64,000 bases of DNA, taken from NCBI GenBank assembly GCA_024280995.1, contig JAMXLM010000009.1:62001-126000 (forward strand), written 5' to 3'. Position numbers and translations under genes: made by a program. Numbering within the stretch: the stretch's first letter is position 1; each line of letters opens with the position of its first letter. Below, piece by piece: positions 1 to 64,000 of the stretch. Below the pieces are notes generated by a model. The model searched no databases and was not told where the DNA came from. It saw only the letters and a program-made list of their open reading frames with translations. The stretch comes from Candidatus Dormiibacterota bacterium (lineage in GTDB: Bacteria > Chloroflexota > Dormibacteria > Dormibacterales > Dormibacteraceae).

Positions 1-1
1 G

Positions 2-4907
<4,906 letters not shown>

Positions 4908-4915
4908 CACCTCAC

Positions 4916-5974
4916 TCAAGAGACGCGCGACTTCACGACCCGCAGGTTGGCCTCACGCTGGCGCAGCCTGCGCGTGCGCTTCCACCTTTCGGTCGCCACG
5001 GTCATCGACCAGATGACGACGACGATGACGGCCATCACCGTCTGCACCAGGACGACGCTGAAAAACGCGAGCTCCAGGCCATGGCCCCCGAACCATGAGC
5101 CCACCGGCGGCCGGCGCAGCCCGACCGCGAACAGCCCTACCGCGAATCCCAGCGTCGGCCGGACCGCCCACGAGTCGGGCAGCAGCCGCCGGTCGGCGAG
5201 AACCAGTCCCGCGACAAACCATGTCGGACCGCTGTCGAGCTGGAAGAGCGGGTCCCAGTGCAGGGTGTAGATCGCGACGAGCGAGCCCACCAGGAATCCG
5301 AACAGGACGACGAGGCTGACCCGTCGCGCGTACGCGAGCCACGCCACGCCCACGGCGACCGCAAGCAGCGAGGTCGCAAACACCGGGCCGGGGACGTTGC
5401 CGACGTAGAGGCGGATCGGGTCGATCGGCGCCGAGGCGGGGCTGAAGAACTGGTACCAGGTGGCCAGAGGGTCGGTGAACGGCGCGCCGCTGGCGGGATT
5501 GATGAAAGCCGCCGTGGCACCACGCGTCGCGAGAGCGATCACCGCGTATGCGAACAGGCCGACCTGGGCGCGAATCGCCGGCATGTAGCGGAGTCGCAGC
5601 AGCTCCAGGATCACGGCCAGAACCGCCACCTCGATCGAGATGACGATGCTCGCGCCAGGTCCGATGAGCGCGACTCCGAACAGTGCGGCTATCAGCGGGC
5701 TTGTGCGCGATCGCCGGCGAATGCCGCCGAGCAGCCAGCGCGAGACCAGGATGCCGGCCGCCCCCGCTGCAAGCGCGACCGCCAGCATCTGTGCGGCCGG
5801 CGCCTTGAAGATGACGAGGCCGGCCACGATCGGCGGCAACAGCGCGATCGCGGTGACGAGGTCGTCGGGAAGGCTCGCGGGCCTGAAGGCCGCCCGGTCG
5901 AGCGCCGACCCCAGCTTCGCCAACCACGAACCCGGCGGCCTGGGCCTGGGTTCGCGGGATCCCCCGGACGGCAT
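4916..5974 (-). CDS. RnfD/NqrB-like multi-spanning membrane protein
   Basis: About 352 residues with roughly nine to ten hydrophobic segments and a short basic tail (WKRTRRLRQREAN). The overall pattern, with GNVPGPVFATSLLAV and a WYQFFSP loop, resembles the D subunit of Rnf/Nqr flavin-linked ion pumps. The family's flavin attachment motif SGAT appears here as ASGAPFTD, so covalent FMN attachment looks unlikely. No other Rnf or Nqr subunit is nearby; neighbours are an AlkZ-like gene (convergent) and a BNR protein (divergent). The ATG at 5974 sits just upstream of the hydrophobic domain and was preferred to longer in-frame extensions. Function is unassigned beyond membrane electron-transfer resemblance. 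Confidence 0.6.
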   Translation of the reverse strand: MPSGGSREPRPRPPGSWLAKLGSALDRAAFRPASLPDDLVTAIALLPPIVAGLVIFKAPAAQMLAVALAAGAAGILVSRWLLGGIRRRSRTSPLIAALFGVALIGPGASIVISIEVAVLAVILELLRLRYMPAIRAQVGLFAYAVIALATRGATAAFINPASGAPFTDPLATWYQFFSPASAPIDPIRLYVGNVPGPVFATSLLAVAVGVAWLAYARRVSLVVLFGFLVGSLVAIYTLHWDPLFQLDSGPTWFVAGLVLADRRLLPDSWAVRPTLGFAVGLFAVGLRRPPVGSWFGGHGLELAFFSVVLVQTVMAVIVVVIWSMTVATERWKRTRRLRQREANLRVVKSRVS

Positions 5975-6040
5975 CCGGCGATTGTAGAAAAAGCGGGGCG
6001 GTCGGCATCCCCAGGTATCCAGGGGATAATCGGCAAGCTC

Positions 6041-7282
6041 GTGTCGCTTCCTGGCCAACGTCTTCTCGCGACGGTCGCGGCTTTGTGGGTGATCGGACCT
6101 GCCGCGCTCGAGGTGGCCGCCGCTCCGCCTGGTTCGACATGGGTGCAGCTCAAGCCGCTGCCGGGCCAGGGGCACGTCGCCCTGTTCGCGCTGGCGGTCG
6201 ACCCTGCGAACAACCAGGTCGTGCTCGCCGCCAACTCGCAGGGCGCGATCCAGCGCTCTTCCAACGGCGGCGTTACGTGGGTGACGGTCCGTCCGGCAGG
6301 GGTCACGGTCAACACGATCGGCTTCAGCCCCAACACGCCTGGCCTCGTGCTGGCAGGCACGCGAGGTGGGGGAGCCCTCGCGAGCAAGGACGGTGGCCAG
6401 ACCTGGTCCTCTGTGAGCGGGCTCGACGGCCGCAACGTGCGCGTGTTCGGCTTTGCGCTGACGATGATGGCCGCGGGCACCGATCAGGGCGTTTACACCA
6501 GCGCCGACGGCACGAGCTGGGCGCAGTCGGGCCTGACCGAGCCGAGCATCGACGCGATCGCGATGGAGGCGATCCACACCCCGGTCCGCATCATCGCCGG
6601 CAGCGACTCGCAGACTTCTGGAGCAACCATGTCCGTCTGGCAGAGCCTGGACGGCGGCGCGACGTGGAAACGCTCCAACCCAGACATCACCGGTACGCTG
6701 ACGCTCAAGCTCGTATCAGGGCCGCTGCCCCCGGTGGGGAATGTCCGGCCGCTGCTCGCGGGGACGAACACCGGCCTGTTCTCATCGAACGACAATGGGG
6801 CGTCGTTCAACCCGCTCAGCGGAGGTGGCCTGCTGCCGACCACCGACTACACGCAGGTCTCGTTCCTGACGAGTCACTACGACCGGTTCTATGTCGGCAG
6901 CGACGGCGGCGGCTCGGGCTCCGGTGGGCTTTGGCGGACGACCGACAGAGGTCAGACGTTTTCGTCGCTTCGACCGCCCGAGGCATCGGTCACCGCTCTC
7001 GCGGTCTCGAACGACGAGCAGCCGACGCTCTACGTCGCCATGTTCCAGCCTTCGACGCATGTCGCGTCGCTCTGGAGCTACCACGACACATTCGGCCCAC
7101 CGGTAGGTCCTCCCATGAGCCCCACGCCACTGGCGAGCGCCGCTCGCCTACATCGCGTCTCGGACAGCCAGCTTGCGGGCCTGCTGTCGTCGCCGACGCT
7201 TCCTTACGTCCTGCTTGGAGTGGCCGCGCTCGCCGTCCTCATGACGGCCGTCGTGGCGCACCTGCGCGGACGTTACAGGTAG
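6041..7282 (+). CDS. Exported BNR/Asp-box repeat protein with C-terminal membrane anchor
   Basis: About 413 residues. A GTG start gives an N-terminal signal-like stretch (LLATVAALWVIGPAALEVAA). The body is a beta-propeller-type array of Asp-box repeats: SSNGGVTW, SKDGGQTW, SLDGGATW, SNDNGASF and TTDRGQTF. A hydrophobic segment near the C-terminus (VLLGVAALAVLMTAVVAHL) followed by RGRYR would anchor it, with the propeller outside the cell. Similar folds occur in sialidases, YCF48/HCF136 assembly factors and sortilin-like proteins; no catalytic residues for sialidase are evident. A ridA-like gene follows 19 nt downstream. Confidence 0.75.
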   Translation: MSLPGQRLLATVAALWVIGPAALEVAAAPPGSTWVQLKPLPGQGHVALFALAVDPANNQVVLAANSQGAIQRSSNGGVTWVTVRPAGVTVNTIGFSPNTPGLVLAGTRGGGALASKDGGQTWSSVSGLDGRNVRVFGFALTMMAAGTDQGVYTSADGTSWAQSGLTEPSIDAIAMEAIHTPVRIIAGSDSQTSGATMSVWQSLDGGATWKRSNPDITGTLTLKLVSGPLPPVGNVRPLLAGTNTGLFSSNDNGASFNPLSGGGLLPTTDYTQVSFLTSHYDRFYVGSDGGGSGSGGLWRTTDRGQTFSSLRPPEASVTALAVSNDEQPTLYVAMFQPSTHVASLWSYHDTFGPPVGPPMSPTPLASAARLHRVSDSQLAGLLSSPTLPYVLLGVAALAVLMTAVVAHLRGRYR

Positions 7283-7301
7283 GCCGATACACTCCAGATC
7301 T

Positions 7302-7778
7302 GTGAGTTCGCCGCACGAGCGCCTGCGTGAGCTCGGCATCACGCTTCCGGCTCCCCCGCCACCGGCGGCGTCTTACGTGCAGACGAAGGTCGCGCCGATC
7401 GGCGAAGGACGCGCGCTCCTTTACATCGCGGGACAGGTCTCGCGCGAGGGCGACCAGCTGCTGAAGGGACGTTGCCCGGACGAGATCTCGGTCGAGGAAG
7501 CGGCCCGGCGGGCGCGGTTGACCGCACTCAGCGTCCTCGCGCAGATCGAGGCCGCGGTCGGGCTCGACAAGGTCGATGAGCTCACCCAGGTCACGGGCTG
7601 GGTGCTCTCGACCGAGGACTTCGGCGACCAGCCGAAGGTGATGAACGGGGCGTCTGACCTGTTCGTCGAGGTGCTGGGCAGTGCGGGCAAGCACACCCGG
7701 GCCGCGATCGGCACAAACGCGTTGCCCTTCTCGGTCACGGTCGAGATCGCGGCGGTGGCGGTTGTCCGCACCGGATAA
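7302..7778 (+). CDS. RidA/YjgF-family enamine/imine deaminase-like protein
   Basis: 158-residue cytoplasmic protein of the Rid superfamily, whose RidA members hydrolyse reactive enamine/imine intermediates. It opens with HERLRELGITLP and contains the typical GRALLYIAGQVSREGD strand, the AARRARLTALSVLAQI helix and the C-terminal block RAAIGTNALPFSVTVEIAAVAVV. The canonical catalytic arginine context R-x-A-x-G is present as RAAIG. GTG start. The downstream PAP2 gene appears to start inside its last codons, suggesting coupling. The family includes non-RidA branches of unknown substrate, so the exact reaction is open. Confidence 0.85.
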   Translation: MSSPHERLRELGITLPAPPPPAASYVQTKVAPIGEGRALLYIAGQVSREGDQLLKGRCPDEISVEEAARRARLTALSVLAQIEAAVGLDKVDELTQVTGWVLSTEDFGDQPKVMNGASDLFVEVLGSAGKHTRAAIGTNALPFSVTVEIAAVAVVRTG

Positions 7779-8664
7779 GCCACTCGCCGGGCGTCGCCGG
7801 CCGGGCGCGCTCCTGGTCGGCAGCATCGTCTACCTCGCGGCGATCTTCGGCGTGATGCTGTGGCGCGGCATCTCGATCGAGCCGGAGTTCGTCGTCCTGG
7901 CCTTGCTGGTGATTGCGGTCGCGCTGGGACGTGGGATCGCGTTTCTCACCGACTGGGCCCCATTCCTTTTGCTGTTCTTCGCGTACGAGGCTATGCGCGG
8001 CTTCGCGTCGAAGACCGGCTCTGCGCCGCACGACCTATCTCCGGTCGAGCGTGCCGTCTTCGGCGGCACGCTGCCCACCATCACCCTGCAGCACGCCTTC
8101 TACAAACCTGGGGTCGTGAGCCCGCAAGACCTGGTCGCGATGTTCTTCTACTTCATGCACTTTCCGCTTCCGATCCTGGTCGGGTTCGTCTTCTGGCTCA
8201 ACAGCCGCGAGCACTACCGCCGTTTCATCGCCGCGCTGCTTCTCATGTGCTTCATCGCTTTCATCACGTACCTGTTCTGGCCGAGCGCGCCGCCCTGGTA
8301 CCAGTACCCGCACGACGTCAACAAGATCATCGATCGCACGGTGCAGTTGCTCTGGGGCAACCAGTACTTCGTGTCTGGCATCTATCACAGCTTCAACCCG
8401 AACCGTTTCGCGGCCTTTCCCTCGCTTCACGCCGCCTTTCCGGCGCTCGCCGCCGTGTACGCGTGGCGCCGTTACCGTCCGCTGAGCATCGCGCTGATCG
8501 GCTGGAGCCTTGCGGTGCTTGCGTCGATCGTCTACCTCGGTGAGCACTACGTCGTGGACGCGCTCGCCGGTTACGTCTATGTGGCCGCGGCGACGTTGCT
8601 GGTCGAGGGTTTCCTGCGCTGGCGCGCAAGAAGAGCCTTTACGCCTGCCAGACCTTCCGCATGA
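7762..8664 (+). CDS. PAP2-family membrane phosphatase (inositolphosphotransferase-like)
   Basis: About 300 residues with six or more membrane spans. The phosphatase signature is split as in PAP2/Aur1-like enzymes: a basic SREHYRRF loop, PSLHAAFP (motif 2 histidine) and GEHYVVDALAGY (motif 3 His/Asp). The active site would face the outer side of the membrane and act on lipid phosphates or phosphoinositol-type head groups. The start is inferred as TTG at 7762, overlapping the ridA-like stop by 17 nt, because the frame has no ATG until well inside the first helix. The 3' end overlaps the convergent yvcK gene by 26 nt. Confidence 0.8.
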   Translation: MSAPDKPLAGRRRPGALLVGSIVYLAAIFGVMLWRGISIEPEFVVLALLVIAVALGRGIAFLTDWAPFLLLFFAYEAMRGFASKTGSAPHDLSPVERAVFGGTLPTITLQHAFYKPGVVSPQDLVAMFFYFMHFPLPILVGFVFWLNSREHYRRFIAALLLMCFIAFITYLFWPSAPPWYQYPHDVNKIIDRTVQLLWGNQYFVSGIYHSFNPNRFAAFPSLHAAFPALAAVYAWRRYRPLSIALIGWSLAVLASIVYLGEHYVVDALAGYVYVAAATLLVEGFLRWRARRAFTPARPSA

Positions 8665-9913
8665 TCGTGCGCGCCAGCTTGTCGGGGTCGTGGTGCGACG
8701 GCTTGCGCGTGTTGACGACATCCGCCGGAATGAACCTGACGTCCGGGTTTCGCGCCGCATCGACCGCCTTGTAGATCACGGCGTCCTGCCCTCCGGTGGG
8801 CGGGAACTGATTGTTGGTGTTCACGAGCACGAAGTCGAACAGGTTGGCGCCGACGTGGTCCTCGATCACTCGCAGGTAGTCGGGCACCGAGTAGCCGTCG
8901 GTCTCGCCGGGTTGCGCGGCCAGGTTGCAGATGTAAAGCTTCAGCGCCGCCGATGCCTTGAACGCCTCGACCATGCCTTCGACCAGCAGGTTGGGCAGGA
9001 TCGACGTGTACAGCGACCCGGGTCCGACGATGATGAGCTCCGCGTTCAGGATCGCCTGCGCCGCCTCGGGGTTCACCTGCACGCCGTCGGGCTTCAAGAA
9101 GACGTGGCTGATCGGTGCGTTCTGCTTCGGGATGCGCGACTCACCTTCGACGGTGCTGCCGTTGATCGAAGCGACGAGCGTCACGTCCTGCAGCGTCGAG
9201 GGAACGATGGTGCCTTTGACCGCGAGCACCTTGCCCGACTCGCGGAGCGCCTGCTCGAAGTTTCCGGTGACGTCGGCCATGGCCATGATGAAGAGGTTGC
9301 CGAAGGCGTGGCCGTCGAGCGAGCCTTCCTTGAAGCGGTGGTCGAAGAGCTGCTTCATCAACGGCTCGGCGTCGGCGAGAGCGATGAGGCACTGACGGAA
9401 GTCGCCAGGCGGGAGGATCCGGTACTCGTCGCGCAGCCGGCCGGACGAGCCGCCGTCGTCGGCGACGGTCACGATCGCAGAAAGGTTTGAGGTGTAGGTC
9501 TTGAGCCCGCGCAGCAGCGAGCTGAGGCCTGTGCCCCCGCCGATGGCGACGATGCGCGGGCCGCGTCCGCGAAGACGGAACGAGTGGATGACGTCGACCA
9601 CGCTCGCCGTGCTCTGGCCGGGAAGAAACGGACCCAGCACCGACTGCGTCAGCTTGAGGTAGCTCAGGAGCAGCATGCCCACGCCGAAGATGCCGAAGAC
9701 GATGGCGCGCGCCCAGTAGGGAAGGAACTGCAACGTGAGGTAGTAGAAGCCCGACGGCAGGTGGGCCGTTTGATAGATCTCCTTCAGGGCGTAGGCGACA
9801 CCGAGAACGAGGACGAGCTCGGACACCATCAGCAGAAGGAGCCAGCGCTTGATCTGCAGCCCCGGCGTAAGCCAGCGCAGCCAACTCGCGGTCGAAGGAA
9901 GCCGTCTGGCCAT
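8639..9913 (-). CDS. yvcK: YvcK/CofD-like UDP-sugar-binding gluconeogenesis factor
   Basis: 424-residue member of the YvcK family, which binds UDP-GlcNAc in Bacillus and is needed for normal cell wall synthesis on gluconeogenic carbon. The N-terminus has two membrane spans (KRWLLLLMVSELVLVLGVAYAL and a second near residue 70-85). The soluble domain begins RIVAIGGGTGLSSLLRGLK, followed by VTVADDGGSSGRLR and PPGDFRQCL, the family's nucleotide-sugar site. A membrane-anchored N-terminus is not in the Bacillus protein but, from memory, occurs in several other lineages. ATG start; divergent from the small gene at 9980. Confidence 0.92.
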   Translation of the reverse strand: MARRLPSTASWLRWLTPGLQIKRWLLLLMVSELVLVLGVAYALKEIYQTAHLPSGFYYLTLQFLPYWARAIVFGIFGVGMLLLSYLKLTQSVLGPFLPGQSTASVVDVIHSFRLRGRGPRIVAIGGGTGLSSLLRGLKTYTSNLSAIVTVADDGGSSGRLRDEYRILPPGDFRQCLIALADAEPLMKQLFDHRFKEGSLDGHAFGNLFIMAMADVTGNFEQALRESGKVLAVKGTIVPSTLQDVTLVASINGSTVEGESRIPKQNAPISHVFLKPDGVQVNPEAAQAILNAELIIVGPGSLYTSILPNLLVEGMVEAFKASAALKLYICNLAAQPGETDGYSVPDYLRVIEDHVGANLFDFVLVNTNNQFPPTGGQDAVIYKAVDAARNPDVRFIPADVVNTRKPSHHDPDKLARTIMRKVWQA

Positions 9914-9979
9914 CTACCCCGCCTGGAACAACGAGTGGAAAACGTGCAAGGTTATCGTGGTACTACGCTTCACTGAAGT

Positions 9980-10330
9980 ATGCGGACTTTACGCAATATG
10001 CGTCGCCTGTCGCGGTTCATAGTCTTCGGCCTCGTCGCGGCCGCGATTGCGACCGAGCTTGCAAAGCCCGAGGACGAGCGCACCTGGAACGGCCGGGTCT
10101 TCGGCTTCGTGCCATACGACTTCCGGCCGCCGACATGGGAGCGCATTCGCGACGCCTACTGGAACCCATCGTCGGATGAGCTGTTCAGCGACCGGGTTTT
10201 CGGCGTCGGCTGGGCTGTGAACCTGTATAAGGCAAAAACGCTTCTCGAGGACGTTTTCGGCCGAATGATGGGGACGCGCGAGACCCTATCGATCCGTATG
10301 AGCTCGCGTTCCCGGAGCGGGGGCGAGTAG
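9980..10330 (+). CDS. Small membrane-associated protein with DUF5808-like C-terminus
   Basis: 116 residues. An N-terminal hydrophobic stretch follows two arginine clusters (RRLSRFIVFGLVAAAIA), and the C-terminal half has a WNPSSDELFSDRVFGVGWAVN block. That pattern (aspartate-rich lead, large hydrophobic residues, then G-x-G-W-x-x-N) resembles DUF5808, whose function is unknown. It stands alone between yvcK and tRNA-Gln. ATG start at 9980. Real-gene support comes from the domain-like block and the absence of a better frame on either strand. Confidence 0.6.
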   Translation: MRTLRNMRRLSRFIVFGLVAAAIATELAKPEDERTWNGRVFGFVPYDFRPPTWERIRDAYWNPSSDELFSDRVFGVGWAVNLYKAKTLLEDVFGRMMGTRETLSIRMSSRSRSGGE

Positions 10331-10387
10331 CCGAACTCTCCACGGGCCATCCTTAGAATGGTTCGCCCGACCCCTGGTGGGTCCGTT

Positions 10388-10462
10388 TGGGGAGTGGCGC
10401 AACGGTAGCGCAGCTGACTCTGGATCAGAAGGTTGAAGGTTCGAATCCTTCCTCCCCAGCCA
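10388..10462 (+). tRNA. tRNA-Gln (anticodon CTG), CCA encoded
   Basis: A complete cloverleaf can be drawn. The 7-bp acceptor stem is TGGGGAG (10388-10394) with CTCCCCA (10452-10458), followed by discriminator G and an encoded CCA. The D arm is GCGCAACGGTAGCGC. The anticodon stem CTGA/TCAG encloses the loop CTCTGGA, with anticodon CTG at 10420-10422. The T arm contains GGTTCGAATCC. CTG reads the CAG codon, giving glutamine. A toxin-antitoxin pair follows about 30 nt downstream. Confidence 0.95.
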
Positions 10463-10493
10463 AAATCCTACCGTTCATGCTACCGTGGGTCGC

Positions 10494-10742
10494 ATGGCGC
10501 GCCCGAAGCTCAGCATCACCGTCGACCCGGATCTATTGCGGGTGGTCGATGAGTATGTCGACGCTCACGACGGTGCCGACCGGAGCAAGGTCATCGAGCA
10601 GGCCCTCGAGCTGTGGACTGCCTCGCAGCAGGACGCGGCGATGGAAGCTCAGTTTCGTGGTGCCGATGCTCCGGCTCACGAGCGCATCGCGTGGCGCTCC
10701 GTGCGCCGCTCGGCGGCTGCGTCCCAAATGGCGAAGCGCTGA
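10494..10742 (+). CDS. Ribbon-helix-helix antitoxin
   Basis: 82-residue protein beginning MARPKLSITVDPDLLRVVDEY, the beta-strand and first helix of a CopG/MazE-type ribbon-helix-helix DNA-binding domain. DRSKVIEQALELW supplies the second helix. The acidic/polar C-terminus would wrap the toxin. Such proteins neutralise the partner and repress their own operon. The start ATG at 10494 is preferred to the GTG at 10485 because it begins exactly at the conserved strand. The MazF-like toxin gene overlaps its 3' end. Confidence 0.85.
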   Translation: MARPKLSITVDPDLLRVVDEYVDAHDGADRSKVIEQALELWTASQQDAAMEAQFRGADAPAHERIAWRSVRRSAAASQMAKR

Positions 10743-11119
10743 AAGCCAGGCTGGCCGCGACCCATCCGCGGAGGGGCGAAGTCTGGATCGTATTCACGCC
10801 TGGTCAACCCGACGATCCGCATCAGCCGCGTCCGGCTCTCGTGGTCTCCGAAGACGTCCGGAATCGGCTGCGCGACGATCTCATCGTTGTGCCGGTCTTC
10901 TCGGCTGGTCGGGTAGGACCATCGCGAGTAGCAATCCCAGCTGGAGAAGGAGGTCTACGCAAGAACAGCATCCTGTTTTGTGAGGAAGTCACCACCATCG
11001 ATCGCGACTTCCTTCATCGCGGCCCTCTTGGCCCGCGAGTTCCAGCAGATCGGATGGCCGCGGTGAATCGAGCCATTCGTCGCGCGATTGGAGATGTCGT
11101 GCCCGAGCCCGCACCCTAA
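10691..11119 (+). CDS. MazF/PemK-family endoribonuclease toxin
   Basis: Growth-inhibiting RNase of the MazF family. The core begins RRGEVWIVFTPG and continues with RPALVVSED, DDLIVVPVFSAG, RVAIPAGEGGLRKNSILFCEEVTTID and a C-terminal helical stretch. These correspond to the SH3-like toxin barrel with the conserved RPALVVS strand. The canonical start upstream is GTG at 10691, giving 142 residues and a 52-nt overlap with the antitoxin. A CTG at 10739 overlapping the antitoxin stop (CTGA) would give 126 residues, closer to family size. Together with the antitoxin this forms a type II module directly downstream of tRNA-Gln. Confidence 0.88.
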   Translation: MALRAPLGGCVPNGEALKARLAATHPRRGEVWIVFTPGQPDDPHQPRPALVVSEDVRNRLRDDLIVVPVFSAGRVGPSRVAIPAGEGGLRKNSILFCEEVTTIDRDFLHRGPLGPRVPADRMAAVNRAIRRAIGDVVPEPAP

Positions 11120-11193
11120 CCGACGGTCATCCCTCGATCTTCGAGCTCGCCGGCCACCCACGTGCGTGAACCCCGCTTTCGTAGGCTGGTCAC

Positions 11194-11421
11194 ATGAGCA
11201 GGGGCTTCAGGAATGCCGACGAGACCCAGTCGATGAGCGACAAGGCGGTCGCCGAGCAGATCGAGCGCATCATCGATCGCGGTCGAGAAGACGTCGCGGC
11301 GGTGGACGGTCGATGCAATGACTGCGGCGGACCCATAGGCGCGGAGCGACTCGAAGCCCTTCCGTCAGCCACGCGCTGCGTGGCGTGCCAGGCGGCATGG
11401 GAGCAGCGCGCCGGACGGTAA
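11194..11421 (+). CDS. Small DksA/TraR-type C4 zinc-finger protein
   Basis: 75 residues. An N-terminal helix (AVAEQIERIIDRGREDVAAV) is followed by CNDCGGPIGAERLEALPSAT and CVACQ, the four-cysteine zinc ribbon of the DksA/TraR family. Full-length DksA inserts a long coiled coil into the RNA polymerase secondary channel. This protein has only a short helix, as in TraR-like miniature members, so a transcription role is plausible but not shown. It stands alone with an ATG start and no visible operon partner. Confidence 0.75.
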   Translation: MSRGFRNADETQSMSDKAVAEQIERIIDRGREDVAAVDGRCNDCGGPIGAERLEALPSATRCVACQAAWEQRAGR

Positions 11422-11541
11422 CGCGCCCTACCGTGTCGACATGACAGGTCAGACTCCGAACAACCATGCGCGCACACTCTCCGAACGAGTCACCACCGGC
11501 CACAGCAACGACAGTTGTCTCAAACTGAGACTCGGCCGACG

Positions 11542-12114
11542 ATGGGGCGGGCGGTTCGGATTCTGCTGGCGGTGATATGCGTGGCAGTCGTGGCCTGCGC
11601 GCCTCCGGGCGTGTCAAAGACTCACGCTCCCGCGACGACGAACGCTGCAGGAAGCATTTCATGTCCGGACGGAAAGGCCGCGCGGGCCGGGCTCGACAAC
11701 TTCGGCGCCTACATCGGCACATGGCAGACGAACCGCCCTCACGACTCCATCGTGTCGACGAATTACGTCATCGGCATTGTTCCGGGCTACGTCGCGGTGC
11801 GCTGCAGCGACGATGGCTTCGTCGTCCAGGAAGAGATCCACCCGCGATACCAGTCGCCTGCGGGCCAGGCGCTGCGCATCGCGCTTACCGACATTCCCGA
11901 TGACAGCAACAAGGTCTACGACCACGTCCACGCCGGCTGTCGCGTTTTTCAGTACACCTCGAACAAGCTCGCGCATCAGCTCGGCGTGGATGACGCAGAC
12001 GGACGCGTCGACATCGTGTTCGAGAGCGACAACGGGACGTACAACCCCGCCTCGGTGAAGGTGATCCTGATGGACCTTTACGACAGGCTCGGCGCCGATA
12101 CTCGCGACTGCTGA
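11542..12114 (+). CDS. Predicted secreted lipoprotein, unknown function
   Basis: About 190 residues. The N-terminus is a lipoprotein signal: positive start (MGRAVR), hydrophobic ILLAVICVAVV, then the lipobox-like VVAC with Cys near residue 19. The mature part has CPDGKAARAGLDNFGAYIG, a TYVI-like strand region and two further cysteines (HAGCRVFQY and the terminal DC) that could pair. I do not recognise a family. The ATG at 11542 was chosen over the TTG at 11515 because it starts exactly at the signal sequence. No operon partner is evident; the acyltransferase gene follows 20 nt downstream. Confidence 0.65.
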   Translation: MGRAVRILLAVICVAVVACAPPGVSKTHAPATTNAAGSISCPDGKAARAGLDNFGAYIGTWQTNRPHDSIVSTNYVIGIVPGYVAVRCSDDGFVVQEEIHPRYQSPAGQALRIALTDIPDDSNKVYDHVHAGCRVFQYTSNKLAHQLGVDDADGRVDIVFESDNGTYNPASVKVILMDLYDRLGADTRDC

Positions 12115-12134
12115 CCGCGCCTAGACTCTCGCCA

Positions 12135-12860
12135 ATGGACATCGCCGCACCCGACCAGGCGACGTGGGCGAGGACACGCGGCATGCGACGCATGCGCGCG
12201 GCGCTGCAGTCAACCCTGATGTTTCCGGCGCTCTCGAGCTTTGCTCGCTTGAAGGTTCAGGGGCGCGAGAACCTTCGCGAGGCGGGCGTCGCCGCGGTGT
12301 TCGTCGCCAACCATGTGTCGGCGCTCGACGCGGTGGTCATGGCAGAAGCCATGCCTTCTCGGTATCGCAACCGCTCCGTCGTGGTCGCCGCCGCCGACTC
12401 GATCTTCAAGCGCAAGTGGGAGGCTCGACTCGCGCAGGTGACCGTCGACGCGTTTCCGATTCCTCGAGGTGGCGGCGCGCGCGCTCACCTCGAGTACCTG
12501 AAGCAACTCTTGCGCGACAGGTGGTCCGTGATCATCTTTCCCGAAGGTCGTTTGACGGTCACGGGCGCCATCGGTGCGTTTCGCAGAGGCGCGGCGATTC
12601 TCGCAATGGACGCCGGCGTGCCCGTCGTACCCGCCTACGTCGACGGCATGTACGAGGTCCTGCCGCGATTCAGGCGAGTGCCTCGGCCGGGCCACGTCAC
12701 CGTCACTTTCGGCCGGCCGATGTGGCCGAGTCCGCTCGACGACTATGACTCGTTCACCGGCGCGGTCGAGAGCGTCGTCCGCCACCTCGCCGGGCCCAAG
12801 GGTGTGGCCATCGAGCCGCCCGGTGGGTCGCGGTCCGAAGGGCCTAACTACTGGTACTGA
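12135..12860 (+). CDS. 1-acylglycerol-3-phosphate acyltransferase-like (PlsC family)
   Basis: 241-residue membrane-associated acyltransferase. The catalytic NHVSALDAV (family HX4D motif, residues about 59-67) and the substrate-binding FPEGR (about 135-139) followed by FRRGAAILA and VPVVPAYVDG match the PlsC family, which acylates lysophosphatidate to phosphatidate. Related enzymes act on other lysolipids, so the acceptor is inferred. ATG start. It is followed 5 nt later by an uncharacterised membrane protein and probably transcribed with it. Confidence 0.85.
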   Translation: MDIAAPDQATWARTRGMRRMRAALQSTLMFPALSSFARLKVQGRENLREAGVAAVFVANHVSALDAVVMAEAMPSRYRNRSVVVAAADSIFKRKWEARLAQVTVDAFPIPRGGGARAHLEYLKQLLRDRWSVIIFPEGRLTVTGAIGAFRRGAAILAMDAGVPVVPAYVDGMYEVLPRFRRVPRPGHVTVTFGRPMWPSPLDDYDSFTGAVESVVRHLAGPKGVAIEPPGGSRSEGPNYWY

Positions 12861-12865
12861 TTGGC

Positions 12866-13483
12866 GTGACCCGTCGCCGCGTCGTCGATGAGGTCGTGAT
12901 CCATCCCTCGTTCCGCACCTATCGAGGCCGTCTCGCGACGGCGGCAGTCCTGGTCTTTCCGGCCATCGGTCTCCAGCTCTGGCAGAACTGGCACACCGAA
13001 GCCCGCCTACCGCTCGCGGCCTTCTGGCTGATCTTCGTCGTGGTGTTCGTGGTTCTGATGGTCGCGTTCTTCCGCCGCGAGGAGATCAAGCTGGCCGGCG
13101 GGAAGCTCACCCGATGGAACCTGCTCGGCATCGCTCGAACGTATCCGGTCGATGAAATCGGAGGAATGGCCCGGCGCGATGTCGATTACCCCTTCGTGGC
13201 GCGGCCGACTCACTACGTGGTCGTCTACGACCGGCACCGCAGGTGTCTCTTCAAGATGAACCGGCCCTTCTGGAGCCCTGGCGACATCGTTCAGCTGCAC
13301 TCATTCCTCGGTGGTGTCTCCGCCGTTCAACGCGTGTCGGTGCGCGACCTCGAGGAAGAGTTCCCCGGATCGTTCGTGTGGCCCTTACGGCATCCATTCG
13401 TAACGTTTGTGGTCGAATTCCTCGTGATCGCAACGTTGATCGTCGGCGTGGTTGCGCTGCAGGACCGGTTCATCGATCACTGA
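12866..13483 (+). CDS. Membrane protein of unknown function, PH-like central region
   Basis: 205 residues. Two hydrophobic helices lie near the N-terminus (LATAAVLVFPAIGLQLW and AAFWLIFVVVFVVLMVAFF) and one at the C-terminus (VVEFLVIATLIVGVVAL). Between them is a beta-rich cytoplasmic stretch with KLTRWNLLGIARTYPVDEIGG and THYVVVYDRHRRCLF. That layout resembles bacterial PH-domain membrane proteins, but no firm family match can be made. GTG start 5 nt after the acyltransferase stop suggests an operon with it. Confidence 0.6.
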   Translation: MTRRRVVDEVVIHPSFRTYRGRLATAAVLVFPAIGLQLWQNWHTEARLPLAAFWLIFVVVFVVLMVAFFRREEIKLAGGKLTRWNLLGIARTYPVDEIGGMARRDVDYPFVARPTHYVVVYDRHRRCLFKMNRPFWSPGDIVQLHSFLGGVSAVQRVSVRDLEEEFPGSFVWPLRHPFVTFVVEFLVIATLIVGVVALQDRFIDH

Positions 13484-14237
13484 TTCAACCGGCTGGCCGC
13501 TTGGCGCATGCGAGCTCAAGGTGCTCGACCTCGAGACGGAGGTCGAGTTCTACGAATGGTTCGGGCTTACACGGGCCGAAGGTGACGAGACGCACGCCGT
13601 CATGGGCGCGGGCGGAGCGCCGGTGCTCCGACTCACCGCACTCCCCGGAGGCAAGGAGCGGCCGCGTCACACGGCCGGCCTCTTCCACTTCGCCTTGCTG
13701 CTTCCAACCGAAGAGGAGCTCGGCGGCTTCCTCCAGCGAGCACTCGAGGAGCGCCTGCCGCTGACGGGCACCGCAGAGCACTTCGTCAGCCAGGCGCTCT
13801 ATTTCGACGACGTCGAGGGAAACGGCATCGAGGTCTACGCCGACCGTCCTCGGAGCGAGTGGCAGTACCCCGGCGGCCATCTCAACATCGGCACGGACCA
13901 CCTCGACTTCGAGCGGCTGCTGCGCATCGCAGACCCCCCGAAGAAGAAGTTCTCGGAGTCGACCCTCCTCGGGCACATGCACCTGAACGTCGCCGACCTC
14001 GACGAGAGCCAGGCCGCTTACGAGGCGCTGGGAATGACGCTCATGGCCGAGGCCGGCCACGTGATGCGGTTCCTGAGCTGGGAGGGGTACCACCACCACC
14101 TCGGCATCAACGTCCTCGAGGGCCGCGGCGCCCAGCCGGTCGAAGCTGACGTACGTGGGCTGCGCGGCTTCGAGATTCACACCCTCAGCAGCCCCGTCAC
14201 CGACCCAAACGGGGTGCTGCTCGCGCCCAAGCTCTAG
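13452..14237 (+). CDS. VOC-family (glyoxalase/extradiol dioxygenase-like) protein
   Basis: 261 residues with two VOC modules of paired beta-alpha-beta units, as in CatE-like catechol 2,3-dioxygenases. Module one runs CELKVLDLETEVEFYEWFGL to NGIEVYADRP. Module two runs LGHMHLNVADLDESQAAYEALG, through HHHLGINVLEG, to DPNGVLLA. Module two keeps the metal-ligand histidine positions; in module one the usual histidine is replaced by Glu (CEL). The usual last-strand glutamate of module two is not evident. The TTG at 13452 overlaps the upstream gene by 32 nt; a GTG at 13521 is the alternative. Substrate unknown. Confidence 0.75.
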   Translation: MRCRTGSSITDSTGWPLGACELKVLDLETEVEFYEWFGLTRAEGDETHAVMGAGGAPVLRLTALPGGKERPRHTAGLFHFALLLPTEEELGGFLQRALEERLPLTGTAEHFVSQALYFDDVEGNGIEVYADRPRSEWQYPGGHLNIGTDHLDFERLLRIADPPKKKFSESTLLGHMHLNVADLDESQAAYEALGMTLMAEAGHVMRFLSWEGYHHHLGINVLEGRGAQPVEADVRGLRGFEIHTLSSPVTDPNGVLLAPKL

Positions 14238-14277
14238 TTTTCCTCGCCGGCGCTGGCGATTTGTCGGGTAACCAACG

Positions 14278-14309
14278 CGATTTCCAGGATTGGCATCCTT
14301 GAAAAATCG
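14278..14309. other. Hairpin in the gap before the histidine kinase gene
   Basis: Two nested stems lie in the 95-nt gap between the VOC gene and the kinase gene. CGATTT (14278-14283) pairs with AAATCG (14304-14309), and AGGAT (14286-14290) pairs with ATCCT (14295-14299) around TGGC. No T-run follows on either strand, so a classical terminator is not supported. It could be an operator or mRNA structure. It lies 24 nt before the kinase ATG. Confidence 0.35.
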
Positions 14310-14332
14310 TCGTGTAGGCTATTCTGCCGCAG

Positions 14333-16093
14333 ATGGCGGACATCCTGGTTGTCCTGTCCCTCGCCATCGAGATCGCGTTCGCGGCACTGGCACTGCGAGT
14401 CGCATTCAGTTGGGCGCGGGAGCCAGACCGACGACATGCCTACCTGGCCATTGGCCTGCTCGCCCTTGCCCTGGACATCATCATCTCGCCGGCCCTGTAC
14501 TCCAGCGGCATCGAAGGCCAGCTGGCGACTTACGTGGGAATCGTCCTGTTCCTCCTCTCCGGGTACGGCTTGCTGATGTTTCGCGATTCGTTCGTCGCAT
14601 TCAGGCCGCGGACCCGGAACCTCATCACCGCCCTGATCGTGTTGGTCGGACTGGGCTCCATCGCGGTCCGGCTGCCTGGGGATACCGAGGCGGCCCACAG
14701 CTCGCTCCAGACGCTCGCTCTCGTGATCATCGTCGGGGTCTGGGCCTACTGCATCATCGACCCGATAGTCGCCTTCTGGCTGGCCGCGCGTCACCGCCCC
14801 GCGGTCGAGATGGCGCGCCTTCGTTCGATCAGCATCGGCTATGCCGGGGTGCTGGCAGTGTTCGTGTTCGGCACCGTGGCGGGATCCCTGAACGACACTG
14901 CAACGCTCGTGCTCGACGTCGTGGCGCTGGCGATGGTGCCGGTCCTGTACATAGCGTTCTTCCCTCCCGTCTGGCTGCGGCGCATCTGGCGCCAGCCGGA
15001 GGAGGAACAGTTCCGAAGCGCCCTCCACGACCTGCTGCTCTACAGCCCGGACAGGGTTACCCTCGCCGAGAAGGCGTTGGTTTGGGCGGAGCGGCTCGTC
15101 GGAGGCGAGTCGGCGTTCATCGTCGACGCCGGCGGTGACGTGCTCGCGTGCCAGGGCATGAGTCGCGACGATGCGGGTCAGCTCGCCGCGCGCGGTCGAT
15201 TCCTGGCCAGCGTGGACGGCCACGAGCCTCGCCGCGCCGGCGCGAGCATCGTGGTCCCGCTGGACCTGCGCCAGGGTCGCGGCGCGATGGTCATCCGGTC
15301 GGACCGGCTGACGCCGATCTTTGGCGACGAAGAGCTCACCCGGTTGAACCAGTACGCGACCAGCCTGTCTGCCGGCCTCGACCGCGTCACCCTGAGCTCC
15401 AAGATCGCTGCCCTGGAGCGCGCCAAGACCGACTTCTTGAACATCGCCTCGCACGAGCTGCGTGGGCCGATGACGGTGATCAAGGGCTACCTGACGATGA
15501 TCGAGTCAGGCGCTCTGGGCGATGTGGGCGCCAAGGCCCGCGCGGTGATGCCACTCCTCATCTCCAAGTCCGACGAGGTCAACTGGATGGTGGAGCAGAT
15601 GATCGAGGCTGCCCGCCTCGAGGAGGGACGGCTGGCACTCAAGCGCCACCGCGCGGACATCGTCGAGCTGACCGAGGCGGCCGTCGAAGGGGTGCGGATG
15701 CTGCTCAGCGGCCACGAGGTGAGGTTCGACCCGCCGGCGCGTGGCATCGACGCCGAGGTCGACCCTGACCGCTTCCAGATCGTCGTTCGCAACCTCTTGA
15801 GCAACGCGGCGAAGTACTCGCCTTCGGGCACCGACATCTCCGTCGGCGTGCTGCGAGCTGGCGCGAACGCGACGGTCACGGTCAAAGACCAGGGCGTGGG
15901 AATCTCGCCGGAGGACCAGAAGAACCTCTTCACCCGTTTCGTCCGGCTCGACAGCTCAGACGCGGTGCAGGGCACCGGGCTCGGGCTGTGGCTCTCACGC
16001 GAGATCGCGCTCATGCACGAGGGAGACCTGACGGTCCAATCCGCAAAGGGCGCCGGCAGCACTTTCACGTTCTCGGTGCCGCTCAGCCAGTAG
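14333..16093 (+). CDS. Membrane sensor histidine kinase (orphan)
   Basis: 586 residues. The N-terminal ~220 residues hold about seven membrane spans, resembling MASE/7TM sensory domains. A GAF-like region follows (VTLAEKALVWAERLVGG to LFGDEELTRL), then the HisKA dimerisation helix with the phospho-acceptor His374 in ASHELRGPMTVIKGYL. The ATPase domain has the N box NLLSNAAKYSP, G1 DQGVGIS and G2 GTGLGLWLS. It would autophosphorylate and signal to a response regulator, but none is encoded next to it. ATG start. Ligand unknown; a membrane-embedded signal is inferred from the 7TM layout. Confidence 0.9.
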   Translation: MADILVVLSLAIEIAFAALALRVAFSWAREPDRRHAYLAIGLLALALDIIISPALYSSGIEGQLATYVGIVLFLLSGYGLLMFRDSFVAFRPRTRNLITALIVLVGLGSIAVRLPGDTEAAHSSLQTLALVIIVGVWAYCIIDPIVAFWLAARHRPAVEMARLRSISIGYAGVLAVFVFGTVAGSLNDTATLVLDVVALAMVPVLYIAFFPPVWLRRIWRQPEEEQFRSALHDLLLYSPDRVTLAEKALVWAERLVGGESAFIVDAGGDVLACQGMSRDDAGQLAARGRFLASVDGHEPRRAGASIVVPLDLRQGRGAMVIRSDRLTPIFGDEELTRLNQYATSLSAGLDRVTLSSKIAALERAKTDFLNIASHELRGPMTVIKGYLTMIESGALGDVGAKARAVMPLLISKSDEVNWMVEQMIEAARLEEGRLALKRHRADIVELTEAAVEGVRMLLSGHEVRFDPPARGIDAEVDPDRFQIVVRNLLSNAAKYSPSGTDISVGVLRAGANATVTVKDQGVGISPEDQKNLFTRFVRLDSSDAVQGTGLGLWLSREIALMHEGDLTVQSAKGAGSTFTFSVPLSQ

Positions 16094-16127
16094 TCTGACC
16101 CGGAGTGGGGCACTCTAGGTCGCGGTG

Positions 16128-17021
16128 ATGCCGGATGCCCAGGGAACCTTTGAGCCGCGCCGGCCGCTCAACCTGACCCAGACCTTCGCCGTGCTCGGCT
16201 TCGGCCCTAGCCTGCGGCGCGACGGGACGGGCGTATGGCTGGCAACCCGCACTCCGGCAGGGCCGGCCACGTTGAGGCTCGAGCGGCACAACGGCTCGGT
16301 CACAGCCGGCGCGTGGGGCGAAGGCGCCGAATGGGTGGTGGCGAACGCCGCATCGATCAGCGGAGACTGCGATGACGACTCCGGTTTCGCGCCCGTTCAT
16401 CCGCTGCTCGCCCGCCTGCATCGAGCGCACCCTGGATTGCACGTCCCGCGCACGCAATCCGTATTCGAGGCGCTCGTGCCGACGGTGCTCGCGCAGCAGA
16501 TCACGAGCGAGGAGGCTCGCGAGTCGTACCACCACCTGGTCCACGCGCTCGGCGAGCCGGCCCCAGGCCCTGTCTCGCTGAAGCTTTCGCCGTCGCCTCG
16601 CGAGCTTGCGCAAATGCCCTACTGGGCGTTCCATCGGTTCGGGATCGAGCGCCGCCGGGCCGACATCATCATCCGTGCGGCGCGCAGCGCGAAGCGGCTC
16701 GAGGAGACGGTGAGCATGGACATCGCCGGCGCGTACCGGCGCATGCTCGCCTTCCCCGGAATCGGGCCATGGACCGCCGCAAAGGTCGCAATGGTCGCGC
16801 TCGGAGACGCCGATGCGGTCCCCGTCGGCGACTATCACCTGCCGCACGCGATCGGCTACATGTTCGATGGAACACCGAGATCGACCGACGAAAGGATGCT
16901 CGAGCTCCTCGAGCCCTACCGCGGCCACCGGGCCAGGGTGATCCGCCTCGTCATCCTCGCGGGCTTTGGGGCGCCGCGCTTCGGCCCAAGGCGCCCGCTG
17001 AGGAACATTCGCAACAACTGA
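16128..17021 (+). CDS. HhH-GPD family DNA glycosylase (AlkA/MutY superfamily)
   Basis: About 297 residues. The N-terminal ~90 residues form a beta-rich AlkA-like lead. The glycosylase core follows: VPTVLAQQITSEEA (substrate pocket helix), the helix-hairpin-helix FPGIGPWTAAKVAMVALG and VPVGDYHLPHAIGY, whose Asp is the predicted catalytic residue. Such enzymes excise alkylated or deaminated bases. A GTG at 16125 is in frame one codon before the chosen ATG at 16128. The kinase gene ends 34 nt upstream. Another HhH-GPD gene lies at 19411-20058. Confidence 0.85.
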   Translation: MPDAQGTFEPRRPLNLTQTFAVLGFGPSLRRDGTGVWLATRTPAGPATLRLERHNGSVTAGAWGEGAEWVVANAASISGDCDDDSGFAPVHPLLARLHRAHPGLHVPRTQSVFEALVPTVLAQQITSEEARESYHHLVHALGEPAPGPVSLKLSPSPRELAQMPYWAFHRFGIERRRADIIIRAARSAKRLEETVSMDIAGAYRRMLAFPGIGPWTAAKVAMVALGDADAVPVGDYHLPHAIGYMFDGTPRSTDERMLELLEPYRGHRARVIRLVILAGFGAPRFGPRRPLRNIRNN

Positions 17022-17036
17022 CCTGAGGGTGAGCCC

Positions 17037-18734
17037 TCAGTTGTCCAGGGTGGACAACTCCTCCTCCACGAGCTCGACCAGCTCGCCCATCCCCTTGCTG
17101 TCGAAGATCAGCCGCGCACCGGCAGCCCGATAGAGCTCGGGCAGCGGTCGCGTTGCCCCCAGGGCAAGCGCCTCGCGGTACTGGCGCACCGCGCGATCCT
17201 CGTCGGCCGTGCTGTTGCGCCACACCTGGAGCGCCCCGAGCTGGGCGATGCCGTACTCGATGTAATAGAAGGGATAGTCGAAGAAGTGCGGCTGGTAGTA
17301 CCAGCGAGCGATTCGCTCGCGATCGAGGCCGCTCCAATCGACGGTGTCGCCCTCGAAACGGCGCCTGAGCTCGAGCCACTTCTGGTCGCGCGCGTCGGCG
17401 TCCCGGCCCTCAGGGTTGGTGTACATCCACTGCTGCAGAGCGTCGACCGAAGCACAGTGCGTGAAGAACTGGATCGCTTTTTCGAGCAGCCACCGCTTCG
17501 ATCGCTGCGCCTCGGTCTCTGAGTAGTACCCGCCGTACCTCTTTTCGACGTATGGGTTGGCCAGCAGCTCCATCGACATCGAAGCCACCTCCGCCATCTC
17601 CGCGCCGGGCTGCCGCTGGAAGACGAGCGGGATGTGCGCCGTCTCGAAGACGTGGAACGCGTGGCCAGATTCGTGCAGGAGCGTGCGCACATCCTCGTCC
17701 ACGTCGACGGAATTCATGAAGATGAGCGGCAGCTTCTGGAAGGGAAGCGAATCACAGAAGCCACCGGGCGACTTGCCCTTGCGGTTGTCGAGGTCGAGGA
17801 GCCCGGCCGCGGACATGCGCTCGAAGTAGCTCCGAAAGTCAGGGGTCAGGTTGTCGTAGATGGGGCCGGCGCGATCGATGAACTCCTCGATGTTCGCGTA
17901 AGGCCTCAGCGGCGCGCGTCCCTTCGGGTCGGCAGCCAGGTCCCACGGCCGAAGCCGGTCGAGGCCGAGAAGTCGGCGCCTGCGCTCGAGGATGCGTGCC
18001 ACCGCCGGCTTGACGGCCTCCTCCACCGCCTCGTGGAAGCGCAAGCAGTCGTCCGTCGTGTAGTCGAAGCGGTTCTTCTCGCGGTGCGCGTAGTCGCGGT
18101 AGTTGTCGAAGCCCGCGTTCGTCGCGATCTGCTGGCGCAGGTCGTACATGCGGTCGAAGATGCCCGCGATCGTGTCCCGCTGCTCGATGTACGGCTGGAA
18201 TTGCTTTCGAAACGCGCGCTCCCGGACCGCGCGATCGTTCTCTTCCTGGTACGGGACCATCTGGGGCGGTGTCTTCTCCTCGCCTTCCCACTCGACTGTC
18301 ATGGCACCGATGACCTTCGACCAGTCGGTTGACAGCTTCGCGAGCTGCTCGAACAGCGGGACGTTGGCCTCGCTGAAGATCTCCATCTGGTTGCGGAAGC
18401 GGCGCACCGCCGTTTCCAGGTCGGGCGTTACATATCCCAGCTCGACCAGCCGGCGCTGCAGCTTCACCCGCCGCTCTTCCGCCTTCGGGTCGATCTCACT
18501 CGCAAACCGCAGCCGCGCCTTTTCAGCCTCGGTGTCGGCGGTGTTGCAGACGTACGCGAAGTTCGCAAGCGCCGCCGCCTCGTAGAGGAGCGACTCGAAG
18601 TCCGACCAATCCTGAAGCCACTTCTCGACGTTGCCGTTGTCGATAGGGCGCGACTGAAGCTCGTGATAGAAGGGCTCGACGTCCTGCCATGTCGCGTCCT
18701 TGAAGGCGCCGGCAGATTTAGGAAGAGCTAGCAC
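17037..18734 (-). CDS. M3-family oligoendopeptidase (PepF-like)
   Basis: 565-residue cytoplasmic zinc metallopeptidase that trims oligopeptides. The zinc site is HESGH (His354, Glu355, His358) within LLHESGHAFHVFE, with the downstream glutamate in EVASMSMELL as the expected third ligand. An N-terminal helical domain and the C-terminal YYQPHFFDYPFYYIEYGIAQ motif (substrate tyrosines of M3) are intact. Length agrees with PepF-like members. It is divergent from the APH-like gene 14 nt away; the two would share a very compact promoter region. Confidence 0.92.
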   Translation of the reverse strand: MLALPKSAGAFKDATWQDVEPFYHELQSRPIDNGNVEKWLQDWSDFESLLYEAAALANFAYVCNTADTEAEKARLRFASEIDPKAEERRVKLQRRLVELGYVTPDLETAVRRFRNQMEIFSEANVPLFEQLAKLSTDWSKVIGAMTVEWEGEEKTPPQMVPYQEENDRAVRERAFRKQFQPYIEQRDTIAGIFDRMYDLRQQIATNAGFDNYRDYAHREKNRFDYTTDDCLRFHEAVEEAVKPAVARILERRRRLLGLDRLRPWDLAADPKGRAPLRPYANIEEFIDRAGPIYDNLTPDFRSYFERMSAAGLLDLDNRKGKSPGGFCDSLPFQKLPLIFMNSVDVDEDVRTLLHESGHAFHVFETAHIPLVFQRQPGAEMAEVASMSMELLANPYVEKRYGGYYSETEAQRSKRWLLEKAIQFFTHCASVDALQQWMYTNPEGRDADARDQKWLELRRRFEGDTVDWSGLDRERIARWYYQPHFFDYPFYYIEYGIAQLGALQVWRNSTADEDRAVRQYREALALGATRPLPELYRAAGARLIFDSKGMGELVELVEEELSTLDN

Positions 18735-18748
18735 CGCACCCTGAAGAA

Positions 18749-19414
18749 ATGCTACAGAGTCGTCGATTGAGCACGTCGCTGCTTTTACCGGCGGAGGTTC
18801 GCTCGGCGGTCCAGACCGCGCTCGGCGGCGTGCCTGTGCGCGAAGACCTCGCGTGGATGAGCTGGGCGGGCACGGTCTGGCGGCTCAGCGGACCCGGTGG
18901 TGGCGTCTTCGTCAAGCGAGCGGCCCACCTGCACGACGAGCTTGCGCGCCTGCGGTGGCTGGCCGGGCGCTGGCCCGTGCCCGAGGTCATCGGCCTCTAC
19001 GAAGGGCTTGGCGACGAATGGCTCGTGACCCGCGCGGTCGACGGAGTGCCCATGTTCGACCCATCGGTGGGCTGGCCGCCGGCCCGGGTGGCGTCGACCT
19101 TCGGCGAGATCCTCAGGATGCTCCACGCAGCCCCCGCGAAGGACTGCCCGTTCGGCGTCATGAAGCCCGGCCACGTCCTGATCCACGGCGATTACTGCCT
19201 GCCCAACCTGCTCGTCAACAACGGGGAGCTGAGCGCGGTCGTCGACGTCGGCCTGACCGGCCTCGGCAACCCGGAAACCGATCTCGCCGCCGGTCTATGG
19301 ACGCTGCAGTACAACTACGGCAAGGGATTCGCGCGAACATTCCTGGCCGCGTACGGCTGGCCGCCGATGAGCGACGAGGCGATCGACAAGCTGCGCCGGA
19401 AATATGCCCGCTAG
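18749..19414 (+). CDS. APH(3')-like phosphotransferase, shortened
   Basis: 221 residues with a protein-kinase-like fold typical of aminoglycoside 3'-phosphotransferases. It has an ATP-binding lysine in GVFVKRAAHL, catalytic HGDYCLPNLLV and the metal-binding aspartate in AVVDVG. From memory, APH(3') enzymes run about 260 residues. Here the stretch between CPFGV and HGDYC is about 40-50 residues shorter, removing part of the helical lobe that holds the aminoglycoside. Kinase activity is plausible, but the substrate (antibiotic or other small molecule) is not established. The 3' end overlaps the convergent alkA-like gene by 4 nt. Confidence 0.75.
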   Translation: MLQSRRLSTSLLLPAEVRSAVQTALGGVPVREDLAWMSWAGTVWRLSGPGGGVFVKRAAHLHDELARLRWLAGRWPVPEVIGLYEGLGDEWLVTRAVDGVPMFDPSVGWPPARVASTFGEILRMLHAAPAKDCPFGVMKPGHVLIHGDYCLPNLLVNNGELSAVVDVGLTGLGNPETDLAAGLWTLQYNYGKGFARTFLAAYGWPPMSDEAIDKLRRKYAR

Positions 19415-20058
19415 GTGGGGAGCACCGTCTCGACCGCGCGCCAGCAGTACCACGCCGCGATGGTGCGGTAAGGCCGGAACTTCTCGCCCTCCGCCAGCAA
19501 CGCTTTCGGCGCGATGATGTCGCGCTTGCGGTGGATCAAGCTCCAGCCCTTGCGCACGCCGTAGTCGTCGACCGGCCACACGTCGAGCCGGCGCAGCTGA
19601 AAGATCAGGAACATCTCGGCGGTCCACGGGCCGATCCCGCGCACCTGCACCAGGCGCGCTTTGAGCTCGTCGTCCGAGAGCGAATCGACGTCGGCAAGGG
19701 GCACCGTCCCGTCGGCGACCTTGCGCGCGAGGTCGGTGATCGCAGCCTCCTTCGGGCCGCTGACTCCCGCCGCGCGCATCGAGCCGGGCGGCAGCGCGAG
19801 CACGGCGGCAGGGTCGAGGCCGCTTGCGAAGAGCTTCATGAACCGGCCAAGGATGGCCGTCGCGGCGGCGCCCGCCAGCTGCTGGTACATGATCGAGCGC
19901 ACCAGCGCGCCGAAGCCGTCCGAGTCGGAAACCTCCAGGTCCACCTTGCCGGAGCTCTTGATCAGCCTGGCGAGCGCGGGGTCCTTCTCCGCGACGAAGC
20001 GCGTCCCCTTGGCAAGTTGCCGCGGGGTCGCCTTCAAGGCCTTAGGCAAACCCCTCAC
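19411..20058 (-). CDS. AlkA-like DNA-3-methyladenine glycosylase
   Basis: 215-residue HhH-GPD glycosylase. The core motifs are ALVRSIMYQQLAGAAATAI, the hairpin VRGIGPWTAEMFLIF and the catalytic aspartate in VWPVDDYGVRKG, all typical of short AlkA-like enzymes that remove 3-methyladenine and related lesions. GTG start at 20058. The hairpin at 20066-20086 lies just upstream and may involve its ribosome-binding region. It follows korB on the same strand with a 39-nt gap. Confidence 0.9.
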   Translation of the reverse strand: MRGLPKALKATPRQLAKGTRFVAEKDPALARLIKSSGKVDLEVSDSDGFGALVRSIMYQQLAGAAATAILGRFMKLFASGLDPAAVLALPPGSMRAAGVSGPKEAAITDLARKVADGTVPLADVDSLSDDELKARLVQVRGIGPWTAEMFLIFQLRRLDVWPVDDYGVRKGWSLIHRKRDIIAPKALLAEGEKFRPYRTIAAWYCWRAVETVLPT

Positions 20059-20090
20059 CCCAGATCCCTCTCCCAGGGGGAGGGGGTGCC
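20051..20090. repeat. C/G-run palindromic element between korB and the AlkA-like gene
   Basis: CCCTCTCCC (20066-20074) pairs with GGGAGGGGG (20078-20086) over 9 bp with one wobble and a 3-nt loop, next to CCCCTCACCCC (20051-20061). The style matches widespread extragenic palindromes of the CCCTCACCCC...CCCTCTCCC type seen, from memory, in many GC-rich genomes. It lies 11 nt after the korB stop on the minus strand but has no T-run, so termination is uncertain. It also overlaps the start region of the AlkA-like gene. Confidence 0.5.
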
Positions 20091-20097
20091 GGTTGCA

Positions 20098-21120
20098 CTA
20101 AGCGAACTCGCTCATGAATTGCGCGAAATCCTCGCGCGACAAACGCAAGTCGTCCTCGCCCAGGTCTTTCAGGGGCCGGGCGGGCAGGTGCTCGGTGGTC
20201 ACGAAGTCGTCCATCTTCGTGTCGACGTAAAGCAATCCGGTGACCAGGTGTCCTTCGGCGCGCCCGTCTTCGATCACTCTGAGCGCGGCGCGGCGGTCGG
20301 TCGGATCGTGGTCCTCGCCGAGCTTCTTGAGGACGATGTGCGAGCCGTCATGCAGCCGCACCTCGCGCACGGTGCCGGGCTCGTAGTCGACCTGGACCTC
20401 TTCGAAGAAAGGAATGAACGAGACGTCCGCGATCGACTCCTCGTGGTCCTTGACCCAGCTGTAGCTCTTCGTCGACCCGTCGTGGTCGTTGAAAGTCACG
20501 CACGGCGAGATGATGTCCAGGATCGCGGTCCCGCGATGCGCGATCGCGGCCTTGAGCAGCGGCACCACCTGCTTGCCGTCGCCGCTGAAGGAGCGCGCGA
20601 CAAATGAGCAGCCGAGCGCGAGAGCAACCGCGCACGGGTCGATCGGCTGGAAAGTGTTCACGGCGCCTTTCTTCTGCACCGAACCGAGGTCGGCGGTGGC
20701 CGAGAACTGGCCCTTGGTCAGGCCGTAGGTGCCGTTGTCTTCGATGATGTAGGTGCAGTCGACGTTGCGTCGGATCATGTGCATGAACTGACCGAGTCCG
20801 ATGGACGCGGTGTCGCCATCGCCCGAGACGCCGAGCATGATCAGCTGTCGGTTCGCCAGGTGAGCCCCCGTCGTCAGCGCCGGCATGCGCCCATGCACAC
20901 CGTTGAATCCGTGAGCGGTCTCGACGAAGTAGGCCGGCGTCTTGGACGAGCAGCCGATGCCCGACATCTTGGCGAGCAGGTGCGGCTCGACTCCAAGCTC
21001 GTACAGCGCCTTGATCATGTGGTTCGTGATCGAGTTGTGGCCGCAGCCCGCGCACAGCGTTGTGGCCGCGCCCTTGTAGGCGTCGCGGGGAAGGCCGACT
21101 CGGTTGACGGTCGTGCTCAT
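20098..21120 (-). CDS. korB: 2-oxoacid:ferredoxin oxidoreductase, beta subunit
   Basis: 340-residue thiamine-diphosphate-binding subunit. It has CAGCGHNSI (Cys23, Cys26), the TPP motif GDGDTASIGLGQFMHMIRRN running to EDNGTYGLTKGQ, and a C-terminal extension. With the alpha/gamma subunit it oxidatively decarboxylates 2-oxoglutarate or a related 2-oxoacid to the acyl-CoA, reducing ferredoxin. Assignment to the 2-oxoglutarate branch (Kor) rather than pyruvate follows from the two-subunit fused gamma-alpha layout and is an inference. Its ATG overlaps the korA stop by 4 nt (ATGA). Confidence 0.9.
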   Translation of the reverse strand: MSTTVNRVGLPRDAYKGAATTLCAGCGHNSITNHMIKALYELGVEPHLLAKMSGIGCSSKTPAYFVETAHGFNGVHGRMPALTTGAHLANRQLIMLGVSGDGDTASIGLGQFMHMIRRNVDCTYIIEDNGTYGLTKGQFSATADLGSVQKKGAVNTFQPIDPCAVALALGCSFVARSFSGDGKQVVPLLKAAIAHRGTAILDIISPCVTFNDHDGSTKSYSWVKDHEESIADVSFIPFFEEVQVDYEPGTVREVRLHDGSHIVLKKLGEDHDPTDRRAALRVIEDGRAEGHLVTGLLYVDTKMDDFVTTEHLPARPLKDLGEDDLRLSREDFAQFMSEFA

Positions 21121-22901
21121 GCGGGGATCATCTCCTGCTGCTTGAGCGGCTCGACGATCGCGGCCGCCGGGATGGGTTGTCCGTTGTAGTGGCGGATCGA
21201 GCGCACACGGTCGACGAGTTGAGGCGGCAGCGCCAACCGCACCAGGTCGAACAGCTGGCCGTCGCGGTTCTGCTCGACGACGTAGACGTGCTCGTGGCGC
21301 GCGATGAACTCGACGACGTCGTCGCTCAGCGGCAGGGCGCGCACCCGCAGGTAGTCGACGTCGATCGATTCGCGAGCCTCGACCACCGCGGCGTGCGTGG
21401 AGCCGAAGGCGATCAGCCCGACCTTGCGGCCGGCCTCATCGATGACTGGCGCGGGGAGCGCGTGCCGAGCGGTCTCGAGCTTGCGCGCGAGCCGGTCCAT
21501 GTTACGGGCGTATGCGTCGGCGCCTTCGGTGTAACGCGCGCTCTCGTCGTGCCCTGAGCCGCGGGTGAAGTAGCCGGCGGCGGGGTGATCGGTGCCCGGC
21601 AGCGTGCGGTAGGTCACGCCATCGCCGTCGACGTCGCGATAGCGAGCCCATTCACCGGCGAGCTTCTCGAGGTCGTCCTTGCCAAGAACCTTGCCGCGGT
21701 CGAACGGCTTCTCCGGGTACTTGAAGGCGGGCGTCATCCAGAGGTTCATGCCGAGGTCGAGGTCCGACAGCACGAAGACCGGGGTCTGGAACCTGTCCGA
21801 GTAGTCGAATGCGTCGCGGCCGAACTCGTAGCACTCCTCGACGGATCCGGGCAGCAGCACGAGATGCTTCGTGTCGCCGTGGGAGAGGGTGTAGACGAAT
21901 CCGAGGTCTGCCTGGGACGTGCGCGTCGGCAGTCCGGTCGACGGGCCGATGCGCTGGATGTCGAAGATCACGACCGGAACCTCCGCGTAGTACGCAAGGC
22001 CGGAGAACTCCGCCATCAGCGAGATGCCCGGGCCTGAGGTGGATGTCATCGCCCGCGCCCCTGCCCACCCGGCGCCGATCGCCATGCCGACCGCGGCGAG
22101 CTCGTCCTCGGCCTGGACCACCGAGATCTTCTTCTCACCATCACCGTTCTCGCGGAAGCGGTCCGCGTACGCGATGACGTACTCGCAAAGAGACGAAGAC
22201 GGGGTGATCGGATACCACGCGACCACAGTCACGCCGCCCATCAACGCGCCCAGCGCTGCCGCCTGGTTGCCCTCGACCAGCACCTTGCCCTCGACCACGC
22301 CGGTCATCGGCTCGAGGTGGTAGTGGTCCTGCTTGGAGAAGTTGTCCTGCCAGTAGTCGAACCCGACCTTGATCGCATCGAGGTTCACCTGCACGGCCTT
22401 CGGCTTGGCGAGAAACTGCCGCTTCACTCCATGCTCCAGGGCCTCCCAGGGAATGCCGAGCACCCCTGCGACGACCCCGACGTAGATCATGTTCGCGAGC
22501 TGTTTGCGCAGCGTGTCGCTCTGGATCTTGGCCTTGGCCAGCTTCGCGAACGGCACCGGGTAGTAGGTCACGTCGGTGCGGGCGTCGGCGGTCGAGAACG
22601 CGTCCTCGTGGATGACGACGCCGCCCGGTCGCACGGTCTTCAGGTCCTCTTTCCAGGTTGCGACGTTGAAGGCGATCAGCACGTCGACCTTGTCCGAGCG
22701 CGCCATGTGGCCCTCCGGTGTGATCCGGAGCTGGTACCAGGTGGGCAGGCCCTCGATGTTGGACGGAAAGACGTTCTTCGGCGCGACCGGGATGCCCATG
22801 TGGAAGATCGCTCGGGTCAGGACCAGGTTTGCCGTCTGGCTGCCGGAGCCGTTGACTGTGGCGGCCTGGATTGTGAGGTCGTTGACGTTGGTCTGAATCA
22901 A
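21117..22901 (-). CDS. korA: 2-oxoacid:acceptor oxidoreductase, fused gamma-alpha subunit
   Basis: 594 residues. The N-terminal ~190 residues are the gamma domain (NGSGSQTANLVLTRAIFHMG, then PGGVVIHEDAF). The alpha domain follows, with EGNQAAALGALMGGVTVVAWYPITPSSSL, the pyrimidine-binding segment QAEDELAAVGMAIGAGWAG and TSTSGPGISLMAE. This fused arrangement is typical of KorA-type enzymes of Actinobacteria and Chloroflexi relatives. It forms the catalytic complex with korB downstream. ATG start near 22901; the gap upstream holds a foldback element shared with pntAA. Confidence 0.92.
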   Translation of the reverse strand: MIQTNVNDLTIQAATVNGSGSQTANLVLTRAIFHMGIPVAPKNVFPSNIEGLPTWYQLRITPEGHMARSDKVDVLIAFNVATWKEDLKTVRPGGVVIHEDAFSTADARTDVTYYPVPFAKLAKAKIQSDTLRKQLANMIYVGVVAGVLGIPWEALEHGVKRQFLAKPKAVQVNLDAIKVGFDYWQDNFSKQDHYHLEPMTGVVEGKVLVEGNQAAALGALMGGVTVVAWYPITPSSSLCEYVIAYADRFRENGDGEKKISVVQAEDELAAVGMAIGAGWAGARAMTSTSGPGISLMAEFSGLAYYAEVPVVIFDIQRIGPSTGLPTRTSQADLGFVYTLSHGDTKHLVLLPGSVEECYEFGRDAFDYSDRFQTPVFVLSDLDLGMNLWMTPAFKYPEKPFDRGKVLGKDDLEKLAGEWARYRDVDGDGVTYRTLPGTDHPAAGYFTRGSGHDESARYTEGADAYARNMDRLARKLETARHALPAPVIDEAGRKVGLIAFGSTHAAVVEARESIDVDYLRVRALPLSDDVVEFIARHEHVYVVEQNRDGQLFDLVRLALPPQLVDRVRSIRHYNGQPIPAAAIVEPLKQQEMIPA

Positions 22902-22956
22902 TTGGGGAGCGAGTCAGAAATTTTACGCGTGTGCAGGATCGGCCCTCGATTGCTTA

Positions 22957-23149
22957 GAGTCTTCCGGCGTCGGGTTGCGTAGCAGATTCGCGGCATTGGC
23001 GGCCGGAGCCAAGGAAAGGGTGGCGGGGCGAGGAGCGCATTTGTGATGCGCGACGACGCCACGCCGGCCCCTTGACGTCGGCTTCGGCGCCGAAGGCGCC
23101 CGGCCGCCCAGGGCGCGAAGATGCGCGCAATCTCGGCGACGGAAGACTC
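22957..23149. repeat. Foldback element, copy 1 (korA/pntAA gap)
   Basis: A 193-nt imperfect palindrome. Outer arms GAGTCTTCCG (22957-22966) and CGGAAGACTC (23140-23149) pair perfectly. Pairing continues through CGTCGGG with CTCGGCG, TTGCG (22975-22979) with CGCAA (23126-23130) and TTCGCG (22987-22992) with CGCGAA (23114-23119). An inner stem GGCGGCCGG (22998-23006) with CCGGCCGCC (23100-23108) closes two sub-hairpins. These are GTGGCG...CGCCAC (23020-23062), holding GCGCAT/ATGCGC, and the 14-nt palindrome CTTCGGCGCCGAAG (23082-23095). A second copy lies at 54954-55148. It ends 14 nt before the pntAA start. Confidence 0.8.
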
Positions 23150-23163
23150 GAGGTCGTCCAGTC

Positions 23164-24294
23164 GTGAAGGTGGGCGTGCCCAAGGAGATTGAGCCGGGGG
23201 AGCGGCGGGTGGCGCTCGTCCCTGACACCGCCAAGATGCTCGTCGCGGCCGGCCTCGAGGTCGGCGTCGAAGCCGGCGCGGGTGCGGCGGCCTACCTCAG
23301 CGACGACGCATTCACGCAGGCCGGCGCGACGGTTGCGGGGCGCGCGGGGTCGATGCTCCGCGACGCCGACGCGGTGCTCAAGGTGCAGGCGCCACGGGAG
23401 AGCGAGATCTCGCTGCTGCGGAAGGGCGCCGTGCTGATCAGCTTTCTCCAGCCCGCGACCCAGGGCGACATCGTCCGCTCGCTCGCAAGCCACGGGATAA
23501 CCGCCTTCAGCCTGGAGCTGCTGCCGCGCATCTCCCGCGCGCAGTCGATGGATGCCCTCTCGTCCCAGGCGTCGGCCGCGGGCTACAAAGCGGTGCTGAT
23601 GGCCGCGGATCGCATCGGCAAGCTCTTCCCGATGATGATGACGGCCGCCGGCACGGTGGCTCCGACACGAGTGCTCGTGATGGGCGCGGGAGTCGCCGGC
23701 CTGCAGGCGATCGCGACTGCTCGCCGCCTTGGTGCGGTCGTTTCCGCGTACGACGTCAGACCGGCGGTGAAGGAAGAGGTCTCGTCGCTCGGCGCGACCT
23801 TCATCGAGCTTCCGCTCGAGACGCAGGAGGGCGAGGGCGGCTACGCGCGCGAGCAGTCGGAGGACTTCTTGAAGAAGCAACGCGAGCTCATCGGTGAGCA
23901 CGTCGCGAAGTCAGACGTCGTGATCACCACTGCGGCAGTTCCCGGTCGCAAGGCGCCACTGCTCGTCACCGCGGACATGGTCCGAGGCATGCGGCCGGGC
24001 TCGGTCATCGTCGACCTCGCCTCCGAGACAGGCGGCAACGTCGAGCTGACTCAGGCGGGTAGGGACGTCGACGTCAACGGAGTCACTGTCATCGGCACCC
24101 GGAACGTCCCCTCGACCATGCCGCTGACGACGAGCCAGCTCTTCGCCCGCAACGTCGCGAACCTCCTACTTCACCTGGTCAAGAACGGCGCCGTGTCGCT
24201 CGACTTTGCCGACGAGATCACCAAGGGCGCTTGCGTGACCCACGGCGGCGAGATCGTCAACGAGCGCGCCAAGCAGACCCTGTCGGCAGCATGA
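23164..24294 (+). CDS. pntAA: NAD(P) transhydrogenase subunit alpha part 1 (NAD-binding)
   Basis: 376-residue cytoplasmic dI domain of the proton-translocating transhydrogenase, which moves hydride between NADH and NADP using the proton gradient. It starts VGVPKEIEPGERRVALVPDT and carries the Rossmann motif VLVMGAGVAGLQAIATARRLGA and the mobile-loop region ending TAAVPGRKAPLLV. The alpha subunit is split into two genes here, as in Rhodospirillum-type systems. GTG start. It leads the pntAA-pntAB-pntB operon and sits just downstream of the foldback element. Confidence 0.95.
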   Translation: MKVGVPKEIEPGERRVALVPDTAKMLVAAGLEVGVEAGAGAAAYLSDDAFTQAGATVAGRAGSMLRDADAVLKVQAPRESEISLLRKGAVLISFLQPATQGDIVRSLASHGITAFSLELLPRISRAQSMDALSSQASAAGYKAVLMAADRIGKLFPMMMTAAGTVAPTRVLVMGAGVAGLQAIATARRLGAVVSAYDVRPAVKEEVSSLGATFIELPLETQEGEGGYAREQSEDFLKKQRELIGEHVAKSDVVITTAAVPGRKAPLLVTADMVRGMRPGSVIVDLASETGGNVELTQAGRDVDVNGVTVIGTRNVPSTMPLTTSQLFARNVANLLLHLVKNGAVSLDFADEITKGACVTHGGEIVNERAKQTLSAA

Positions 24295-24301
24295 ACGCAG
24301 C

Positions 24302-24616
24302 ATGAACAACGAGCTGCTCAACGAGCTGACCTTCTTCGTCCTCGCGGTCTTCGTGGGCTTCGAGGTGATCTCGAAAGTGCCGACCATCCTGCACACGCCG
24401 CTGATGTCGGGCACCAACGCGATCCACGGCATCATCCTGGTCGGCGCGCTGCTGATCGCCGCGGGGGCGAACTCTCCGGTGACCATCGCGCTCGGGCTCG
24501 TCGCGGTCACGCTCGTGACGACAAACGTCGTCGGCGGTTTTGTGGTCACCGACCGGATGCTCGAGATGTTCAAGGGCCGGCAACCGGCGAAGCCGGCCGA
24601 GGCCGCGAAGAAATGA
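24302..24616 (+). CDS. pntAB: NAD(P) transhydrogenase subunit alpha part 2 (membrane)
   Basis: 104-residue membrane subunit with about three hydrophobic helices: LTFFVLAVFVGFEVIS, GIILVGALLIAAGA and the region ending TNVVGGFVVTDRMLEMFK. The motif HTPLMSGTNAIHGII matches the transhydrogenase dII alpha portion. ATG start 7 nt after pntAA. It overlaps pntB by 4 nt (ATGA), the compact spacing expected for a stoichiometric complex. Confidence 0.95.
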   Translation: MNNELLNELTFFVLAVFVGFEVISKVPTILHTPLMSGTNAIHGIILVGALLIAAGANSPVTIALGLVAVTLVTTNVVGGFVVTDRMLEMFKGRQPAKPAEAAKK

Positions 24617-26001
24617 GCATTCTCATCTCGCTCGCCTACCTTCTGGCGGCGGTCCTCTTCATCCTCGGCCTGAAGCAGCTCAGCTCGCCCAAGGGCGCCC
24701 GGAACGGCAACTTCACCGCGGCCCTCGGCATGCTCATCGCCCTCGGCGCGACCCTGCCGCTGCTCCACTTCACACGGGCGGGCATCACGATCACCGCGAT
24801 CGGGGTGCTGATCGGCGCCGTCGTCGGCACGTTCGGCGCCCGCCTCGTCCGCATGACTGCGATCCCGCAGATGGTCGCGCTGTTCAACGGTGTGGGCGGC
24901 GGCGCGGCCGCGCTGGTCGCCGTCGCCGAGCTGCTGAAGTTCGGCGTTCATCCGGCTTTCTCGGAAGCGCTCCCAAGCGTCTTCAGCATCGTCATCGGTT
25001 CGGTGTCGTTCGCGGGCAGCATGGTGGCGTTCTCCAAGCTCCAGGAGCTGATGACCGGAACACCGATCACATATCCCGGACAGCAGGTCGTCAACGCGGT
25101 GCTCGCGGCGCTGATCGTCGGCTTCGCGATCGCCGTGCTCGCGATCGCGTGCGTTCCCTTCTCGTTCGTCTCGCTGATGGTCCTCGCGCTGATCCTCGGC
25201 GTCGCCTTCGTTCTGCCCATCGGCGGGGCCGACATGCCAGTCGTCATCTCACTGCTCAACGCCTTCACCGGGCTTGCGGTCGCGGCGAGCGGTTTCACGT
25301 TGAACAACTTCGCCCTGATCGTCGCCGGCACGTTGGTCGGAGCATCCGGTTCGCTGCTGACCAAGCTCATGAGCGACGCGATGGGCCGCTCGCTCGGCAA
25401 CGTGCTCTTCGGAGCCTTCGGTCAGGTGCGCACCGGCGGAGCGGCGGCCGCGAGCGATGGGCAGTCGCGAAGCGTGCGCTCGGCATCGGCGGAGGACCTC
25501 GGGACATTGCTCGCCTATTCGCAGCGCGTGATCATCGTCCCCGGCTATGGCCTCGCGGTGGCGCAGGCGCAGCACGCCGCCCGCGAGCTCGCCGACGTGC
25601 TCGAGCAGCGTGGGGTCGACGTCGAGTACGCCATCCATCCGGTCGCGGGCCGCATGCCCGGTCACATGAACGTCCTGCTCGCCGAAGCCAACGTGCCGTA
25701 CGAGCAGCTCAAAGAGATGGACCAGGTCAACGACGACTTCAAGAACGCCGACGTGGCGCTGATCGTCGGCGCCAACGACGTGGTCAATCCCGCGGCGCGC
25801 AGCACGCCCGGGAGCCCGATCTACGGCATGCCGATCCTCAACGCCGACCAGGCCAAGAACGTCATCTTCATGAAGCGGTCGATGCGGCCTGGGTTCGCCG
25901 GCATCGACAACGACCTCATGTTCGGGCCGAAGACGGTTATGTTCTTCGGCGACGCAAAGGACTCGCTGACGAAGCTGGTGGCGGCGGTAAAGGCCGCCTA
26001 G
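24613..26001 (+). CDS. pntB: NAD(P) transhydrogenase subunit beta
   Basis: 462 residues. The N-terminal half has eight or nine membrane spans forming the proton path (for example PVVISLLNAFTGLAVAASGF). The C-terminal dIII domain binds NADP, with VIIVPGYGLAVAQAQHAARE, HPVAGRMPGHMNVLLAEA and NADVALIVGANDVVNPAA. The protein is complete and of normal length. It closes the pnt operon; no T-run terminator follows on the plus strand, although a hairpin lies at 26046-26075. Confidence 0.95.
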   Translation: MSILISLAYLLAAVLFILGLKQLSSPKGARNGNFTAALGMLIALGATLPLLHFTRAGITITAIGVLIGAVVGTFGARLVRMTAIPQMVALFNGVGGGAAALVAVAELLKFGVHPAFSEALPSVFSIVIGSVSFAGSMVAFSKLQELMTGTPITYPGQQVVNAVLAALIVGFAIAVLAIACVPFSFVSLMVLALILGVAFVLPIGGADMPVVISLLNAFTGLAVAASGFTLNNFALIVAGTLVGASGSLLTKLMSDAMGRSLGNVLFGAFGQVRTGGAAAASDGQSRSVRSASAEDLGTLLAYSQRVIIVPGYGLAVAQAQHAARELADVLEQRGVDVEYAIHPVAGRMPGHMNVLLAEANVPYEQLKEMDQVNDDFKNADVALIVGANDVVNPAARSTPGSPIYGMPILNADQAKNVIFMKRSMRPGFAGIDNDLMFGPKTVMFFGDAKDSLTKLVAAVKAA

Positions 26002-26045
26002 CAGCGGGTTCCGCAGTGGAGGCCTACCTCCCTGCGAATAAAAAA

Positions 26046-26075
26046 CGCGGCTCCTGCCGAATGGTAGGAGCCGCG
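26046..26075 (-). terminator. Rho-independent terminator of the LLM gene (minus strand)
   Basis: CGCGGCTCCT (26046-26055) and AGGAGCCGCG (26066-26075) form a perfect 10-bp stem with a 10-nt loop. On the minus strand the stem is followed at once by a T-run (complement of AATAAAAAA, 26037-26045). That is a textbook intrinsic terminator for the gene ending at 26206. On the plus strand there is no T-run, so for pntB it would act only as an end-stabilising hairpin. The rest of the 204-nt gap holds the palindrome at 26132-26144. Confidence 0.85.
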
Positions 26076-26131
26076 CGCCGCGAAGAGGGTGTGGTGGACA
26101 AAATGCTATGCCCGGGCCCGACTTATTGTTA

Positions 26132-26144
26132 GTGGACCGTCCAC
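26132..26144. promoter_or_regulatory. Short palindrome GTGGACcGTCCAC
   Basis: Odd palindrome with 6-nt arms GTGGAC and GTCCAC around a central C, in the gap between convergent pntB and the LLM gene. It has operator-like symmetry, but no promoter would be expected between two gene ends, so its meaning is unclear. Confidence 0.3.
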
Positions 26145-26205
26145 AAATACCCCCCATGGCCATTGTGCGGATTCGGCGGGTCCTGCACCGAACCCTTGGA
26201 ATTTC

Positions 26206-26976
26206 TTAGGAGTCGCGGATCTTGAGCAGCCGCTCGAGCTCCTTCGTCTCGAACGGGTACGCCAGCCGCAGCACGAAGTGCTGCAGCCCGGCCTTCAGCC
26301 ACGCCTCGACGGACTTCCCGGTCAAGCCGCCGAGGTTGGCCGTCCGCTCGATCTCCCGGGGGTCACGTCCGAGCTTCGCGCACCACTCGTCCAGGACCGC
26401 GGATTTGTCGACAAACTCCTCGAGCGACCCGAGCGTGTTCCACATCTGAGCGTGCTCGGCCACGAGCCGGAGCATGACCTTCTCGCCGCGCCCGGCGATC
26501 AGGATCGGCATCGCGCCGGCCGGCCCAGGATGGAGCAGCGAGATCCGGCGCTTGATGCGGGGTAGGGCCTCCCGCAGAGTGCGCACCCGGTCGCGCGCCT
26601 CGCCGAACACGTATCCGTACTCGTCATAGTCGCGCTCGAACCACCCGGCGCCGAGGCCAAGCACCAGGCGCCCGCCCGACAGCTGGTCGACCGTCGCCGC
26701 GATCGACGCGAGGTGGTCGGGGTTGCGATAGCCGATGCACGAGACCATCGGACCGATCTGCGGCGCGTGTGTGTCAAGCGCCACCGCCGCGATCAGCGAC
26801 CAGCACTCGAAGCGGTTGCCGTTCGGGTTGCCGTACAAAGGAAAGAAGTGGTCCCAGAACCAGATGCTGTCCACACCGAGCTCGTCGGCGCGCCGCCACG
26901 CGTCGCGGAGCTGCTGGATCGTGCACTGCTGCGGATGGATCGTGACGCCGACCTTGAACGGGCGCCCATGATCCAC
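26206..26976 (-). CDS. LLM-class F420-dependent oxidoreductase
   Basis: 256-residue TIM-barrel flavin-type oxidoreductase of the luciferase-like monooxygenase class. Family landmarks are WRRADELGVDSIWFWDHFFP, the conserved GYRNPDHLASIAATVDQLSGG and GLGAGWFERDYDEYGY. The latter resemble the F420-binding LLM subgroup, which uses deazaflavin cofactor F420 rather than FMN; this is inferred from motif style. Substrate unknown. It is transcribed away from the GNAT gene 23 nt upstream and ends before a clear terminator. Confidence 0.85.
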   Translation of the reverse strand: MDHGRPFKVGVTIHPQQCTIQQLRDAWRRADELGVDSIWFWDHFFPLYGNPNGNRFECWSLIAAVALDTHAPQIGPMVSCIGYRNPDHLASIAATVDQLSGGRLVLGLGAGWFERDYDEYGYVFGEARDRVRTLREALPRIKRRISLLHPGPAGAMPILIAGRGEKVMLRLVAEHAQMWNTLGSLEEFVDKSAVLDEWCAKLGRDPREIERTANLGGLTGKSVEAWLKAGLQHFVLRLAYPFETKELERLLKIRDS

Positions 26977-26999
26977 GCCGTGAGATTATCCAGAGTCCG

Positions 27000-28046
27000 A
27001 TGTTGAGGGAGCTGACGCCTGTCGCCTTCGATGCGCAGACCGCGGACCGCGATCTCTGGACTCGTTACCACGAGCTTCGCCGCCTGCGGCACGCCGAATT
27101 GCGCCCGGACGACCCGGTCGAGCCCGACGACGTCGTCGAGGCGATGATGAAGCGCCCAAACCCGTTCGATGAGCACGTGTACTTCGAGATCTCGCGGGAT
27201 GGAACGATGCTGGGTTGGGCGGCGGCCGAGCACACTCTGCCGGCGAGCCCCGAGCACGATACGAACAAGCACCTCTTCTGGGCCGACGCCTTCGTGCGCG
27301 CCGAGCACAGGCGCCAGGGCATCGCGACCAGGTTGCTCGGGGCGCTCGCCCGCAAGATGCAGGAGGCGGGCAGCACCGTCCTCGGCATGAGCGCCGAGCT
27401 CGACTCCGCGCATGCGTTCATGCGGTGGCTCGGCGCGGAGCAGCGACTGACCGGCATCCAGAGCCGGCTGAAGCTCGCCGACGTCGACTACGACATGATG
27501 CGGAGCTGGGTCGCCGAAGGGGCGAAGCGGTCCCCGCAAACCTCAGTCCAGGTCCATGACGGCCCGCTCCCGGAGGACGTGTGGCCGGAATTCACTGCGC
27601 AGCGCTCCGAGCTCTTGAACACGATGCCGTTCGACGATCTGGACATCGGCCAGATCATCGTGACGCCCGAGCGGATGAGAGAGTTCTACGCACGGTTAGC
27701 GCTCATCGGCGAAGTGGTGCACGACGTGATCGCGCGCGAACCGAACGGCGTCATCTCGGGCATGACCGACGTGACGTGGGCGCCACATCGCCGAACGCTC
27801 ATCTACCAGCAGTTCACCGGCGTCCGGCCCGACGCGCGCGGTCGCGGGATCGGCAAGTGGATCAAGGCGGCTATGGTCCTTCACGTCCGCGAGCTGTACC
27901 CGGACGCGGAGTGGATCGTCACCGACAACGCCGGCTCCAACGCGCCCATGCTCAAGATCAACCGCGCGATGGGCTTCAAGCCCTACATCACCGGGGTCGA
28001 GTACCAGATCACCCGCGACGCCCTGGAGGCGCGACTGCAGGTCTAG
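27000..28046 (+). CDS. Tandem GNAT-family N-acetyltransferase
   Basis: 348 residues with two GNAT folds. The first has the acetyl-CoA pyrophosphate loop in VRAEHRRQGIATRLLGAL (about residues 100-117). The second has VRPDARGRGIGKWIKAAM and the C-terminal MLKINRAMGFKPY, typical of the last GNAT strand. The two-domain layout resembles mycothiol synthase-like proteins, but length and flanks do not prove that role. ATG start, divergent from the LLM gene. Its 3' end overlaps the convergent gene by 4 nt. Confidence 0.85.
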   Translation: MLRELTPVAFDAQTADRDLWTRYHELRRLRHAELRPDDPVEPDDVVEAMMKRPNPFDEHVYFEISRDGTMLGWAAAEHTLPASPEHDTNKHLFWADAFVRAEHRRQGIATRLLGALARKMQEAGSTVLGMSAELDSAHAFMRWLGAEQRLTGIQSRLKLADVDYDMMRSWVAEGAKRSPQTSVQVHDGPLPEDVWPEFTAQRSELLNTMPFDDLDIGQIIVTPERMREFYARLALIGEVVHDVIAREPNGVISGMTDVTWAPHRRTLIYQQFTGVRPDARGRGIGKWIKAAMVLHVRELYPDAEWIVTDNAGSNAPMLKINRAMGFKPYITGVEYQITRDALEARLQV

Positions 28047-28912
28047 GTCTTGCGGCTCCTCTGCATGCTGCGGACGAGCAGGATGATTCCAACGAGGATC
28101 AGCAGCACGGGCAGCGCCGCCTTGCCGACGGGACCGAAGTAATCGCGACCGCTGATGCCGAGGATCGACTCGAACAGAACGAAGCCGATCAGGAAGATCA
28201 TCAGGCCGACGAAGAGCAGCGTCCTTCCGGTCCGCAGTGCCATCTGGTCGTGGTCGCGCAGCGCCTGCAGGTACATGCCCAGGCCCAGGCCGAACGGGAT
28301 CACCAGCGACCATCCATACGCCCAGATCGGCCAGTCGCCGGTGCTGTTGGAGTAGGCGAGAACGATGCCCAGCATGGTCAGGATGCCGCCGGGGATCGTC
28401 GCCACGCCGCCGAGGCTCAGGAAACCGATGATTGTGAGTGTCAGGCCCGGGATGATGATGAAGAGCGGCCAGCCTGTCTCGGTCAGGTCGACGCCGGACA
28501 TCACGATCACCAGGGCGAAGATGCCAATGACCACGAGCACGATGCCGATGGCGGTGCTCGAGGCGCCACGCCGCTGCCCCGGATATGCCTGCGGGACCGC
28601 GTTGACGAACGGAGCGGGTGGCGGCGCGGGCGCGGGCACTTCCGCGGCGGGTTCTTCCGTGGCAGGTTCTTCAACCGCCGCGGGCTCTTCGGCGGGCTCG
28701 TCCGGCGTCAGCGAGAGGCTCGACGCCACAGGCTGCAACGGCTCTTCCGTCACTTCGGGCTCCTGCGCGGGCCCCTCTCCCTTCCTGGCGGCGAAGATGT
28801 CGGGGCTGCCGGAAAGCAGGTCCGACGAGACGTGAACCATGTTGTCCTGAACGCTTGCGTCGTCGGACGACTCGTCCGGTTCCGGTCGTGAGGCGCGCTT
28901 GCGCTTGCTCAT
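28043..28912 (-). CDS. Membrane protein with Glu/Pro-rich cytoplasmic N-terminus
   Basis: 289 residues. The first ~115 are low-complexity, rich in Glu, Pro and Ala (EEPAAVEEPATEEPAAE), and likely disordered. The rest has about six hydrophobic helices, including IGIVLVVIGIFALVIVMSGV, WPLFIIIPGLTLTIIGFL and ALPVLLILVGIILLVRSM, ending RSRKT. GWPLF-type helix pairs recall LiaF/DUF5668 membrane proteins, but I cannot assign it. It lies 12 nt upstream of thiD's 3' end on the same strand and is probably an independent gene. Confidence 0.65.
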   Translation of the reverse strand: MSKRKRASRPEPDESSDDASVQDNMVHVSSDLLSGSPDIFAARKGEGPAQEPEVTEEPLQPVASSLSLTPDEPAEEPAAVEEPATEEPAAEVPAPAPPPAPFVNAVPQAYPGQRRGASSTAIGIVLVVIGIFALVIVMSGVDLTETGWPLFIIIPGLTLTIIGFLSLGGVATIPGGILTMLGIVLAYSNSTGDWPIWAYGWSLVIPFGLGLGMYLQALRDHDQMALRTGRTLLFVGLMIFLIGFVLFESILGISGRDYFGPVGKAALPVLLILVGIILLVRSMQRSRKT

Positions 28913-28924
28913 TTGGCGAACAGC

Positions 28925-29710
28925 TTAGCGGTCGAACATCGGGTTGACCGGGCCATGTCCGCGGCCGATCTCGACTGCCGCGGCCACGGCGTGCGTGATG
29001 AAATCTTTGGCCGCGCGGACGGCGTCGAGGGGCTCTTCACCGCGGGCCAGGTGGGCGGTGATCGCGGCCGAGAAGACGCAGCCGCTCCCATGAGTGTTCG
29101 CGGTGTCGATGCGCTCGCCCTCGAGCTCCACCAGGCTCGACCCGTCGAAGAAAACGTCGGTCACGTCGCCTGACGCGTGGCCGCCCTTGACCACCGCCAC
29201 GCTCGCACCCATCGCCACGAGGTCGCGCGCGGCCGCGCGCCTTTCCTCCAGGGTCTCGACCCGGCGGTCGAGGAGCACCGCGGCCTCGGGAAGGTTCGGC
29301 GTGATCACGGTGGCGAGCGGTACGAGCAGCTCGCGCAGCGCGGCCACCGCGTCGGGACGGAGAAGCCTTGCCCCGCCCTTCGCCACCATCACCGGGTCGA
29401 CCACCAGCTTGCGAATGCCTTTTTCGCGGATCGCTTGCGCGACCGCCTCGATGATCTCGGCGCTCGAGAGCATGCCGGTCTTGGCCGCCTGGACGCCGAT
29501 GTCGTCGACCACTGCGTCGATCTGCTCACGGATCAGGGTCACCGGCAGCTCGAGGATGCCGGTCACGCCGAGCGTGTTCTGGGCCGTGATGGCGGTGAGG
29601 GCGGAGGTGCCGTGCACGCCGAGCGCGGCGAAGGTCTTGAGGTCCGCCTGGATGCCGGCGCCTCCGCCGGAGTCGGAACCGGCGATGGTCATCGCGACCG
29701 GGAGCTTCAT
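28925..29710 (-). CDS. thiD: Hydroxymethylpyrimidine/phosphomethylpyrimidine kinase
   Basis: 261-residue ribokinase-fold enzyme that phosphorylates HMP and HMP-P in thiamine synthesis. Motifs are [42 protein letters not shown] and the anion-hole/catalytic block [13 protein letters not shown]. It overlaps the cytX-like gene by 4 nt (ATGA). Both stand behind the TPP riboswitch at 31074-31160, so expression should drop when thiamine pyrophosphate is abundant. Together they form a pyrimidine-moiety uptake and activation unit. Confidence 0.95.
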
Positions 29711-31071
29711 GCGCGTGCCCGGCGCAGGGCCGCATAGAGTCCGGCCGCGACGACCAGGCCGACGAGACCGCTCAAGTCGGCGCCGTGGAGGAGGTCGATC
29801 AGCGGCTGATTCGGAAAGTGCGCCTCCGGGAACACGCCGCCGAACAGGTTGGGGTAGTTGACGAAAGCGAGGCTGCTCGCCGTGCCGATCAGCCAGGCGG
29901 CGAGCGCGAGTCTCGGCCGCGCGTCGGGGAAGACGAAGAACGAAAGCAGCACCACAGCAGCCCACGCGGGCGCCCAGAGATACGTGAGCAGAAGGAAGTC
30001 CGTGTAGGCGGAGTGAAAGTCGGTGACCAGAACCGCGTACGTGGCCAGCAGCGCCCCAAGCACGCCGCAGCCGAGCGCCGTCTGCCAGCGCCGCAGCCGC
30101 ACGCCGAGCGTCAATGTGACCAGCCCGGCCGTGTAGACGTCGAGGTAGTTGGCCCATATCTCGCCGGCGATGACGAAGAGGAAGAAGGGCACGGCGACCC
30201 AGCCTCCGTGCTTGCTGATGACCGCGATGGGCCCATTGGGGTCGGACGCTGCGAGCTTTGGATCGATGGTCGGGATGAGAAGACCGAAAAGCCCGAGCAG
30301 CAGCATGGGCACGACGATTCCCGCGACCGGCCACAACGTGACCGCGCGGACCGGGCTCGAGCCAGGCAGATAGCGTGAGTAGTCGCTCGCGAACGGGTAC
30401 CAGGACGCGACCAGCGCGAAACAGGACATGAAGCCGAGGACGAAGGCGCCGGGGTAGTCGGCGCCGGCCTTCGCCGGGCCGGTCGCCCAGTGCATCTGAC
30501 CCGCCAGGGCGATGAAAAGGGCAACCGAAAGAGCTGCGAAGGCTACCGCTCCCCAGGACTCGAGGACCTGGATCGTCCGGTGGCCGTAGACGGCAACCGC
30601 AACGCTGATCGCCGCGACGGCAAGCGCCCAGGCGAACGTGGCCAGTCTGCCACCGCCGCCCAGCAGCTGCGCACCCGCCTGGGCCGCGATCACGGTGTCA
30701 ACCGCAAACCAACCGACGGCGAGGAAGAGGGTCAGGAACGCGCCGACTCTGGCGCCGGCGCCGCCGAGGATGCGGCGCGTAAACACGATCTGGGGCAACC
30801 CGGACCGGACTCCCGTGTTGCTCAGCAATCCGAGGATGAGCGCTCCGGCGACCGACCCGACCGCCACCGCAACCATGCCGTCCCAGACGCCAAGGCCGAA
30901 GTAGTTGGTGAGCAGGCTCGCCGTCAGGACGCTGGCGTAGTTCACGAACGCGCCCGCCCACAGAAAGGCGAGCCCCCGCGGCATGCCACGGCGATCCGAT
31001 TGGGAGACTTCTTCCAGGCCGCGTGACTCGACCTTGAGGAACTCGTCGTCGGTCGCGACGGTGGTTTCCAT
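29707..31071 (-). CDS. cytX: NCS1-family permease, probable HMP transporter CytX
   Basis: 454 residues with about twelve membrane helices of the nucleobase:cation symporter-1 (cytosine/purine permease) type, including [21 protein letters not shown] and [14 protein letters not shown]. Sequence alone would say cytosine or purine permease. The TPP riboswitch directly upstream and the coupled thiD point to uptake of hydroxymethylpyrimidine for thiamine synthesis, the CytX role. ATG start near 31071, 5 nt after an SD that lies inside the riboswitch 3' part. Confidence 0.88.
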
Positions 31072-31073
31072 TG

Positions 31074-31160
31074 CTTCCCTCCGCTGGCATTACCCAGTTC
31101 AGGTATTTGCGGTCGGCTGACGAGCCCTCTCAGCCCAGCCTTCGCGCCTGAGCTCCCGCC
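31074..31160 (-). promoter_or_regulatory. TPP (thiamine pyrophosphate) riboswitch
   Basis: Read on the minus strand, this leader contains the thi-box hallmarks CTGGGCTGAGAGGG (complement of 31125-31138) and ACCTGAACTGGGTAATGCC followed by AGCGGAGGGAA (complement of 31075-31104). These match the pyrimidine- and pyrophosphate-sensing arms of the TPP riboswitch. The GGAGG ribosome-binding site sits in the 3' part, 5 nt before the cytX-like start, which favours translational control. Ligand-bound RNA would shut off cytX and thiD. Confidence 0.93.
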
Positions 31161-31183
31161 TGAAAGACGATGTTAAGGAGGCG

Positions 31184-31960
31184 CTAGCTCTGCCGCCAGG
31201 GCGCGGGGAGGAGGTGGGCAAGAATTCGGTACACCTCCGGGTTCAGCGCGAGGCCGACGTGGCTGCCGTGCACCTCGATCGAATTGACGTCGGGGCGCAA
31301 GCAAGCCTTCCAGTTGACGACCCCGTCCGATCGCGAATAGATCGATGTCGTCGGCACACGGGGGTGTGCGGCGAGGTCGCGGAGGAAGCGCATCTCGACC
31401 GAGGCGTCGTGCCTGTAGCGCATCGTGTTGAAGAGGTGCGCCGCGTGGACGCCGGCCATCGTGAGCGGGTGGACGTCGAACGGATCGCCGAGGGGCGAGC
31501 CAAGCGTGATCACCTGCTCGACCATCTCCGGTTTGCGATGCGACAGCACCTTGGCGAGCACGCCGCCGCGGCTGTGGCCGACGAGCGACACGCGAGCGGC
31601 GGTCTTGTGGTTCAGCGCGGTCAACGAATCGAGGAGCGGCTTCAGCATGACCTCGGAGTACATGACGTTGAAGGCAAGACCCGCGAGCCGCGGCCGGTAG
31701 CCGACGCGTCGCAGCCAGTCGTGCTGGGTGCGCAGAGTCCAGTCGCCAGCGAGGAACCCCGGGATCAGAAGCACCGGCCGGCGCAGCCCAGGCGGAACGT
31801 CGACGCCGCGGAACACGGGGTCGCGGACGAGGCGAAGAAACTCGAGGTAGAAGCGACCCTCCAGCCACATCGGAGGGATGGGATCCCAGCGCCCCAGACG
31901 CCGAAGCTGCGGCTTCTGCGCGGGGCGCTTGCTATGAGGCGGTTCGGAGACTGTTGCCAA
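31184..31960 (-). CDS. Alpha/beta hydrolase, lipase/esterase-like
   Basis: 258 residues with an alpha/beta-hydrolase core: RPVLLIPGFLAGDW (oxyanion strand), the nucleophile elbow VGHSRGG, SIYSRSDGVVNW (acid loop) and GSHVGLALNPEVYRIL holding the predicted catalytic histidine. No signal peptide is seen, so it is probably cytoplasmic. It is a clear paralogue of the protein at 34507-35190, sharing DPVFRG, IPGF.GDW and LNPEVYR. Substrate unknown. It lies upstream of the riboswitch gene and is transcribed in the same direction. Confidence 0.8.
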   Translation of the reverse strand: MATVSEPPHSKRPAQKPQLRRLGRWDPIPPMWLEGRFYLEFLRLVRDPVFRGVDVPPGLRRPVLLIPGFLAGDWTLRTQHDWLRRVGYRPRLAGLAFNVMYSEVMLKPLLDSLTALNHKTAARVSLVGHSRGGVLAKVLSHRKPEMVEQVITLGSPLGDPFDVHPLTMAGVHAAHLFNTMRYRHDASVEMRFLRDLAAHPRVPTTSIYSRSDGVVNWKACLRPDVNSIEVHGSHVGLALNPEVYRILAHLLPAPWRQS

Positions 31961-31984
31961 TGTGTTGGGTCTAGCGCTGCTCCG

Positions 31985-32875
31985 TCATGAGGCTGCCGCG
32001 GCGCTGGCGATTCTATAGCCGCTCCATGACTTCAGCGTCGTGAGAAATAGGTCCGGGGTTTCCATCATCGGCACGTGACCGACACCCTGAAGGACCTTCA
32101 GCTCCCAGTCCGGGCGTTTCTCCACGAGCCGGCGCGCGGCATCGACAGGGATCAGGCGGTCGAGGCTGCCATGCACGACCAGCACGGGCGCGCTGACTGC
32201 GGCGGCGCGCGTCCAGAAGGCCGGGCTCGCCATCCGGAGCCCGATCGACCGCGAGGCTTGAATGAACGCGCGTGCATTCTGGCGACCGAGGCCGCTGCGC
32301 TCGCGCGTCAGGTGCACGTGGGCCTCGACGACTTCTGGGGAAACGCGAGAGGGGTCCGCGCACACAAGCGCCAGCGTCTGCATCACGAGGCCCTCGGCGC
32401 CGAGAGTGCGTACGCGATGGTCGAGGATCGTCTGCGCGAGGCCGGGGACCGAGAGTGCGGCCATCGCGCCCAGCATCAACGGCGGCGGCCGGCGGACATG
32501 CGGGCCGGGGATGGCAGCGTCCACGAGCACCACCGAACGCACCGCCTCGGGATGCGCGGCCGCCTCGAGAACGGCGATGTGGCCGCCCATCGAGTTGCCG
32601 ATGAGGACGACCGGCTCGCCGACGACCTTCTCGACGAAGCCGTGGACCAGCCGCGCGTTGGCGCCCACGGTCGCGGATCGGTTCAGGAGCGGCGTTTCGC
32701 CAAAGCCCGCGAGGTCCAGCGCGATCACGCGACGGGTCTCGGCGAGCTCTGGTCCCACGGCCATCCAGTTGATGGCGGCGCCGCCGAGGCCGTGGACCAT
32801 GACAAGCGGTGTCCCGACGCCGCCGAAGTCGACGTAATGGACAGGCCCGTCGACGTCGGCGACCTTATGCCGCAC
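31985..32875 (-). CDS. Alpha/beta hydrolase
   Basis: 296 residues. The fold landmarks are PLVMVHGLGGAAINW, VIALDLAGFGET, the nucleophile elbow IGNSMGGHIAV, VLVVHGSLDRLIPVD with the acid residue, and GVGHVPMMETPD with the catalytic histidine. Members of this group act on esters, amides or C-C bonds. There are no neighbours that fix the substrate; a TetR-type gene lies 13 nt upstream on the same strand and may regulate it. ATG start. Confidence 0.85.
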   Translation of the reverse strand: MRHKVADVDGPVHYVDFGGVGTPLVMVHGLGGAAINWMAVGPELAETRRVIALDLAGFGETPLLNRSATVGANARLVHGFVEKVVGEPVVLIGNSMGGHIAVLEAAAHPEAVRSVVLVDAAIPGPHVRRPPPLMLGAMAALSVPGLAQTILDHRVRTLGAEGLVMQTLALVCADPSRVSPEVVEAHVHLTRERSGLGRQNARAFIQASRSIGLRMASPAFWTRAAAVSAPVLVVHGSLDRLIPVDAARRLVEKRPDWELKVLQGVGHVPMMETPDLFLTTLKSWSGYRIASAAAAS

Positions 32876-32888
32876 TGCGTCAAAGATG

Positions 32889-33362
32889 CTACGCCAGGAT
32901 TCCTCCGGCGAGACGAATGAGGATCTCCGTCACGGCGGCGGCGGAGCGGCGGCCGTCTTTGTGGAGGCGATCGAAGACGGCGAACGTGCTCAACGCGGCG
33001 ACGACGTCCTCCGCCTCTTTCAGCGAGCAGCCCGGCCGCAGGCGATCGGCGGCCGCAAGCTGTTCAGCAAGTCGCCTTGGCGCATCGGTCGTCCCTTCGA
33101 CGTGCAGGTTGCGGAACAGCGCCGGGTTGCCGGCCCATGCCAGGCACGACCGCTCGAAGAACGTCCGGAGGTCCAGGGCGCCCGCATCGGGAGGAGGGGA
33201 GGCGATTGCCCCGAGGACGGCCCCCCGAGAGCCGAAGTGGCTGTATACGGTCAACCGAGACACGCCCGCCTTGCGCGCGATGTCACCGACGCTTGGCCCG
33301 GAGCCGTCCGCCGCGACAAGTTCTCTCGCGGCCTCGAGGATCGCCCGCCTGGTGCGGTCCAC
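32889..33362 (-). CDS. TetR-family transcriptional regulator
   Basis: 157 residues, short for the family (about 190-220). The DNA-binding domain is intact: RRAILEAARELVAADGSGPSVGDIARKAGVSRLTVYSHFGSR. The C-terminal ligand domain appears reduced but has the expected helices. GTG start at 33362. The intergenic region up to the DoxX-Rieske gene carries the inverted repeat CAGAtagTCTG at 33415-33425, a plausible operator. It may control itself, the hydrolase downstream and the divergent DoxX-Rieske gene. Confidence 0.85.
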   Translation of the reverse strand: MDRTRRAILEAARELVAADGSGPSVGDIARKAGVSRLTVYSHFGSRGAVLGAIASPPPDAGALDLRTFFERSCLAWAGNPALFRNLHVEGTTDAPRRLAEQLAAADRLRPGCSLKEAEDVVAALSTFAVFDRLHKDGRRSAAAVTEILIRLAGGILA

Positions 33363-33402
33363 CGATATCTGGCGTCGACCGAGCCTGTACGGATGAGGAA
33401 TT

Positions 33403-33425
33403 CAGATATTTAAACAGATAGTCTG
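33403..33425. promoter_or_regulatory. Candidate TetR operator
   Basis: CAGATA occurs twice (33403-33408 and 33415-33420), and the second begins an inverted repeat CAGA-TAG-TCTG (33415-33425). This AT-rich stretch (ATTTAAACAGATA) sits between the divergent TetR and DoxX-Rieske genes, where an autoregulated operator and promoter would be expected. Confidence 0.5.
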
Positions 33426-33476
33426 CTTAATAGAAACTCCCAGCAAACGCCCAGAAACGCCTCGTATACAACGCCG

Positions 33477-34478
33477 GTGGCCAGAAAGCGCGGGAAAAAG
33501 ACGCCGCCTATCGCCGCTCCCGCCTCGTCCACGGACCGGTGGCCGCGCTACGCCACACTGCCCCTTCGCTTCTTCCTCGGCGCCACCTTCCTGTACGCGG
33601 GTCTGCAGAAGATCAGCGACCCCGGCTTCCTCCAGCCCGGCGCACCGACCTACATCGGCACGCAGCTCCAGGGCTTCGCCGCCCAGTCTCCGATCGGATT
33701 CCTGATCGACGCGTTCGCCCTTCCGACCCCCCAGCTCACAGGCGTGCTGGTCATCATCACGGAGCTCGTGGTCGGAGCCCTGGTGATCGTGGGCCTTGCG
33801 ACACGCTGGGCGGCCGCCGTCGGAGCGGCGGTCAATTTTGTGTTCTTCCTCACCGCCAGCTGGTCGATACAGCCGTACTTCCTGGGTTCGGACGGCATCT
33901 ACACCGTGGCGTGGTTGACCCTAGTGCTGGTCGGCGACCAGGGAGTGCTCACGGTGCGCCCGCTTCTTTTCGGTCCGGCGCAGATGGCGGCTCCGCTCGA
34001 CCCTGGCCGCCGGCGCCTCCTCGTCCAGATAGGCAGCGCGGCAGTGGCCGCGGTGTGGGTGCTGTCGGTCATACCCCACGTGCGTCGCACCGCAACCGCT
34101 ACTCCAGAGACATCGCCATCGCCGGCGACACCGTCACCCTCGGCAACGCCGCCGGCGACGCCGACCCCGACCGGCACTCGCGTCGGCGCGGCAAGCGACC
34201 TCGAGGCGAACGGCTTCTTGAACTTTCAAGACCCGGCAAGCGGTGATCCGGCGGTCGCCGTGTCACTGTCCGGCGGTCGCGTGGTCGCCTTCGACGCGGT
34301 CTGCACCCATGCCGGCTGCACGGTCGAGTACGACACGGGCCAGAAGCTGCTCGCCTGTCCATGTCACGGCGCCCTCTTCGACCCGTCTCGCGCGGCCGCG
34401 GTGGTTGGAGGGCCGGCGCCGTCGCCCCTACCGCCCATCAAGGTCGAGGTGGCCGGCGGCAGCGTTTACGCAGGCTGA
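33477..34478 (+). CDS. DoxX-like membrane domain fused to a Rieske [2Fe-2S] domain
   Basis: 333 residues combining two families. Residues ~20-185 are a four-helix DoxX/TQO-type membrane domain (LRFFLGATFLYAGLQKI, VLVIITELVVGALVIVGL, VNFVFFLTASW). A Pro/Thr/Ser-rich linker follows (TPETSPSPATPSPSATPP). The C-terminal ~100 residues form a Rieske domain with both cluster motifs, CTHAGC and CPCHGALFD. DoxX relatives include thiosulfate:quinone oxidoreductase subunits; a Rieske partner suggests membrane electron transfer, probably at the outer face. GTG start, divergent from the TetR gene. Confidence 0.82.
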   Translation: MARKRGKKTPPIAAPASSTDRWPRYATLPLRFFLGATFLYAGLQKISDPGFLQPGAPTYIGTQLQGFAAQSPIGFLIDAFALPTPQLTGVLVIITELVVGALVIVGLATRWAAAVGAAVNFVFFLTASWSIQPYFLGSDGIYTVAWLTLVLVGDQGVLTVRPLLFGPAQMAAPLDPGRRRLLVQIGSAAVAAVWVLSVIPHVRRTATATPETSPSPATPSPSATPPATPTPTGTRVGAASDLEANGFLNFQDPASGDPAVAVSLSGGRVVAFDAVCTHAGCTVEYDTGQKLLACPCHGALFDPSRAAAVVGGPAPSPLPPIKVEVAGGSVYAG

Positions 34479-34506
34479 CCGGCGCAGGGTCCTACCATCC
34501 GACGCG

Positions 34507-35190
34507 ATGAGGTTGTGGGATCCACTCGCCGTGCGCGAGCTGTCCGCGCTGCTCAGGGACCCGGTGTTTCGCGGCCGCAGTGTTCGCAAGGGCGACGGAC
34601 GGCCGGTGCTCTTGATCCCGGGGTTCTTCTCTGGCGACTGGGCGCTGCAGATGCTGCACCGCTGGCTCGGCCGGATGGGATACGCGAGCCATCTCTCCGG
34701 CATCCTCCTCAACGTCCAGCACTCGGAGCGGGCGCTGCCCGAGCTGCACCGCAGGATCGGGGCGATAGAGAAGGAGGCCGGCATGCGTGTGAGCCTCGTC
34801 GGCCACAGCCTCGGCGGCCTGATGGCGAAGGTCATCTCGCAGCGCAAGCCCGACCGCATAGAGCAGGTCATCGCCCTGGGCTCGCCTCTGGCCAACTGGA
34901 CCGACGTGCGGACGTTCACCCAGCGCGCGGTCGACGTCGTGAAGACGGGCAACGAGCTCCTGTACGGCCGGCGCCTCGCTCAGGAAGGCCGCTTCATGTA
35001 TGACCTCAAGCTGGCGCCCGTGGTGCCGACGACATCGATCTACACGCCGACGGACGACGTCGTGAACTTCCGCTCGTGCCTGCGGCCCGACATCCCGGCG
35101 CTGCCGGTTTGGGGCTCGCACAACGGGCTGCTCGTCAACCCCGAGGTGTACAGGCTTCTCGGCCGGCTGCTCGCGCGACCGCGGCGATGA
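34507..35190 (+). CDS. Alpha/beta hydrolase, paralogue of 31184-31960
   Basis: 227 residues: RPVLLIPGFFSGDWALQML, the nucleophile elbow VGHSLGGLMAKV, TSIYTPTDDVVNF and GSHNGLLVNPEVYRLLG. It shares long stretches with the hydrolase at 31184-31960 but lacks that protein's ~40-residue N-terminal extension. ATG start 28 nt after the DoxX-Rieske gene. The next gene starts inside its stop codon (ATGA), so the two are co-translated. Substrate unknown. Confidence 0.82.
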   Translation: MRLWDPLAVRELSALLRDPVFRGRSVRKGDGRPVLLIPGFFSGDWALQMLHRWLGRMGYASHLSGILLNVQHSERALPELHRRIGAIEKEAGMRVSLVGHSLGGLMAKVISQRKPDRIEQVIALGSPLANWTDVRTFTQRAVDVVKTGNELLYGRRLAQEGRFMYDLKLAPVVPTTSIYTPTDDVVNFRSCLRPDIPALPVWGSHNGLLVNPEVYRLLGRLLARPRR

Positions 35191-36038
35191 TCGCGGTCGC
35201 CGTCGGGCTGTCGCTCCTCGCGGCGGTCTTCCACGGCACATGGAACGTGCTTGTCAAGGTCAGCGGCGATCCGATCGCGACTTTCCGCCGCGCGACCGTG
35301 ATGGCCGGCCTCACGGCGACCATCAGCCTTGCTCCCCTGTGGCTGATCTTCGGCCGGCCCACGCTGACGATCACCGCTGCCCTGCTTTGCCTGCTGTCGT
35401 CGCTCCTCGAGACGACATACCTGTGGCTGCTCTCCACGGCCTACCGGCGTGGTGACCTGTCGGCGGTCTATCCCATCGCGCGTGGGTCGGCGCCACTTCT
35501 CAGCGTGCTGGTCGGTCTCTTCCTCCTTCATGAAAGCCTCGGCGCCGCCCAGCTCGCAGGAGTGGCTCTGCTGCTCGCCGGCATTCTTGCCGTGACGGTT
35601 GCGCAGGCGCGCGGGAGGGCAACGGTGCCTGCCCTGCTCACCGGTGTTGCGATCGCGGCCTACAGCTCGGTCGACCGGCTCGGCGTCCGCCTGGCCACGC
35701 CATGGCTGTACGCGTGGCTGCTGTTCACACTCATGGCGATAGAGCTGCCGGTCACGATCTGGGTGGCTTCAGCACTTGGGCTTTACCGCCGCTCGGCGAC
35801 GTCGCCTCCGACCTGGAGCCAGTCGGCCGTGATCGGCGTGTTCTTCTGGGCCGGCTACTTCCTGGTGCTGTGGGCGTTGAGTCTCGCGCCGCTGGCGGTG
35901 GTCGCGCCCGTCCGCGAGATCGCGATCGTCGCCGTCGCCGTTTGGGGCGTATGGCGCATGCGCGAACGACACGGTGCCGCGATGAAGGTGTCGGGGGCGG
36001 CCGCCGCGCTGGCCGGGATTGCCCTGCTGGCAATCTAG
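35187..36038 (+). CDS. EamA/DMT-family transporter
   Basis: 283 residues with ten predicted helices arranged as two EamA repeats: FHGTWNVLVKVSG opens the first, and VYPIARGSAPLLSVLVG marks the conserved helix-4 block. The second repeat ends LAVVAPVREIAIVAVAV. The family exports or imports small metabolites; the substrate cannot be told. ATG overlaps the hydrolase stop by 4 nt. It is followed by the cold-shock gene leader. Confidence 0.85.
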   Translation: MIAVAVGLSLLAAVFHGTWNVLVKVSGDPIATFRRATVMAGLTATISLAPLWLIFGRPTLTITAALLCLLSSLLETTYLWLLSTAYRRGDLSAVYPIARGSAPLLSVLVGLFLLHESLGAAQLAGVALLLAGILAVTVAQARGRATVPALLTGVAIAAYSSVDRLGVRLATPWLYAWLLFTLMAIELPVTIWVASALGLYRRSATSPPTWSQSAVIGVFFWAGYFLVLWALSLAPLAVVAPVREIAIVAVAVWGVWRMRERHGAAMKVSGAAAALAGIALLAI

Positions 36039-36062
36039 GGCGCGGGTGATAAGGTAGCGAGG

Positions 36063-36140
36063 TCCCCGGTAGTCGGGGATGTTCGCCGCGGTCGGATCTT
36101 CTCGAAAGGGCCGTGCGTTCGCGCCATTACTTTCGAGAAG
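36063..36140 (+). promoter_or_regulatory. Structured 5' leader of the cold-shock gene
   Basis: Two strong hairpins precede cspA. One is TCCCCG (36063-36068) with CGGGGA (36074-36079) around GTAGT. The other is a perfect 11-bp stem CTTCTCGAAAG (36098-36108) with CTTTCGAGAAG (36130-36140). The second arm ends directly against the G-run ribosome-binding site (GGGGGG, 36141-36146). A long structured leader is characteristic of csp mRNAs, where folding changes with temperature control translation; that role here is inferred. Confidence 0.6.
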
Positions 36141-36151
36141 GGGGGTACGAG

Positions 36152-36355
36152 ATGCCGACAGGCACTATCAAGAAGCTGGTGTCCGACCGCGGGTTCGGAT
36201 TCATCGCCGCGGAGGACGGAAAGGAGTACTTCTTCCACCGCACCGGCCTCGACTCGAGCGTGAACTTCGATTCCCTCGCCGGCGGCGAGCGGGTCAGCTT
36301 CGAGATCGAGCCCAGCCAGAAGGGTCCTCGCGCCAACCGGATCAAGCTGGCGTAG
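36152..36355 (+). CDS. CspA-family cold-shock protein
   Basis: 67-residue single cold-shock domain that binds single-stranded RNA/DNA. It contains the two RNP motifs, RGFGFIAAEDG (RNP1, usually K-G-F-G-F-I) and YFFHRTGL (RNP2, usually V-F-V-H-F). The ATG at 36152 follows a G-run SD and begins exactly at the domain. The upstream GTG in frame would read through the structured leader. An AlkA-like frame begins at its stop codon. Confidence 0.95.
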   Translation: MPTGTIKKLVSDRGFGFIAAEDGKEYFFHRTGLDSSVNFDSLAGGERVSFEIEPSQKGPRANRIKLA

Positions 36356-37278
36356 CCGCCACCGCGACCGGCAGCAGCTTCGACATCCGGCCCCTCGGCG
36401 ACTACTCCCTCGAGGAGAGCGCCGGGTTCATCGACGCTTGGCACGAAGCGCCATCGGAAGGCGGTAAGACCGAGGGGCACCTGCACCTTGCGTTTCTGAC
36501 CGACGATGACTGGCTGCCGGTCGGCGTCTGCCTGAAGCAGGACGCGTCGCGGGAGGTGCGTGGGACGGTCTACGGCGACGCGCCGGCGGAGGTGGTCCAA
36601 AAGCAAACAGCCCGGATCCTGAGCCTCGACGTCGACGGCCGCGATTGGCCGGCGGTGGGGGAACGCGACGCGGTGGTCGGGCGACTGCAGCGAATGTTTC
36701 CGGGCTTTCGCCCGGTCAACTGGTCGAACGCGTACGAGGCGGCGGCGTGGTGCTTGATCTCATCGCGGATCGCGATGCGCCAGGCGCAGGGCATCAAGGA
36801 CCGGATGTCGCGGGAGCTCGGCGCGGTCGTCGACGTCCACGGTCACCGGCTCTGGTGCTTTCCGGGTCCGGAAGCGCTCATCCGGCTATCCGCGTACCGG
36901 GGACTGTTCGGCCGCAAGGTCGAGTACCTGAACCAGCTCGGGCACGCGGCGATGCGCGGTGAGCTCGACACCGAGCCCCTGCGCGGGCTGCCGCAGCAGG
37001 AAGCGCTGGAGCGCTTGAAACGGCTGAAGGGCATCGGAGAGTTCGGCTCACAGCTGATCAGGCTCCGGGCGCTCAGCGCGGTCGATGAGCTGCCGACCGC
37101 CGAGCGGCGGCTGCTCCAGGCGACGCGAGAGGCGTACGGGTTGACCCACGATCCCGACATCGCCGAGCTCGCAACCATCGCCGAGGGTTGGAGGCCCTAC
37201 CGGATGTGGGTCGCCGTGCATCTACGGCGGATGTTGGGCGGCGGTGCCGGCATGACGCACTCACGCGCGTCTGGCTGA
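36352..37278 (+). CDS. AlkA-like DNA glycosylase, start codon unclear
   Basis: About 308 residues of a long AlkA-like HhH-GPD protein: an N-terminal domain (FDIRPLGDYSLEESAGFID, HLHLAFLTDDDWLPVGVCL), then AAWCLISSRIAMRQAQGIK and the hairpin LKGIGEFGSQLIRLRAL. The usual catalytic aspartate position reads VDELPTAERRL, so the acid may be Asp or Glu there, or activity may be altered. Homology starts right after the csp stop. The only in-frame ATG upstream is at 36079 inside the csp leader, and the first downstream GTG is at 36556, inside the domain. Non-canonical initiation or a sequencing error is likely. Confidence 0.75.
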   Translation, partial: VAATATGSSFDIRPLGDYSLEESAGFIDAWHEAPSEGGKTEGHLHLAFLTDDDWLPVGVCLKQDASREVRGTVYGDAPAEVVQKQTARILSLDVDGRDWPAVGERDAVVGRLQRMFPGFRPVNWSNAYEAAAWCLISSRIAMRQAQGIKDRMSRELGAVVDVHGHRLWCFPGPEALIRLSAYRGLFGRKVEYLNQLGHAAMRGELDTEPLRGLPQQEALERLKRLKGIGEFGSQLIRLRALSAVDELPTAERRLLQATREAYGLTHDPDIAELATIAEGWRPYRMWVAVHLRRMLGGGAGMTHSRASG

Positions 37279-37353
37279 GCCATTCGCGGCTATTCGTCGT
37301 TCCGAGGCTCGCGCGTTCTTCGTCCGCACCAGGGCTGGCAATCGGTCGACTAC

Positions 37354-37872
37354 GTGCTCGCCGCGATCGCTGCCGTTTTGTTCGCGTACGGCCTTTGGGG
37401 CGGATGGACAGTCATCACGGCGCTCACCGATCTGCGGTTGCTCAATGCGGAATGCCCCGGCACCTCGTGCCTGCATCACGGCTCGGTTGCCCATCGAAGC
37501 CTCGAACAGATTGGCTATCCGGGCTTCTACCTCAGCGGATTTCCGGGTACGGGGCCGAGCTATCTCTGCGTGCTTACGATTCAGTTCGACGCGAGTACAG
37601 CGCTCGCCGGGATTCCGGAATCTGCGTGCAGTCAGATCGCTGACGGCAGCTCGGTCGACGCCACCGTCTGGCGCGGGACGGTGGTGTATGTGACCACCAC
37701 GGCCGGATTCATGGGCACCTACAACCACCCGGCGACGCGCCTTTTCGTCGGACTGTGGAGGTCACCGGCCCTAGCGCTGGCCGTCATTTTCGTGGCGATG
37801 ATTCACATCGACGTCGCCAACCATCGCTTCTGGCGCACCTTCAAGAGAAGGCGGCAGAACGTTCAGATGTGA
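37354..37872 (+). CDS. Membrane protein of unknown function
   Basis: 172 residues with an N-terminal helix (VLAAIAAVLFAYGLWGGWTVI) and a C-terminal helix (SPALALAVIFVAMIHIDVA). An extracytoplasmic-looking middle carries several cysteines (CPGTSC, YLCVL, SACSQI) that could form disulfides. It ends basic (FKRRRQNVQM). No family recognised. GTG start; the end overlaps the convergent acetyltransferase by 10 nt. Real-gene support is membrane topology and absence of a competing frame. Confidence 0.55.
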   Translation: MLAAIAAVLFAYGLWGGWTVITALTDLRLLNAECPGTSCLHHGSVAHRSLEQIGYPGFYLSGFPGTGPSYLCVLTIQFDASTALAGIPESACSQIADGSSVDATVWRGTVVYVTTTAGFMGTYNHPATRLFVGLWRSPALALAVIFVAMIHIDVANHRFWRTFKRRRQNVQM

Positions 37873-38348
37873 AACTCGCCCTCGCCGACTCCGCCGCTGA
37901 AGGCGAGGCGTGTCCCTGGCGCCATGCGATGCAACAACCGCATGGCTGCGTGGTTGTCGCCCTGAACGTCGACGGTGAAAGCCTCGATGCCCTCGGCCGC
38001 CGCGCGCACCGCCAAGGCGGCGACCATTCGCGTGCCCAACCCCTGCCGCTGCCACGCGTCGGCGACCATGATCGCGAGGTCAGCGCGGCTAGCCCGCGAA
38101 ACCCGTGAGTACTGCGCCACCCCGACCACCTCGCCGTCCGCGATTGCCGCGACCGCGGCACGCTCGTGCCCGTCGATTCGCAGTACCAGCCGCGTGAACT
38201 GCTCGACCCTCAGGACGGGGCTGAAGAACCGGCGGTAAAGCGACTGCGAGGACATCCGGCCGAACAGTCCCGCCACGGCTTCCTCGTCACCGGGTTCGAG
38301 CTCGGCCAACCCCGGGTGGCCGCTTCTCGGCGCCTCGATCTCGACCAT
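37863..38348 (-). CDS. GNAT-family N-acetyltransferase
   Basis: 161 residues with one GNAT domain: LEPGDEEAVAGLFGRM at the N-terminus, the strand ADLAIMVADAWQRQGLGTRMV with the acetyl-CoA loop Q-x-x-G-L-G, and a final strand with HRMAPGTRL. ATG at 38348 was chosen over upstream alternatives because the domain begins there. It is divergent from a TetR regulator across a long inverted repeat (38373-38420), so it is probably that regulator's target. Substrate unknown. Confidence 0.85.
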   Translation of the reverse strand: MVEIEAPRSGHPGLAELEPGDEEAVAGLFGRMSSQSLYRRFFSPVLRVEQFTRLVLRIDGHERAAVAAIADGEVVGVAQYSRVSRASRADLAIMVADAWQRQGLGTRMVAALAVRAAAEGIEAFTVDVQGDNHAAMRLLHRMAPGTRLAFSGGVGEGEFHI

Positions 38349-38372
38349 GCATCCAGCCTCCACGCAAAGAAA

Positions 38373-38420
38373 TAGCACGACCGGTCGTTCAAAGTCAATA
38401 GTGACCGACCGTTCGTGCTA
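38373..38420. promoter_or_regulatory. TetR-type operator in a divergent promoter region
   Basis: An outer 8-bp inverted repeat TAGCACGA (38373-38380) / TCGTGCTA (38413-38420) encloses GACCGGTC (38379-38386, a perfect palindrome) and a related GACCGACCG half (38403-38411). This nested symmetry lies between a divergent acetyltransferase and TetR gene, the classic layout for an autoregulated divergon. Two TetR dimers could bind. Confidence 0.7.
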
Positions 38421-38432
38421 AAATCTCCCAAG

Positions 38433-39077
38433 ATGGCGATCGCTCAATCAACTGACCGGCGACGCATCCGGGGCATGCGGACCCGCCAGGCGATCCTGGC
38501 TCACGCGGCGCGGGTCGGCTCCGCCGAGGGCCTGGACGCCGTCTCTTTGCAGCGGCTCGCGGACGACCTCGGGATCAGCAAGAGCGGGCTCTTCGCCCAC
38601 TTCGGCTCCAAGGAGGAGCTGCACCTCGCGACCATCGAGGCGGCGGCCGAGATCTTCACCGACGAGGTGATCCGTCCCGCGCTCGCGCAGCCCCGCGGGG
38701 TCGCCCGCGTGTGGGCGCTGTGCAGCTCCTGGCTGTCGTACGTCGAGCGCGGCGTCTTTCCGGGAGGTTGCTTCTTCTGGGCGGTGGCCGAGGAGTACGA
38801 CAGCCGGCGGCCCGGGCCGGTCCGTGACTCTGTTCTCGAGAAGAAGTCCTACTGGTCGTACAGCCTCAAGCGCGCGGTGCGCGAAGCTCAGGAAGCGGCG
38901 GAGATCGACCCGGACGTCGACCCTGAGCAGCTCGCGTGGGAGCTGGACAGCCTGCTTGGCGGTGCCAACAGCGGGTTCAAGGGCGAGGACGGGCCGCTGG
39001 CGCTGGAACGCAGCCGGCGGGCGATCCGCGACCGGCTCGCGCGCGCCTCGACTCCCGCTGCACGACCTATCGATTAG
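38433..39077 (+). CDS. TetR/AcrR-family transcriptional regulator
   Basis: 214 residues. The helix-turn-helix domain is RQAILAHAARVGSAEGLDAVSLQRLADDLGISKSGLFAHFGSKEEL. The C-terminal domain has CSSWLSYVERGVFPGGCFFWAVAEEYDSRPGP, typical of TetR_C ligand domains. ATG at 38433 gives the normal N-terminus. It likely represses itself and the divergent GNAT gene through the palindrome at 38373-38420. Ligand unknown. Confidence 0.9.
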   Translation: MAIAQSTDRRRIRGMRTRQAILAHAARVGSAEGLDAVSLQRLADDLGISKSGLFAHFGSKEELHLATIEAAAEIFTDEVIRPALAQPRGVARVWALCSSWLSYVERGVFPGGCFFWAVAEEYDSRRPGPVRDSVLEKKSYWSYSLKRAVREAQEAAEIDPDVDPEQLAWELDSLLGGANSGFKGEDGPLALERSRRAIRDRLARASTPAARPID

Positions 39078-39472
39078 TGGGAGTTGCTGCGGACCAGCAC
39101 CATCGCCGCCATCCACAGCGAGGCGCCGCTCAACAGCAGGAACCACATCGTCCCCGGAATCAGGGCGAACTCGACGAACGCGCCGAAGATGCACATCGCG
39201 GCGGCGCCGGCCAGCAGGAACGAGCCAGGCAGCAGCAGCCACGCCGAGTACCAGGGCGGCTGCACGACGTCGCCCCGGTTGAGCAGCACCTGGGCGCCGA
39301 AAACCAGGATCGCGGTCGCCACGGCAGGCCCGGTGAGACCCAGCGCCCACCGCATGTCCACCGCGCCGTTCAGCGCCGACACCACGGGCTGAACCCCGGC
39401 GATCGCCAGACCGGCGGCAACGGCAAAACCGACCAGGCGGAGGATGACCGAAGGGTGAGGCACGTCCAGCAA
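39074..39472 (-). CDS. Small membrane protein, unknown function
   Basis: 132 residues with four hydrophobic segments: VILRLVGFAVAAGLAIAGVQPVV, LGLTGPAVATAILVFGAQVLL, WLLLPGSFLLAGAAAMCIFG and WFLLLSGASLWMAAMVLV. It ends RSNSH. No family recognised. TTG start inferred at 39472 because no ATG precedes the first helix. Convergent with the TetR gene, overlapping it by 4 nt. Confidence 0.55.
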   Translation of the reverse strand: MLDVPHPSVILRLVGFAVAAGLAIAGVQPVVSALNGAVDMRWALGLTGPAVATAILVFGAQVLLNRGDVVQPPWYSAWLLLPGSFLLAGAAAMCIFGAFVEFALIPGTMWFLLLSGASLWMAAMVLVRSNSH

Positions 39473-39519
39473 CGGAGTTTGATCGAGAAACGCGCCGCAG
39501 AGGCCGGGTTACGCGCTCG

Positions 39520-40341
39520 CTAGACGGTCGCCAGCAGGACCAGGCTCCGCGATGTGGTCTCGATCGGCCCCGGCCCTCGACTGTGCAGGGTGTCGAGGGC
39601 GTCGTCGATGAAGGCCGCGCGCTGGTCGTCGGTCAGGCGCTCGATGCGTGAGGCGCAGTCCCACCAGCTCGTGCAGAGAGCGACCAGCTCGTCCGCCGAC
39701 TGCCACACGACTTTCTCCTCGATCACCTCGACCCGCGCCTCTGTGAAGCCCGCGGCACGTGCGGCCTGTGCGAACAGGTCCGAGTCCGACACCGTGCGAC
39801 GAGTCTCATCCTGGTCCACGGCGCTCGGCCCAGGCGGCAGGTGGCGGTCGACGACGGCGTCGAGCAGGTCCATCATGCTGCGCTGAGTCGACTGTACGGG
39901 CACGCTCGCCGCGAACTGTGCCGCGGGCCGGAGCACCCGCCGCGTCTCGCGCAGCGCCCGGCCCAGGTGCGGAGCGAACTGCAGGCCATGGCCGCACACC
40001 GCTGCGTCGAACGACGCGTCCGGAAAGTCGAGCTCCTCGATGTCCATGAGCACGAAAGTGGCATTTGCAACCGCGCGGGAGCGCGCGACCTCGAGCATCC
40101 CCGGAGCGAGGTCGACGCCGACCACCTCTCCGCCTGGCGCGACGGCGGCGGCGAGGCGATGGGTCAGATTGCCGGGGCCGCATGCCAGGTCGATGACGCG
40201 CATCCCGGGCCGGGCGTCGACCAGCTCGAGCAGCCGAAACCGGGCGCGCGCCTCGCCGCGCGACATCAGCTGGTCGAGCCTGCGGTCGTACGCCCGCGCG
40301 TGCCGGCTGAAGATCGGCGGGAAGAGGTCCTTCGACTTCAC
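39520..40341 (-). CDS. Class I SAM-dependent methyltransferase
   Basis: 273 residues of the UbiE/Methyltransf_11 type. SAM binding is shown by MRVIDLACGPGNLTHRLAAAV (motif I), VVGVDLAPGMLEVAR (acidic loop) and DIEELDFPDASFDAAVCGHGLQF (motif II/III region). The start is GTG at 40341, overlapping the amidase stop by 4 nt (GTGA), so the two are coupled on the minus strand. Substrate unknown; the amidase partner suggests a small-molecule tailoring or detoxification pair. Confidence 0.85.
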   Translation of the reverse strand: MKSKDLFPPIFSRHARAYDRRLDQLMSRGEARARFRLLELVDARPGMRVIDLACGPGNLTHRLAAAVAPGGEVVGVDLAPGMLEVARSRAVANATFVLMDIEELDFPDASFDAAVCGHGLQFAPHLGRALRETRRVLRPAAQFAASVPVQSTQRSMMDLLDAVVDRHLPPGPSAVDQDETRRTVSDSDLFAQAARAAGFTEARVEVIEEKVVWQSADELVALCTSWWDCASRIERLTDDQRAAFIDDALDTLHSRGPGPIETTSRSLVLLATV

Positions 40342-41450
40342 CGCCACGATTGCTCGAGCCACGCTGCGGCGCGCAGCGCGCCGGCGTTGGTGCGACCCAC
40401 GACCTGGATGCCCACCGGAAGTCCGCCGTCCACCGGCGCGGGTACGACCACAACCGGTTGGTAGGTCGTGTTGAAAGGACGCGTGAACCGAGACAGCGGT
40501 TCGCGCACCTCTGGCCCTGCGTCGAGAGGGGGCGCGACCATCGCCGTAGCCGGGAGGATCAGCGCGTCGACCCCAGCCATCGCTCGGGTTGCGTCCTCGG
40601 CCAGCCGGGCGCGCGCCTCGAGCGCGTTGCGGTAGTCGCTCTCCTTGACGTCGAACCCGAGCCTGATGAGGCGCAGGACGTCGGCTCCGTACTTCTCGGG
40701 CATCTCGGTCGCCCAGCGCCGGTGATAGACGGCGGCCTCGAAAAGAAGGATCGTCAAACCGGTCTGGTGCAGGGTCTCCCGGTCGGCGAAATCGATCTCG
40801 TCGACGCCGGAGGCGACCCGCTCCCATGCCGCCGCGGTCGGGGCGTCGACGTCGTGGACCCAGCCGCGCGGAATTCCGAGCCGCGGAGGCGTGAGGGAGT
40901 CGAGCGCGACCTCCTCGCCCGACATCAAGGAGAAAGCGTGGGCAACGGTGGCCACGTCGGTGGCCATCGGGCCGAGGGTGTCGAGCGACGGCGCCAGCGG
41001 GACCACCCCGCCGATCTCGATGCTTCCAAACGCCGGCTTGAAGCCTGCGACCCCGCACAGCGAGCCGGGGATCCTGATCGATCCGCCGGTGTCGCTTCCG
41101 ATCGCCCAGTCGCACTGTCCCGTCGCCACCGCCACAGCCGACCCGCCCGACGAACCGCCGGTGACCCTCGTCGGGTCGTGCGGGTTGAGCGCGTTGCCGT
41201 AGTGCGGATTGATGTTGGTGACGCCGTAGGCGAACTCGTGGAGGTTCGTCTTGCCGACGAAGACGCAGCCGGCGGCGCGCAGCCGCCTGATCACCAGAGC
41301 GTCCTCCGCCGCCGGGACGTCGGGAAGGATGATCCCGCCGGCAGTCGTCACCATCCCCGCGACGTCGACCAGGTCTTTGACCGCCACCCGTTCTCCCGAG
41401 CCCGCGACCTCGGCACGCGAGATGAAGGCGTTCAGCTCCACTCCGACCAT
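40338..41450 (-). CDS. Amidase signature family enzyme
   Basis: 370 residues of the amidase signature family, serine hydrolases that cleave amides. The Ser-cisSer-Lys triad is visible as Lys in VAVKDLVDVAG, the Gly/Ser-rich GGSSGGSAVAVATGQ and the nucleophile region GSDTGGSIRIPGSLCGVAGFKP. ATG start. From memory full family members run 450-500 residues, so this is a short variant, but the core is complete. Coupled to the methyltransferase downstream. The 14-nt tandem repeat lies just upstream. Confidence 0.85.
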   Translation of the reverse strand: MVGVELNAFISRAEVAGSGERVAVKDLVDVAGMVTTAGGIILPDVPAAEDALVIRRLRAAGCVFVGKTNLHEFAYGVTNINPHYGNALNPHDPTRVTGGSSGGSAVAVATGQCDWAIGSDTGGSIRIPGSLCGVAGFKPAFGSIEIGGVVPLAPSLDTLGPMATDVATVAHAFSLMSGEEVALDSLTPPRLGIPRGWVHDVDAPTAAAWERVASGVDEIDFADRETLHQTGLTILLFEAAVYHRRWATEMPEKYGADVLRLIRLGFDVKESDYRNALEARARLAEDATRAMAGVDALILPATAMVAPPLDAGPEVREPLSRFTRPFNTTYQPVVVVPAPVDGGLPVGIQVVGRTNAGALRAAAWLEQSWR

Positions 41451-41456
41451 TTTCGG

Positions 41457-41484
41457 GGGATTGGAAACATGGGATTGGAAACAT
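41457..41484. repeat. Perfect tandem repeat GGGATTGGAAACAT x2
   Basis: The 14-mer GGGATTGGAAACAT occurs twice without gap (41457-41470 and 41471-41484), followed by a partial third unit GGGACA. It lies in the 61-nt space between the divergent amidase and the gene at 41512. It could be a paired activator or operator site, or a recent replication-slippage duplication. Confidence 0.55.
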
Positions 41485-41511
41485 GGGACACAGCGCTATC
41501 CTTGCCCGCTG

Positions 41512-42030
41512 ATGTCAGCCCAGACCGCGGGTTCGATCGGGGCGAACCTTTCGTGGAGCAAGGTCGACGTGCTGACGCAGTTCGAGCGCATCACCGCCGA
41601 GATCCAGGTGCGTGGCGGTCGCCTCCGCGAGACGATCAACGACCCCGAGCCGCTGTTCCACATGCGCAACGTCAGCGCCGAGCCGCTGGTGCCCGGCGCG
41701 GTCCCGTTGAGCGGGGTGCCGGAGGGGCTGTTCAACAAGAACTACGTCGGCGGGATCCGGACGGTCGACCCGGAGCCGCCCCCCGCGGACATGGTGGCCG
41801 AGATGATGCGTCGCTACGTGATGTTCCAGGCGACGACGTTCATGGTCACGGGCGCCGCCGAGTTTCCGAAGGCGACCGAGCCCGCCATGCACACCGAGAT
41901 CCTGATGAAATCGCGCTTCTTCCAGATGCTCGACGTCACGATCACGATCTTCGGCGTCCAGGGCAAGAGCTGGACGCAACCCAACGTCTGGGTCAACAAG
42001 GACCTGATGCTGGCGGTATTCCTAGGCTGA
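41512..42030 (+). CDS. Conserved-looking soluble protein of unknown function
   Basis: 172 residues, no signal or membrane segments. Features are WSKVDVLTQFERITAEIQVRGG, a PLFHMRNV segment, GIRTVDPEPPPADMVAEMMRRYV and MHTEILMKSRFFQMLDVTITIFG with aromatic-rich ends (SWTQPNVWVNKD). I do not recognise the family. ATG start. It sits between the amidase and coxG, overlapping coxG's 3' end by 9 nt. Nothing here assigns a function; codon use looks like its neighbours. Confidence 0.6.
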   Translation: MSAQTAGSIGANLSWSKVDVLTQFERITAEIQVRGGRLRETINDPEPLFHMRNVSAEPLVPGAVPLSGVPEGLFNKNYVGGIRTVDPEPPPADMVAEMMRRYVMFQATTFMVTGAAEFPKATEPAMHTEILMKSRFFQMLDVTITIFGVQGKSWTQPNVWVNKDLMLAVFLG

Positions 42031-42639
42031 GGAGCGGCCGAAAAGCCGTCCGACTCTCAGCCTGACCAGGTGCCACAGCAGCGAGAAGGCGCTGACCGGT
42101 TTGGCCGTCTGCATCTGAGGCGGAGGCGCGGGCCGTTGGGAACGCTCGACCGCCGCTGACACGTCCGCGGCCTCGTCGTCGCCTGGCGGGTCGTCGGCCT
42201 CGACGTTGGCCTGGATGCAGTTGGCCATGTCCTTGATCAGGCGCTTGGACACGTCCTCCATCACGCCGCGGCCGAAGTTCGCCACCCGCCCCCGGACCTG
42301 GTACTCGGTGATGATCTGCACCAGGGAGCCCTCGCCGGCAGTCTCGACCTTCATCGTCGCGGACGCCTGGGCCGACCCTGGCCCTGTCGTCTCGCGGCCG
42401 TCGGCGGTCAGGGTCGCCGTGCGCGAAGCCTCGTCCCGGGACGAGATCCGGGCGGTGCCGCTGTAGGCGACGGTGATCGGCCCAACCTTCACCTTGACCT
42501 TGCCCTTGAAGGTGGTCGAATCGACCACTTCAGTCAGCTCGGCCCCGGGCACGCAGCTCACGACCTTGTTGACGTCGAGGAGGTAGGCGAACACCTTGTC
42601 GGGCGGGGCGCTCACCTGAAAGGAATTCTCCAGTTGCAT
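42022..42639 (-). CDS. coxG: CoxG-like SRPBCC-family protein
   Basis: 205 residues. The first ~145 form an SRPBCC/CoxG domain: NSFQVSAPPDKVFAYLLDVNKVVSCVPGAEL, YSGTARISSRD and EYQVRGRVANFGRGVMEDVSKRL. A Pro-rich linker and a C-terminal amphipathic or membrane-proximal helix (SLLWHLVRLRVGRLFG) follow. From memory, CoxG in Oligotropha helps hold CO dehydrogenase at the membrane. It is divergent from coxS across a 89-nt gap. ATG at 42639. Confidence 0.88.
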   Translation of the reverse strand: MQLENSFQVSAPPDKVFAYLLDVNKVVSCVPGAELTEVVDSTTFKGKVKVKVGPITVAYSGTARISSRDEASRTATLTADGRETTGPGSAQASATMKVETAGEGSLVQIITEYQVRGRVANFGRGVMEDVSKRLIKDMANCIQANVEADDPPGDDEAADVSAAVERSQRPAPPPQMQTAKPVSAFSLLWHLVRLRVGRLFGRSSA

Positions 42640-42728
42640 TTCCCGCCTAAAAGTAGCGCAATAGAAGGGTTCGTCTGCGATCGCAGAGCGGCGCCTCCCT
42701 GCGTGCCGCCCAAGGAGAGGATACACGG

Positions 42729-43241
<513 letters not shown>

Positions 43242-43242
43242 C

Positions 43243-45597
43243 ATGGCGGTCACGCAGCTGGTCGGATCGAAGATTCATCGCCGCGAGGACCCCCGCCTGA
43301 TCACCGGCCACGGTCACTACATCGACGACTTCGCTCGCCAGGGCACCGCGTACGCGGCATTCGTGCGCAGCCCGCACGCCCACGCCCGCGTCAAGCGCAT
43401 CGATGTCACGGACGCGAGCAAGTCCGCAGGGGTCACCGCCGTCTACACGGCGCGCGATTTCAAGGGCCAGCTCGCGGGCACGCATCCGGCAGCGCCGGCG
43501 TTCGTCGCCGAGAAGAAGTACGTTCCGGAGCGGTTCCCGATCGCCGAGAAAGAGGTGACCTACCAGGGCGAGATCGTCGCCGCGGTGCTGGCGGAAACGA
43601 AAGCTCAGGCCACCGACGCGGCGAACCTGATCCAGGTCGAGTACGAGGAGCTGCCCGCCGTCATGGACCTCGAGAAGGCGCTCGACCCCAAAAGCCCGAA
43701 GGCCCATGAGGGAGCGGCGGACAACGTCTGCTGGGACCTCACGTACACCGGCCCGGAGGTGTCGGACGCGGCGTTCAAGGAGGCGGAGGTCGTCGTCAAG
43801 GAGCGAATCCTCCAGAACCGCCTCATGCCGGTGCCGATGGAGCCTCGCGGTGTTATGGCCGAGTACGAGAGCTTCGACAAGAAGCTGACGATCACGATGT
43901 CGAGCCAGAACCCGCACTTCATCCGGCTCTTCGTCTCGGGTGCGATGGGGCTCAAGGAGAGCCAGGTCCGCGTCGTCTCGCCCGACGTGGGCGGCGGGTT
44001 TGGCAGCAAGATCAGCCCGTATCCCGAGGACTACCTGGTGCCCGCGATGGCGCGCATGGCGGAGCGGCCGGTCAAGTGGATCGAGACCCGCACCGAGTCG
44101 CTGCAGAACGCGACGCACGGACGCGGCCAGTTCTATGACGTCGAGGTTGCGGCCAAGAAGGACGGAACCCTGCTCGGGATGCGGATGACGCAGTACCTGG
44201 ACGTGGGCGCCTACTGCGGCACGTTCGGAGCCTTCCAGGCGTGCGCCTGCCTCATGGCCGGCGGCGCCTATAAGTGGAAAGGAATCTCAGCCCGGACGGT
44301 GGGCATCCTGACCAACCGGGTGCCGACCGATCCGTACCGCGGGGCGGGCCGGCCGGAAGCCACCCACCTGGTCGAGCGCATGGTCGACCTCGTGGCGGCC
44401 GAGCTGAAGATGGACCCGGTCGAGGTCCGGCGCAAGAACTTCATCGGCAAGGACGAGTTCCCGTACACGCAGAACTTCGGGCTCGTCGTCGACTCCGGCG
44501 ACTACGAGAAGTCGCTGGACCTGGCGCTGAAGATCGCGGGGTATGACGAGCTGCGCAAGAAGCAGGCCGACATGCGCAAGCAGGGCAAGTACATGGGCAT
44601 CGGGCTGTCGACGTGGATCGAGCTCTGCGGCTTCGGCCCGAGCGCGGCCACGGCGCCCGCCACCGGCGGAATCGCGCTGGTCGAATCCGCGCAAGTCCGC
44701 GTCACACCCACCGGCTCGGTGATCGTCTACACGGGCACTCACGCTCATGGCCAGGGCCACGAGACGACGTTCAGCCAGATCGTCGCCGACGAGCTCGGCG
44801 TGCCGATCGAGAGCGTCGACCTCCGGCACGGCGACACGGCGGAGGGCACGTCGTTCGGATACGGCACATATGGAAGCCGCAGCCTGGCGGTCGGCGGCGT
44901 CGCCGTCAGCAAGGCCGTCGGCAAGGTCGTGGAGAAGGGCAGAAAGCTGGCCGCGCACATGCTGGAAGCCGCGGACGAGGACGTCGTCTTCGAACACGGC
45001 AGCTACCACGTCAAGGGGTCGCCCGACAAGACGAAGGCCTTTGGCGAGGTGGCGTTCGCCAGCTATGGAATGGGTCTGCCCGAGGGCATGGAGCAGGGTC
45101 TCGAGGCGGTGGCGTACTTCGATCCGCCAAACCTCGTATGGCCTTTTGGAGCGCACATCGCCGTCGTCGAGGTCGATGCCGAGACGGGGAACGTGCAGCT
45201 CACGAAGTACGTCGCGGTCGACGACTGCGGAAACATCATCAACCCGATGATCGTCGACGGCCAGGTCCATGGCGGCGTGGCGCAGGCGATCGCGCAGGCG
45301 CTCTACGAAGAGGTCGTCTACGACGAGGAGTCCGGCCAGCTCAAGACCGGCACGCTGCTCGACTACAACATCCCCGGGATCGGAGAGATCCCGTCGATGG
45401 ACCTGGACCACACGATCACGCCGTCGCCGACGAACGACCTCGGGGTGAAGGGCATCGGCGAGGCCGGCACCATCGCCGCCAGCGCCGCGGTCATCAACGC
45501 GGTGGTCGACGCGCTCAGCCCTCTCGGCATCACGCACGTCGACATGCCGGCAAGCCCCGATCGAATCTGGAAGATGATGAAGGAGGCAGGCAAGTGA
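43243..45597 (+). CDS. coxL: CO dehydrogenase-type large (molybdenum) subunit, form II-like
   Basis: 784 residues binding the molybdenum cofactor. The active-site loop near residue 365 reads YRGAGR, the form II signature. Form I true aerobic CO dehydrogenases carry AYRCSFR there. Other features are [29 protein letters not shown], the Q-rich [13 protein letters not shown] cofactor loop and [20 protein letters not shown] near the C-terminus, whose Glu is the conserved catalytic base of the superfamily. Gene order small-large-medium is also the form II order. Substrate may be CO or another small aldehyde/heterocycle. Confidence 0.92.
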
Positions 45598-46406
45598 TCC
45601 CCGCCGCATTCGAATACTCACGCGCCTCCTCCGTCGACGAAGCATCGAAGCTCCTCGGCAAGTACGGCGAGGACGCCAAGGTGCTGGCCGGCGGGCACAG
45701 CCTGATACCGCTGATGCGCCTGCGGCTTGCGCAACCGACGGCGCTGGTTGACATCAACGGCATCAAGGACCTGGACCACATCAAGGAGTCGGGCGGCAAG
45801 CTCCACGTCGGCGCCCTCGCGCGCCACGTGAGCATCCAGAACTCGGCGGTGGTGCAGGAAAAGCTGCCTCTGCTCGCGGAGGTCGCGGGCGAGGTCGGTG
45901 ACAACCAGGTCCGCAACATGGGCACGATGGGCGGAGTCATCGCGCACGCCGACGCGGCGGGCGACTACCCGACGCTCGCGCTGATCCTGGACGCCGACAT
46001 CGTCACCAACCAGCGAACGATCAAGGCCAACGACTTCTTCAAGGACCTGTTCACGACGGCGCTCGGACCGGACGAGATCGTCACCGAGGTCGTCTTCCCG
46101 GTCGCCGACGGCCCGCACAAGTACGTCAAGTTCCGCCGCCGGCTTTTCGACTGGGCCATCGTCGGCGTCGCCGCGCAAAAGATGAACGGCGGCTGGCGTG
46201 TCGGGCTGACCAACGTCGGGCCGACCCCCGTCCGTGCCACCGCGGTAGAGGAAGCGCTGCACAAGGGCGCCAAGCCCGAGGAGGCGGCCGAGCATGCGTC
46301 GGACGGGCTCGACCCGGCCGGTGACCTGCGCGCCTCGCCGGAGTACAAGAAGCACCTGGCCCGCGTCCTGACCAAGCGGGCGATTCAGCAAGCGGAAGGC
46401 CAGTAA
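45594..46406 (+). CDS. coxM: CO dehydrogenase-type medium (FAD) subunit
   Basis: 270-residue FAD-binding subunit. The two flavin motifs are AGGHSLIPLMRLRLA (about residues 33-47) and GDNQVRNMGTMGGVIAHADAAGD (the TIGG-like loop). It passes electrons to quinone or another acceptor. GTG start overlaps the coxL stop by 4 nt. After it lies a strong hairpin (46414-46443) before the coxD gene. Confidence 0.95.
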   Translation: MIPAAFEYSRASSVDEASKLLGKYGEDAKVLAGGHSLIPLMRLRLAQPTALVDINGIKDLDHIKESGGKLHVGALARHVSIQNSAVVQEKLPLLAEVAGEVGDNQVRNMGTMGGVIAHADAAGDYPTLALILDADIVTNQRTIKANDFFKDLFTTALGPDEIVTEVVFPVADGPHKYVKFRRRLFDWAIVGVAAQKMNGGWRVGLTNVGPTPVRATAVEEALHKGAKPEEAAEHASDGLDPAGDLRASPEYKKHLARVLTKRAIQQAEGQ

Positions 46407-46413
46407 AGGCGAA

Positions 46414-46443
46414 GGGAGGCGCGGTCCTCGGACCTCGCCTCCC
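46414..46443 (+). other. Strong hairpin between coxM and coxD
   Basis: GGGAGGCG (46414-46421) pairs with CGCCTCCC (46436-46443), and inside it GGTCC (46423-46427) pairs with GGACC (46430-46434). This is 13 bp in all, with one mismatch and a 2-nt tip. It has no T-run, so it is more likely an mRNA stabiliser or processing site separating structural from maturation genes than a full terminator. Confidence 0.6.
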
Positions 46444-46460
46444 TCGTACCCTTTCTCACG

Positions 46461-47360
46461 TTGACCGAGATTCTTTCCATCGAGGAGGTTGAGGGGCGCC
46501 TTCGCGACCGTCGCTACATCGGCGACCGCGCGCTTGCGACCTCGATCTTCCTTGCCCTCCAGCTGAAGAAGCCCCTATTCATCGAGGGCGAAGCTGGCGT
46601 GGGCAAGACCGAGGCCGCGAAGGTGATGGCCGACGTCCTTGGCGCCCGGCTGATCCGGCTGCAGTGTTACGAGGGCATCGACCTCGCGCACGCGGTCTAC
46701 GAATGGAACTACCCGCGCCAGCTGCTCCACATCCGCTTGATGGGCGAAGGGCCGAACAGCCCGACGGACAGGCGCACCGCGGAGCGCGAGATCTTCAGCA
46801 GCGAGTTCTTGTTGCGCCGGCCTTTGCTCGACGCGATCGACAACGACGACGAGGTGCCGCCGGTGCTCCTGATCGACGAGATCGACCGCTCGGACGAAGA
46901 ATTCGAGGCCTTCCTGCTCGAGCTGCTGTCCGAGTTCCAGGTGTCGATCCCGGAGATCGGCACGATCACGGCTCGCCAGGTTCCGTTCGTCGTCATCACG
47001 TCCAACCGCACGCGTGAGGTGCACGACGCGCTCAAGCGCCGGTGCCTCTACCACTGGATCGACTACCCCGACCTCGACAAGGAGGTCGAGATCGTGCGGG
47101 CGCGCGCCCCCGAGGCCGCGGACGGCCTGGCCCGCGAGGTGGCCGCGCTGGTCCAGGGCCTTCGAGGCATGGACCTTTACAAGGTGCCCGGCGTCGCCGA
47201 GACGCTGGACTGGGCGCGGTCGCTCGCGGCGCTCGGCGCGACGCGCATCGATGCGGGCCTGGTCAGCGCGACGATGGGCGCGGCGCTCAAGTACCAGGAA
47301 GACCTGGAGCGCGTGCGCGAGCAGGTTCCGGCGCTGGTCGAGAAGGCGCAGCGTGCCTGA
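46461..47360 (+). CDS. coxD: MoxR-type AAA ATPase (CoxD)
   Basis: 299 residues. Walker A GEAGVGKTEAAK, Walker B PPVLLIDEIDRSDEEFEAF and sensor 1 VITSNRTREVHDALKRRC define a MoxR ATPase. In Oligotropha, CoxD with CoxE helps insert sulfur into the molybdenum-copper site of CO dehydrogenase. TTG start. It overlaps coxE by 8 nt. Confidence 0.9.
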   Translation: MTEILSIEEVEGRLRDRRYIGDRALATSIFLALQLKKPLFIEGEAGVGKTEAAKVMADVLGARLIRLQCYEGIDLAHAVYEWNYPRQLLHIRLMGEGPNSPTDRRTAEREIFSSEFLLRRPLLDAIDNDDEVPPVLLIDEIDRSDEEFEAFLLELLSEFQVSIPEIGTITARQVPFVVITSNRTREVHDALKRRCLYHWIDYPDLDKEVEIVRARAPEAADGLAREVAALVQGLRGMDLYKVPGVAETLDWARSLAALGATRIDAGLVSATMGAALKYQEDLERVREQVPALVEKAQRA

Positions 47361-48567
47361 CGAGGAGCGGCCGGAAAGCCTCGGCGAGGATCCGTCGAGG
47401 ATCTTCTCGGTCGCTCCTCCGGACTTGCTGCCGCGCCTCGGCGCCTTTGCGCGATTGCTGCACGACGCCGGCCTGGAGGCGGGTCCGCGTCGTGTGACCG
47501 ACGCCACGCGCGCGCTGAATTACATCGACCTGAAAGCCGAGGTCGACTTTCGCAACGCCCTCCGCGCCGTTTTCGTCAGCCGCAAGGAAGACCTCCCGGT
47601 ATTCGAGGCCGCGTTCGACATCTTCTGGGCGCCGCCCGACCCGCGAGCGTCCGCCGGCATGATCCCTGGGCGCGGACGGTCGCTGCCGATGGCGCCCGAA
47701 CGTGCGAAGGCGTGGACCGAGGCGCTCGGCTTGAACCGCTCGCAGATGCAGCGCGAGCAGCCGCCGGCCGAGTTTCCGGCGAGTTCGAGCGGATACAGCG
47801 CCGAAGAGCTGCTGCGCCACAAGGACTTCGAGGAGATGACCTGGGCCGAGACCGAGCAGGTGCGGCGCCTTCTCGAAGCCGCGCCGTGGCGCGTCGCCGA
47901 GCGGCGTACGCGACGGCTGCGACCCTCACGCACCGGCCGCATCGATCTGCGGCGGTCGGCACGCCACGCGATCCGCTCGAGCGGCGAGCTGATGACGCTG
48001 TTCAGGCGCAAGCCTCGGGTGCGAAGGCGCCCGCTCGTCCTGATCTGCGACGTCAGCGGTTCGATGGAGCGCTATTCGCGCCTGCTGATGATCTTCGCCC
48101 ATGCCGTCTCGAGGCGCGAAGACCTGGAGGCGTTCGTCTTCTCGACCCGGCTGACTCGGATCACGCGCCTCCTGCGCCATCGCGACCTCGACCGTGCGCT
48201 GGACTCGGTGAGCAAGGGCGTCCACGACTTCAGCGGCGGGACGCGGATCGGAGATGCGCTCGGAGACTTCAACCGCAAGTGGGCACGACGTGTGCTCGGC
48301 CACGGAGCGGTCGTGATCATCGTCAGCGACGGATGGGACCGCGGCGATCCTGAGCACCTGGTCGCCGAGCTCGTCCATCTGCGCCGCTCAGCGCACCGAC
48401 TCATCTGGCTCAACCCCCTGCTCGGATCGGACGGATACGAGCCGTTGACCCGCGGCATGGCCGCCGCGCTGCCGCACTGCGACGATTTCCTCGCGGCGCA
48501 CAACGTGGCCGCGCTCGAGGATCTCGGCCGGCTGCTCGCGGGCCTCGACTCGAGGACCTCGCGATGA
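47353..48567 (+). CDS. coxE: VWA-domain protein CoxE
   Basis: 404 residues. An N-terminal helical part (LPRLGAFARLLHDAGLEAGP) and a linker precede a von Willebrand A domain with the MIDAS motif DVSGSMERYSR and GGTRIGDALGDF. It pairs with the MoxR ATPase to form a chaperone for cofactor assembly of molybdenum hydroxylases. GTG start, overlapping coxD. Its stop overlaps the coxF start (ATGA). Confidence 0.9.
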   Translation: MPDEERPESLGEDPSRIFSVAPPDLLPRLGAFARLLHDAGLEAGPRRVTDATRALNYIDLKAEVDFRNALRAVFVSRKEDLPVFEAAFDIFWAPPDPRASAGMIPGRGRSLPMAPERAKAWTEALGLNRSQMQREQPPAEFPASSSGYSAEELLRHKDFEEMTWAETEQVRRLLEAAPWRVAERRTRRLRPSRTGRIDLRRSARHAIRSSGELMTLFRRKPRVRRRPLVLICDVSGSMERYSRLLMIFAHAVSRREDLEAFVFSTRLTRITRLLRHRDLDRALDSVSKGVHDFSGGTRIGDALGDFNRKWARRVLGHGAVVIIVSDGWDRGDPEHLVAELVHLRRSAHRLIWLNPLLGSDGYEPLTRGMAAALPHCDDFLAAHNVAALEDLGRLLAGLDSRTSR

Positions 48568-49553
48568 GAGAGGTGCTCGGTGAGCTGAACGAGTGGATCG
48601 GCGGAAACGAGGAGATAGCACTTGCAACCGTGATCGAGACATGGGGCTCGAGCCCGCGACCACTCGGTTCGAAGATGCTCGTCACACGATCGGGCAAGAT
48701 GGCGGGCTCGGTCTCGAACGGCTGCATCGAGGGCGCCGTCTTCGAGGAGGCTCAGAAGGTCTTGAAGAGCGGCACGCCGAGGATCGCAGCGTTCGGCGTG
48801 GCCGACGACGTCGCGTTCGAGGTCGGTCTGGCGTGCGGTGGCCACATCGAGGTTTTTGTGCAGCCGCTCACACTGGCTCACCGTCAGGTCGTGGGAATGC
48901 TGAACCGCGACGAGCCGGCCACGCTCACGACCAACCTGGTCAGCGGCGAGGCCGAGGTCACTGAGGGCACGCCTGCCGGGACAGAGATGGCGCGTCGCGA
49001 CGGCGATGTTTTTGTCGAGCCGTTCCGCCGCCCCGCGCACCTGGTGATCATCGGCGCGATCCACATCGCCATCCCTTTGCACCGGCTCGCGAAGCTGATG
49101 GGCTACCGAGTGACCGTTGTCGACGCGCGGGCGAAGTTCGCGACCAAGGAGCGTTTTCCGGAGGCGGATGAGCTCATCGTCGCCTGGCCCGACGAGGCAG
49201 TGGCGAAGATCCCGGTCGACAACTCGACCTACGTCGTCATCCTCACGCACGATCCGAAGTTCGATCTGCCGGCACTGCGCTCTGTGTTGAGAAAGGACGC
49301 GGGCTACATCGGCGCCATCGGCAGCCGGAAGACGAACCAGAACCGGTTCGACGCGCTCCGCAAGGAGGGCTTCACCGAAGAGGAGCTGGCGCGGGTGCAT
49401 GGGCCGATCGGGCTCGACCTTGGCAGTCGCGGGGCGGAGGAGACGGCTCTGGGCATCCTGGCCGAGCTGACGGCCGTCCGGTTCGGGGGCTCTGGGACGT
49501 CCAAGAAGAAGGAGCAGAGATCTTCCCCGGTTGCGGGGAAGGCCCCGGAGTAG
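48564..49553 (+). CDS. coxF: XdhC/CoxF-family cofactor insertion protein
   Basis: 329 residues. The XdhC domain has ALATVIETWGSSPRPLGSKM, VSNGCIEGAVFEEA and GLACGGHIEVFVQPL; a C-terminal Rossmann domain follows (HLVIIGAIHIAIPLHRLAKLMG, then YIGAIGSRKTNQNRF). XdhC proteins bind and sulfurate molybdopterin cofactors and hand them to hydroxylases. ATG overlapping coxE. It ends the cox plus-strand run. Confidence 0.9.
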   Translation: MREVLGELNEWIGGNEEIALATVIETWGSSPRPLGSKMLVTRSGKMAGSVSNGCIEGAVFEEAQKVLKSGTPRIAAFGVADDVAFEVGLACGGHIEVFVQPLTLAHRQVVGMLNRDEPATLTTNLVSGEAEVTEGTPAGTEMARRDGDVFVEPFRRPAHLVIIGAIHIAIPLHRLAKLMGYRVTVVDARAKFATKERFPEADELIVAWPDEAVAKIPVDNSTYVVILTHDPKFDLPALRSVLRKDAGYIGAIGSRKTNQNRFDALRKEGFTEEELARVHGPIGLDLGSRGAEETALGILAELTAVRFGGSGTSKKKEQRSSPVAGKAPE

Positions 49554-49559
49554 CCGAAC

Positions 49560-50108
49560 CTAGCCTGATCGCTTCTGCCTGAAGCGTCTTGCCTTGGCCC
49601 GATTGCCACAAGATGCCATCGTGCACCACCGGCTCGAGTGGTTCTTCGAGCGGTCGAAGAACGCCCAGCGGCAGGTGTCTGATCCACACAGCTTGAGGCG
49701 CTCCCAGCCGTCGTCCTGCATGGCCGAGTAGAGAGTCACCACCAGGCGGCCGAGCGCGCCGACCGCGCCGGTCGCTTCGGGCTCCAGCCGCGGCTTGCCC
49801 CTGCGTCCGAACCTCATCCGCAGGCGGCTCGCGGCGGCGGCTTCATTGAGCGTCGCGAGGTCGACCGGATACACGGGGAGGCCCGAGTTGCCGCCGATCA
49901 CGCCACGCATCGCTTCGCGCACGGCCAGGGCATGGCGATAGTCGTCCGAGTCGACGCCTGCGCCGGTCGCCATAAGGTCGTGCGCCACGAACCAGTCCCC
50001 AAGCTTGTCCGGGCCGGTCAAGAGCTCCGGGCCGTCCTGGAGGTCGACAGTGTTGACGAACTCCTGGACCAGCCCCAGGTCGCCGGTTGCGGTGTCACGT
50101 TCCGCCAT
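49560..50108 (-). CDS. CGNR zinc-finger transcriptional regulator
   Basis: 182 residues. The N-terminal ABATE-like domain (VQEFVNTVDLQDGPELL to LHALAVREAMRGV) is followed by a C-terminal CGNR zinc finger, CGSDTCRWAFFDRSKNHSSRWC ending CGNRAKARRFR, cut here to motif names because of length. Such proteins are DNA-binding regulators. ATG at 50108. The divergent region toward 50200 carries a -10 inside a palindrome, a likely autoregulatory site. Confidence 0.85.
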   Translation of the reverse strand: MAERDTATGDLGLVQEFVNTVDLQDGPELLTGPDKLGDWFVAHDLMATGAGVDSDDYRHALAVREAMRGVIGGNSGLPVYPVDLATLNEAAAASRLRMRFGRRGKPRLEPEATGAVGALGRLVVTLYSAMQDDGWERLKLCGSDTCRWAFFDRSKNHSSRWCTMASCGNRAKARRFRQKRSG

Positions 50109-50143
50109 CGGCCACCAGTTTACCCATAACCATAAACCGTGCA

Positions 50144-50161
50144 ACACCGGTTATAATAACC
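50144..50161 (+). promoter_or_regulatory. Promoter -10 inside a palindrome
   Basis: TATAAT at 50152-50157 is a consensus -10 within the odd palindrome GGTTATaATAACC (50149-50161). It lies between the CGNR regulator (start 50108, minus) and the small gene at 50200 (plus). A regulator bound to the palindrome would cover the -10 directly. No convincing -35 is seen at 17 bp. Confidence 0.55.
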
Positions 50162-50199
50162 TGTATCAGGCGATAGCCAGTTAGCAGGAGGTGGAGCGA

Positions 50200-50409
50200 G
50201 TGAACCCGTACGTGGACGAGGACGTGATGTGGCAGCGTCTGAAGGACCGGCAGCGCGAGGCTGAGAACCGCCGGTTGATTCGTGCCGAGAACGGCGCCGG
50301 CGCGATGCAGCGGGCGAGGACGTTGCTGGGGCTGCTCGACCTGACGTGGATCGTCAAGCGCGGAGTGCACCCACGCTGGTGGGCGAGGACTAGGCCGCGA
50401 GGCGCTTGA
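50200..50409 (+). CDS. Small basic protein, unknown function
   Basis: 69 residues, MNPYVDEDVMWQRLKDRQRE then ENRRLIRAENGAGAMQRA, ending basic (HPRWWARTRPRGA). GTG at 50200 follows an excellent SD, AGGAGGTG (50186-50193), and a consensus -10, which argues it is real. It overlaps the convergent nfo gene by 20 nt. No family recognised; a charged helical protein. Confidence 0.6.
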   Translation: MNPYVDEDVMWQRLKDRQREAENRRLIRAENGAGAMQRARTLLGLLDLTWIVKRGVHPRWWARTRPRGA

Positions 50410-51235
50410 GTGTCTTCACCTGCTCGGCGTCGGGTCCGCCACCCGCGCCCGGAACCTCGAGGATGAACGGAAGCTTGGCGAGGCGAGGCTCGTGCAGGAG
50501 CGCGCGAAATCCTTCCTCGCCGATCTCCCCGTCGCCGATGTTGGCGTGGCGGTCGCGGTTCGAGCCGAGTCCCGTGACGGAGTCGTTGCAGTGGATCACG
50601 TCGACGCGCTTCAGCCCGATGACACGGTCCAGCTCGTCGATGGTTTTTTTCACCTCCGCCTTGTTGCGCTCGTCGTAGCCGGAGGCGAACGCGTGGCAGG
50701 TGTCGAAACAAACCGACACGCGCGGGTCGTTATCCAGGGCGTCCAGCATCTGCCGGATCTCTTCGAACTTCGCTCCCACGCAGCCTCCAAGCCCGGCGTT
50801 GTTCTCGATCAACAGTCTCGACTTCTTCGGGTCGGCGCGTTCCAACACATGGCGCAGGTGCTCGGTGATCTGGGGCAGCCGCGCCTCGAAGCCTCCGCCT
50901 TTATGCGATCCGGTGTGGAAGATCACTCCGTCCACGCCCAGGTCGTCAGCCGCCTTGAGGTAACCGGCCAGCGTGCTTTCCGACCGCTGGCGCAGCGTGG
51001 CGTCGTCGCCGGCGAGGTTGATCAAGTAGACGGCGTGAAAGTAAAAGGGCGGCTTGCCGTACCTGGCGGTCGCTTCCTTGAACGTCGCGATCCGGTTCTC
51101 GTCCAGCTTGGGCGATCCCCAGAAGCCCGGGGGCGTAGGGTGGACCTGTATGGCTTCCGCCCCCATCGCCTTCGCGCGCTCATAAGCGAGGTGAAGCCCC
51201 CCGGACGAATCGACGTGGGCACCAAGAAGGGGCAT
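50390..51235 (-). CDS. nfo: Endonuclease IV (AP endonuclease family 2)
   Basis: 281-residue TIM-barrel zinc enzyme that cuts DNA 5' of abasic sites in base-excision repair. Zinc-ligand blocks are visible: FHTGSHKGGG, LIENNAGLGG, CFDTCHAFASGYD, HCNDSVTGLGSNRDRHANIGDG and the C-terminal EVPGAGGGPDAEQV. Length is normal. It works downstream of DNA glycosylases, of which four types are encoded in this window. ATG start. Confidence 0.95.
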   Translation of the reverse strand: MPLLGAHVDSSGGLHLAYERAKAMGAEAIQVHPTPPGFWGSPKLDENRIATFKEATARYGKPPFYFHAVYLINLAGDDATLRQRSESTLAGYLKAADDLGVDGVIFHTGSHKGGGFEARLPQITEHLRHVLERADPKKSRLLIENNAGLGGCVGAKFEEIRQMLDALDNDPRVSVCFDTCHAFASGYDERNKAEVKKTIDELDRVIGLKRVDVIHCNDSVTGLGSNRDRHANIGDGEIGEEGFRALLHEPRLAKLPFILEVPGAGGGPDAEQVKTLKRLAA

Positions 51236-51280
51236 TCAAGAGAGGGTAATCCCGGTCCCATCTGGCATGCTGAGCCGCCT

Positions 51281-52231
51281 ATGTCCGTATTCGTCATGGG
51301 GGACCTCGACCTGGCAGTGCGCGGCCGCACTTATCGCGAGCCCGAAGGACAGCACTCGATGGTCGTGCGAGGTCGCGACCTCGACGCAGGTTTGCAGCAC
51401 GTCGTCTCGCGCAAGGACTGCCGGTCGGTCGCGGTCGTCGGCCTACCCGAAGCCGTGCCCGATCTGTCACCGCTCGTCGGCCGCCGGCTGCTGCTGGTCG
51501 ATGGCGACAGCGGCCGCCTGCGCAATTTCGCCGAGACCGCGATTCGGGCCGGCATCGAGGTGGAGTGGATCCGCTCCTCGCGTCCGCCTTTCGAGCGGCT
51601 CGCGGCGGCCCTCCTCCCAGTGGGTGGGATCGTGCTTGCCGCGGGCCAGAGCTCGCGCATGCCGGGCTCGCAGAAGCTCCTGCTCGCGATCGACGGCGTG
51701 CCGATGGTGCGGCATGTGTACGAAGCGGCGTCGGAAGGTGGCTGCCATCAGACCGTGGTGGTCTACGCGGACGACGAGGTGAGGCGCGTGATCGACGGCC
51801 GCGGTCAGCTGGTCTTCAACCCGAAAGCGCACACCGGCATGGCGTCGTCGCTGCGCGTCGGCCTGAAGGCGATGCGCCCCGAGATCGAGGCTGCGATGGT
51901 GCTGCTCGGCGACCAGCCGCTCGTCGGCTCGCGGACCGTGGCGACTCTGCTCCGCGCGTGGCGGCGCGAAGGCTCGAGACCGGCGGTTGCCGTCGCGCAA
52001 GGGATGGAGCAGAAGGACGGCTGGGCGCCGCCCGTCGTCCTGGCGCGCGAGCTGTGGGGTCATCTGCTTGCGCTTCGCGGCGACTCGGGGGCACGCCAGG
52101 TCCTGCGCGGCCGGCCCGAGCTCATCGACATAGTGCCCGCGCCCGGGCGCTCGGACGACATCGACACGCCGGACGACTACGCGAAGATCGTGCGCCTGTT
52201 TCCGAGGAAGAAGCCCCGCCAGCACGTCTGA
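51281..52231 (+). CDS. MocA-like molybdopterin cytidylyltransferase with extra N-terminal domain
   Basis: 316 residues. The C-terminal ~200 are a MobA/MocA nucleotidyltransferase: [21 protein letters not shown] (nucleotide loop), [24 protein letters not shown] and [12 protein letters not shown] dehydrogenase-type enzymes use the cytosine dinucleotide form of the cofactor, so a MocA role with the nearby cox operon is likely. The first ~115 residues ([18 protein letters not shown] to LAAALLP) are an unrecognised domain with a [13 protein letters not shown] segment. ATG at 51281, 46 nt after divergent nfo. Confidence 0.82.
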
Positions 52232-52268
52232 TCCGAGCGCGGCGTACGATCTCACTAGTGATCGCTCT

Positions 52269-53096
52269 ATGAGTGCCAACTTGAACGATTGGACGCGCTC
52301 CGGCGAGTACACCGACCTCCTCTACGACACCTGGGACGGCATCGCCAGGATCACCATCAACCGGCCCGAGGTTCGCAACGCCTTCCGGCCGACCACGGTG
52401 TTCGAGCTCGGGAAGGCTTTCGAGGCGGCCCGCGACGATCCCTCCGTCGGCGTGATCGTCCTGACCGGAGCCGGCACCGAGGCGTTCTGCTCCGGCGGCG
52501 ACCAGCGGGTGCGCGGCGACGACGGCTACGTCGATCCGAAGGGTGTCGGCCGCCTGAACATCCTCGACGTCCAGATCCAGATCCGCCGCCTGCCCAAGCC
52601 GGTGATCGCGATGGTCGCGGGCTATGCGATCGGCGGCGGCCACGTGCTGCACGTCGTCTGCGACCTGACCATCGCGGCCGACAACGCTCGCTTCGGCCAG
52701 ACCGGCCCGCGCGTCGGCAGCTTCGACGGTGGCTATGGCTCAGGGCTGCTCGCGCGGATCGTCGGCCAGAAGAAGGCGCGCGAGATCTGGTTCCTCTGCG
52801 AGCAATACGACGCGCAGCAGGCCCTGGAGATGGGCCTGGTCAACAAGGTCGTGCCTCTCGCCGACCTGGAGAAGGAGACGGTCGCCTGGTGCCGCAAGAT
52901 CCTGCAGCTCAGCCCGCTGGCGCTGCGAATGATCAAGGCCGGGATGAACGCAGCCGACGACGGGCTCGCGGGCATTCAGCAGCTGGCCGGCGACGCGACT
53001 CTCCTCTATTACATGAGCGAGGAAGCGCAGGAGGGCCGCGACGCTTACGTCCAGAAGCGAAAGCCAAACTTCGGCAAGTTCCCCAAGCGCCCGTAG
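52269..53096 (+). CDS. menB: 1,4-dihydroxy-2-naphthoyl-CoA synthase
   Basis: 275-residue crotonase-fold enzyme that closes the naphthoquinone ring in menaquinone synthesis. It has [17 protein letters not shown], the oxyanion-hole [17 protein letters not shown] and [19 protein letters not shown]. MenB-specific tail blocks are [12 protein letters not shown] and [15 protein letters not shown], ending [16 protein letters not shown] start. menA follows directly, with its homology starting near the menB stop. Confidence 0.95.
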
Positions 53097-53097
53097 C

Positions 53098-53958
53098 GTC
53101 TGGTGGTCGGCCGTCAGGCCGGCGACGCTCGCGGCCTCGGTAGCGCCGGTCCTGGTCGGGACCGCGATCGCGGTTCATCAGGGCAGCCCCAACGTGGTCA
53201 CCGGCCTGGCGGCGCTCGCCGTCGGGCTCGCCCTGCAGCTGGGCGTGAACTTCGCCAACGACTACTCGGATCACGTCCGTGGCGCGGACGTTGCGCGCGT
53301 CGGCCCGGTGCGGGCGGCGTCGTCTGGCGTGGTCGCCCCGGAGCACGTGAGGTGGGCCGCGATCGCGGCGTTCGCTGTCGCGGGTCTCGCGGGGCTCCTG
53401 CTCGGCGCGGCCGTCGACTGGCGGCTTCTGCTTGTCGGCGCGGCCTGCATGCTCGCCGGCTGGCTGTACACGGGTGGACCGCGACCCTACGGTTACCTCG
53501 GGCTGGGCGAGGTGTTCGTCTTCGTCTTCTTCGGCCTCGTCGCGACCGTGGGCACCGCGTACGTCCAGACCCGGCACATCACCGCCCTCGGCGTCCTCAT
53601 GGGCTGCGGGGTCGGATTTCTCGCCACGGCGATCCTGGTACTGAACAACCTGCGCGACATGGAGACGGACGCGGCCGCGGGTAAGCGCACGCTGGCGACC
53701 CGGATCGGCCGGCGGCCGACGCGAATCCTGCTTTTGTTGCTGGTGAGCGGTGCTTTCGCGGTGCCGATCGTCCTCTTCCTCAGCCGGCTCGCGAGCGTGA
53801 CCGTGATGGCGATGTACCTCGGCCTCCCCATCGCGTATCTCCCGGTGCGGACGGCATTCACCACGACCTCGCCGCCGCGGCTTGTCCAGGCGCTGAAGCG
53901 GATGGCGGTCGCCGAGCTGGCCTACGCCCTTCTGTTCACGGTCGGGATCTTGCTGTGA
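53098..53958 (+). CDS. menA: 1,4-dihydroxy-2-naphthoate polyprenyltransferase, start unclear
   Basis: UbiA-family membrane prenyltransferase that attaches the isoprenoid tail to DHNA. MenA-type homology begins WWSAVRPATLAASVAPVLVGTAIA, followed by QLGVNFANDYSDHVRGAD (first Asp-rich motif) and LNNLRDMETDAAAGKRTLATRIG (second). There are about eight membrane helices. No ATG, GTG or TTG precedes WWSAVRP in frame after the upstream stop at 53014-53016. The first GTG is at 53194, inside the domain. I place the start at 53098 as an estimate; a rare start codon or sequence error is likely. Confidence 0.85.
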   Translation, partial: VWWSAVRPATLAASVAPVLVGTAIAVHQGSPNVVTGLAALAVGLALQLGVNFANDYSDHVRGADVARVGPVRAASSGVVAPEHVRWAAIAAFAVAGLAGLLLGAAVDWRLLLVGAACMLAGWLYTGGPRPYGYLGLGEVFVFVFFGLVATVGTAYVQTRHITALGVLMGCGVGFLATAILVLNNLRDMETDAAAGKRTLATRIGRRPTRILLLLLVSGAFAVPIVLFLSRLASVTVMAMYLGLPIAYLPVRTAFTTTSPPRLVQALKRMAVAELAYALLFTVGILL

Positions 53959-54164
53959 GGATATCCACACGGCGGCCCGCCGACGTCGCTCACGAGGTCG
54001 AGGCGCTGTTTCGTGAGGGCCGGCGCGATTTCGTCATCGAACGCATCGACCACGGAGGGATGCTCGACCTCGAGCGTCTTGGCGCGGCCCGCTACGCGGC
54101 TGGGCTTCAGTCGAAGGTCGAGCTCGAGGCCGAGGCTCCGACCGCCCTCGCCATGGCGAGGTGA
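53955..54164 (+). CDS. Possible small protein (69 aa)
   Basis: A 69-residue frame, RISTRRPADVAHEVEALFRE to SKVELEAEAPTALAMAR, starts GTG overlapping the menA stop. It overlaps the 3' end of the convergent menH gene by 58 nt. No family or composition evidence supports it strongly; listed as possible only because of the coupling position. Confidence 0.25.
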   Translation: MRISTRRPADVAHEVEALFREGRRDFVIERIDHGGMLDLERLGAARYAAGLQSKVELEAEAPTALAMAR

Positions 54165-54949
54165 TTGGCCAGCACCCTGGCGAATGCATCCGGCCGTTCC
54201 TGGTGCACCGCGTGACCAGACCGCGGCACGACCTCGAGCCTTCCATTGGGCAGCGTCGCCGCAAGCCTTCGCGCCGACGCCACGTAGCCGTGGTCCAGCT
54301 GACCCGCGACGAAGGTGCACGGGATGGTGACGTGGCTCAGGTCGTCCCACACCGGCTCCATCACGCCCGCGCCCATGGCGCGCAGCGAGCACGCAAGCCC
54401 CGCGGCGTGGTTGCGCAAGCGCTCCGCGTGGATCTCCGCGACGTAACTTGGACCGCGACGTTCGATGCCGGCGAAGAGCGGCAGGGATCCCCAGTACCGG
54501 GCGAACGCCTCGACGCCGTCCTTCTCGATCCGGTCGGCCAGCTGCTCGTCTCCGCGCCGCCTCCCGTCGCGCGCCTCCTCCTCGAGGCCGGCATGCGCGC
54601 CGACGGTCAGCAGCGACAGAAGCCGCTCGCCGCGCCGGGCGGCGATGTGCAGCGCGAGCCGGCCGCCCATCGAGTAGCCGACGAGGTGGGTCTTCTCGAT
54701 CCCGAGCGCATCCCAGAGCTTGACCAGGTCGTCGGTGCAGGCGTCCATGGTGCATTCGCCGCCTTTCCAGATCTGGGTCTCGCCGTGGCCGCGAAGGTCG
54801 GGGACGATCCACTTGCACCCCGCGGGCATGTGGCCGATGACCTCCCGCCAGCTGCGGCCGCTCTGGGTGAACCCGTGCAGAAGGGTCACCGGCACGCCGT
54901 CGCCGGCGACAAAGTAGCTCAGGCTGGCGTCCCCAACGTCCAGAATCAC
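54107..54949 (-). CDS. menH: MenH-like alpha/beta hydrolase
   Basis: 280 residues. MenH removes pyruvate from SEPHCHC to give SHCHC in menaquinone synthesis. Features are TLLHGFTQSGRSWREVIGHM, VPDLRGHGETQI, the nucleophile elbow VGYSMGGRLALHIA, an acid in AGQLDHGYV and the histidine in SGHAVHQERPDAF. Position beside menD, menA, menB and menF supports MenH over a generic hydrolase. GTG start; its leader is one arm of the foldback element (copy 2). Confidence 0.85.
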   Translation of the reverse strand: MILDVGDASLSYFVAGDGVPVTLLHGFTQSGRSWREVIGHMPAGCKWIVPDLRGHGETQIWKGGECTMDACTDDLVKLWDALGIEKTHLVGYSMGGRLALHIAARRGERLLSLLTVGAHAGLEEEARDGRRRGDEQLADRIEKDGVEAFARYWGSLPLFAGIERRGPSYVAEIHAERLRNHAAGLACSLRAMGAGVMEPVWDDLSHVTIPCTFVAGQLDHGYVASARRLAATLPNGRLEVVPRSGHAVHQERPDAFARVLANHLAMARAVGASASSSTFD

Positions 54950-54953
54950 GGGC

Positions 54954-55148
54954 GATGTCCTATTCCGGGAGTGCCGACGCGTATGCGCGGCATCGGCGGC
55001 CGGAGCCAAGCAGAGGACGAGCACGCGAGGGAGCGCATCCCGTAGATGCGTGACCGAGCGCGCGCAGGAGTCGACGCCGGCTTCGGCGCCGAAGGCGCCC
55101 GGCCGCCCAGGCCAGCGGAGACGCGAGGCATCTCTGGGATAGGACATC
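54954..55148. repeat. Foldback element, copy 2 (menH/menD gap)
   Basis: A 195-nt imperfect palindrome filling almost the whole 206-nt gap. Outer arms GATGTCCTAT (54954-54963) and ATAGGACATC (55139-55148) pair perfectly. GTGCC (54971-54975) pairs with GGCAT (55127-55131), and CGCG (54978-54981) with CGCG (55122-55125). The inner stem GGCGGCCGG (54995-55003) / CCGGCCGCC (55099-55107) and the palindrome CTTCGGCGCCGAAG (55081-55094) are identical to copy 1. The mid hairpin GCGCAT/ATGCGT (55033-55051) is conserved with a G-U change. Both divergent genes get an AGGA motif from the arms. Confidence 0.8.
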
Positions 55149-55155
55149 CCATCGT

Positions 55156-56832
55156 ATGACTGACGTCGCGCAATCTTTCGCAGCCACCTTCGTCGACGAG
55201 CTCGCCGCGCAGGGCGTCGAGTTCGCGTGCGTGTCGCCGGGCTCGCGATCCGCACCGATTGCAATGGCGCTGCAGCGTCATCCGCGCATCAAGGTCCTTG
55301 TTCATATCGACGAGCGATGCGGCTCTTTCTTTGCGGTCGGGCTCGGAAAAGCGACAGGCAGGCCCGCGGTGGTGCTGTCGACGTCCGGCACCGCCGCCGC
55401 GGAGTTCCATCCCGCGGTGGTCGAGGCGTACCACTCCGGCACCCCGCTCATCGTCCTGACCGCGGACCGCCCGCCGGAGCTGCTCGACGTCGGCGCCAAC
55501 CAGGCAGTCGACCAGCGGCGGCTGTACGGGACCGCCGTGCGCTGGTTTTTCGACCCGGGCGTGCCTGTCGAAATCTCCAACGCTGCTCGGGTGTGGCGCC
55601 GCCTTGCCGCCCGAGCCGTCGCCGAGTCGGCCGCCGGTCCCGTGCACCTGAACCTTCCGTTCCGCGAGCCGCTGGTTCCTCCTCCCGGCCAGATCCCCGT
55701 GGCCGAGGAGTCACCCACGCAGGCCGCGACGGCCGGCCGACTGCTCCCCAACCAGGCGCAGGTCGCCTCGCTGGCCTCGGCCCTTCAGCGTTCGCAGCGA
55801 CCGCTGGTGGTGGCGGGCGAGATGCGCGACGGCGAACGGTTGGCGCCGGCGCTCAATCGCCTCGGCCTGCCGGTGCTGGCGGAACCGACCTCGCAGCTCC
55901 GCAGGCCCGAGACCGGAGGCGCCGTCGAGTCGTACGAGGCGCTCCTTCGCGCCGGATGGTCGCTGCAGCACGGGCCGGACCTCGTTCTGCGCCTCGGCGG
56001 AACGCCGACGTCGCGCGTCCTCAATCGCTGGCTGGCGGCAGCCGCCGCGCCGACGTTTCTCGTCGACCCGACCCAGGCCTGGAGGGACGAGGACAGCGTG
56101 GCCACGAGCGTCTTTGCGTGCGAGCCGCTGCCCCTGCTCGAGGCCCTACCCACCATTGACCGGTCGACCTGGCGCGAGCAGTGGATTGGCGCCGGCAAGC
56201 GCGCGTCCGCCGCCATCGCGGCCACGCTCGTGACCACGCCGGTTCACGAGGGCCACATCGTCAAGGCGCTCGCCAGTCGCATGCCCGATCCGGGCCAGGT
56301 GTTCGTCGGCTCCAGCATGCCGATCCGCGCCGCCGACGGCTTCTGGCCGCTGGCGCGCACCCAGCAGCGCTTCTACGGCAACCGCGGCGCGAGCGGGATC
56401 GACGGGCTGGTGTCGAGCGGCCTTGGCGTCGCGACCGCGCGCAACCCTTCTCCGACGGTGCTCCTGCTCGGCGACCTTTCGCTCTATCACGACATGAACG
56501 GCCTGTGGGCGCTGCAGCGCCACGGGATCAAGGCGACGCTGGTTGTCTGCGACAACAACGGCGGCGGGGTCTTCAACTTCCTGCCGCAGTCCGAGCATCC
56601 CGACGTGTTCGAGGAGATCTTCGCCACCCCCCTCGGCCTCGACCTGTCTCAGGTGGCCCGACTCTACGGGCTCGTCTACAGCCCGGTCAGCGACCGTTCA
56701 GGCCTCGAGCCCGCGATCGCCGACGCCATCGCCGCTCCGACGCCGACCATGGTCGTGGTCCGGTTCAAGCGGGAGGACAGCGTCAGCGGCCATCGGTTGT
56801 GCTGGGAGGCGGCAGCCTCAGCCCTCAAGTAG
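55156..56832 (+). CDS. menD: SEPHCHC synthase (MenD)
   Basis: 558-residue thiamine-diphosphate enzyme joining isochorismate and 2-oxoglutarate in menaquinone synthesis. It has VEFACVSPGSRSAPIAMALQ, TSGTAAAEFHPAVVEAYHSG, and PLIVLTADRPPELLDVGANQ at the N-terminus and the TPP motif GDLSLYHDMNGLWAL with DNNGGGVFNFLPQ at the C-terminus. ATG start 8 nt after the foldback arm. Its 3' end overlaps the convergent hydrolase by 15 nt. Confidence 0.96.
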   Translation: MTDVAQSFAATFVDELAAQGVEFACVSPGSRSAPIAMALQRHPRIKVLVHIDERCGSFFAVGLGKATGRPAVVLSTSGTAAAEFHPAVVEAYHSGTPLIVLTADRPPELLDVGANQAVDQRRLYGTAVRWFFDPGVPVEISNAARVWRRLAARAVAESAAGPVHLNLPFREPLVPPPGQIPVAEESPTQAATAGRLLPNQAQVASLASALQRSQRPLVVAGEMRDGERLAPALNRLGLPVLAEPTSQLRRPETGGAVESYEALLRAGWSLQHGPDLVLRLGGTPTSRVLNRWLAAAAAPTFLVDPTQAWRDEDSVATSVFACEPLPLLEALPTIDRSTWREQWIGAGKRASAAIAATLVTTPVHEGHIVKALASRMPDPGQVFVGSSMPIRAADGFWPLARTQQRFYGNRGASGIDGLVSSGLGVATARNPSPTVLLLGDLSLYHDMNGLWALQRHGIKATLVVCDNNGGGVFNFLPQSEHPDVFEEIFATPLGLDLSQVARLYGLVYSPVSDRSGLEPAIADAIAAPTPTMVVVRFKREDSVSGHRLCWEAAASALK

Positions 56833-57606
56833 AAACTCCACAACGATCCGGTTGAACTCGTCCGGATGCTCGAGATTGGGCAGGTGCGCGGCGTCGCGGA
56901 TCACCGCCTTGCGCGCGTGTTGCAGGTTCTCCATGAGCAGATCGACCGCGTCGAAGATCGGCGGGGCGTCTTCGTCGCCGACGACGATCAGCGTCGGCGC
57001 GCTGATCTCCTGCAAGCGCTCTGCGGCAGGCGGGTCGATGTCGTCGATCGGCGCGCTGTCCCAGTCCGAATCGAAGTTGCCGTCCATCTCGAAGAAGAGC
57101 TTGCGGATCGGGTCCTTGACGTAGCCCGGCTGCCTGCGCGGGCCGTCCAGCCAGAGGTGCGCGTCCGCCTCGACGATCGCGCGGTGATCGCCGGACTTCT
57201 CCGCCGCCTCGGACTCGGCGAACAGCTCGGGATACTTCGCGCCGAAGTTCCTGCCGCCAACGCCCGGGCCGACCAGGACCAGCTTGGAGATGCGCTCGGC
57301 GTGCTCCAGCGCGAAGTCGATGGCGATGCCACCGCCCATCGAGCAGCCGACCAGGTGCACGGGCTTGAGGTGAAGGTGCTCGATCAGCCCGAGCACGTCG
57401 TCCGGCGGAAACCAGTGGCCCGCCGGCAGCTCGGATTGCCCGAACCCGCGCATGTCCGCCGCGACGACGTCGAACCGTTGCGAGAAGAAACGCAGCTGCG
57501 GCTCCCACATGCGGTGGTCGGCCACGCCTGCATGGAGGAAGACCAGCGGCAGCCCTTCGCCTTCGCGCACGTAATGGATGCGGGCGCGGTTGAGGGTTGC
57601 TTCCAA
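56818..57606 (-). CDS. Alpha/beta hydrolase of unknown substrate
   Basis: 262 residues: LPLVFLHAGVADHRMWEPQL, VVAADMRGFGQSELPAG, the elbow VGCSMGGGIAIDFAL, LIVVGDEDAPPIFDA and DAAHLPNLEHPDEFN with the catalytic His. TTG start at 57606, 1 nt after the menF stop, so it is coupled to menF. It could be an alternative MenH or a side-activity hydrolase; MenH is better represented by the gene at 54107. Confidence 0.8.
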   Translation of the reverse strand: MEATLNRARIHYVREGEGLPLVFLHAGVADHRMWEPQLRFFSQRFDVVAADMRGFGQSELPAGHWFPPDDVLGLIEHLHLKPVHLVGCSMGGGIAIDFALEHAERISKLVLVGPGVGGRNFGAKYPELFAESEAAEKSGDHRAIVEADAHLWLDGPRRQPGYVKDPIRKLFFEMDGNFDSDWDSAPIDDIDPPAAERLQEISAPTLIVVGDEDAPPIFDAVDLLMENLQHARKAVIRDAAHLPNLEHPDEFNRIVVEFLLEG

Positions 57607-57607
57607 C

Positions 57608-58912
57608 TCAGACGAGCGCCGTGAGCAGAGCTTTGAACTTCACCTCGGTCTCCTCGAGCTCGCGAGCCGGGTCGGAGTCGGGCATGATGCCGCCGCCTGC
57701 GTAGAGCCTCGCGCCATCCTCCCACAGCAGGCCACACCTCAGCGCCACCGCCAGCTCCCCGTCGCCACCTCCATCGATCCATCCAACCGCGCCCGCGTAC
57801 CAGCCGCGCTCCATGCCCTCCAGCTCGTCGATGAGCCTGTTGGCCGCTTCGCGCGGCCATCCGCCGACCGCGGGCGTGGGGTGGAGGGCGGCAGCGAGCG
57901 TGAGCACGTCTGGTGCGGGCTCGCGCAGCGCGGCCTCGACGCTGGTGGCGAGGTGCTGGATGTTGGTGAACCGGACGACCTCAGCCTCGCGTGTCTGCAT
58001 CGCGGTCGCGAACGGTTGCAGCGCATCGATGACGAACCTGGCCGCCACGCGGTGCTCGTCCATGTCTTTCGTGCTCCGTGTCAGCGCGGCCGCCAATCGC
58101 TCGTCGTCGGCGTCGGTCGCGCCGCGGGCCACCGACCCGGCCATGGGCTGGGAGAAAGCCCGAGCGCCTGACCTGCGGATCAACAGCTCGGGTGAGGCTC
58201 CGGCGAACGCCGTGCCGTCGGCGCCGGCGACGAGGTAGCTGAAGCAGGAGGGATAGGCCGCGCGAAGGCCGCGAACCACCATGCCCGCCGAGACGACGCC
58301 GTCGCCTCTAGCGAGCACCTCTCGCGCGAGCACCACTTTTTCAGCCTCACCGGCGCGGAGCCGCGCCGACGCCGTCTGGATCGCCGCGGTCCACGCCAGC
58401 GGATTGCGGATGGGCGTGACGGCGAGGTGACGGGCGGGTGTGGCGCGGACTGGCGCGTCCGGCAGCTCCATCAGCGCCTCGGCCGCGTCGGTCGCGGCGA
58501 AGGCGAACGTGCGTCCGCGCCGGCGCATGATCGCGAGCTCCGGCACGCGAAACAGCAACGCCGGGAATCCCGACCACGGTCCGGCCGGCTCGCGGTCCGG
58601 CCGGTAAGCGAATCCGCCCACCGCGACCGTGTCGGTCGATGCCACCCGGCGCCAGAGCCGCGAGGCGGCGAGGATCCGGTCCTCCCCCGGTTCGAAGTCG
58701 ACCTGCATCCCACCGGCGTTCTCGAGAGCGACGCCGCCCGGCGCGGCCACGACCTCGAGCGTCTTGCCGATGGCTGCGACGCTGACCGCGTCCGGCATCG
58801 GTCGTTCGAACAACATGACTTCGTGGCCGGCATCGCGCGCCGCGCTGACCAGGTCCACGAGGTCGGGCGTACGGTCGAGCTCCCACGTCCGGACGCCGGC
58901 AGCAGTGATCAC
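57608..58912 (-). CDS. menF: Isochorismate synthase
   Basis: 434-residue chorismate-utilising enzyme. The C-terminal catalytic domain shows KVVLAREVLARGDG, FSYLVAGADGTAFAGASPELLI, SQPMAGSVARGATDADDE, STKDMDEHRVAARFV, LHPTPAVGGWP and the final GGGIMPDSDPARELEETEVKF. It converts chorismate to isochorismate, feeding MenD. ATG start overlapping the MerR gene stop (4 nt). It is transcribed toward the hydrolase at 56818. Confidence 0.95.
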   Translation of the reverse strand: MITAAGVRTWELDRTPDLVDLVSAARDAGHEVMLFERPMPDAVSVAAIGKTLEVVAAPGGVALENAGGMQVDFEPGEDRILAASRLWRRVASTDTVAVGGFAYRPDREPAGPWSGFPALLFRVPELAIMRRRGRTFAFAATDAAEALMELPDAPVRATPARHLAVTPIRNPLAWTAAIQTASARLRAGEAEKVVLAREVLARGDGVVSAGMVVRGLRAAYPSCFSYLVAGADGTAFAGASPELLIRRSGARAFSQPMAGSVARGATDADDERLAAALTRSTKDMDEHRVAARFVIDALQPFATAMQTREAEVVRFTNIQHLATSVEAALREPAPDVLTLAAALHPTPAVGGWPREAANRLIDELEGMERGWYAGAVGWIDGGGDGELAVALRCGLLWEDGARLYAGGGIMPDSDPARELEETEVKFKALLTALV

Positions 58913-59604
58913 TCCCGCTTCTCGATGTGCTCCCGGGCCGCGCGGAGCAGGGTCCGCTCGAAGTGGTGGCGCACCAGCGTGCCGCTGGCCTCGAGCAGCT
59001 CGTTGAAGGTGTGAAGCAGGCGCCGCTCGGCCGCCTCGGTCTCGCCGCCCTCGGCCTGGATTCGCTCGCGAACGTGACGGTCGAAGAGGTCGACCGCCTG
59101 CCGCGCGGTCCTGTCGACCGCGGACGCGTAGTCCTTGCCGAGGTCCATCAGCGCCCCGATAGGCACGCCCGCCGCGATGAGCTTCATACCGGCCGCGATG
59201 GCTTCCAGGTCGTCCGCTGGATAGAGAGGCTCGTCGCCGCCTTCGACCGGCACGAGGAGTCCAGCCTGCTGCAGGCTCATCAGCAGCGGCTCGGCCACGC
59301 CGCTGCGCTCGGCCAGCTCGCCGAGGGTCAAGATCTGAGGCGCTGTGGGTTGGGTGACGGCGGCCACGAGGGCCTCGTCGGACGGCTCCAGCTCGCCGGT
59401 CAGGAAGCGCTGGATCACCGTCAGGGTGAAGCCTTGCTGCTGCAGCTTCTTGATCCGGCGCAGCCGCTCGACGTGGCCTTCCCCGTAGTAGGTGACGCGG
59501 CCTTCACGCCGCGGCGCGTCGAGGAGGCCCTTGCCCTGATAGAACCGGATCGTGTCCACGGCGACGCCGGCCGTGCGGGCCAGCTGCTCGATCCGGTACT
59601 CCAC
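58909..59604 (-). CDS. MerR-family transcriptional regulator
   Basis: 231 residues. The winged-helix domain is YRIEQLARTAGVAVDTIRFYQGKGLL with a second-wing GRVTYYGEGHVERLRRIKKLQQQGFTL. A long helical C-terminus carries LTLGELAERSGVAEPLLMSLQQAG and a predicted ligand or dimerisation region. No metal-binding cysteine set is evident, so it is not a classic metal MerR. It overlaps menF, so it may be co-transcribed with and control isochorismate synthesis. Confidence 0.85.
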   Translation of the reverse strand: MEYRIEQLARTAGVAVDTIRFYQGKGLLDAPRREGRVTYYGEGHVERLRRIKKLQQQGFTLTVIQRFLTGELEPSDEALVAAVTQPTAPQILTLGELAERSGVAEPLLMSLQQAGLLVPVEGGDEPLYPADDLEAIAAGMKLIAAGVPIGALMDLGKDYASAVDRTARQAVDLFDRHVRERIQAEGGETEAAERRLLHTFNELLEASGTLVRHHFERTLLRAAREHIEKRE

Positions 59605-59615
59605 GAGTGATTACT

Positions 59616-60170
59616 CTAAGAGTGAACGGTCTCGTAGCGCAGGAAGACGGTGCCGTTGCCGAATCGCCGCTCGTAGACAAGGTGGGACTTGACGTGGACG
59701 TTGTGAGGGAGCGCGGGGTGGCCGCCTCCGACGATGAAGGGCACCACGAACAGCGCGATCTCGTCGATCAGCCCCGCCCGCAGCGCCTGGCCGGCCAGCT
59801 CCGGACCGGCGATCGCCAGGGCTTTATCCGATTCGGCCTTCATCCGCCGAACGGCGTCGACGTCGAAATCGCGCACCACCCGCGTCGACTTCGAGCTGGC
59901 CCGGTTGAGAGTCCGCGAGTACACGACCTTGTCAGCCGCTCGCCATATCCGGGCGTAGTCGCGACCGACGTCCGTGTCGTCGCCCTGCGTCTCCCAGAAC
60001 ACCATCGTTTCGTACATCCGCCGGCCGTAGAGGTGGGTCCCGACAGTGCGCTCGAGGTCATTGGCGAAGCGGTGCACCTCGTCGTCGGGCTCAGCCCAAT
60101 CGAAGTTGCCTCTCTCGTCGGCGACGTACCCGTCGAGCGACGTGATCATCGAGTAGATGAGCTTGCCCAT
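59616..60170 (-). CDS. Dihydrofolate reductase-family protein (RibD C-terminal type)
   Basis: 184 residues of the DHFR/RibD_C fold: KLIYSMITSLDGYVADERG, GRRMYETMVFWET, SKSTRVVRD and IAGPELAGQALRAGLIDEI ending VPFIVGGGHPALP. Family members reduce diverse substrates with NADPH; a true folate reductase is possible but not proven. ATG with SD AAGGGGG (complement of 60178-60184). Its SD lies in the 3' strand of the leader stem at 60174-60291, implying translational control. Confidence 0.8.
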   Translation of the reverse strand: MGKLIYSMITSLDGYVADERGNFDWAEPDDEVHRFANDLERTVGTHLYGRRMYETMVFWETQGDDTDVGRDYARIWRAADKVVYSRTLNRASSKSTRVVRDFDVDAVRRMKAESDKALAIAGPELAGQALRAGLIDEIALFVVPFIVGGGHPALPHNVHVKSHLVYERRFGNGTVFLRYETVHS

Positions 60171-60173
60171 CGC

Positions 60174-60291
60174 CTAACCCCCTTGAGCCGGCGGCCGGAC
60201 TTGCTCCGGCCGCGACCCGCAAGTGTGAGCCGTCTCCCAATCGCCGCGCCAACTCATTGCTCTGAAGATCTTCCTCTCCGGAGGGGGTTAG
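60174..60291 (-). promoter_or_regulatory. Structured leader sequestering the SD of the DHFR-family gene
   Basis: On the minus strand, CTAACCCCCT (complement of 60282-60291) pairs over 10 bp with AGGGGGTTAG (complement of 60174-60183), which contains the SD just before the ATG at 60170. Inside, GAGTTGGCG (complement of 60247-60255) pairs with CGCCGGCTC (complement of 60185-60193) using two G-U pairs; on the plus strand these would be C-A mismatches, so the RNA is from the minus strand. A hairpin GCGGCCGGA/TCCGGCCGC (60191-60213) caps it. It looks like a cis-regulatory RNA or riboswitch with SD masking. Confidence 0.65.
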
Positions 60292-60382
60292 CGCCGCGAA
60301 CCCGGCGCGGAAGTCCCCACGTTGGGGACGATCGTCGAGCGCCGTTGAGCGGCGCGGCGCAGGGGGGACCGGGACGGTCCCC
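60291..60382 (-). other. Run of hairpins after the lytic transglycosylase gene
   Basis: Four short perfect or near-perfect stems follow in turn: GCGCCG (60291-60296)/CGGCGC (60303-60308), GTCCCCA (60313-60319)/TGGGGAC (60323-60329), GCGCCG (60339-60344)/CGGCGC (60350-60355) and GGGGACC (60364-60370)/GGTCCCC (60376-60382). On the minus strand the last lies just after the lytic transglycosylase stop. No T-runs are present. They could be RNA protection or Rho-linked termination, or part of a larger leader for the DHFR-family gene. Confidence 0.45.
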
Positions 60383-60391
60383 TCTGCGTAA

Positions 60392-61231
60392 CTAGCCGAA
60401 AGTATTCCAGTAGTACATGCGGTCGAGCCACATCGGGTCGGCCCGGTAGGCGCGCGCGAACGACTCGACCGAGTCGACGTAATCGAAGCTGTTGTTGTAA
60501 TGCCAGATGGCGTTGCGCATGTCGTACGGCGCGCCATTGCGGACCAGGTAGCGAGCAGCCGCGAGGATAGAGGAATGCGGGTCCATGATGTTCCCGCCCT
60601 GCCCGTATTCGGTCCAGGTCGAAGGCAGGAACTGCATCGGTCCTTCGGCGCCGGCGGAGGAAGGCCCGTTGACGCGACCGAAGTTGCTCTCGATGAAGTT
60701 GATCGCCGCGAGGTAGCTGGCGTCGACTCCGTACTTACTCTGCGCCTCGACGTAGAAGGACCGCAGGGCACTCAGTGGCGCGGCATCGCTGTACGCGTGG
60801 GTGAAGTGGACGTTGACCAGGTAGTACTGGTCGATGCCGGCCAGGATGTAGAGCGAATGCAGCGCCGCGATCGTGTCGCTTATCGGGCCCTGCACTCCAG
60901 CCGGCAGCAATGGCATGACGGCGGCCTCGACGCTCTCGTATCCCGCGAGCTCGTAGATGCGCAGCTCCTCCTGCCTGGCCGCCTGGCGGTACGCGTAAAG
61001 CGCGCCCGCGATGGCGAGCTCGTTGCGCAATGCGTCGGCGAGGCTTGCTGGATGCCGGCTCTGGAGCGTGTCGAGCTGCGCGAGGGCGTCGCGCATCACG
61101 AGCTCCGCGCCGATGATCCGCGCGGCTTCGTGGTGCGCGTTCGGTCCGGCGCCGGGGTCGCGCGCAAGCGCGGTCAAAGGCATCGCAACGGCGATTAGCG
61201 CGATGAGAAACGCGGCCCCGAGTCGGATCAG
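60392..61231 (-). CDS. Secreted lytic transglycosylase (SLT/Goose-type)
   Basis: About 279 residues. The C-terminal transglycosylase domain has KYGVDASYLAAINFIESNFG (catalytic Glu), GPSSAGAEGPMQFLPSTW and DPHSSILAAARYLVRNGAP, cleaving peptidoglycan glycan strands. The N-terminus from the CTG at 61231 (overlapping the ftsH-like stop, CTGA) reads as a signal peptide, LIRLGAAFLIALIAVAMPL, cleaved near TALA. The ATG at 61183 would delete the signal. It is co-transcribed with the protease upstream. Confidence 0.85.
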   Translation of the reverse strand: MIRLGAAFLIALIAVAMPLTALARDPGAGPNAHHEAARIIGAELVMRDALAQLDTLQSRHPASLADALRNELAIAGALYAYRQAARQEELRIYELAGYESVEAAVMPLLPAGVQGPISDTIAALHSLYILAGIDQYYLVNVHFTHAYSDAAPLSALRSFYVEAQSKYGVDASYLAAINFIESNFGRVNGPSSAGAEGPMQFLPSTWTEYGQGGNIMDPHSSILAAARYLVRNGAPYDMRNAIWHYNNSFDYVDSVESFARAYRADPMWLDRMYYWNTFG

Positions 61232-63354
61232 GCGGTTCCCTCGATCGCCTTGAGCTCTACCCGATCGTATGGAACGGCCGGCATGTCCTCTGGATAGGGA
61301 TCAGACTCCGTCGGCTCCCGCAGCCCGACCGAGTCAAGCAAGCCCGAAATCTCATCGCCCACGAGCTCACCACCCGCGGCCATCAGAGCTTCGTTGGCCT
61401 GATCGATAGCTTCCTTGTTGACGTACATCAGCCGCCAGTCGTCGATGTAAGCCGCGCCAAGGATCTGGGAAACCGTGCGGCGTCCCTTCGGATTGTTGAG
61501 AACGGCGCCTTCCCAGGTCGATTGCTCGTGCATTCCCTGGCTTATCTCGCGAACCGAGATGAGCTGCTCACCGATATTGGCCGCCTTCAAAGACATCTTC
61601 GGGTCTAGCTGATCGGCTCCCATGCCGACGACGCCGGCCATTCGGCACGCGGTCTGGGTCGCCTGACGCAGGTCTTCGAACACGCCTGTCGTGTTCTCGC
61701 CATAAAAGACTCGCTCGCAAGCGAGAGCTCCGAGCGATACCCGCACGTCTGCGGCAAGCTGCGATCGGAATTCAACGAACTGCTCCTCGGTCGGGATAGA
61801 AAGGTGATAGCCGCCAATCTCGCCGAGCCCTGGGGCGGCCCGTCGGCGGACCGACAGTCGCACGTGTCCATGGTCTTTCTGAAACATGTGCGATGCCACC
61901 GTGTGGCCGAGTTCGTGCCGACCAATTTGAATCTTGTCTTTTTCGCTGTACTCGATCGGGATCGGCAGCCCGGCTTCGACGTTGCCGAGCGCTTCGCGCA
62001 AGTCTCGCCATTCGAACGCGCTGCGGTTGTCCTCGAATGCGTACAGAAGCGCGAGCGACAGCACCTGTTCGATGTCAGCGGGTGACTTTTGATCCGTGAT
62101 ACGGGCGAACTCGTCCCGTCGCGCAGGTGTGTCGAGCTCCGGGTCATGCTGCTTCCTGTCGAAGTAGAGGGCGGCGATGTCCTTGCGGGCTTCGCGGTTC
62201 GGCATCAGGAACGTGATCTGGCGACCGAAACGACCAGGACGCGTCAGAGCTTCGTCGAGCACCTGCGGCCTGTTGGTCGCGCCGATGAAGAGGATGTTGT
62301 AGTTCGGTGCCTTGAGCGGCGGGATCCGGAGGTTGACCGTCGATCCGTTGGCGCCGATCTTGCGCGGCAGGAACAGTCCGTCAAGGGTCAGGTTGACCAG
62401 GCCGCGCAGCTGGCGCGCGATGAATCCTGGGTTGTCGATGCCGTCCATGAGGACCAGCAGCATGTTCAGGCCGAGCATGCCGCCACCGAACATGCCCATC
62501 CCACCCATCATTCCGCCGCCGCCCTGCATGCCGGACCTACGCTGGCCGAGCGCGTCGATCTCATCGATGAACACGACGCAGCCGCCCCAGACCTTCGCGC
62601 GCTTGCGCGCCGCTCGGACCATCAGGTAAACGCTCAGCGCGTCGATGCCCAGGAACATGCCCGCAAACGAGCCGCCGTTGGCGATGAAGATCGGCACGTG
62701 CATCGACGACGCGATCGCTTTGGCGAGCATCGTTTTGCCGGTGCCTGGAGGTCCGACCATGAGCACGCCGCGCTCGCGCTTGCCGCCGGCCTTGGTGAAC
62801 AGACGACCGTGCTCGATCAGCCGAAGGATGCGGTCCATCTCGCCGACGGCGGCTTTCTGGCCGCGCACGTCATCCATGTTGACCCCGAAGTTCGCGTCGT
62901 CGGGGTTGATCATCGTCTTGCCGATGCGCGTGTACAGGTAGAAGGGGCCGAAGAAGAGCATGAAGTTGGCGCCAAGCAGGAACAGCAGATAGATGAGCTG
63001 GGTGAGCGCCAGGCCCAGGAAGTCGGGTAGGGCCGCGAGCGCATCCTCCGGCGCCAGGCCGAAGAACAGGTCGGCGATGGCGAAATACCCGATCGGGACG
63101 AGCGCGACGAAGATCGCGCGCCTCCAGAACACAGACCGGTTCGTCTCGACCGTGCGCTGCAGGACATCCGTCTCCGGCGCCATGCGCTCGGCGACGATGA
63201 GCCTGCGGCGGATGATGCTCAAGATCCCGCGCGCGAGCAGCATCGCCACGACCGCGTAAAGCAGCGAGAGTCCGATGCCGAGCTGGAGAGCTATGAACCC
63301 AAAGGCGAACGCCGAAGCGCCGACGAAGAGCGTGAAAATCCAGAAGATGATCAC
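61228..63354 (-). CDS. FtsH-like AAA+ membrane metalloprotease, divergent
   Basis: 708 residues. Two or more N-terminal membrane spans precede the AAA module: Walker A GPPGTGKTMLAK (about residues 201-212), Walker B VFIDEIDALGQRRSG, and the second-region-of-homology ATNRPQVLDEALTRPGRFGRQ. A Gly/Met-rich insert (QGGGGMMGGMGMFGGG) and a ~70-residue insertion sit between Walker B and SRH. The zinc site is HELGH (His480, Glu481, His484). It likely degrades membrane or short-lived proteins. GTG start overlapping the DUF5317-like stop; the lytic transglycosylase follows. Confidence 0.88.
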   Translation of the reverse strand: MIIFWIFTLFVGASAFAFGFIALQLGIGLSLLYAVVAMLLARGILSIIRRRLIVAERMAPETDVLQRTVETNRSVFWRRAIFVALVPIGYFAIADLFFGLAPEDALAALPDFLGLALTQLIYLLFLLGANFMLFFGPFYLYTRIGKTMINPDDANFGVNMDDVRGQKAAVGEMDRILRLIEHGRLFTKAGGKRERGVLMVGPPGTGKTMLAKAIASSMHVPIFIANGGSFAGMFLGIDALSVYLMVRAARKRAKVWGGCVVFIDEIDALGQRRSGMQGGGGMMGGMGMFGGGMLGLNMLLVLMDGIDNPGFIARQLRGLVNLTLDGLFLPRKIGANGSTVNLRIPPLKAPNYNILFIGATNRPQVLDEALTRPGRFGRQITFLMPNREARKDIAALYFDRKQHDPELDTPARRDEFARITDQKSPADIEQVLSLALLYAFEDNRSAFEWRDLREALGNVEAGLPIPIEYSEKDKIQIGRHELGHTVASHMFQKDHGHVRLSVRRRAAPGLGEIGGYHLSIPTEEQFVEFRSQLAADVRVSLGALACERVFYGENTTGVFEDLRQATQTACRMAGVVGMGADQLDPKMSLKAANIGEQLISVREISQGMHEQSTWEGAVLNNPKGRRTVSQILGAAYIDDWRLMYVNKEAIDQANEALMAAGGELVGDEISGLLDSVGLREPTESDPYPEDMPAVPYDRVELKAIEGTA

Positions 63355-63890
63355 GGCGGGGTGAGCTCCTTATCCCTGTGCGGGCGTGGATTTCGAACTG
63401 CGAGAAACACCACGATAGCGAGGCCGAGGGCGATTATCACGTCACCGATGCTGTAGGCCCCCGGCACCGGGGACAGCCGTATCCAATCGCCCAAGAAGGT
63501 CAGGTTGGTGTTGGGACCCATCAGCGTGTACTGACCGTACGTCCCGCGTGAGTTGAGGGAGCCGGCCGACTCGTGCGCCACCGGCATACGGGCGCCGTTG
63601 GCGGCGATCACGATCACGTTGAGAGCTCCGCCCACGCTCACGACCCAAACGCCACGAAGTCGCCGCCAGTGCCAGATCGTCCACGCGACGATCACGACCA
63701 GACCCAGAAGGTAGACGAACTGCGCGCCGTCGACGGCATTCAGCGGCGTGATCAGGATGGCGGCGCGGACGATCAGCGCCACGAGCACGAGCACCGGCCA
63801 GCGAAACCGCAGCCTCGCCAGGTTCTCGATTCGTCCACCGGTGAGCACGCCGAAGACGAGGCCGAGGACGATCGCGGCGATGAAGATCAA
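63351..63890 (-). CDS. DUF5317-like membrane protein
   Basis: 179 residues with about five membrane helices and a central LNSRGTYGQYTLMGPNTNLTFLGDWI loop, a pattern matching DUF5317 (unknown function). TTG start at 63890. It overlaps the ftsH-like start (GTGA) and follows the M20 amidohydrolase, so the order M20-DUF5317-FtsH-LT is one transcript. Confidence 0.75.
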   Translation of the reverse strand: MIFIAAIVLGLVFGVLTGGRIENLARLRFRWPVLVLVALIVRAAILITPLNAVDGAQFVYLLGLVVIVAWTIWHWRRLRGVWVVSVGGALNVIVIAANGARMPVAHESAGSLNSRGTYGQYTLMGPNTNLTFLGDWIRLSPVPGAYSIGDVIIALGLAIVVFLAVRNPRPHRDKELTPP

Positions 63891-63893
63891 TCG

Positions 63894-64000
63894 CTACGTT
63901 GCGGCGAGTCGGGACGCCGCTCCGGCGAGGACCTTGACTCCGACAGGAAATGCGGTTTCGTCGATGCGGAACCCGGGCGAGTGATGCGCTGGCGGAGTAT
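63894..64000 (-). CDS. M20-family amidohydrolase/peptidase, C-terminal fragment
   Basis: Only the last ~35 codons lie in the window. They read TPPAHHSPGFRIDETAFPVG and VKVLAGAASRLAAT, the characteristic HHSP-x-F-x-I-D-E tail of M20 aminoacylase/amidohydrolases, where the histidine is near the active site. Stop TAG at 63894-63896, 3 nt before the DUF5317-like TTG start. The rest lies beyond the window end. Confidence 0.8.
   Translation of the reverse strand, partial: TPPAHHSPGFRIDETAFPVGVKVLAGAASRLAAT

What the first reader, a model, noticed from the sequence alone, without database searches (positions are those of the whole stretch)
22957..23149. Foldback element: conserved core, outer arms that change but still pair in a second copy
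The core is nearly identical between 22998-23108 and 54995-55107: inner stem GGCGGCCGG/CCGGCCGCC, palindrome CTTCGGCGCCGAAG and a GCGCAT mid-hairpin. The outer arms differ (GAGTCTTCCG/CGGAAGACTC against GATGTCCTAT/ATAGGACATC), yet each is perfectly self-complementary. Overall lengths are 193 and 195 nt. Paired changes like this argue for selection on structure, or gene conversion between arms, rather than random drift. I do not recognise it as a known riboswitch or REP family.
Basis: seen in the sequence. Interest (0 to 1): 0.72.

Follow-up and report, generated by a model that had tools for sequence, protein, structure and literature searches.

The report
Mobile hairpins parked before start codons
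The two hairpins belong to a family of roughly 200-letter mobile DNA elements in a group of soil bacteria; many copies sit in the few letters just before a gene begins, one of them before a ribosomal-protein gene, and they keep their folded shape while their letters change.

Summary
The two hairpins (window 22956-23151, 54952-55151) are copies of a high-copy family: 54 places were collected in this 3.0-Mb Dormibacteria genome, and 37 of 42 genomes of the order have matches. Covariation is strong: 29 of 62 pairs change on both sides, reached by 0 of 500 shuffles.

The family is mobile: eleven filled sites of this genome are empty in congeners. Placement is striking. In 64 of 127 elements one end lies -1 to 3 nt from a called start codon; at promoters the -10 box TANNNT is left at the far end, so the element sits between -10 box and start codon. 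In operons it sits between stop and start, once between rpsS and rplV. No target duplication of 3 bp or more stands out. The fold is selected on the element's own strand whatever the host gene's direction. Four mobiliser families searched are absent from this genome.

Best reading: a non-autonomous hairpin moved as a folded single strand by an unknown enzyme, tolerated because its closed base brings 5' end or stop codon beside the start codon. Both steps are inferred.

The parts
22956..23151 (+). Mobile foldback element, copy 1 (short mid-hairpin form); lies between divergent genes, 54 nt from the called start on the left and 12 nt from the GTG on the right
   Evidence: covariance model 192.5 bits; fold; gene distances
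22957..22966 (+). Outer 5' arm of copy 1, GAGTCTTCCG
   Evidence: sequence
23140..23149 (+). Outer 3' arm of copy 1, CGGAAGACTC
   Evidence: sequence
22998..23108 (+). Conserved core of copy 1: inner stem, mid-hairpin and side hairpin
54952..55151 (+). Mobile foldback element, copy 2 (variant of the central helix); 2 nt from the called start of the left gene and 4 nt from the ATG of menD
   Evidence: covariance model 130.6 bits; fold; gene distances
54954..54963 (+). Outer 5' arm of copy 2, GATGTCCTAT
   Evidence: sequence
55139..55148 (+). Outer 3' arm of copy 2, ATAGGACATC
   Evidence: sequence
21117..22901 (-). Gene left of copy 1 (looks like a 2-oxoacid:ferredoxin oxidoreductase subunit; name from recall)
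   Evidence: open reading frame and own gene caller
23164..24294 (+). Gene right of copy 1: alanine dehydrogenase / NAD(P) transhydrogenase alpha type
   Evidence: PF01262, PF05222
54107..54949 (-). Gene left of copy 2 (alpha/beta hydrolase-like; name from recall)
   Evidence: own gene caller
55156..56832 (+). Gene right of copy 2: thiamine-diphosphate enzyme, MenD type (the name MenD from recall)
   Evidence: PF02776, PF02775, PF16582

Best explanation
The hairpins are copies of a non-autonomous mobile element of Dormibacteria: about 198 nt, GC-rich, one foldback over its whole length. SHOWN here: dozens of copies in this genome; insertion into sites that are empty in congeners; a sharp structural end, terminal pairs near 100% paired and flanks at background; frequent placement in the few nucleotides before a start codon, either between -10 box and start or between stop and start; no target duplication of 3 bp or more that stands out; structural constraint on the element's own + strand whatever the direction of the neighbouring gene. 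INFERRED: it is recognised and moved as a folded single strand (ssDNA or RNA) by an enzyme supplied in trans and not yet identified, entering where DNA is open, for example the transcription bubble. INFERRED, less sure: it is tolerated there because the closed hairpin holds the transcript's 5' end, or the preceding stop codon, beside the start codon, so that leaderless initiation or stop-start coupling still works.
For: Copies: 44 BLAST and 78 model matches in the own genome, partial and opposite-strand matches included. Empty sites: ten own sites, each empty in the 2-9 relatives aligned, and the rpsS-rplV site contiguous in the 15 congeners that match. Placement: 64 of 127 elements have an end -1 to 3 nt from a called start; TANNNT 2-6 nt outside the distal end in 21 of 64, against 6 hits over the next 38 positions together. 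Gene pairs: convergent 3 of 125 against 42 of 283, divergent 39 of 125 against 26 of 283. Ends: pairing 0.41, 0.82, 0.98, 0.99, 0.99, 1.0 at successive positions in 123 elements. Strand: G-U against A-C 47:20, 100:33 and 36:13 in the three orientation groups; the reverse-complement fold is weaker and even, 15:15. Duplication: best 3-base match 6 of 123, chance 2.5. Copies stand before L22, UvrB, chorismate synthase, coaBC-type and DinB-type genes.
Against: The mobiliser was not found. 63 of 127 elements are not strictly next to a called start, copy 1 among them, and 17 of 39 divergent ones are not. Only 1 of 28 antisense operon cases has a -10 box; adjacency in tight operons could be survivorship. 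Orthologous filled sites show broken pairs as well as compensated ones (16 broken by one side, 5 broken with two sides changed, 15 compensated on both sides; 8 comparisons, not independent), so constraint in place is incomplete. If the fold mattered as host mRNA, antisense copies should show A-C over G-U, and they do not, which speaks against host translation as the main selective force. Starts come from a simple codon-usage caller, uncurated. The genomes are MAGs. A 1-2 nt duplication is not excluded (2-base matches 17 of 123 against 5.2 at one of 42 offset pairs, inside the arms).
Confidence: 0.6

Rival explanations
1. An ordinary MITE: a deletion derivative of an insertion sequence moved by a DDE transposase that reads its terminal repeats; placement near starts only reflects gaps that tolerate insertion.
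For: Semi-conserved ends GAGTGTC/GACACTC; non-coding, high copy, between genes; empty sites.
Against: No duplication of 3 bp or more stands out. Ends vary in sequence but not in pairing. Strand-specific constraint. IS630-type transposase in 6 of 42 and IS110-type in 13 of 42 genomes of the order, neither in the own genome; other DDE families were not searched, and MAGs often lose insertion sequences.
Confidence: 0.2
2. A cis-regulatory RNA leader or riboswitch kept in place for the gene behind it.
For: Conserved internal loops, covariation, position just before start codons.
Against: Neighbouring genes are unrelated; copies lie in both orientations, 28 of the 64 strict cases being antisense in an operon; the sites are empty in congeners; no Rfam match.
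Confidence: 0.06
3. The arms stay complementary through hairpin-templated repair or conversion between arms, without selection.
For: Arms are copy-specific and nearly perfect; tips are exchanged between copies at orthologous sites; 15 two-sided changes in 8 orthologous comparisons.
Against: G-U exceeds A-C on one strand in every orientation group; internal mismatches such as the tandem G.A persist in the core; one-sided breaks also accumulate.
Confidence: 0.09

Closest known systems
YPAL/RU-2, Yersinia palindromic sequence (168 bp)
   Same: Not A+T-rich, palindromic, non-coding, between genes, empty and filled sites known (passages of PMC2229807)
   Different: YPAL gives target duplications of 3-26 bp and targets areas of dyad symmetry; here no duplication of 3 bp or more stands out and sites are -10/start or stop/start gaps
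ERIC/IRU (127 bp) and Correia/NEMIS
   Same: Small non-autonomous foldback repeats between genes, transcripts able to fold; Correia is reported to lie immediately upstream of genes
   Different: Those have TA termini, TIRs and target duplications and are described as A+T-rich; this family is about 70% GC, without a duplication that stands out, and with pairing kept while the sequence varies
REP/BIME with RAYT, and IS200/IS605 (recalled)
   Same: Recalled: hairpins handled as single strands, insertion without duplication
   Different: The Y1 transposase PF01797 is in 1 of 42 genomes of the order, one without this element
Translational bypassing hairpins, e.g. phage T4 gene 60 or byp elements of yeast mitochondria (recalled)
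   Same: An inserted hairpin that might be passed because its base joins the two flanks
   Different: Here the insert lies before a start codon or between two genes, not inside a reading frame; passage is untested

Membership tests
Bacterial MITE moved by a DDE transposase | Small, non-coding, terminal inverted repeats, multi-copy | tested here: met
   about 198 nt foldback, 54 places in the own genome
Bacterial MITE moved by a DDE transposase | Target-site duplication | tested here: not met
   Best 3-base match 6 of 123 against 2.5 by chance; no 8- or 9-base match. A 1-2 nt duplication is not excluded
Bacterial MITE moved by a DDE transposase | Ends shared with a resident insertion sequence | not tested
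   Only PF13358 and PF01548 were searched, both absent from the own genome
REP/RAYT or IS200/IS605-derived element | Y1 (HUH) transposase in the genome | tested here: not met
   PF01797: 0 in the own genome, 1 of 42 in the order; drafts may miss genes
Retroelement-derived RNA | Resident reverse transcriptase | tested here: not met
   PF00078: 0 in the own genome, 9 of 42 in the order, 8 over the cut-off
Known structured RNA (Rfam) | Match to a curated family | tested here: not met
   Window at gathering scores: one tRNA only; L003, L008, L020 at E<=5: none
Riboswitch or other cis-regulatory leader | Related genes behind it, in one orientation | tested here: not met
   Unrelated genes, both orientations
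Translational bypass hairpin | Ribosome passes the hairpin without decoding it | not testable with these tools
   Geometry only

The most novel reading that the evidence does not exclude
A new class of mobile element that travels as a folded single strand, enters open DNA at transcription start sites and stop/start junctions without duplicating its target, and is silent to the host because its hairpin base re-joins promoter 5' end or stop codon to start codon: an insertion that the expression machinery reads across. The outer arms can then change in sequence as long as they close.
Probability: 0.28. Interest if true: 0.92.

Novelty: new variant of a known kind. Interest (0 to 1): 0.73.

Why it matters
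Small palindromic repeats are common in bacteria, but how most of them move and why they are tolerated is open; the 2007 review says there is no experimental support yet for movement by transposases (passage). This family has empty sites, strand-specific covariation, no duplication that stands out, and copies lodged next to start codons, one of them in the ribosomal-protein operon that holds L22. It makes two questions testable: can a closed hairpin be invisible to leaderless or coupled translation, and what enzyme outside the searched HUH, reverse-transcriptase, IS630 and IS110 families moves hairpins?

Tried and rejected
Rejected: known RNA family; riboswitch regulon; resident RAYT/IS200, reverse transcriptase, IS630 and IS110 in the own genome. 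No formal test of enzyme presence against copy number across genomes was made. Arms copied from host flanks: pairing outside the ends is at background, 0.31-0.43. Outermost pairs from minimum-energy folds were useless because weak flank pairs confuse them. Shine-Dalgarno: a loose 4-letter motif occurs in 10 of 64 adjacent cases and 14 of 63 window genes, so it does not separate the two. The scan of viral contigs with one 22-letter pattern gave 0. Literature, search listings only: Dormibacterota + inverted repeat 0 papers; leaderless + MITE + start site + bacteria 0; Dormibacter + leaderless 1, a soil co-assembly paper, abstract start seen; palindromic element + start codon + mobile + hairpin + bacterial genome 0. 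Searches listed general MITE papers; I saw passages of two (PMC2229807, PMC10969869). Nothing on this family was found in those searches; subscription journals and preprints are mostly not held.

Rows left out. The 127-element set has 54 own places (four under 150 nt: L168 second place, L177, L178, L036) and 73 from relatives. Own places left out: L027, L035, L039, L040 (half, partial or very weak). From relatives L068 and L089 (partial) and loci reached twice under two names were dropped by hand, and two as identical sequences. Searches use 123 (150 nt or longer). One search kept 38 of 102 and 93 of 150 aligned rows; one search used 111 distinct ones. The second, ~181-nt set was aligned but not given its own covariation test.

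Full report
CHECK. Core and inner arms are shared, the outermost arms differ yet pair.

FAMILY. The window lies in contig C9 of a 3.02-Mb draft genome in 46 contigs. BLAST with copy 1 gives 44 matches there, some of them pieces. A covariance model R1 from 19 copies gives 78 matches at E<=1; many are the opposite strand of the same copy, since the element is a foldback. I worked with 54 own-genome places and 73 from relatives. A 22-letter core pattern in the genome-contig collection (84,980 species) gave 63 stretches, all with record titles naming Chloroflexi or Dormibacterota/Dormibacteraeota MAGs. By DNA query 34 of 42 genomes of the order, 41 of 110 of the class and 16 of 301 drawn from the phylum have it, one weakly outside the class. 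By the model, 37 of 42 in the order at E<=1e-6, 0-52 matches each, 50 in the own genome.

ANATOMY. Consensus about 198 nt: outer arms GAGTGTC.../...GACACTC; an inner part CAGATTCG/CGAAGATG that reads as a helix with a tandem G.A mismatch; the stem GGCGGCCGG/CCGGCCGCC; purine-rich internal loops; a mid-hairpin; a side hairpin. A second own-genome set of about 181 nt (GAGAGATTCGG.../...CCGAAGATCC) shares the layout. On 19 copies 94.4% of cells pair (shuffles 88.0 +/- 0.4; slid controls 36-44%) and 29 of 62 pairs change on both sides (10.6 +/- 2.0; slid 6-11); 0 of 500 shuffles reach either. In 123 elements pairing goes 0.41, 0.82, 0.98, 0.99, 0.99, 1.0 inward from the end and stays 0.73-0.95 to position 13; outside it is 0.31-0.43. 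The register was picked on positions 1-7, but 121 of 123 share one register.

STRAND. At columns with a Watson-Crick consensus, G-U cells outnumber A-C cells 47:20 beside same-direction genes, 100:33 beside opposite-direction genes and 36:13 in the rest. If host mRNA were the selected molecule, the second ratio should turn over. It does not. A consensus fold of the reverse complement of a sequence-only alignment is weaker (-59.4 against -90.5 kcal/mol) and even (15:15), against 31:13 on the + strand. So the + strand of the element itself, RNA or ssDNA, is what was selected. The rows were fitted to the model, which leans towards its structure; the 31:13 count was not.

PLACEMENT. Genes were called with a codon-usage script trained on the window. 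In 64 of 127 elements one end lies -1 to 3 nt from a called start codon. TANNNT stands 2-6 nt outside the distal end in 11 of 15 (same-direction gene, divergent neighbour), 6 of 13 (same-direction, operon), 1 of 1 (neighbour unknown), 2 of 7 (antisense, divergent) and 1 of 28 (antisense, operon); positions 7-44 hold 6 hits together. Window genes show it mainly 6-10 nt before the start (11 of 63), as expected of leaderless genes (motif and meaning recalled). Inside the element, within 0-14 nt of the start, it occurs once in 64. So at promoters the element separates -10 box and start codon. In tight operon junctions (other end -8 to 3 nt from the upstream stop) 25 are antisense and 5 same-direction; the antisense end often supplies a TAG stop (seen by eye). 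Convergent gene pairs carry 3 of 125 elements against 42 of 283 neighbouring pairs (p 1e-4), divergent pairs 39 of 125 against 26 of 283 (p 1e-7). Against a strict rule: copy 2 lies 2 and 4 nt from two divergent starts, but copy 1 is 54 and 12 nt away, and 17 of 39 divergent elements are not strictly adjacent. Tight operon sites may be survivorship; the promoter sites are less easily so, because insertion upstream of a promoter should be at least as harmless.

MOBILITY. Joined flanks of ten own sites were searched in 17 genomes of the genus; all 17, the own one included, match. At each of the ten sites the relatives that I aligned (2-9 per site) show continuous promoter or junction sequence without the element. 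One ~181-nt copy lies between the stop of rpsS (named from recall) and the GTG of the L22 gene (PF00237), 2 and 1 nt away. That junction matches in one contiguous piece in 15 congeners; the sixteenth, G013, had no match. Of 15 tried, 11 were aligned, one of them misplaced by my anchor; the ten good ones show a short gap and no element. Other copies precede UvrB, chorismate synthase, coaBC-type, DinB and methionine-synthase-type genes. Of seven groups of related filled sites, six share flanks on both sides and one (L085/L087) shares only the left half, as if recombined. In four groups the mid-hairpin switches between short and long forms, and in six elements a nested hairpin of about 40 nt sits in the side hairpin. 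Among eight comparisons of orthologous copies, 15 pairs changed on both sides and still pair, 10 changed on one side and still pair, 16 were broken by one side, 5 with two sides changed: structure is kept in place only in part. No end match of 3 or more bases clearly exceeds chance (best 6 of 123 against 2.5); a 1-2 nt duplication is not excluded.

WHAT MOVES IT. Y1 transposase (PF01797) is in 1 of 42 genomes, reverse transcriptase (PF00078) in 9, IS630-type (PF13358) in 6, IS110-type (PF01548) in 13; the own genome, 94% complete, has none of the four. Other transposase and recombinase families were not searched. These are MAGs, from which insertion sequences are easily lost, so absence is weak evidence.

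MECHANISM. No duplication that stands out, structure over sequence at the ends, and strand-specific selection point to recognition of a folded single strand; entry at transcription bubbles would explain the promoter sites. For tolerance: in the strict cases of 150 nt or more, the hairpin base is 0-4 nt (28 sense) or -1 to 4 nt (33 antisense) from the start codon (cases had been picked for adjacency). A closed hairpin would thus hold the transcript's 5' end, or the previous stop codon, beside the start codon. SD-like motifs are no help in telling: 10 of 64 cases, 14 of 63 window genes. All of this paragraph beyond the distances is inference, and the strand result says that host translation is not the main force shaping the fold. 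A DNA cruciform restoring the -10 to start spacing is an alternative form of the idea.

KNOWN KINDS. Closest are YPAL, ERIC and Correia repeats (passages of PMC2229807 and PMC10969869). The family fails the duplication test of MITEs at 3 bp or more and lacks the HUH enzyme of REP/IS200 systems. Four literature searches found nothing on it. I call it a new variant of small palindromic mobile repeats, with a real chance of being more.

Noticed in passing
L110, L113, L126, L100, L127, L087 (side-hairpin tip): A nested hairpin of about 40 nt containing GGGGTCCCCGCG sits in the loop of the side hairpin; a similar GGGGTCCCCGCG stretch makes the long mid-hairpin form. It may be a smaller element that inserts into hairpin tips.
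   Followed up: partly
L164-L173, L034:2079-2263 (own genome): A second set of about 180-185 nt foldbacks, 24-64 model bits in most, with the same layout and the same habit of standing next to starts and stops.
   Followed up: partly
L034 and L037: Two elements on one contig about 540-590 bp apart, around one short stretch; chance or a composite unit.
   Followed up: no
L085 and L087: Two genomes share the left flank and left half of the element exactly but have different right halves and right flanks, as if elements had recombined and rearranged the genome.
   Followed up: no
L168:1505-1686 and L169:1521-1702: Two nearly identical copies of the second set, with similar left flanks, at two places in the own genome: a recent duplication.
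   Followed up: no
window 10388-10459: A tRNA gene, the only Rfam match in the window.
   Followed up: no
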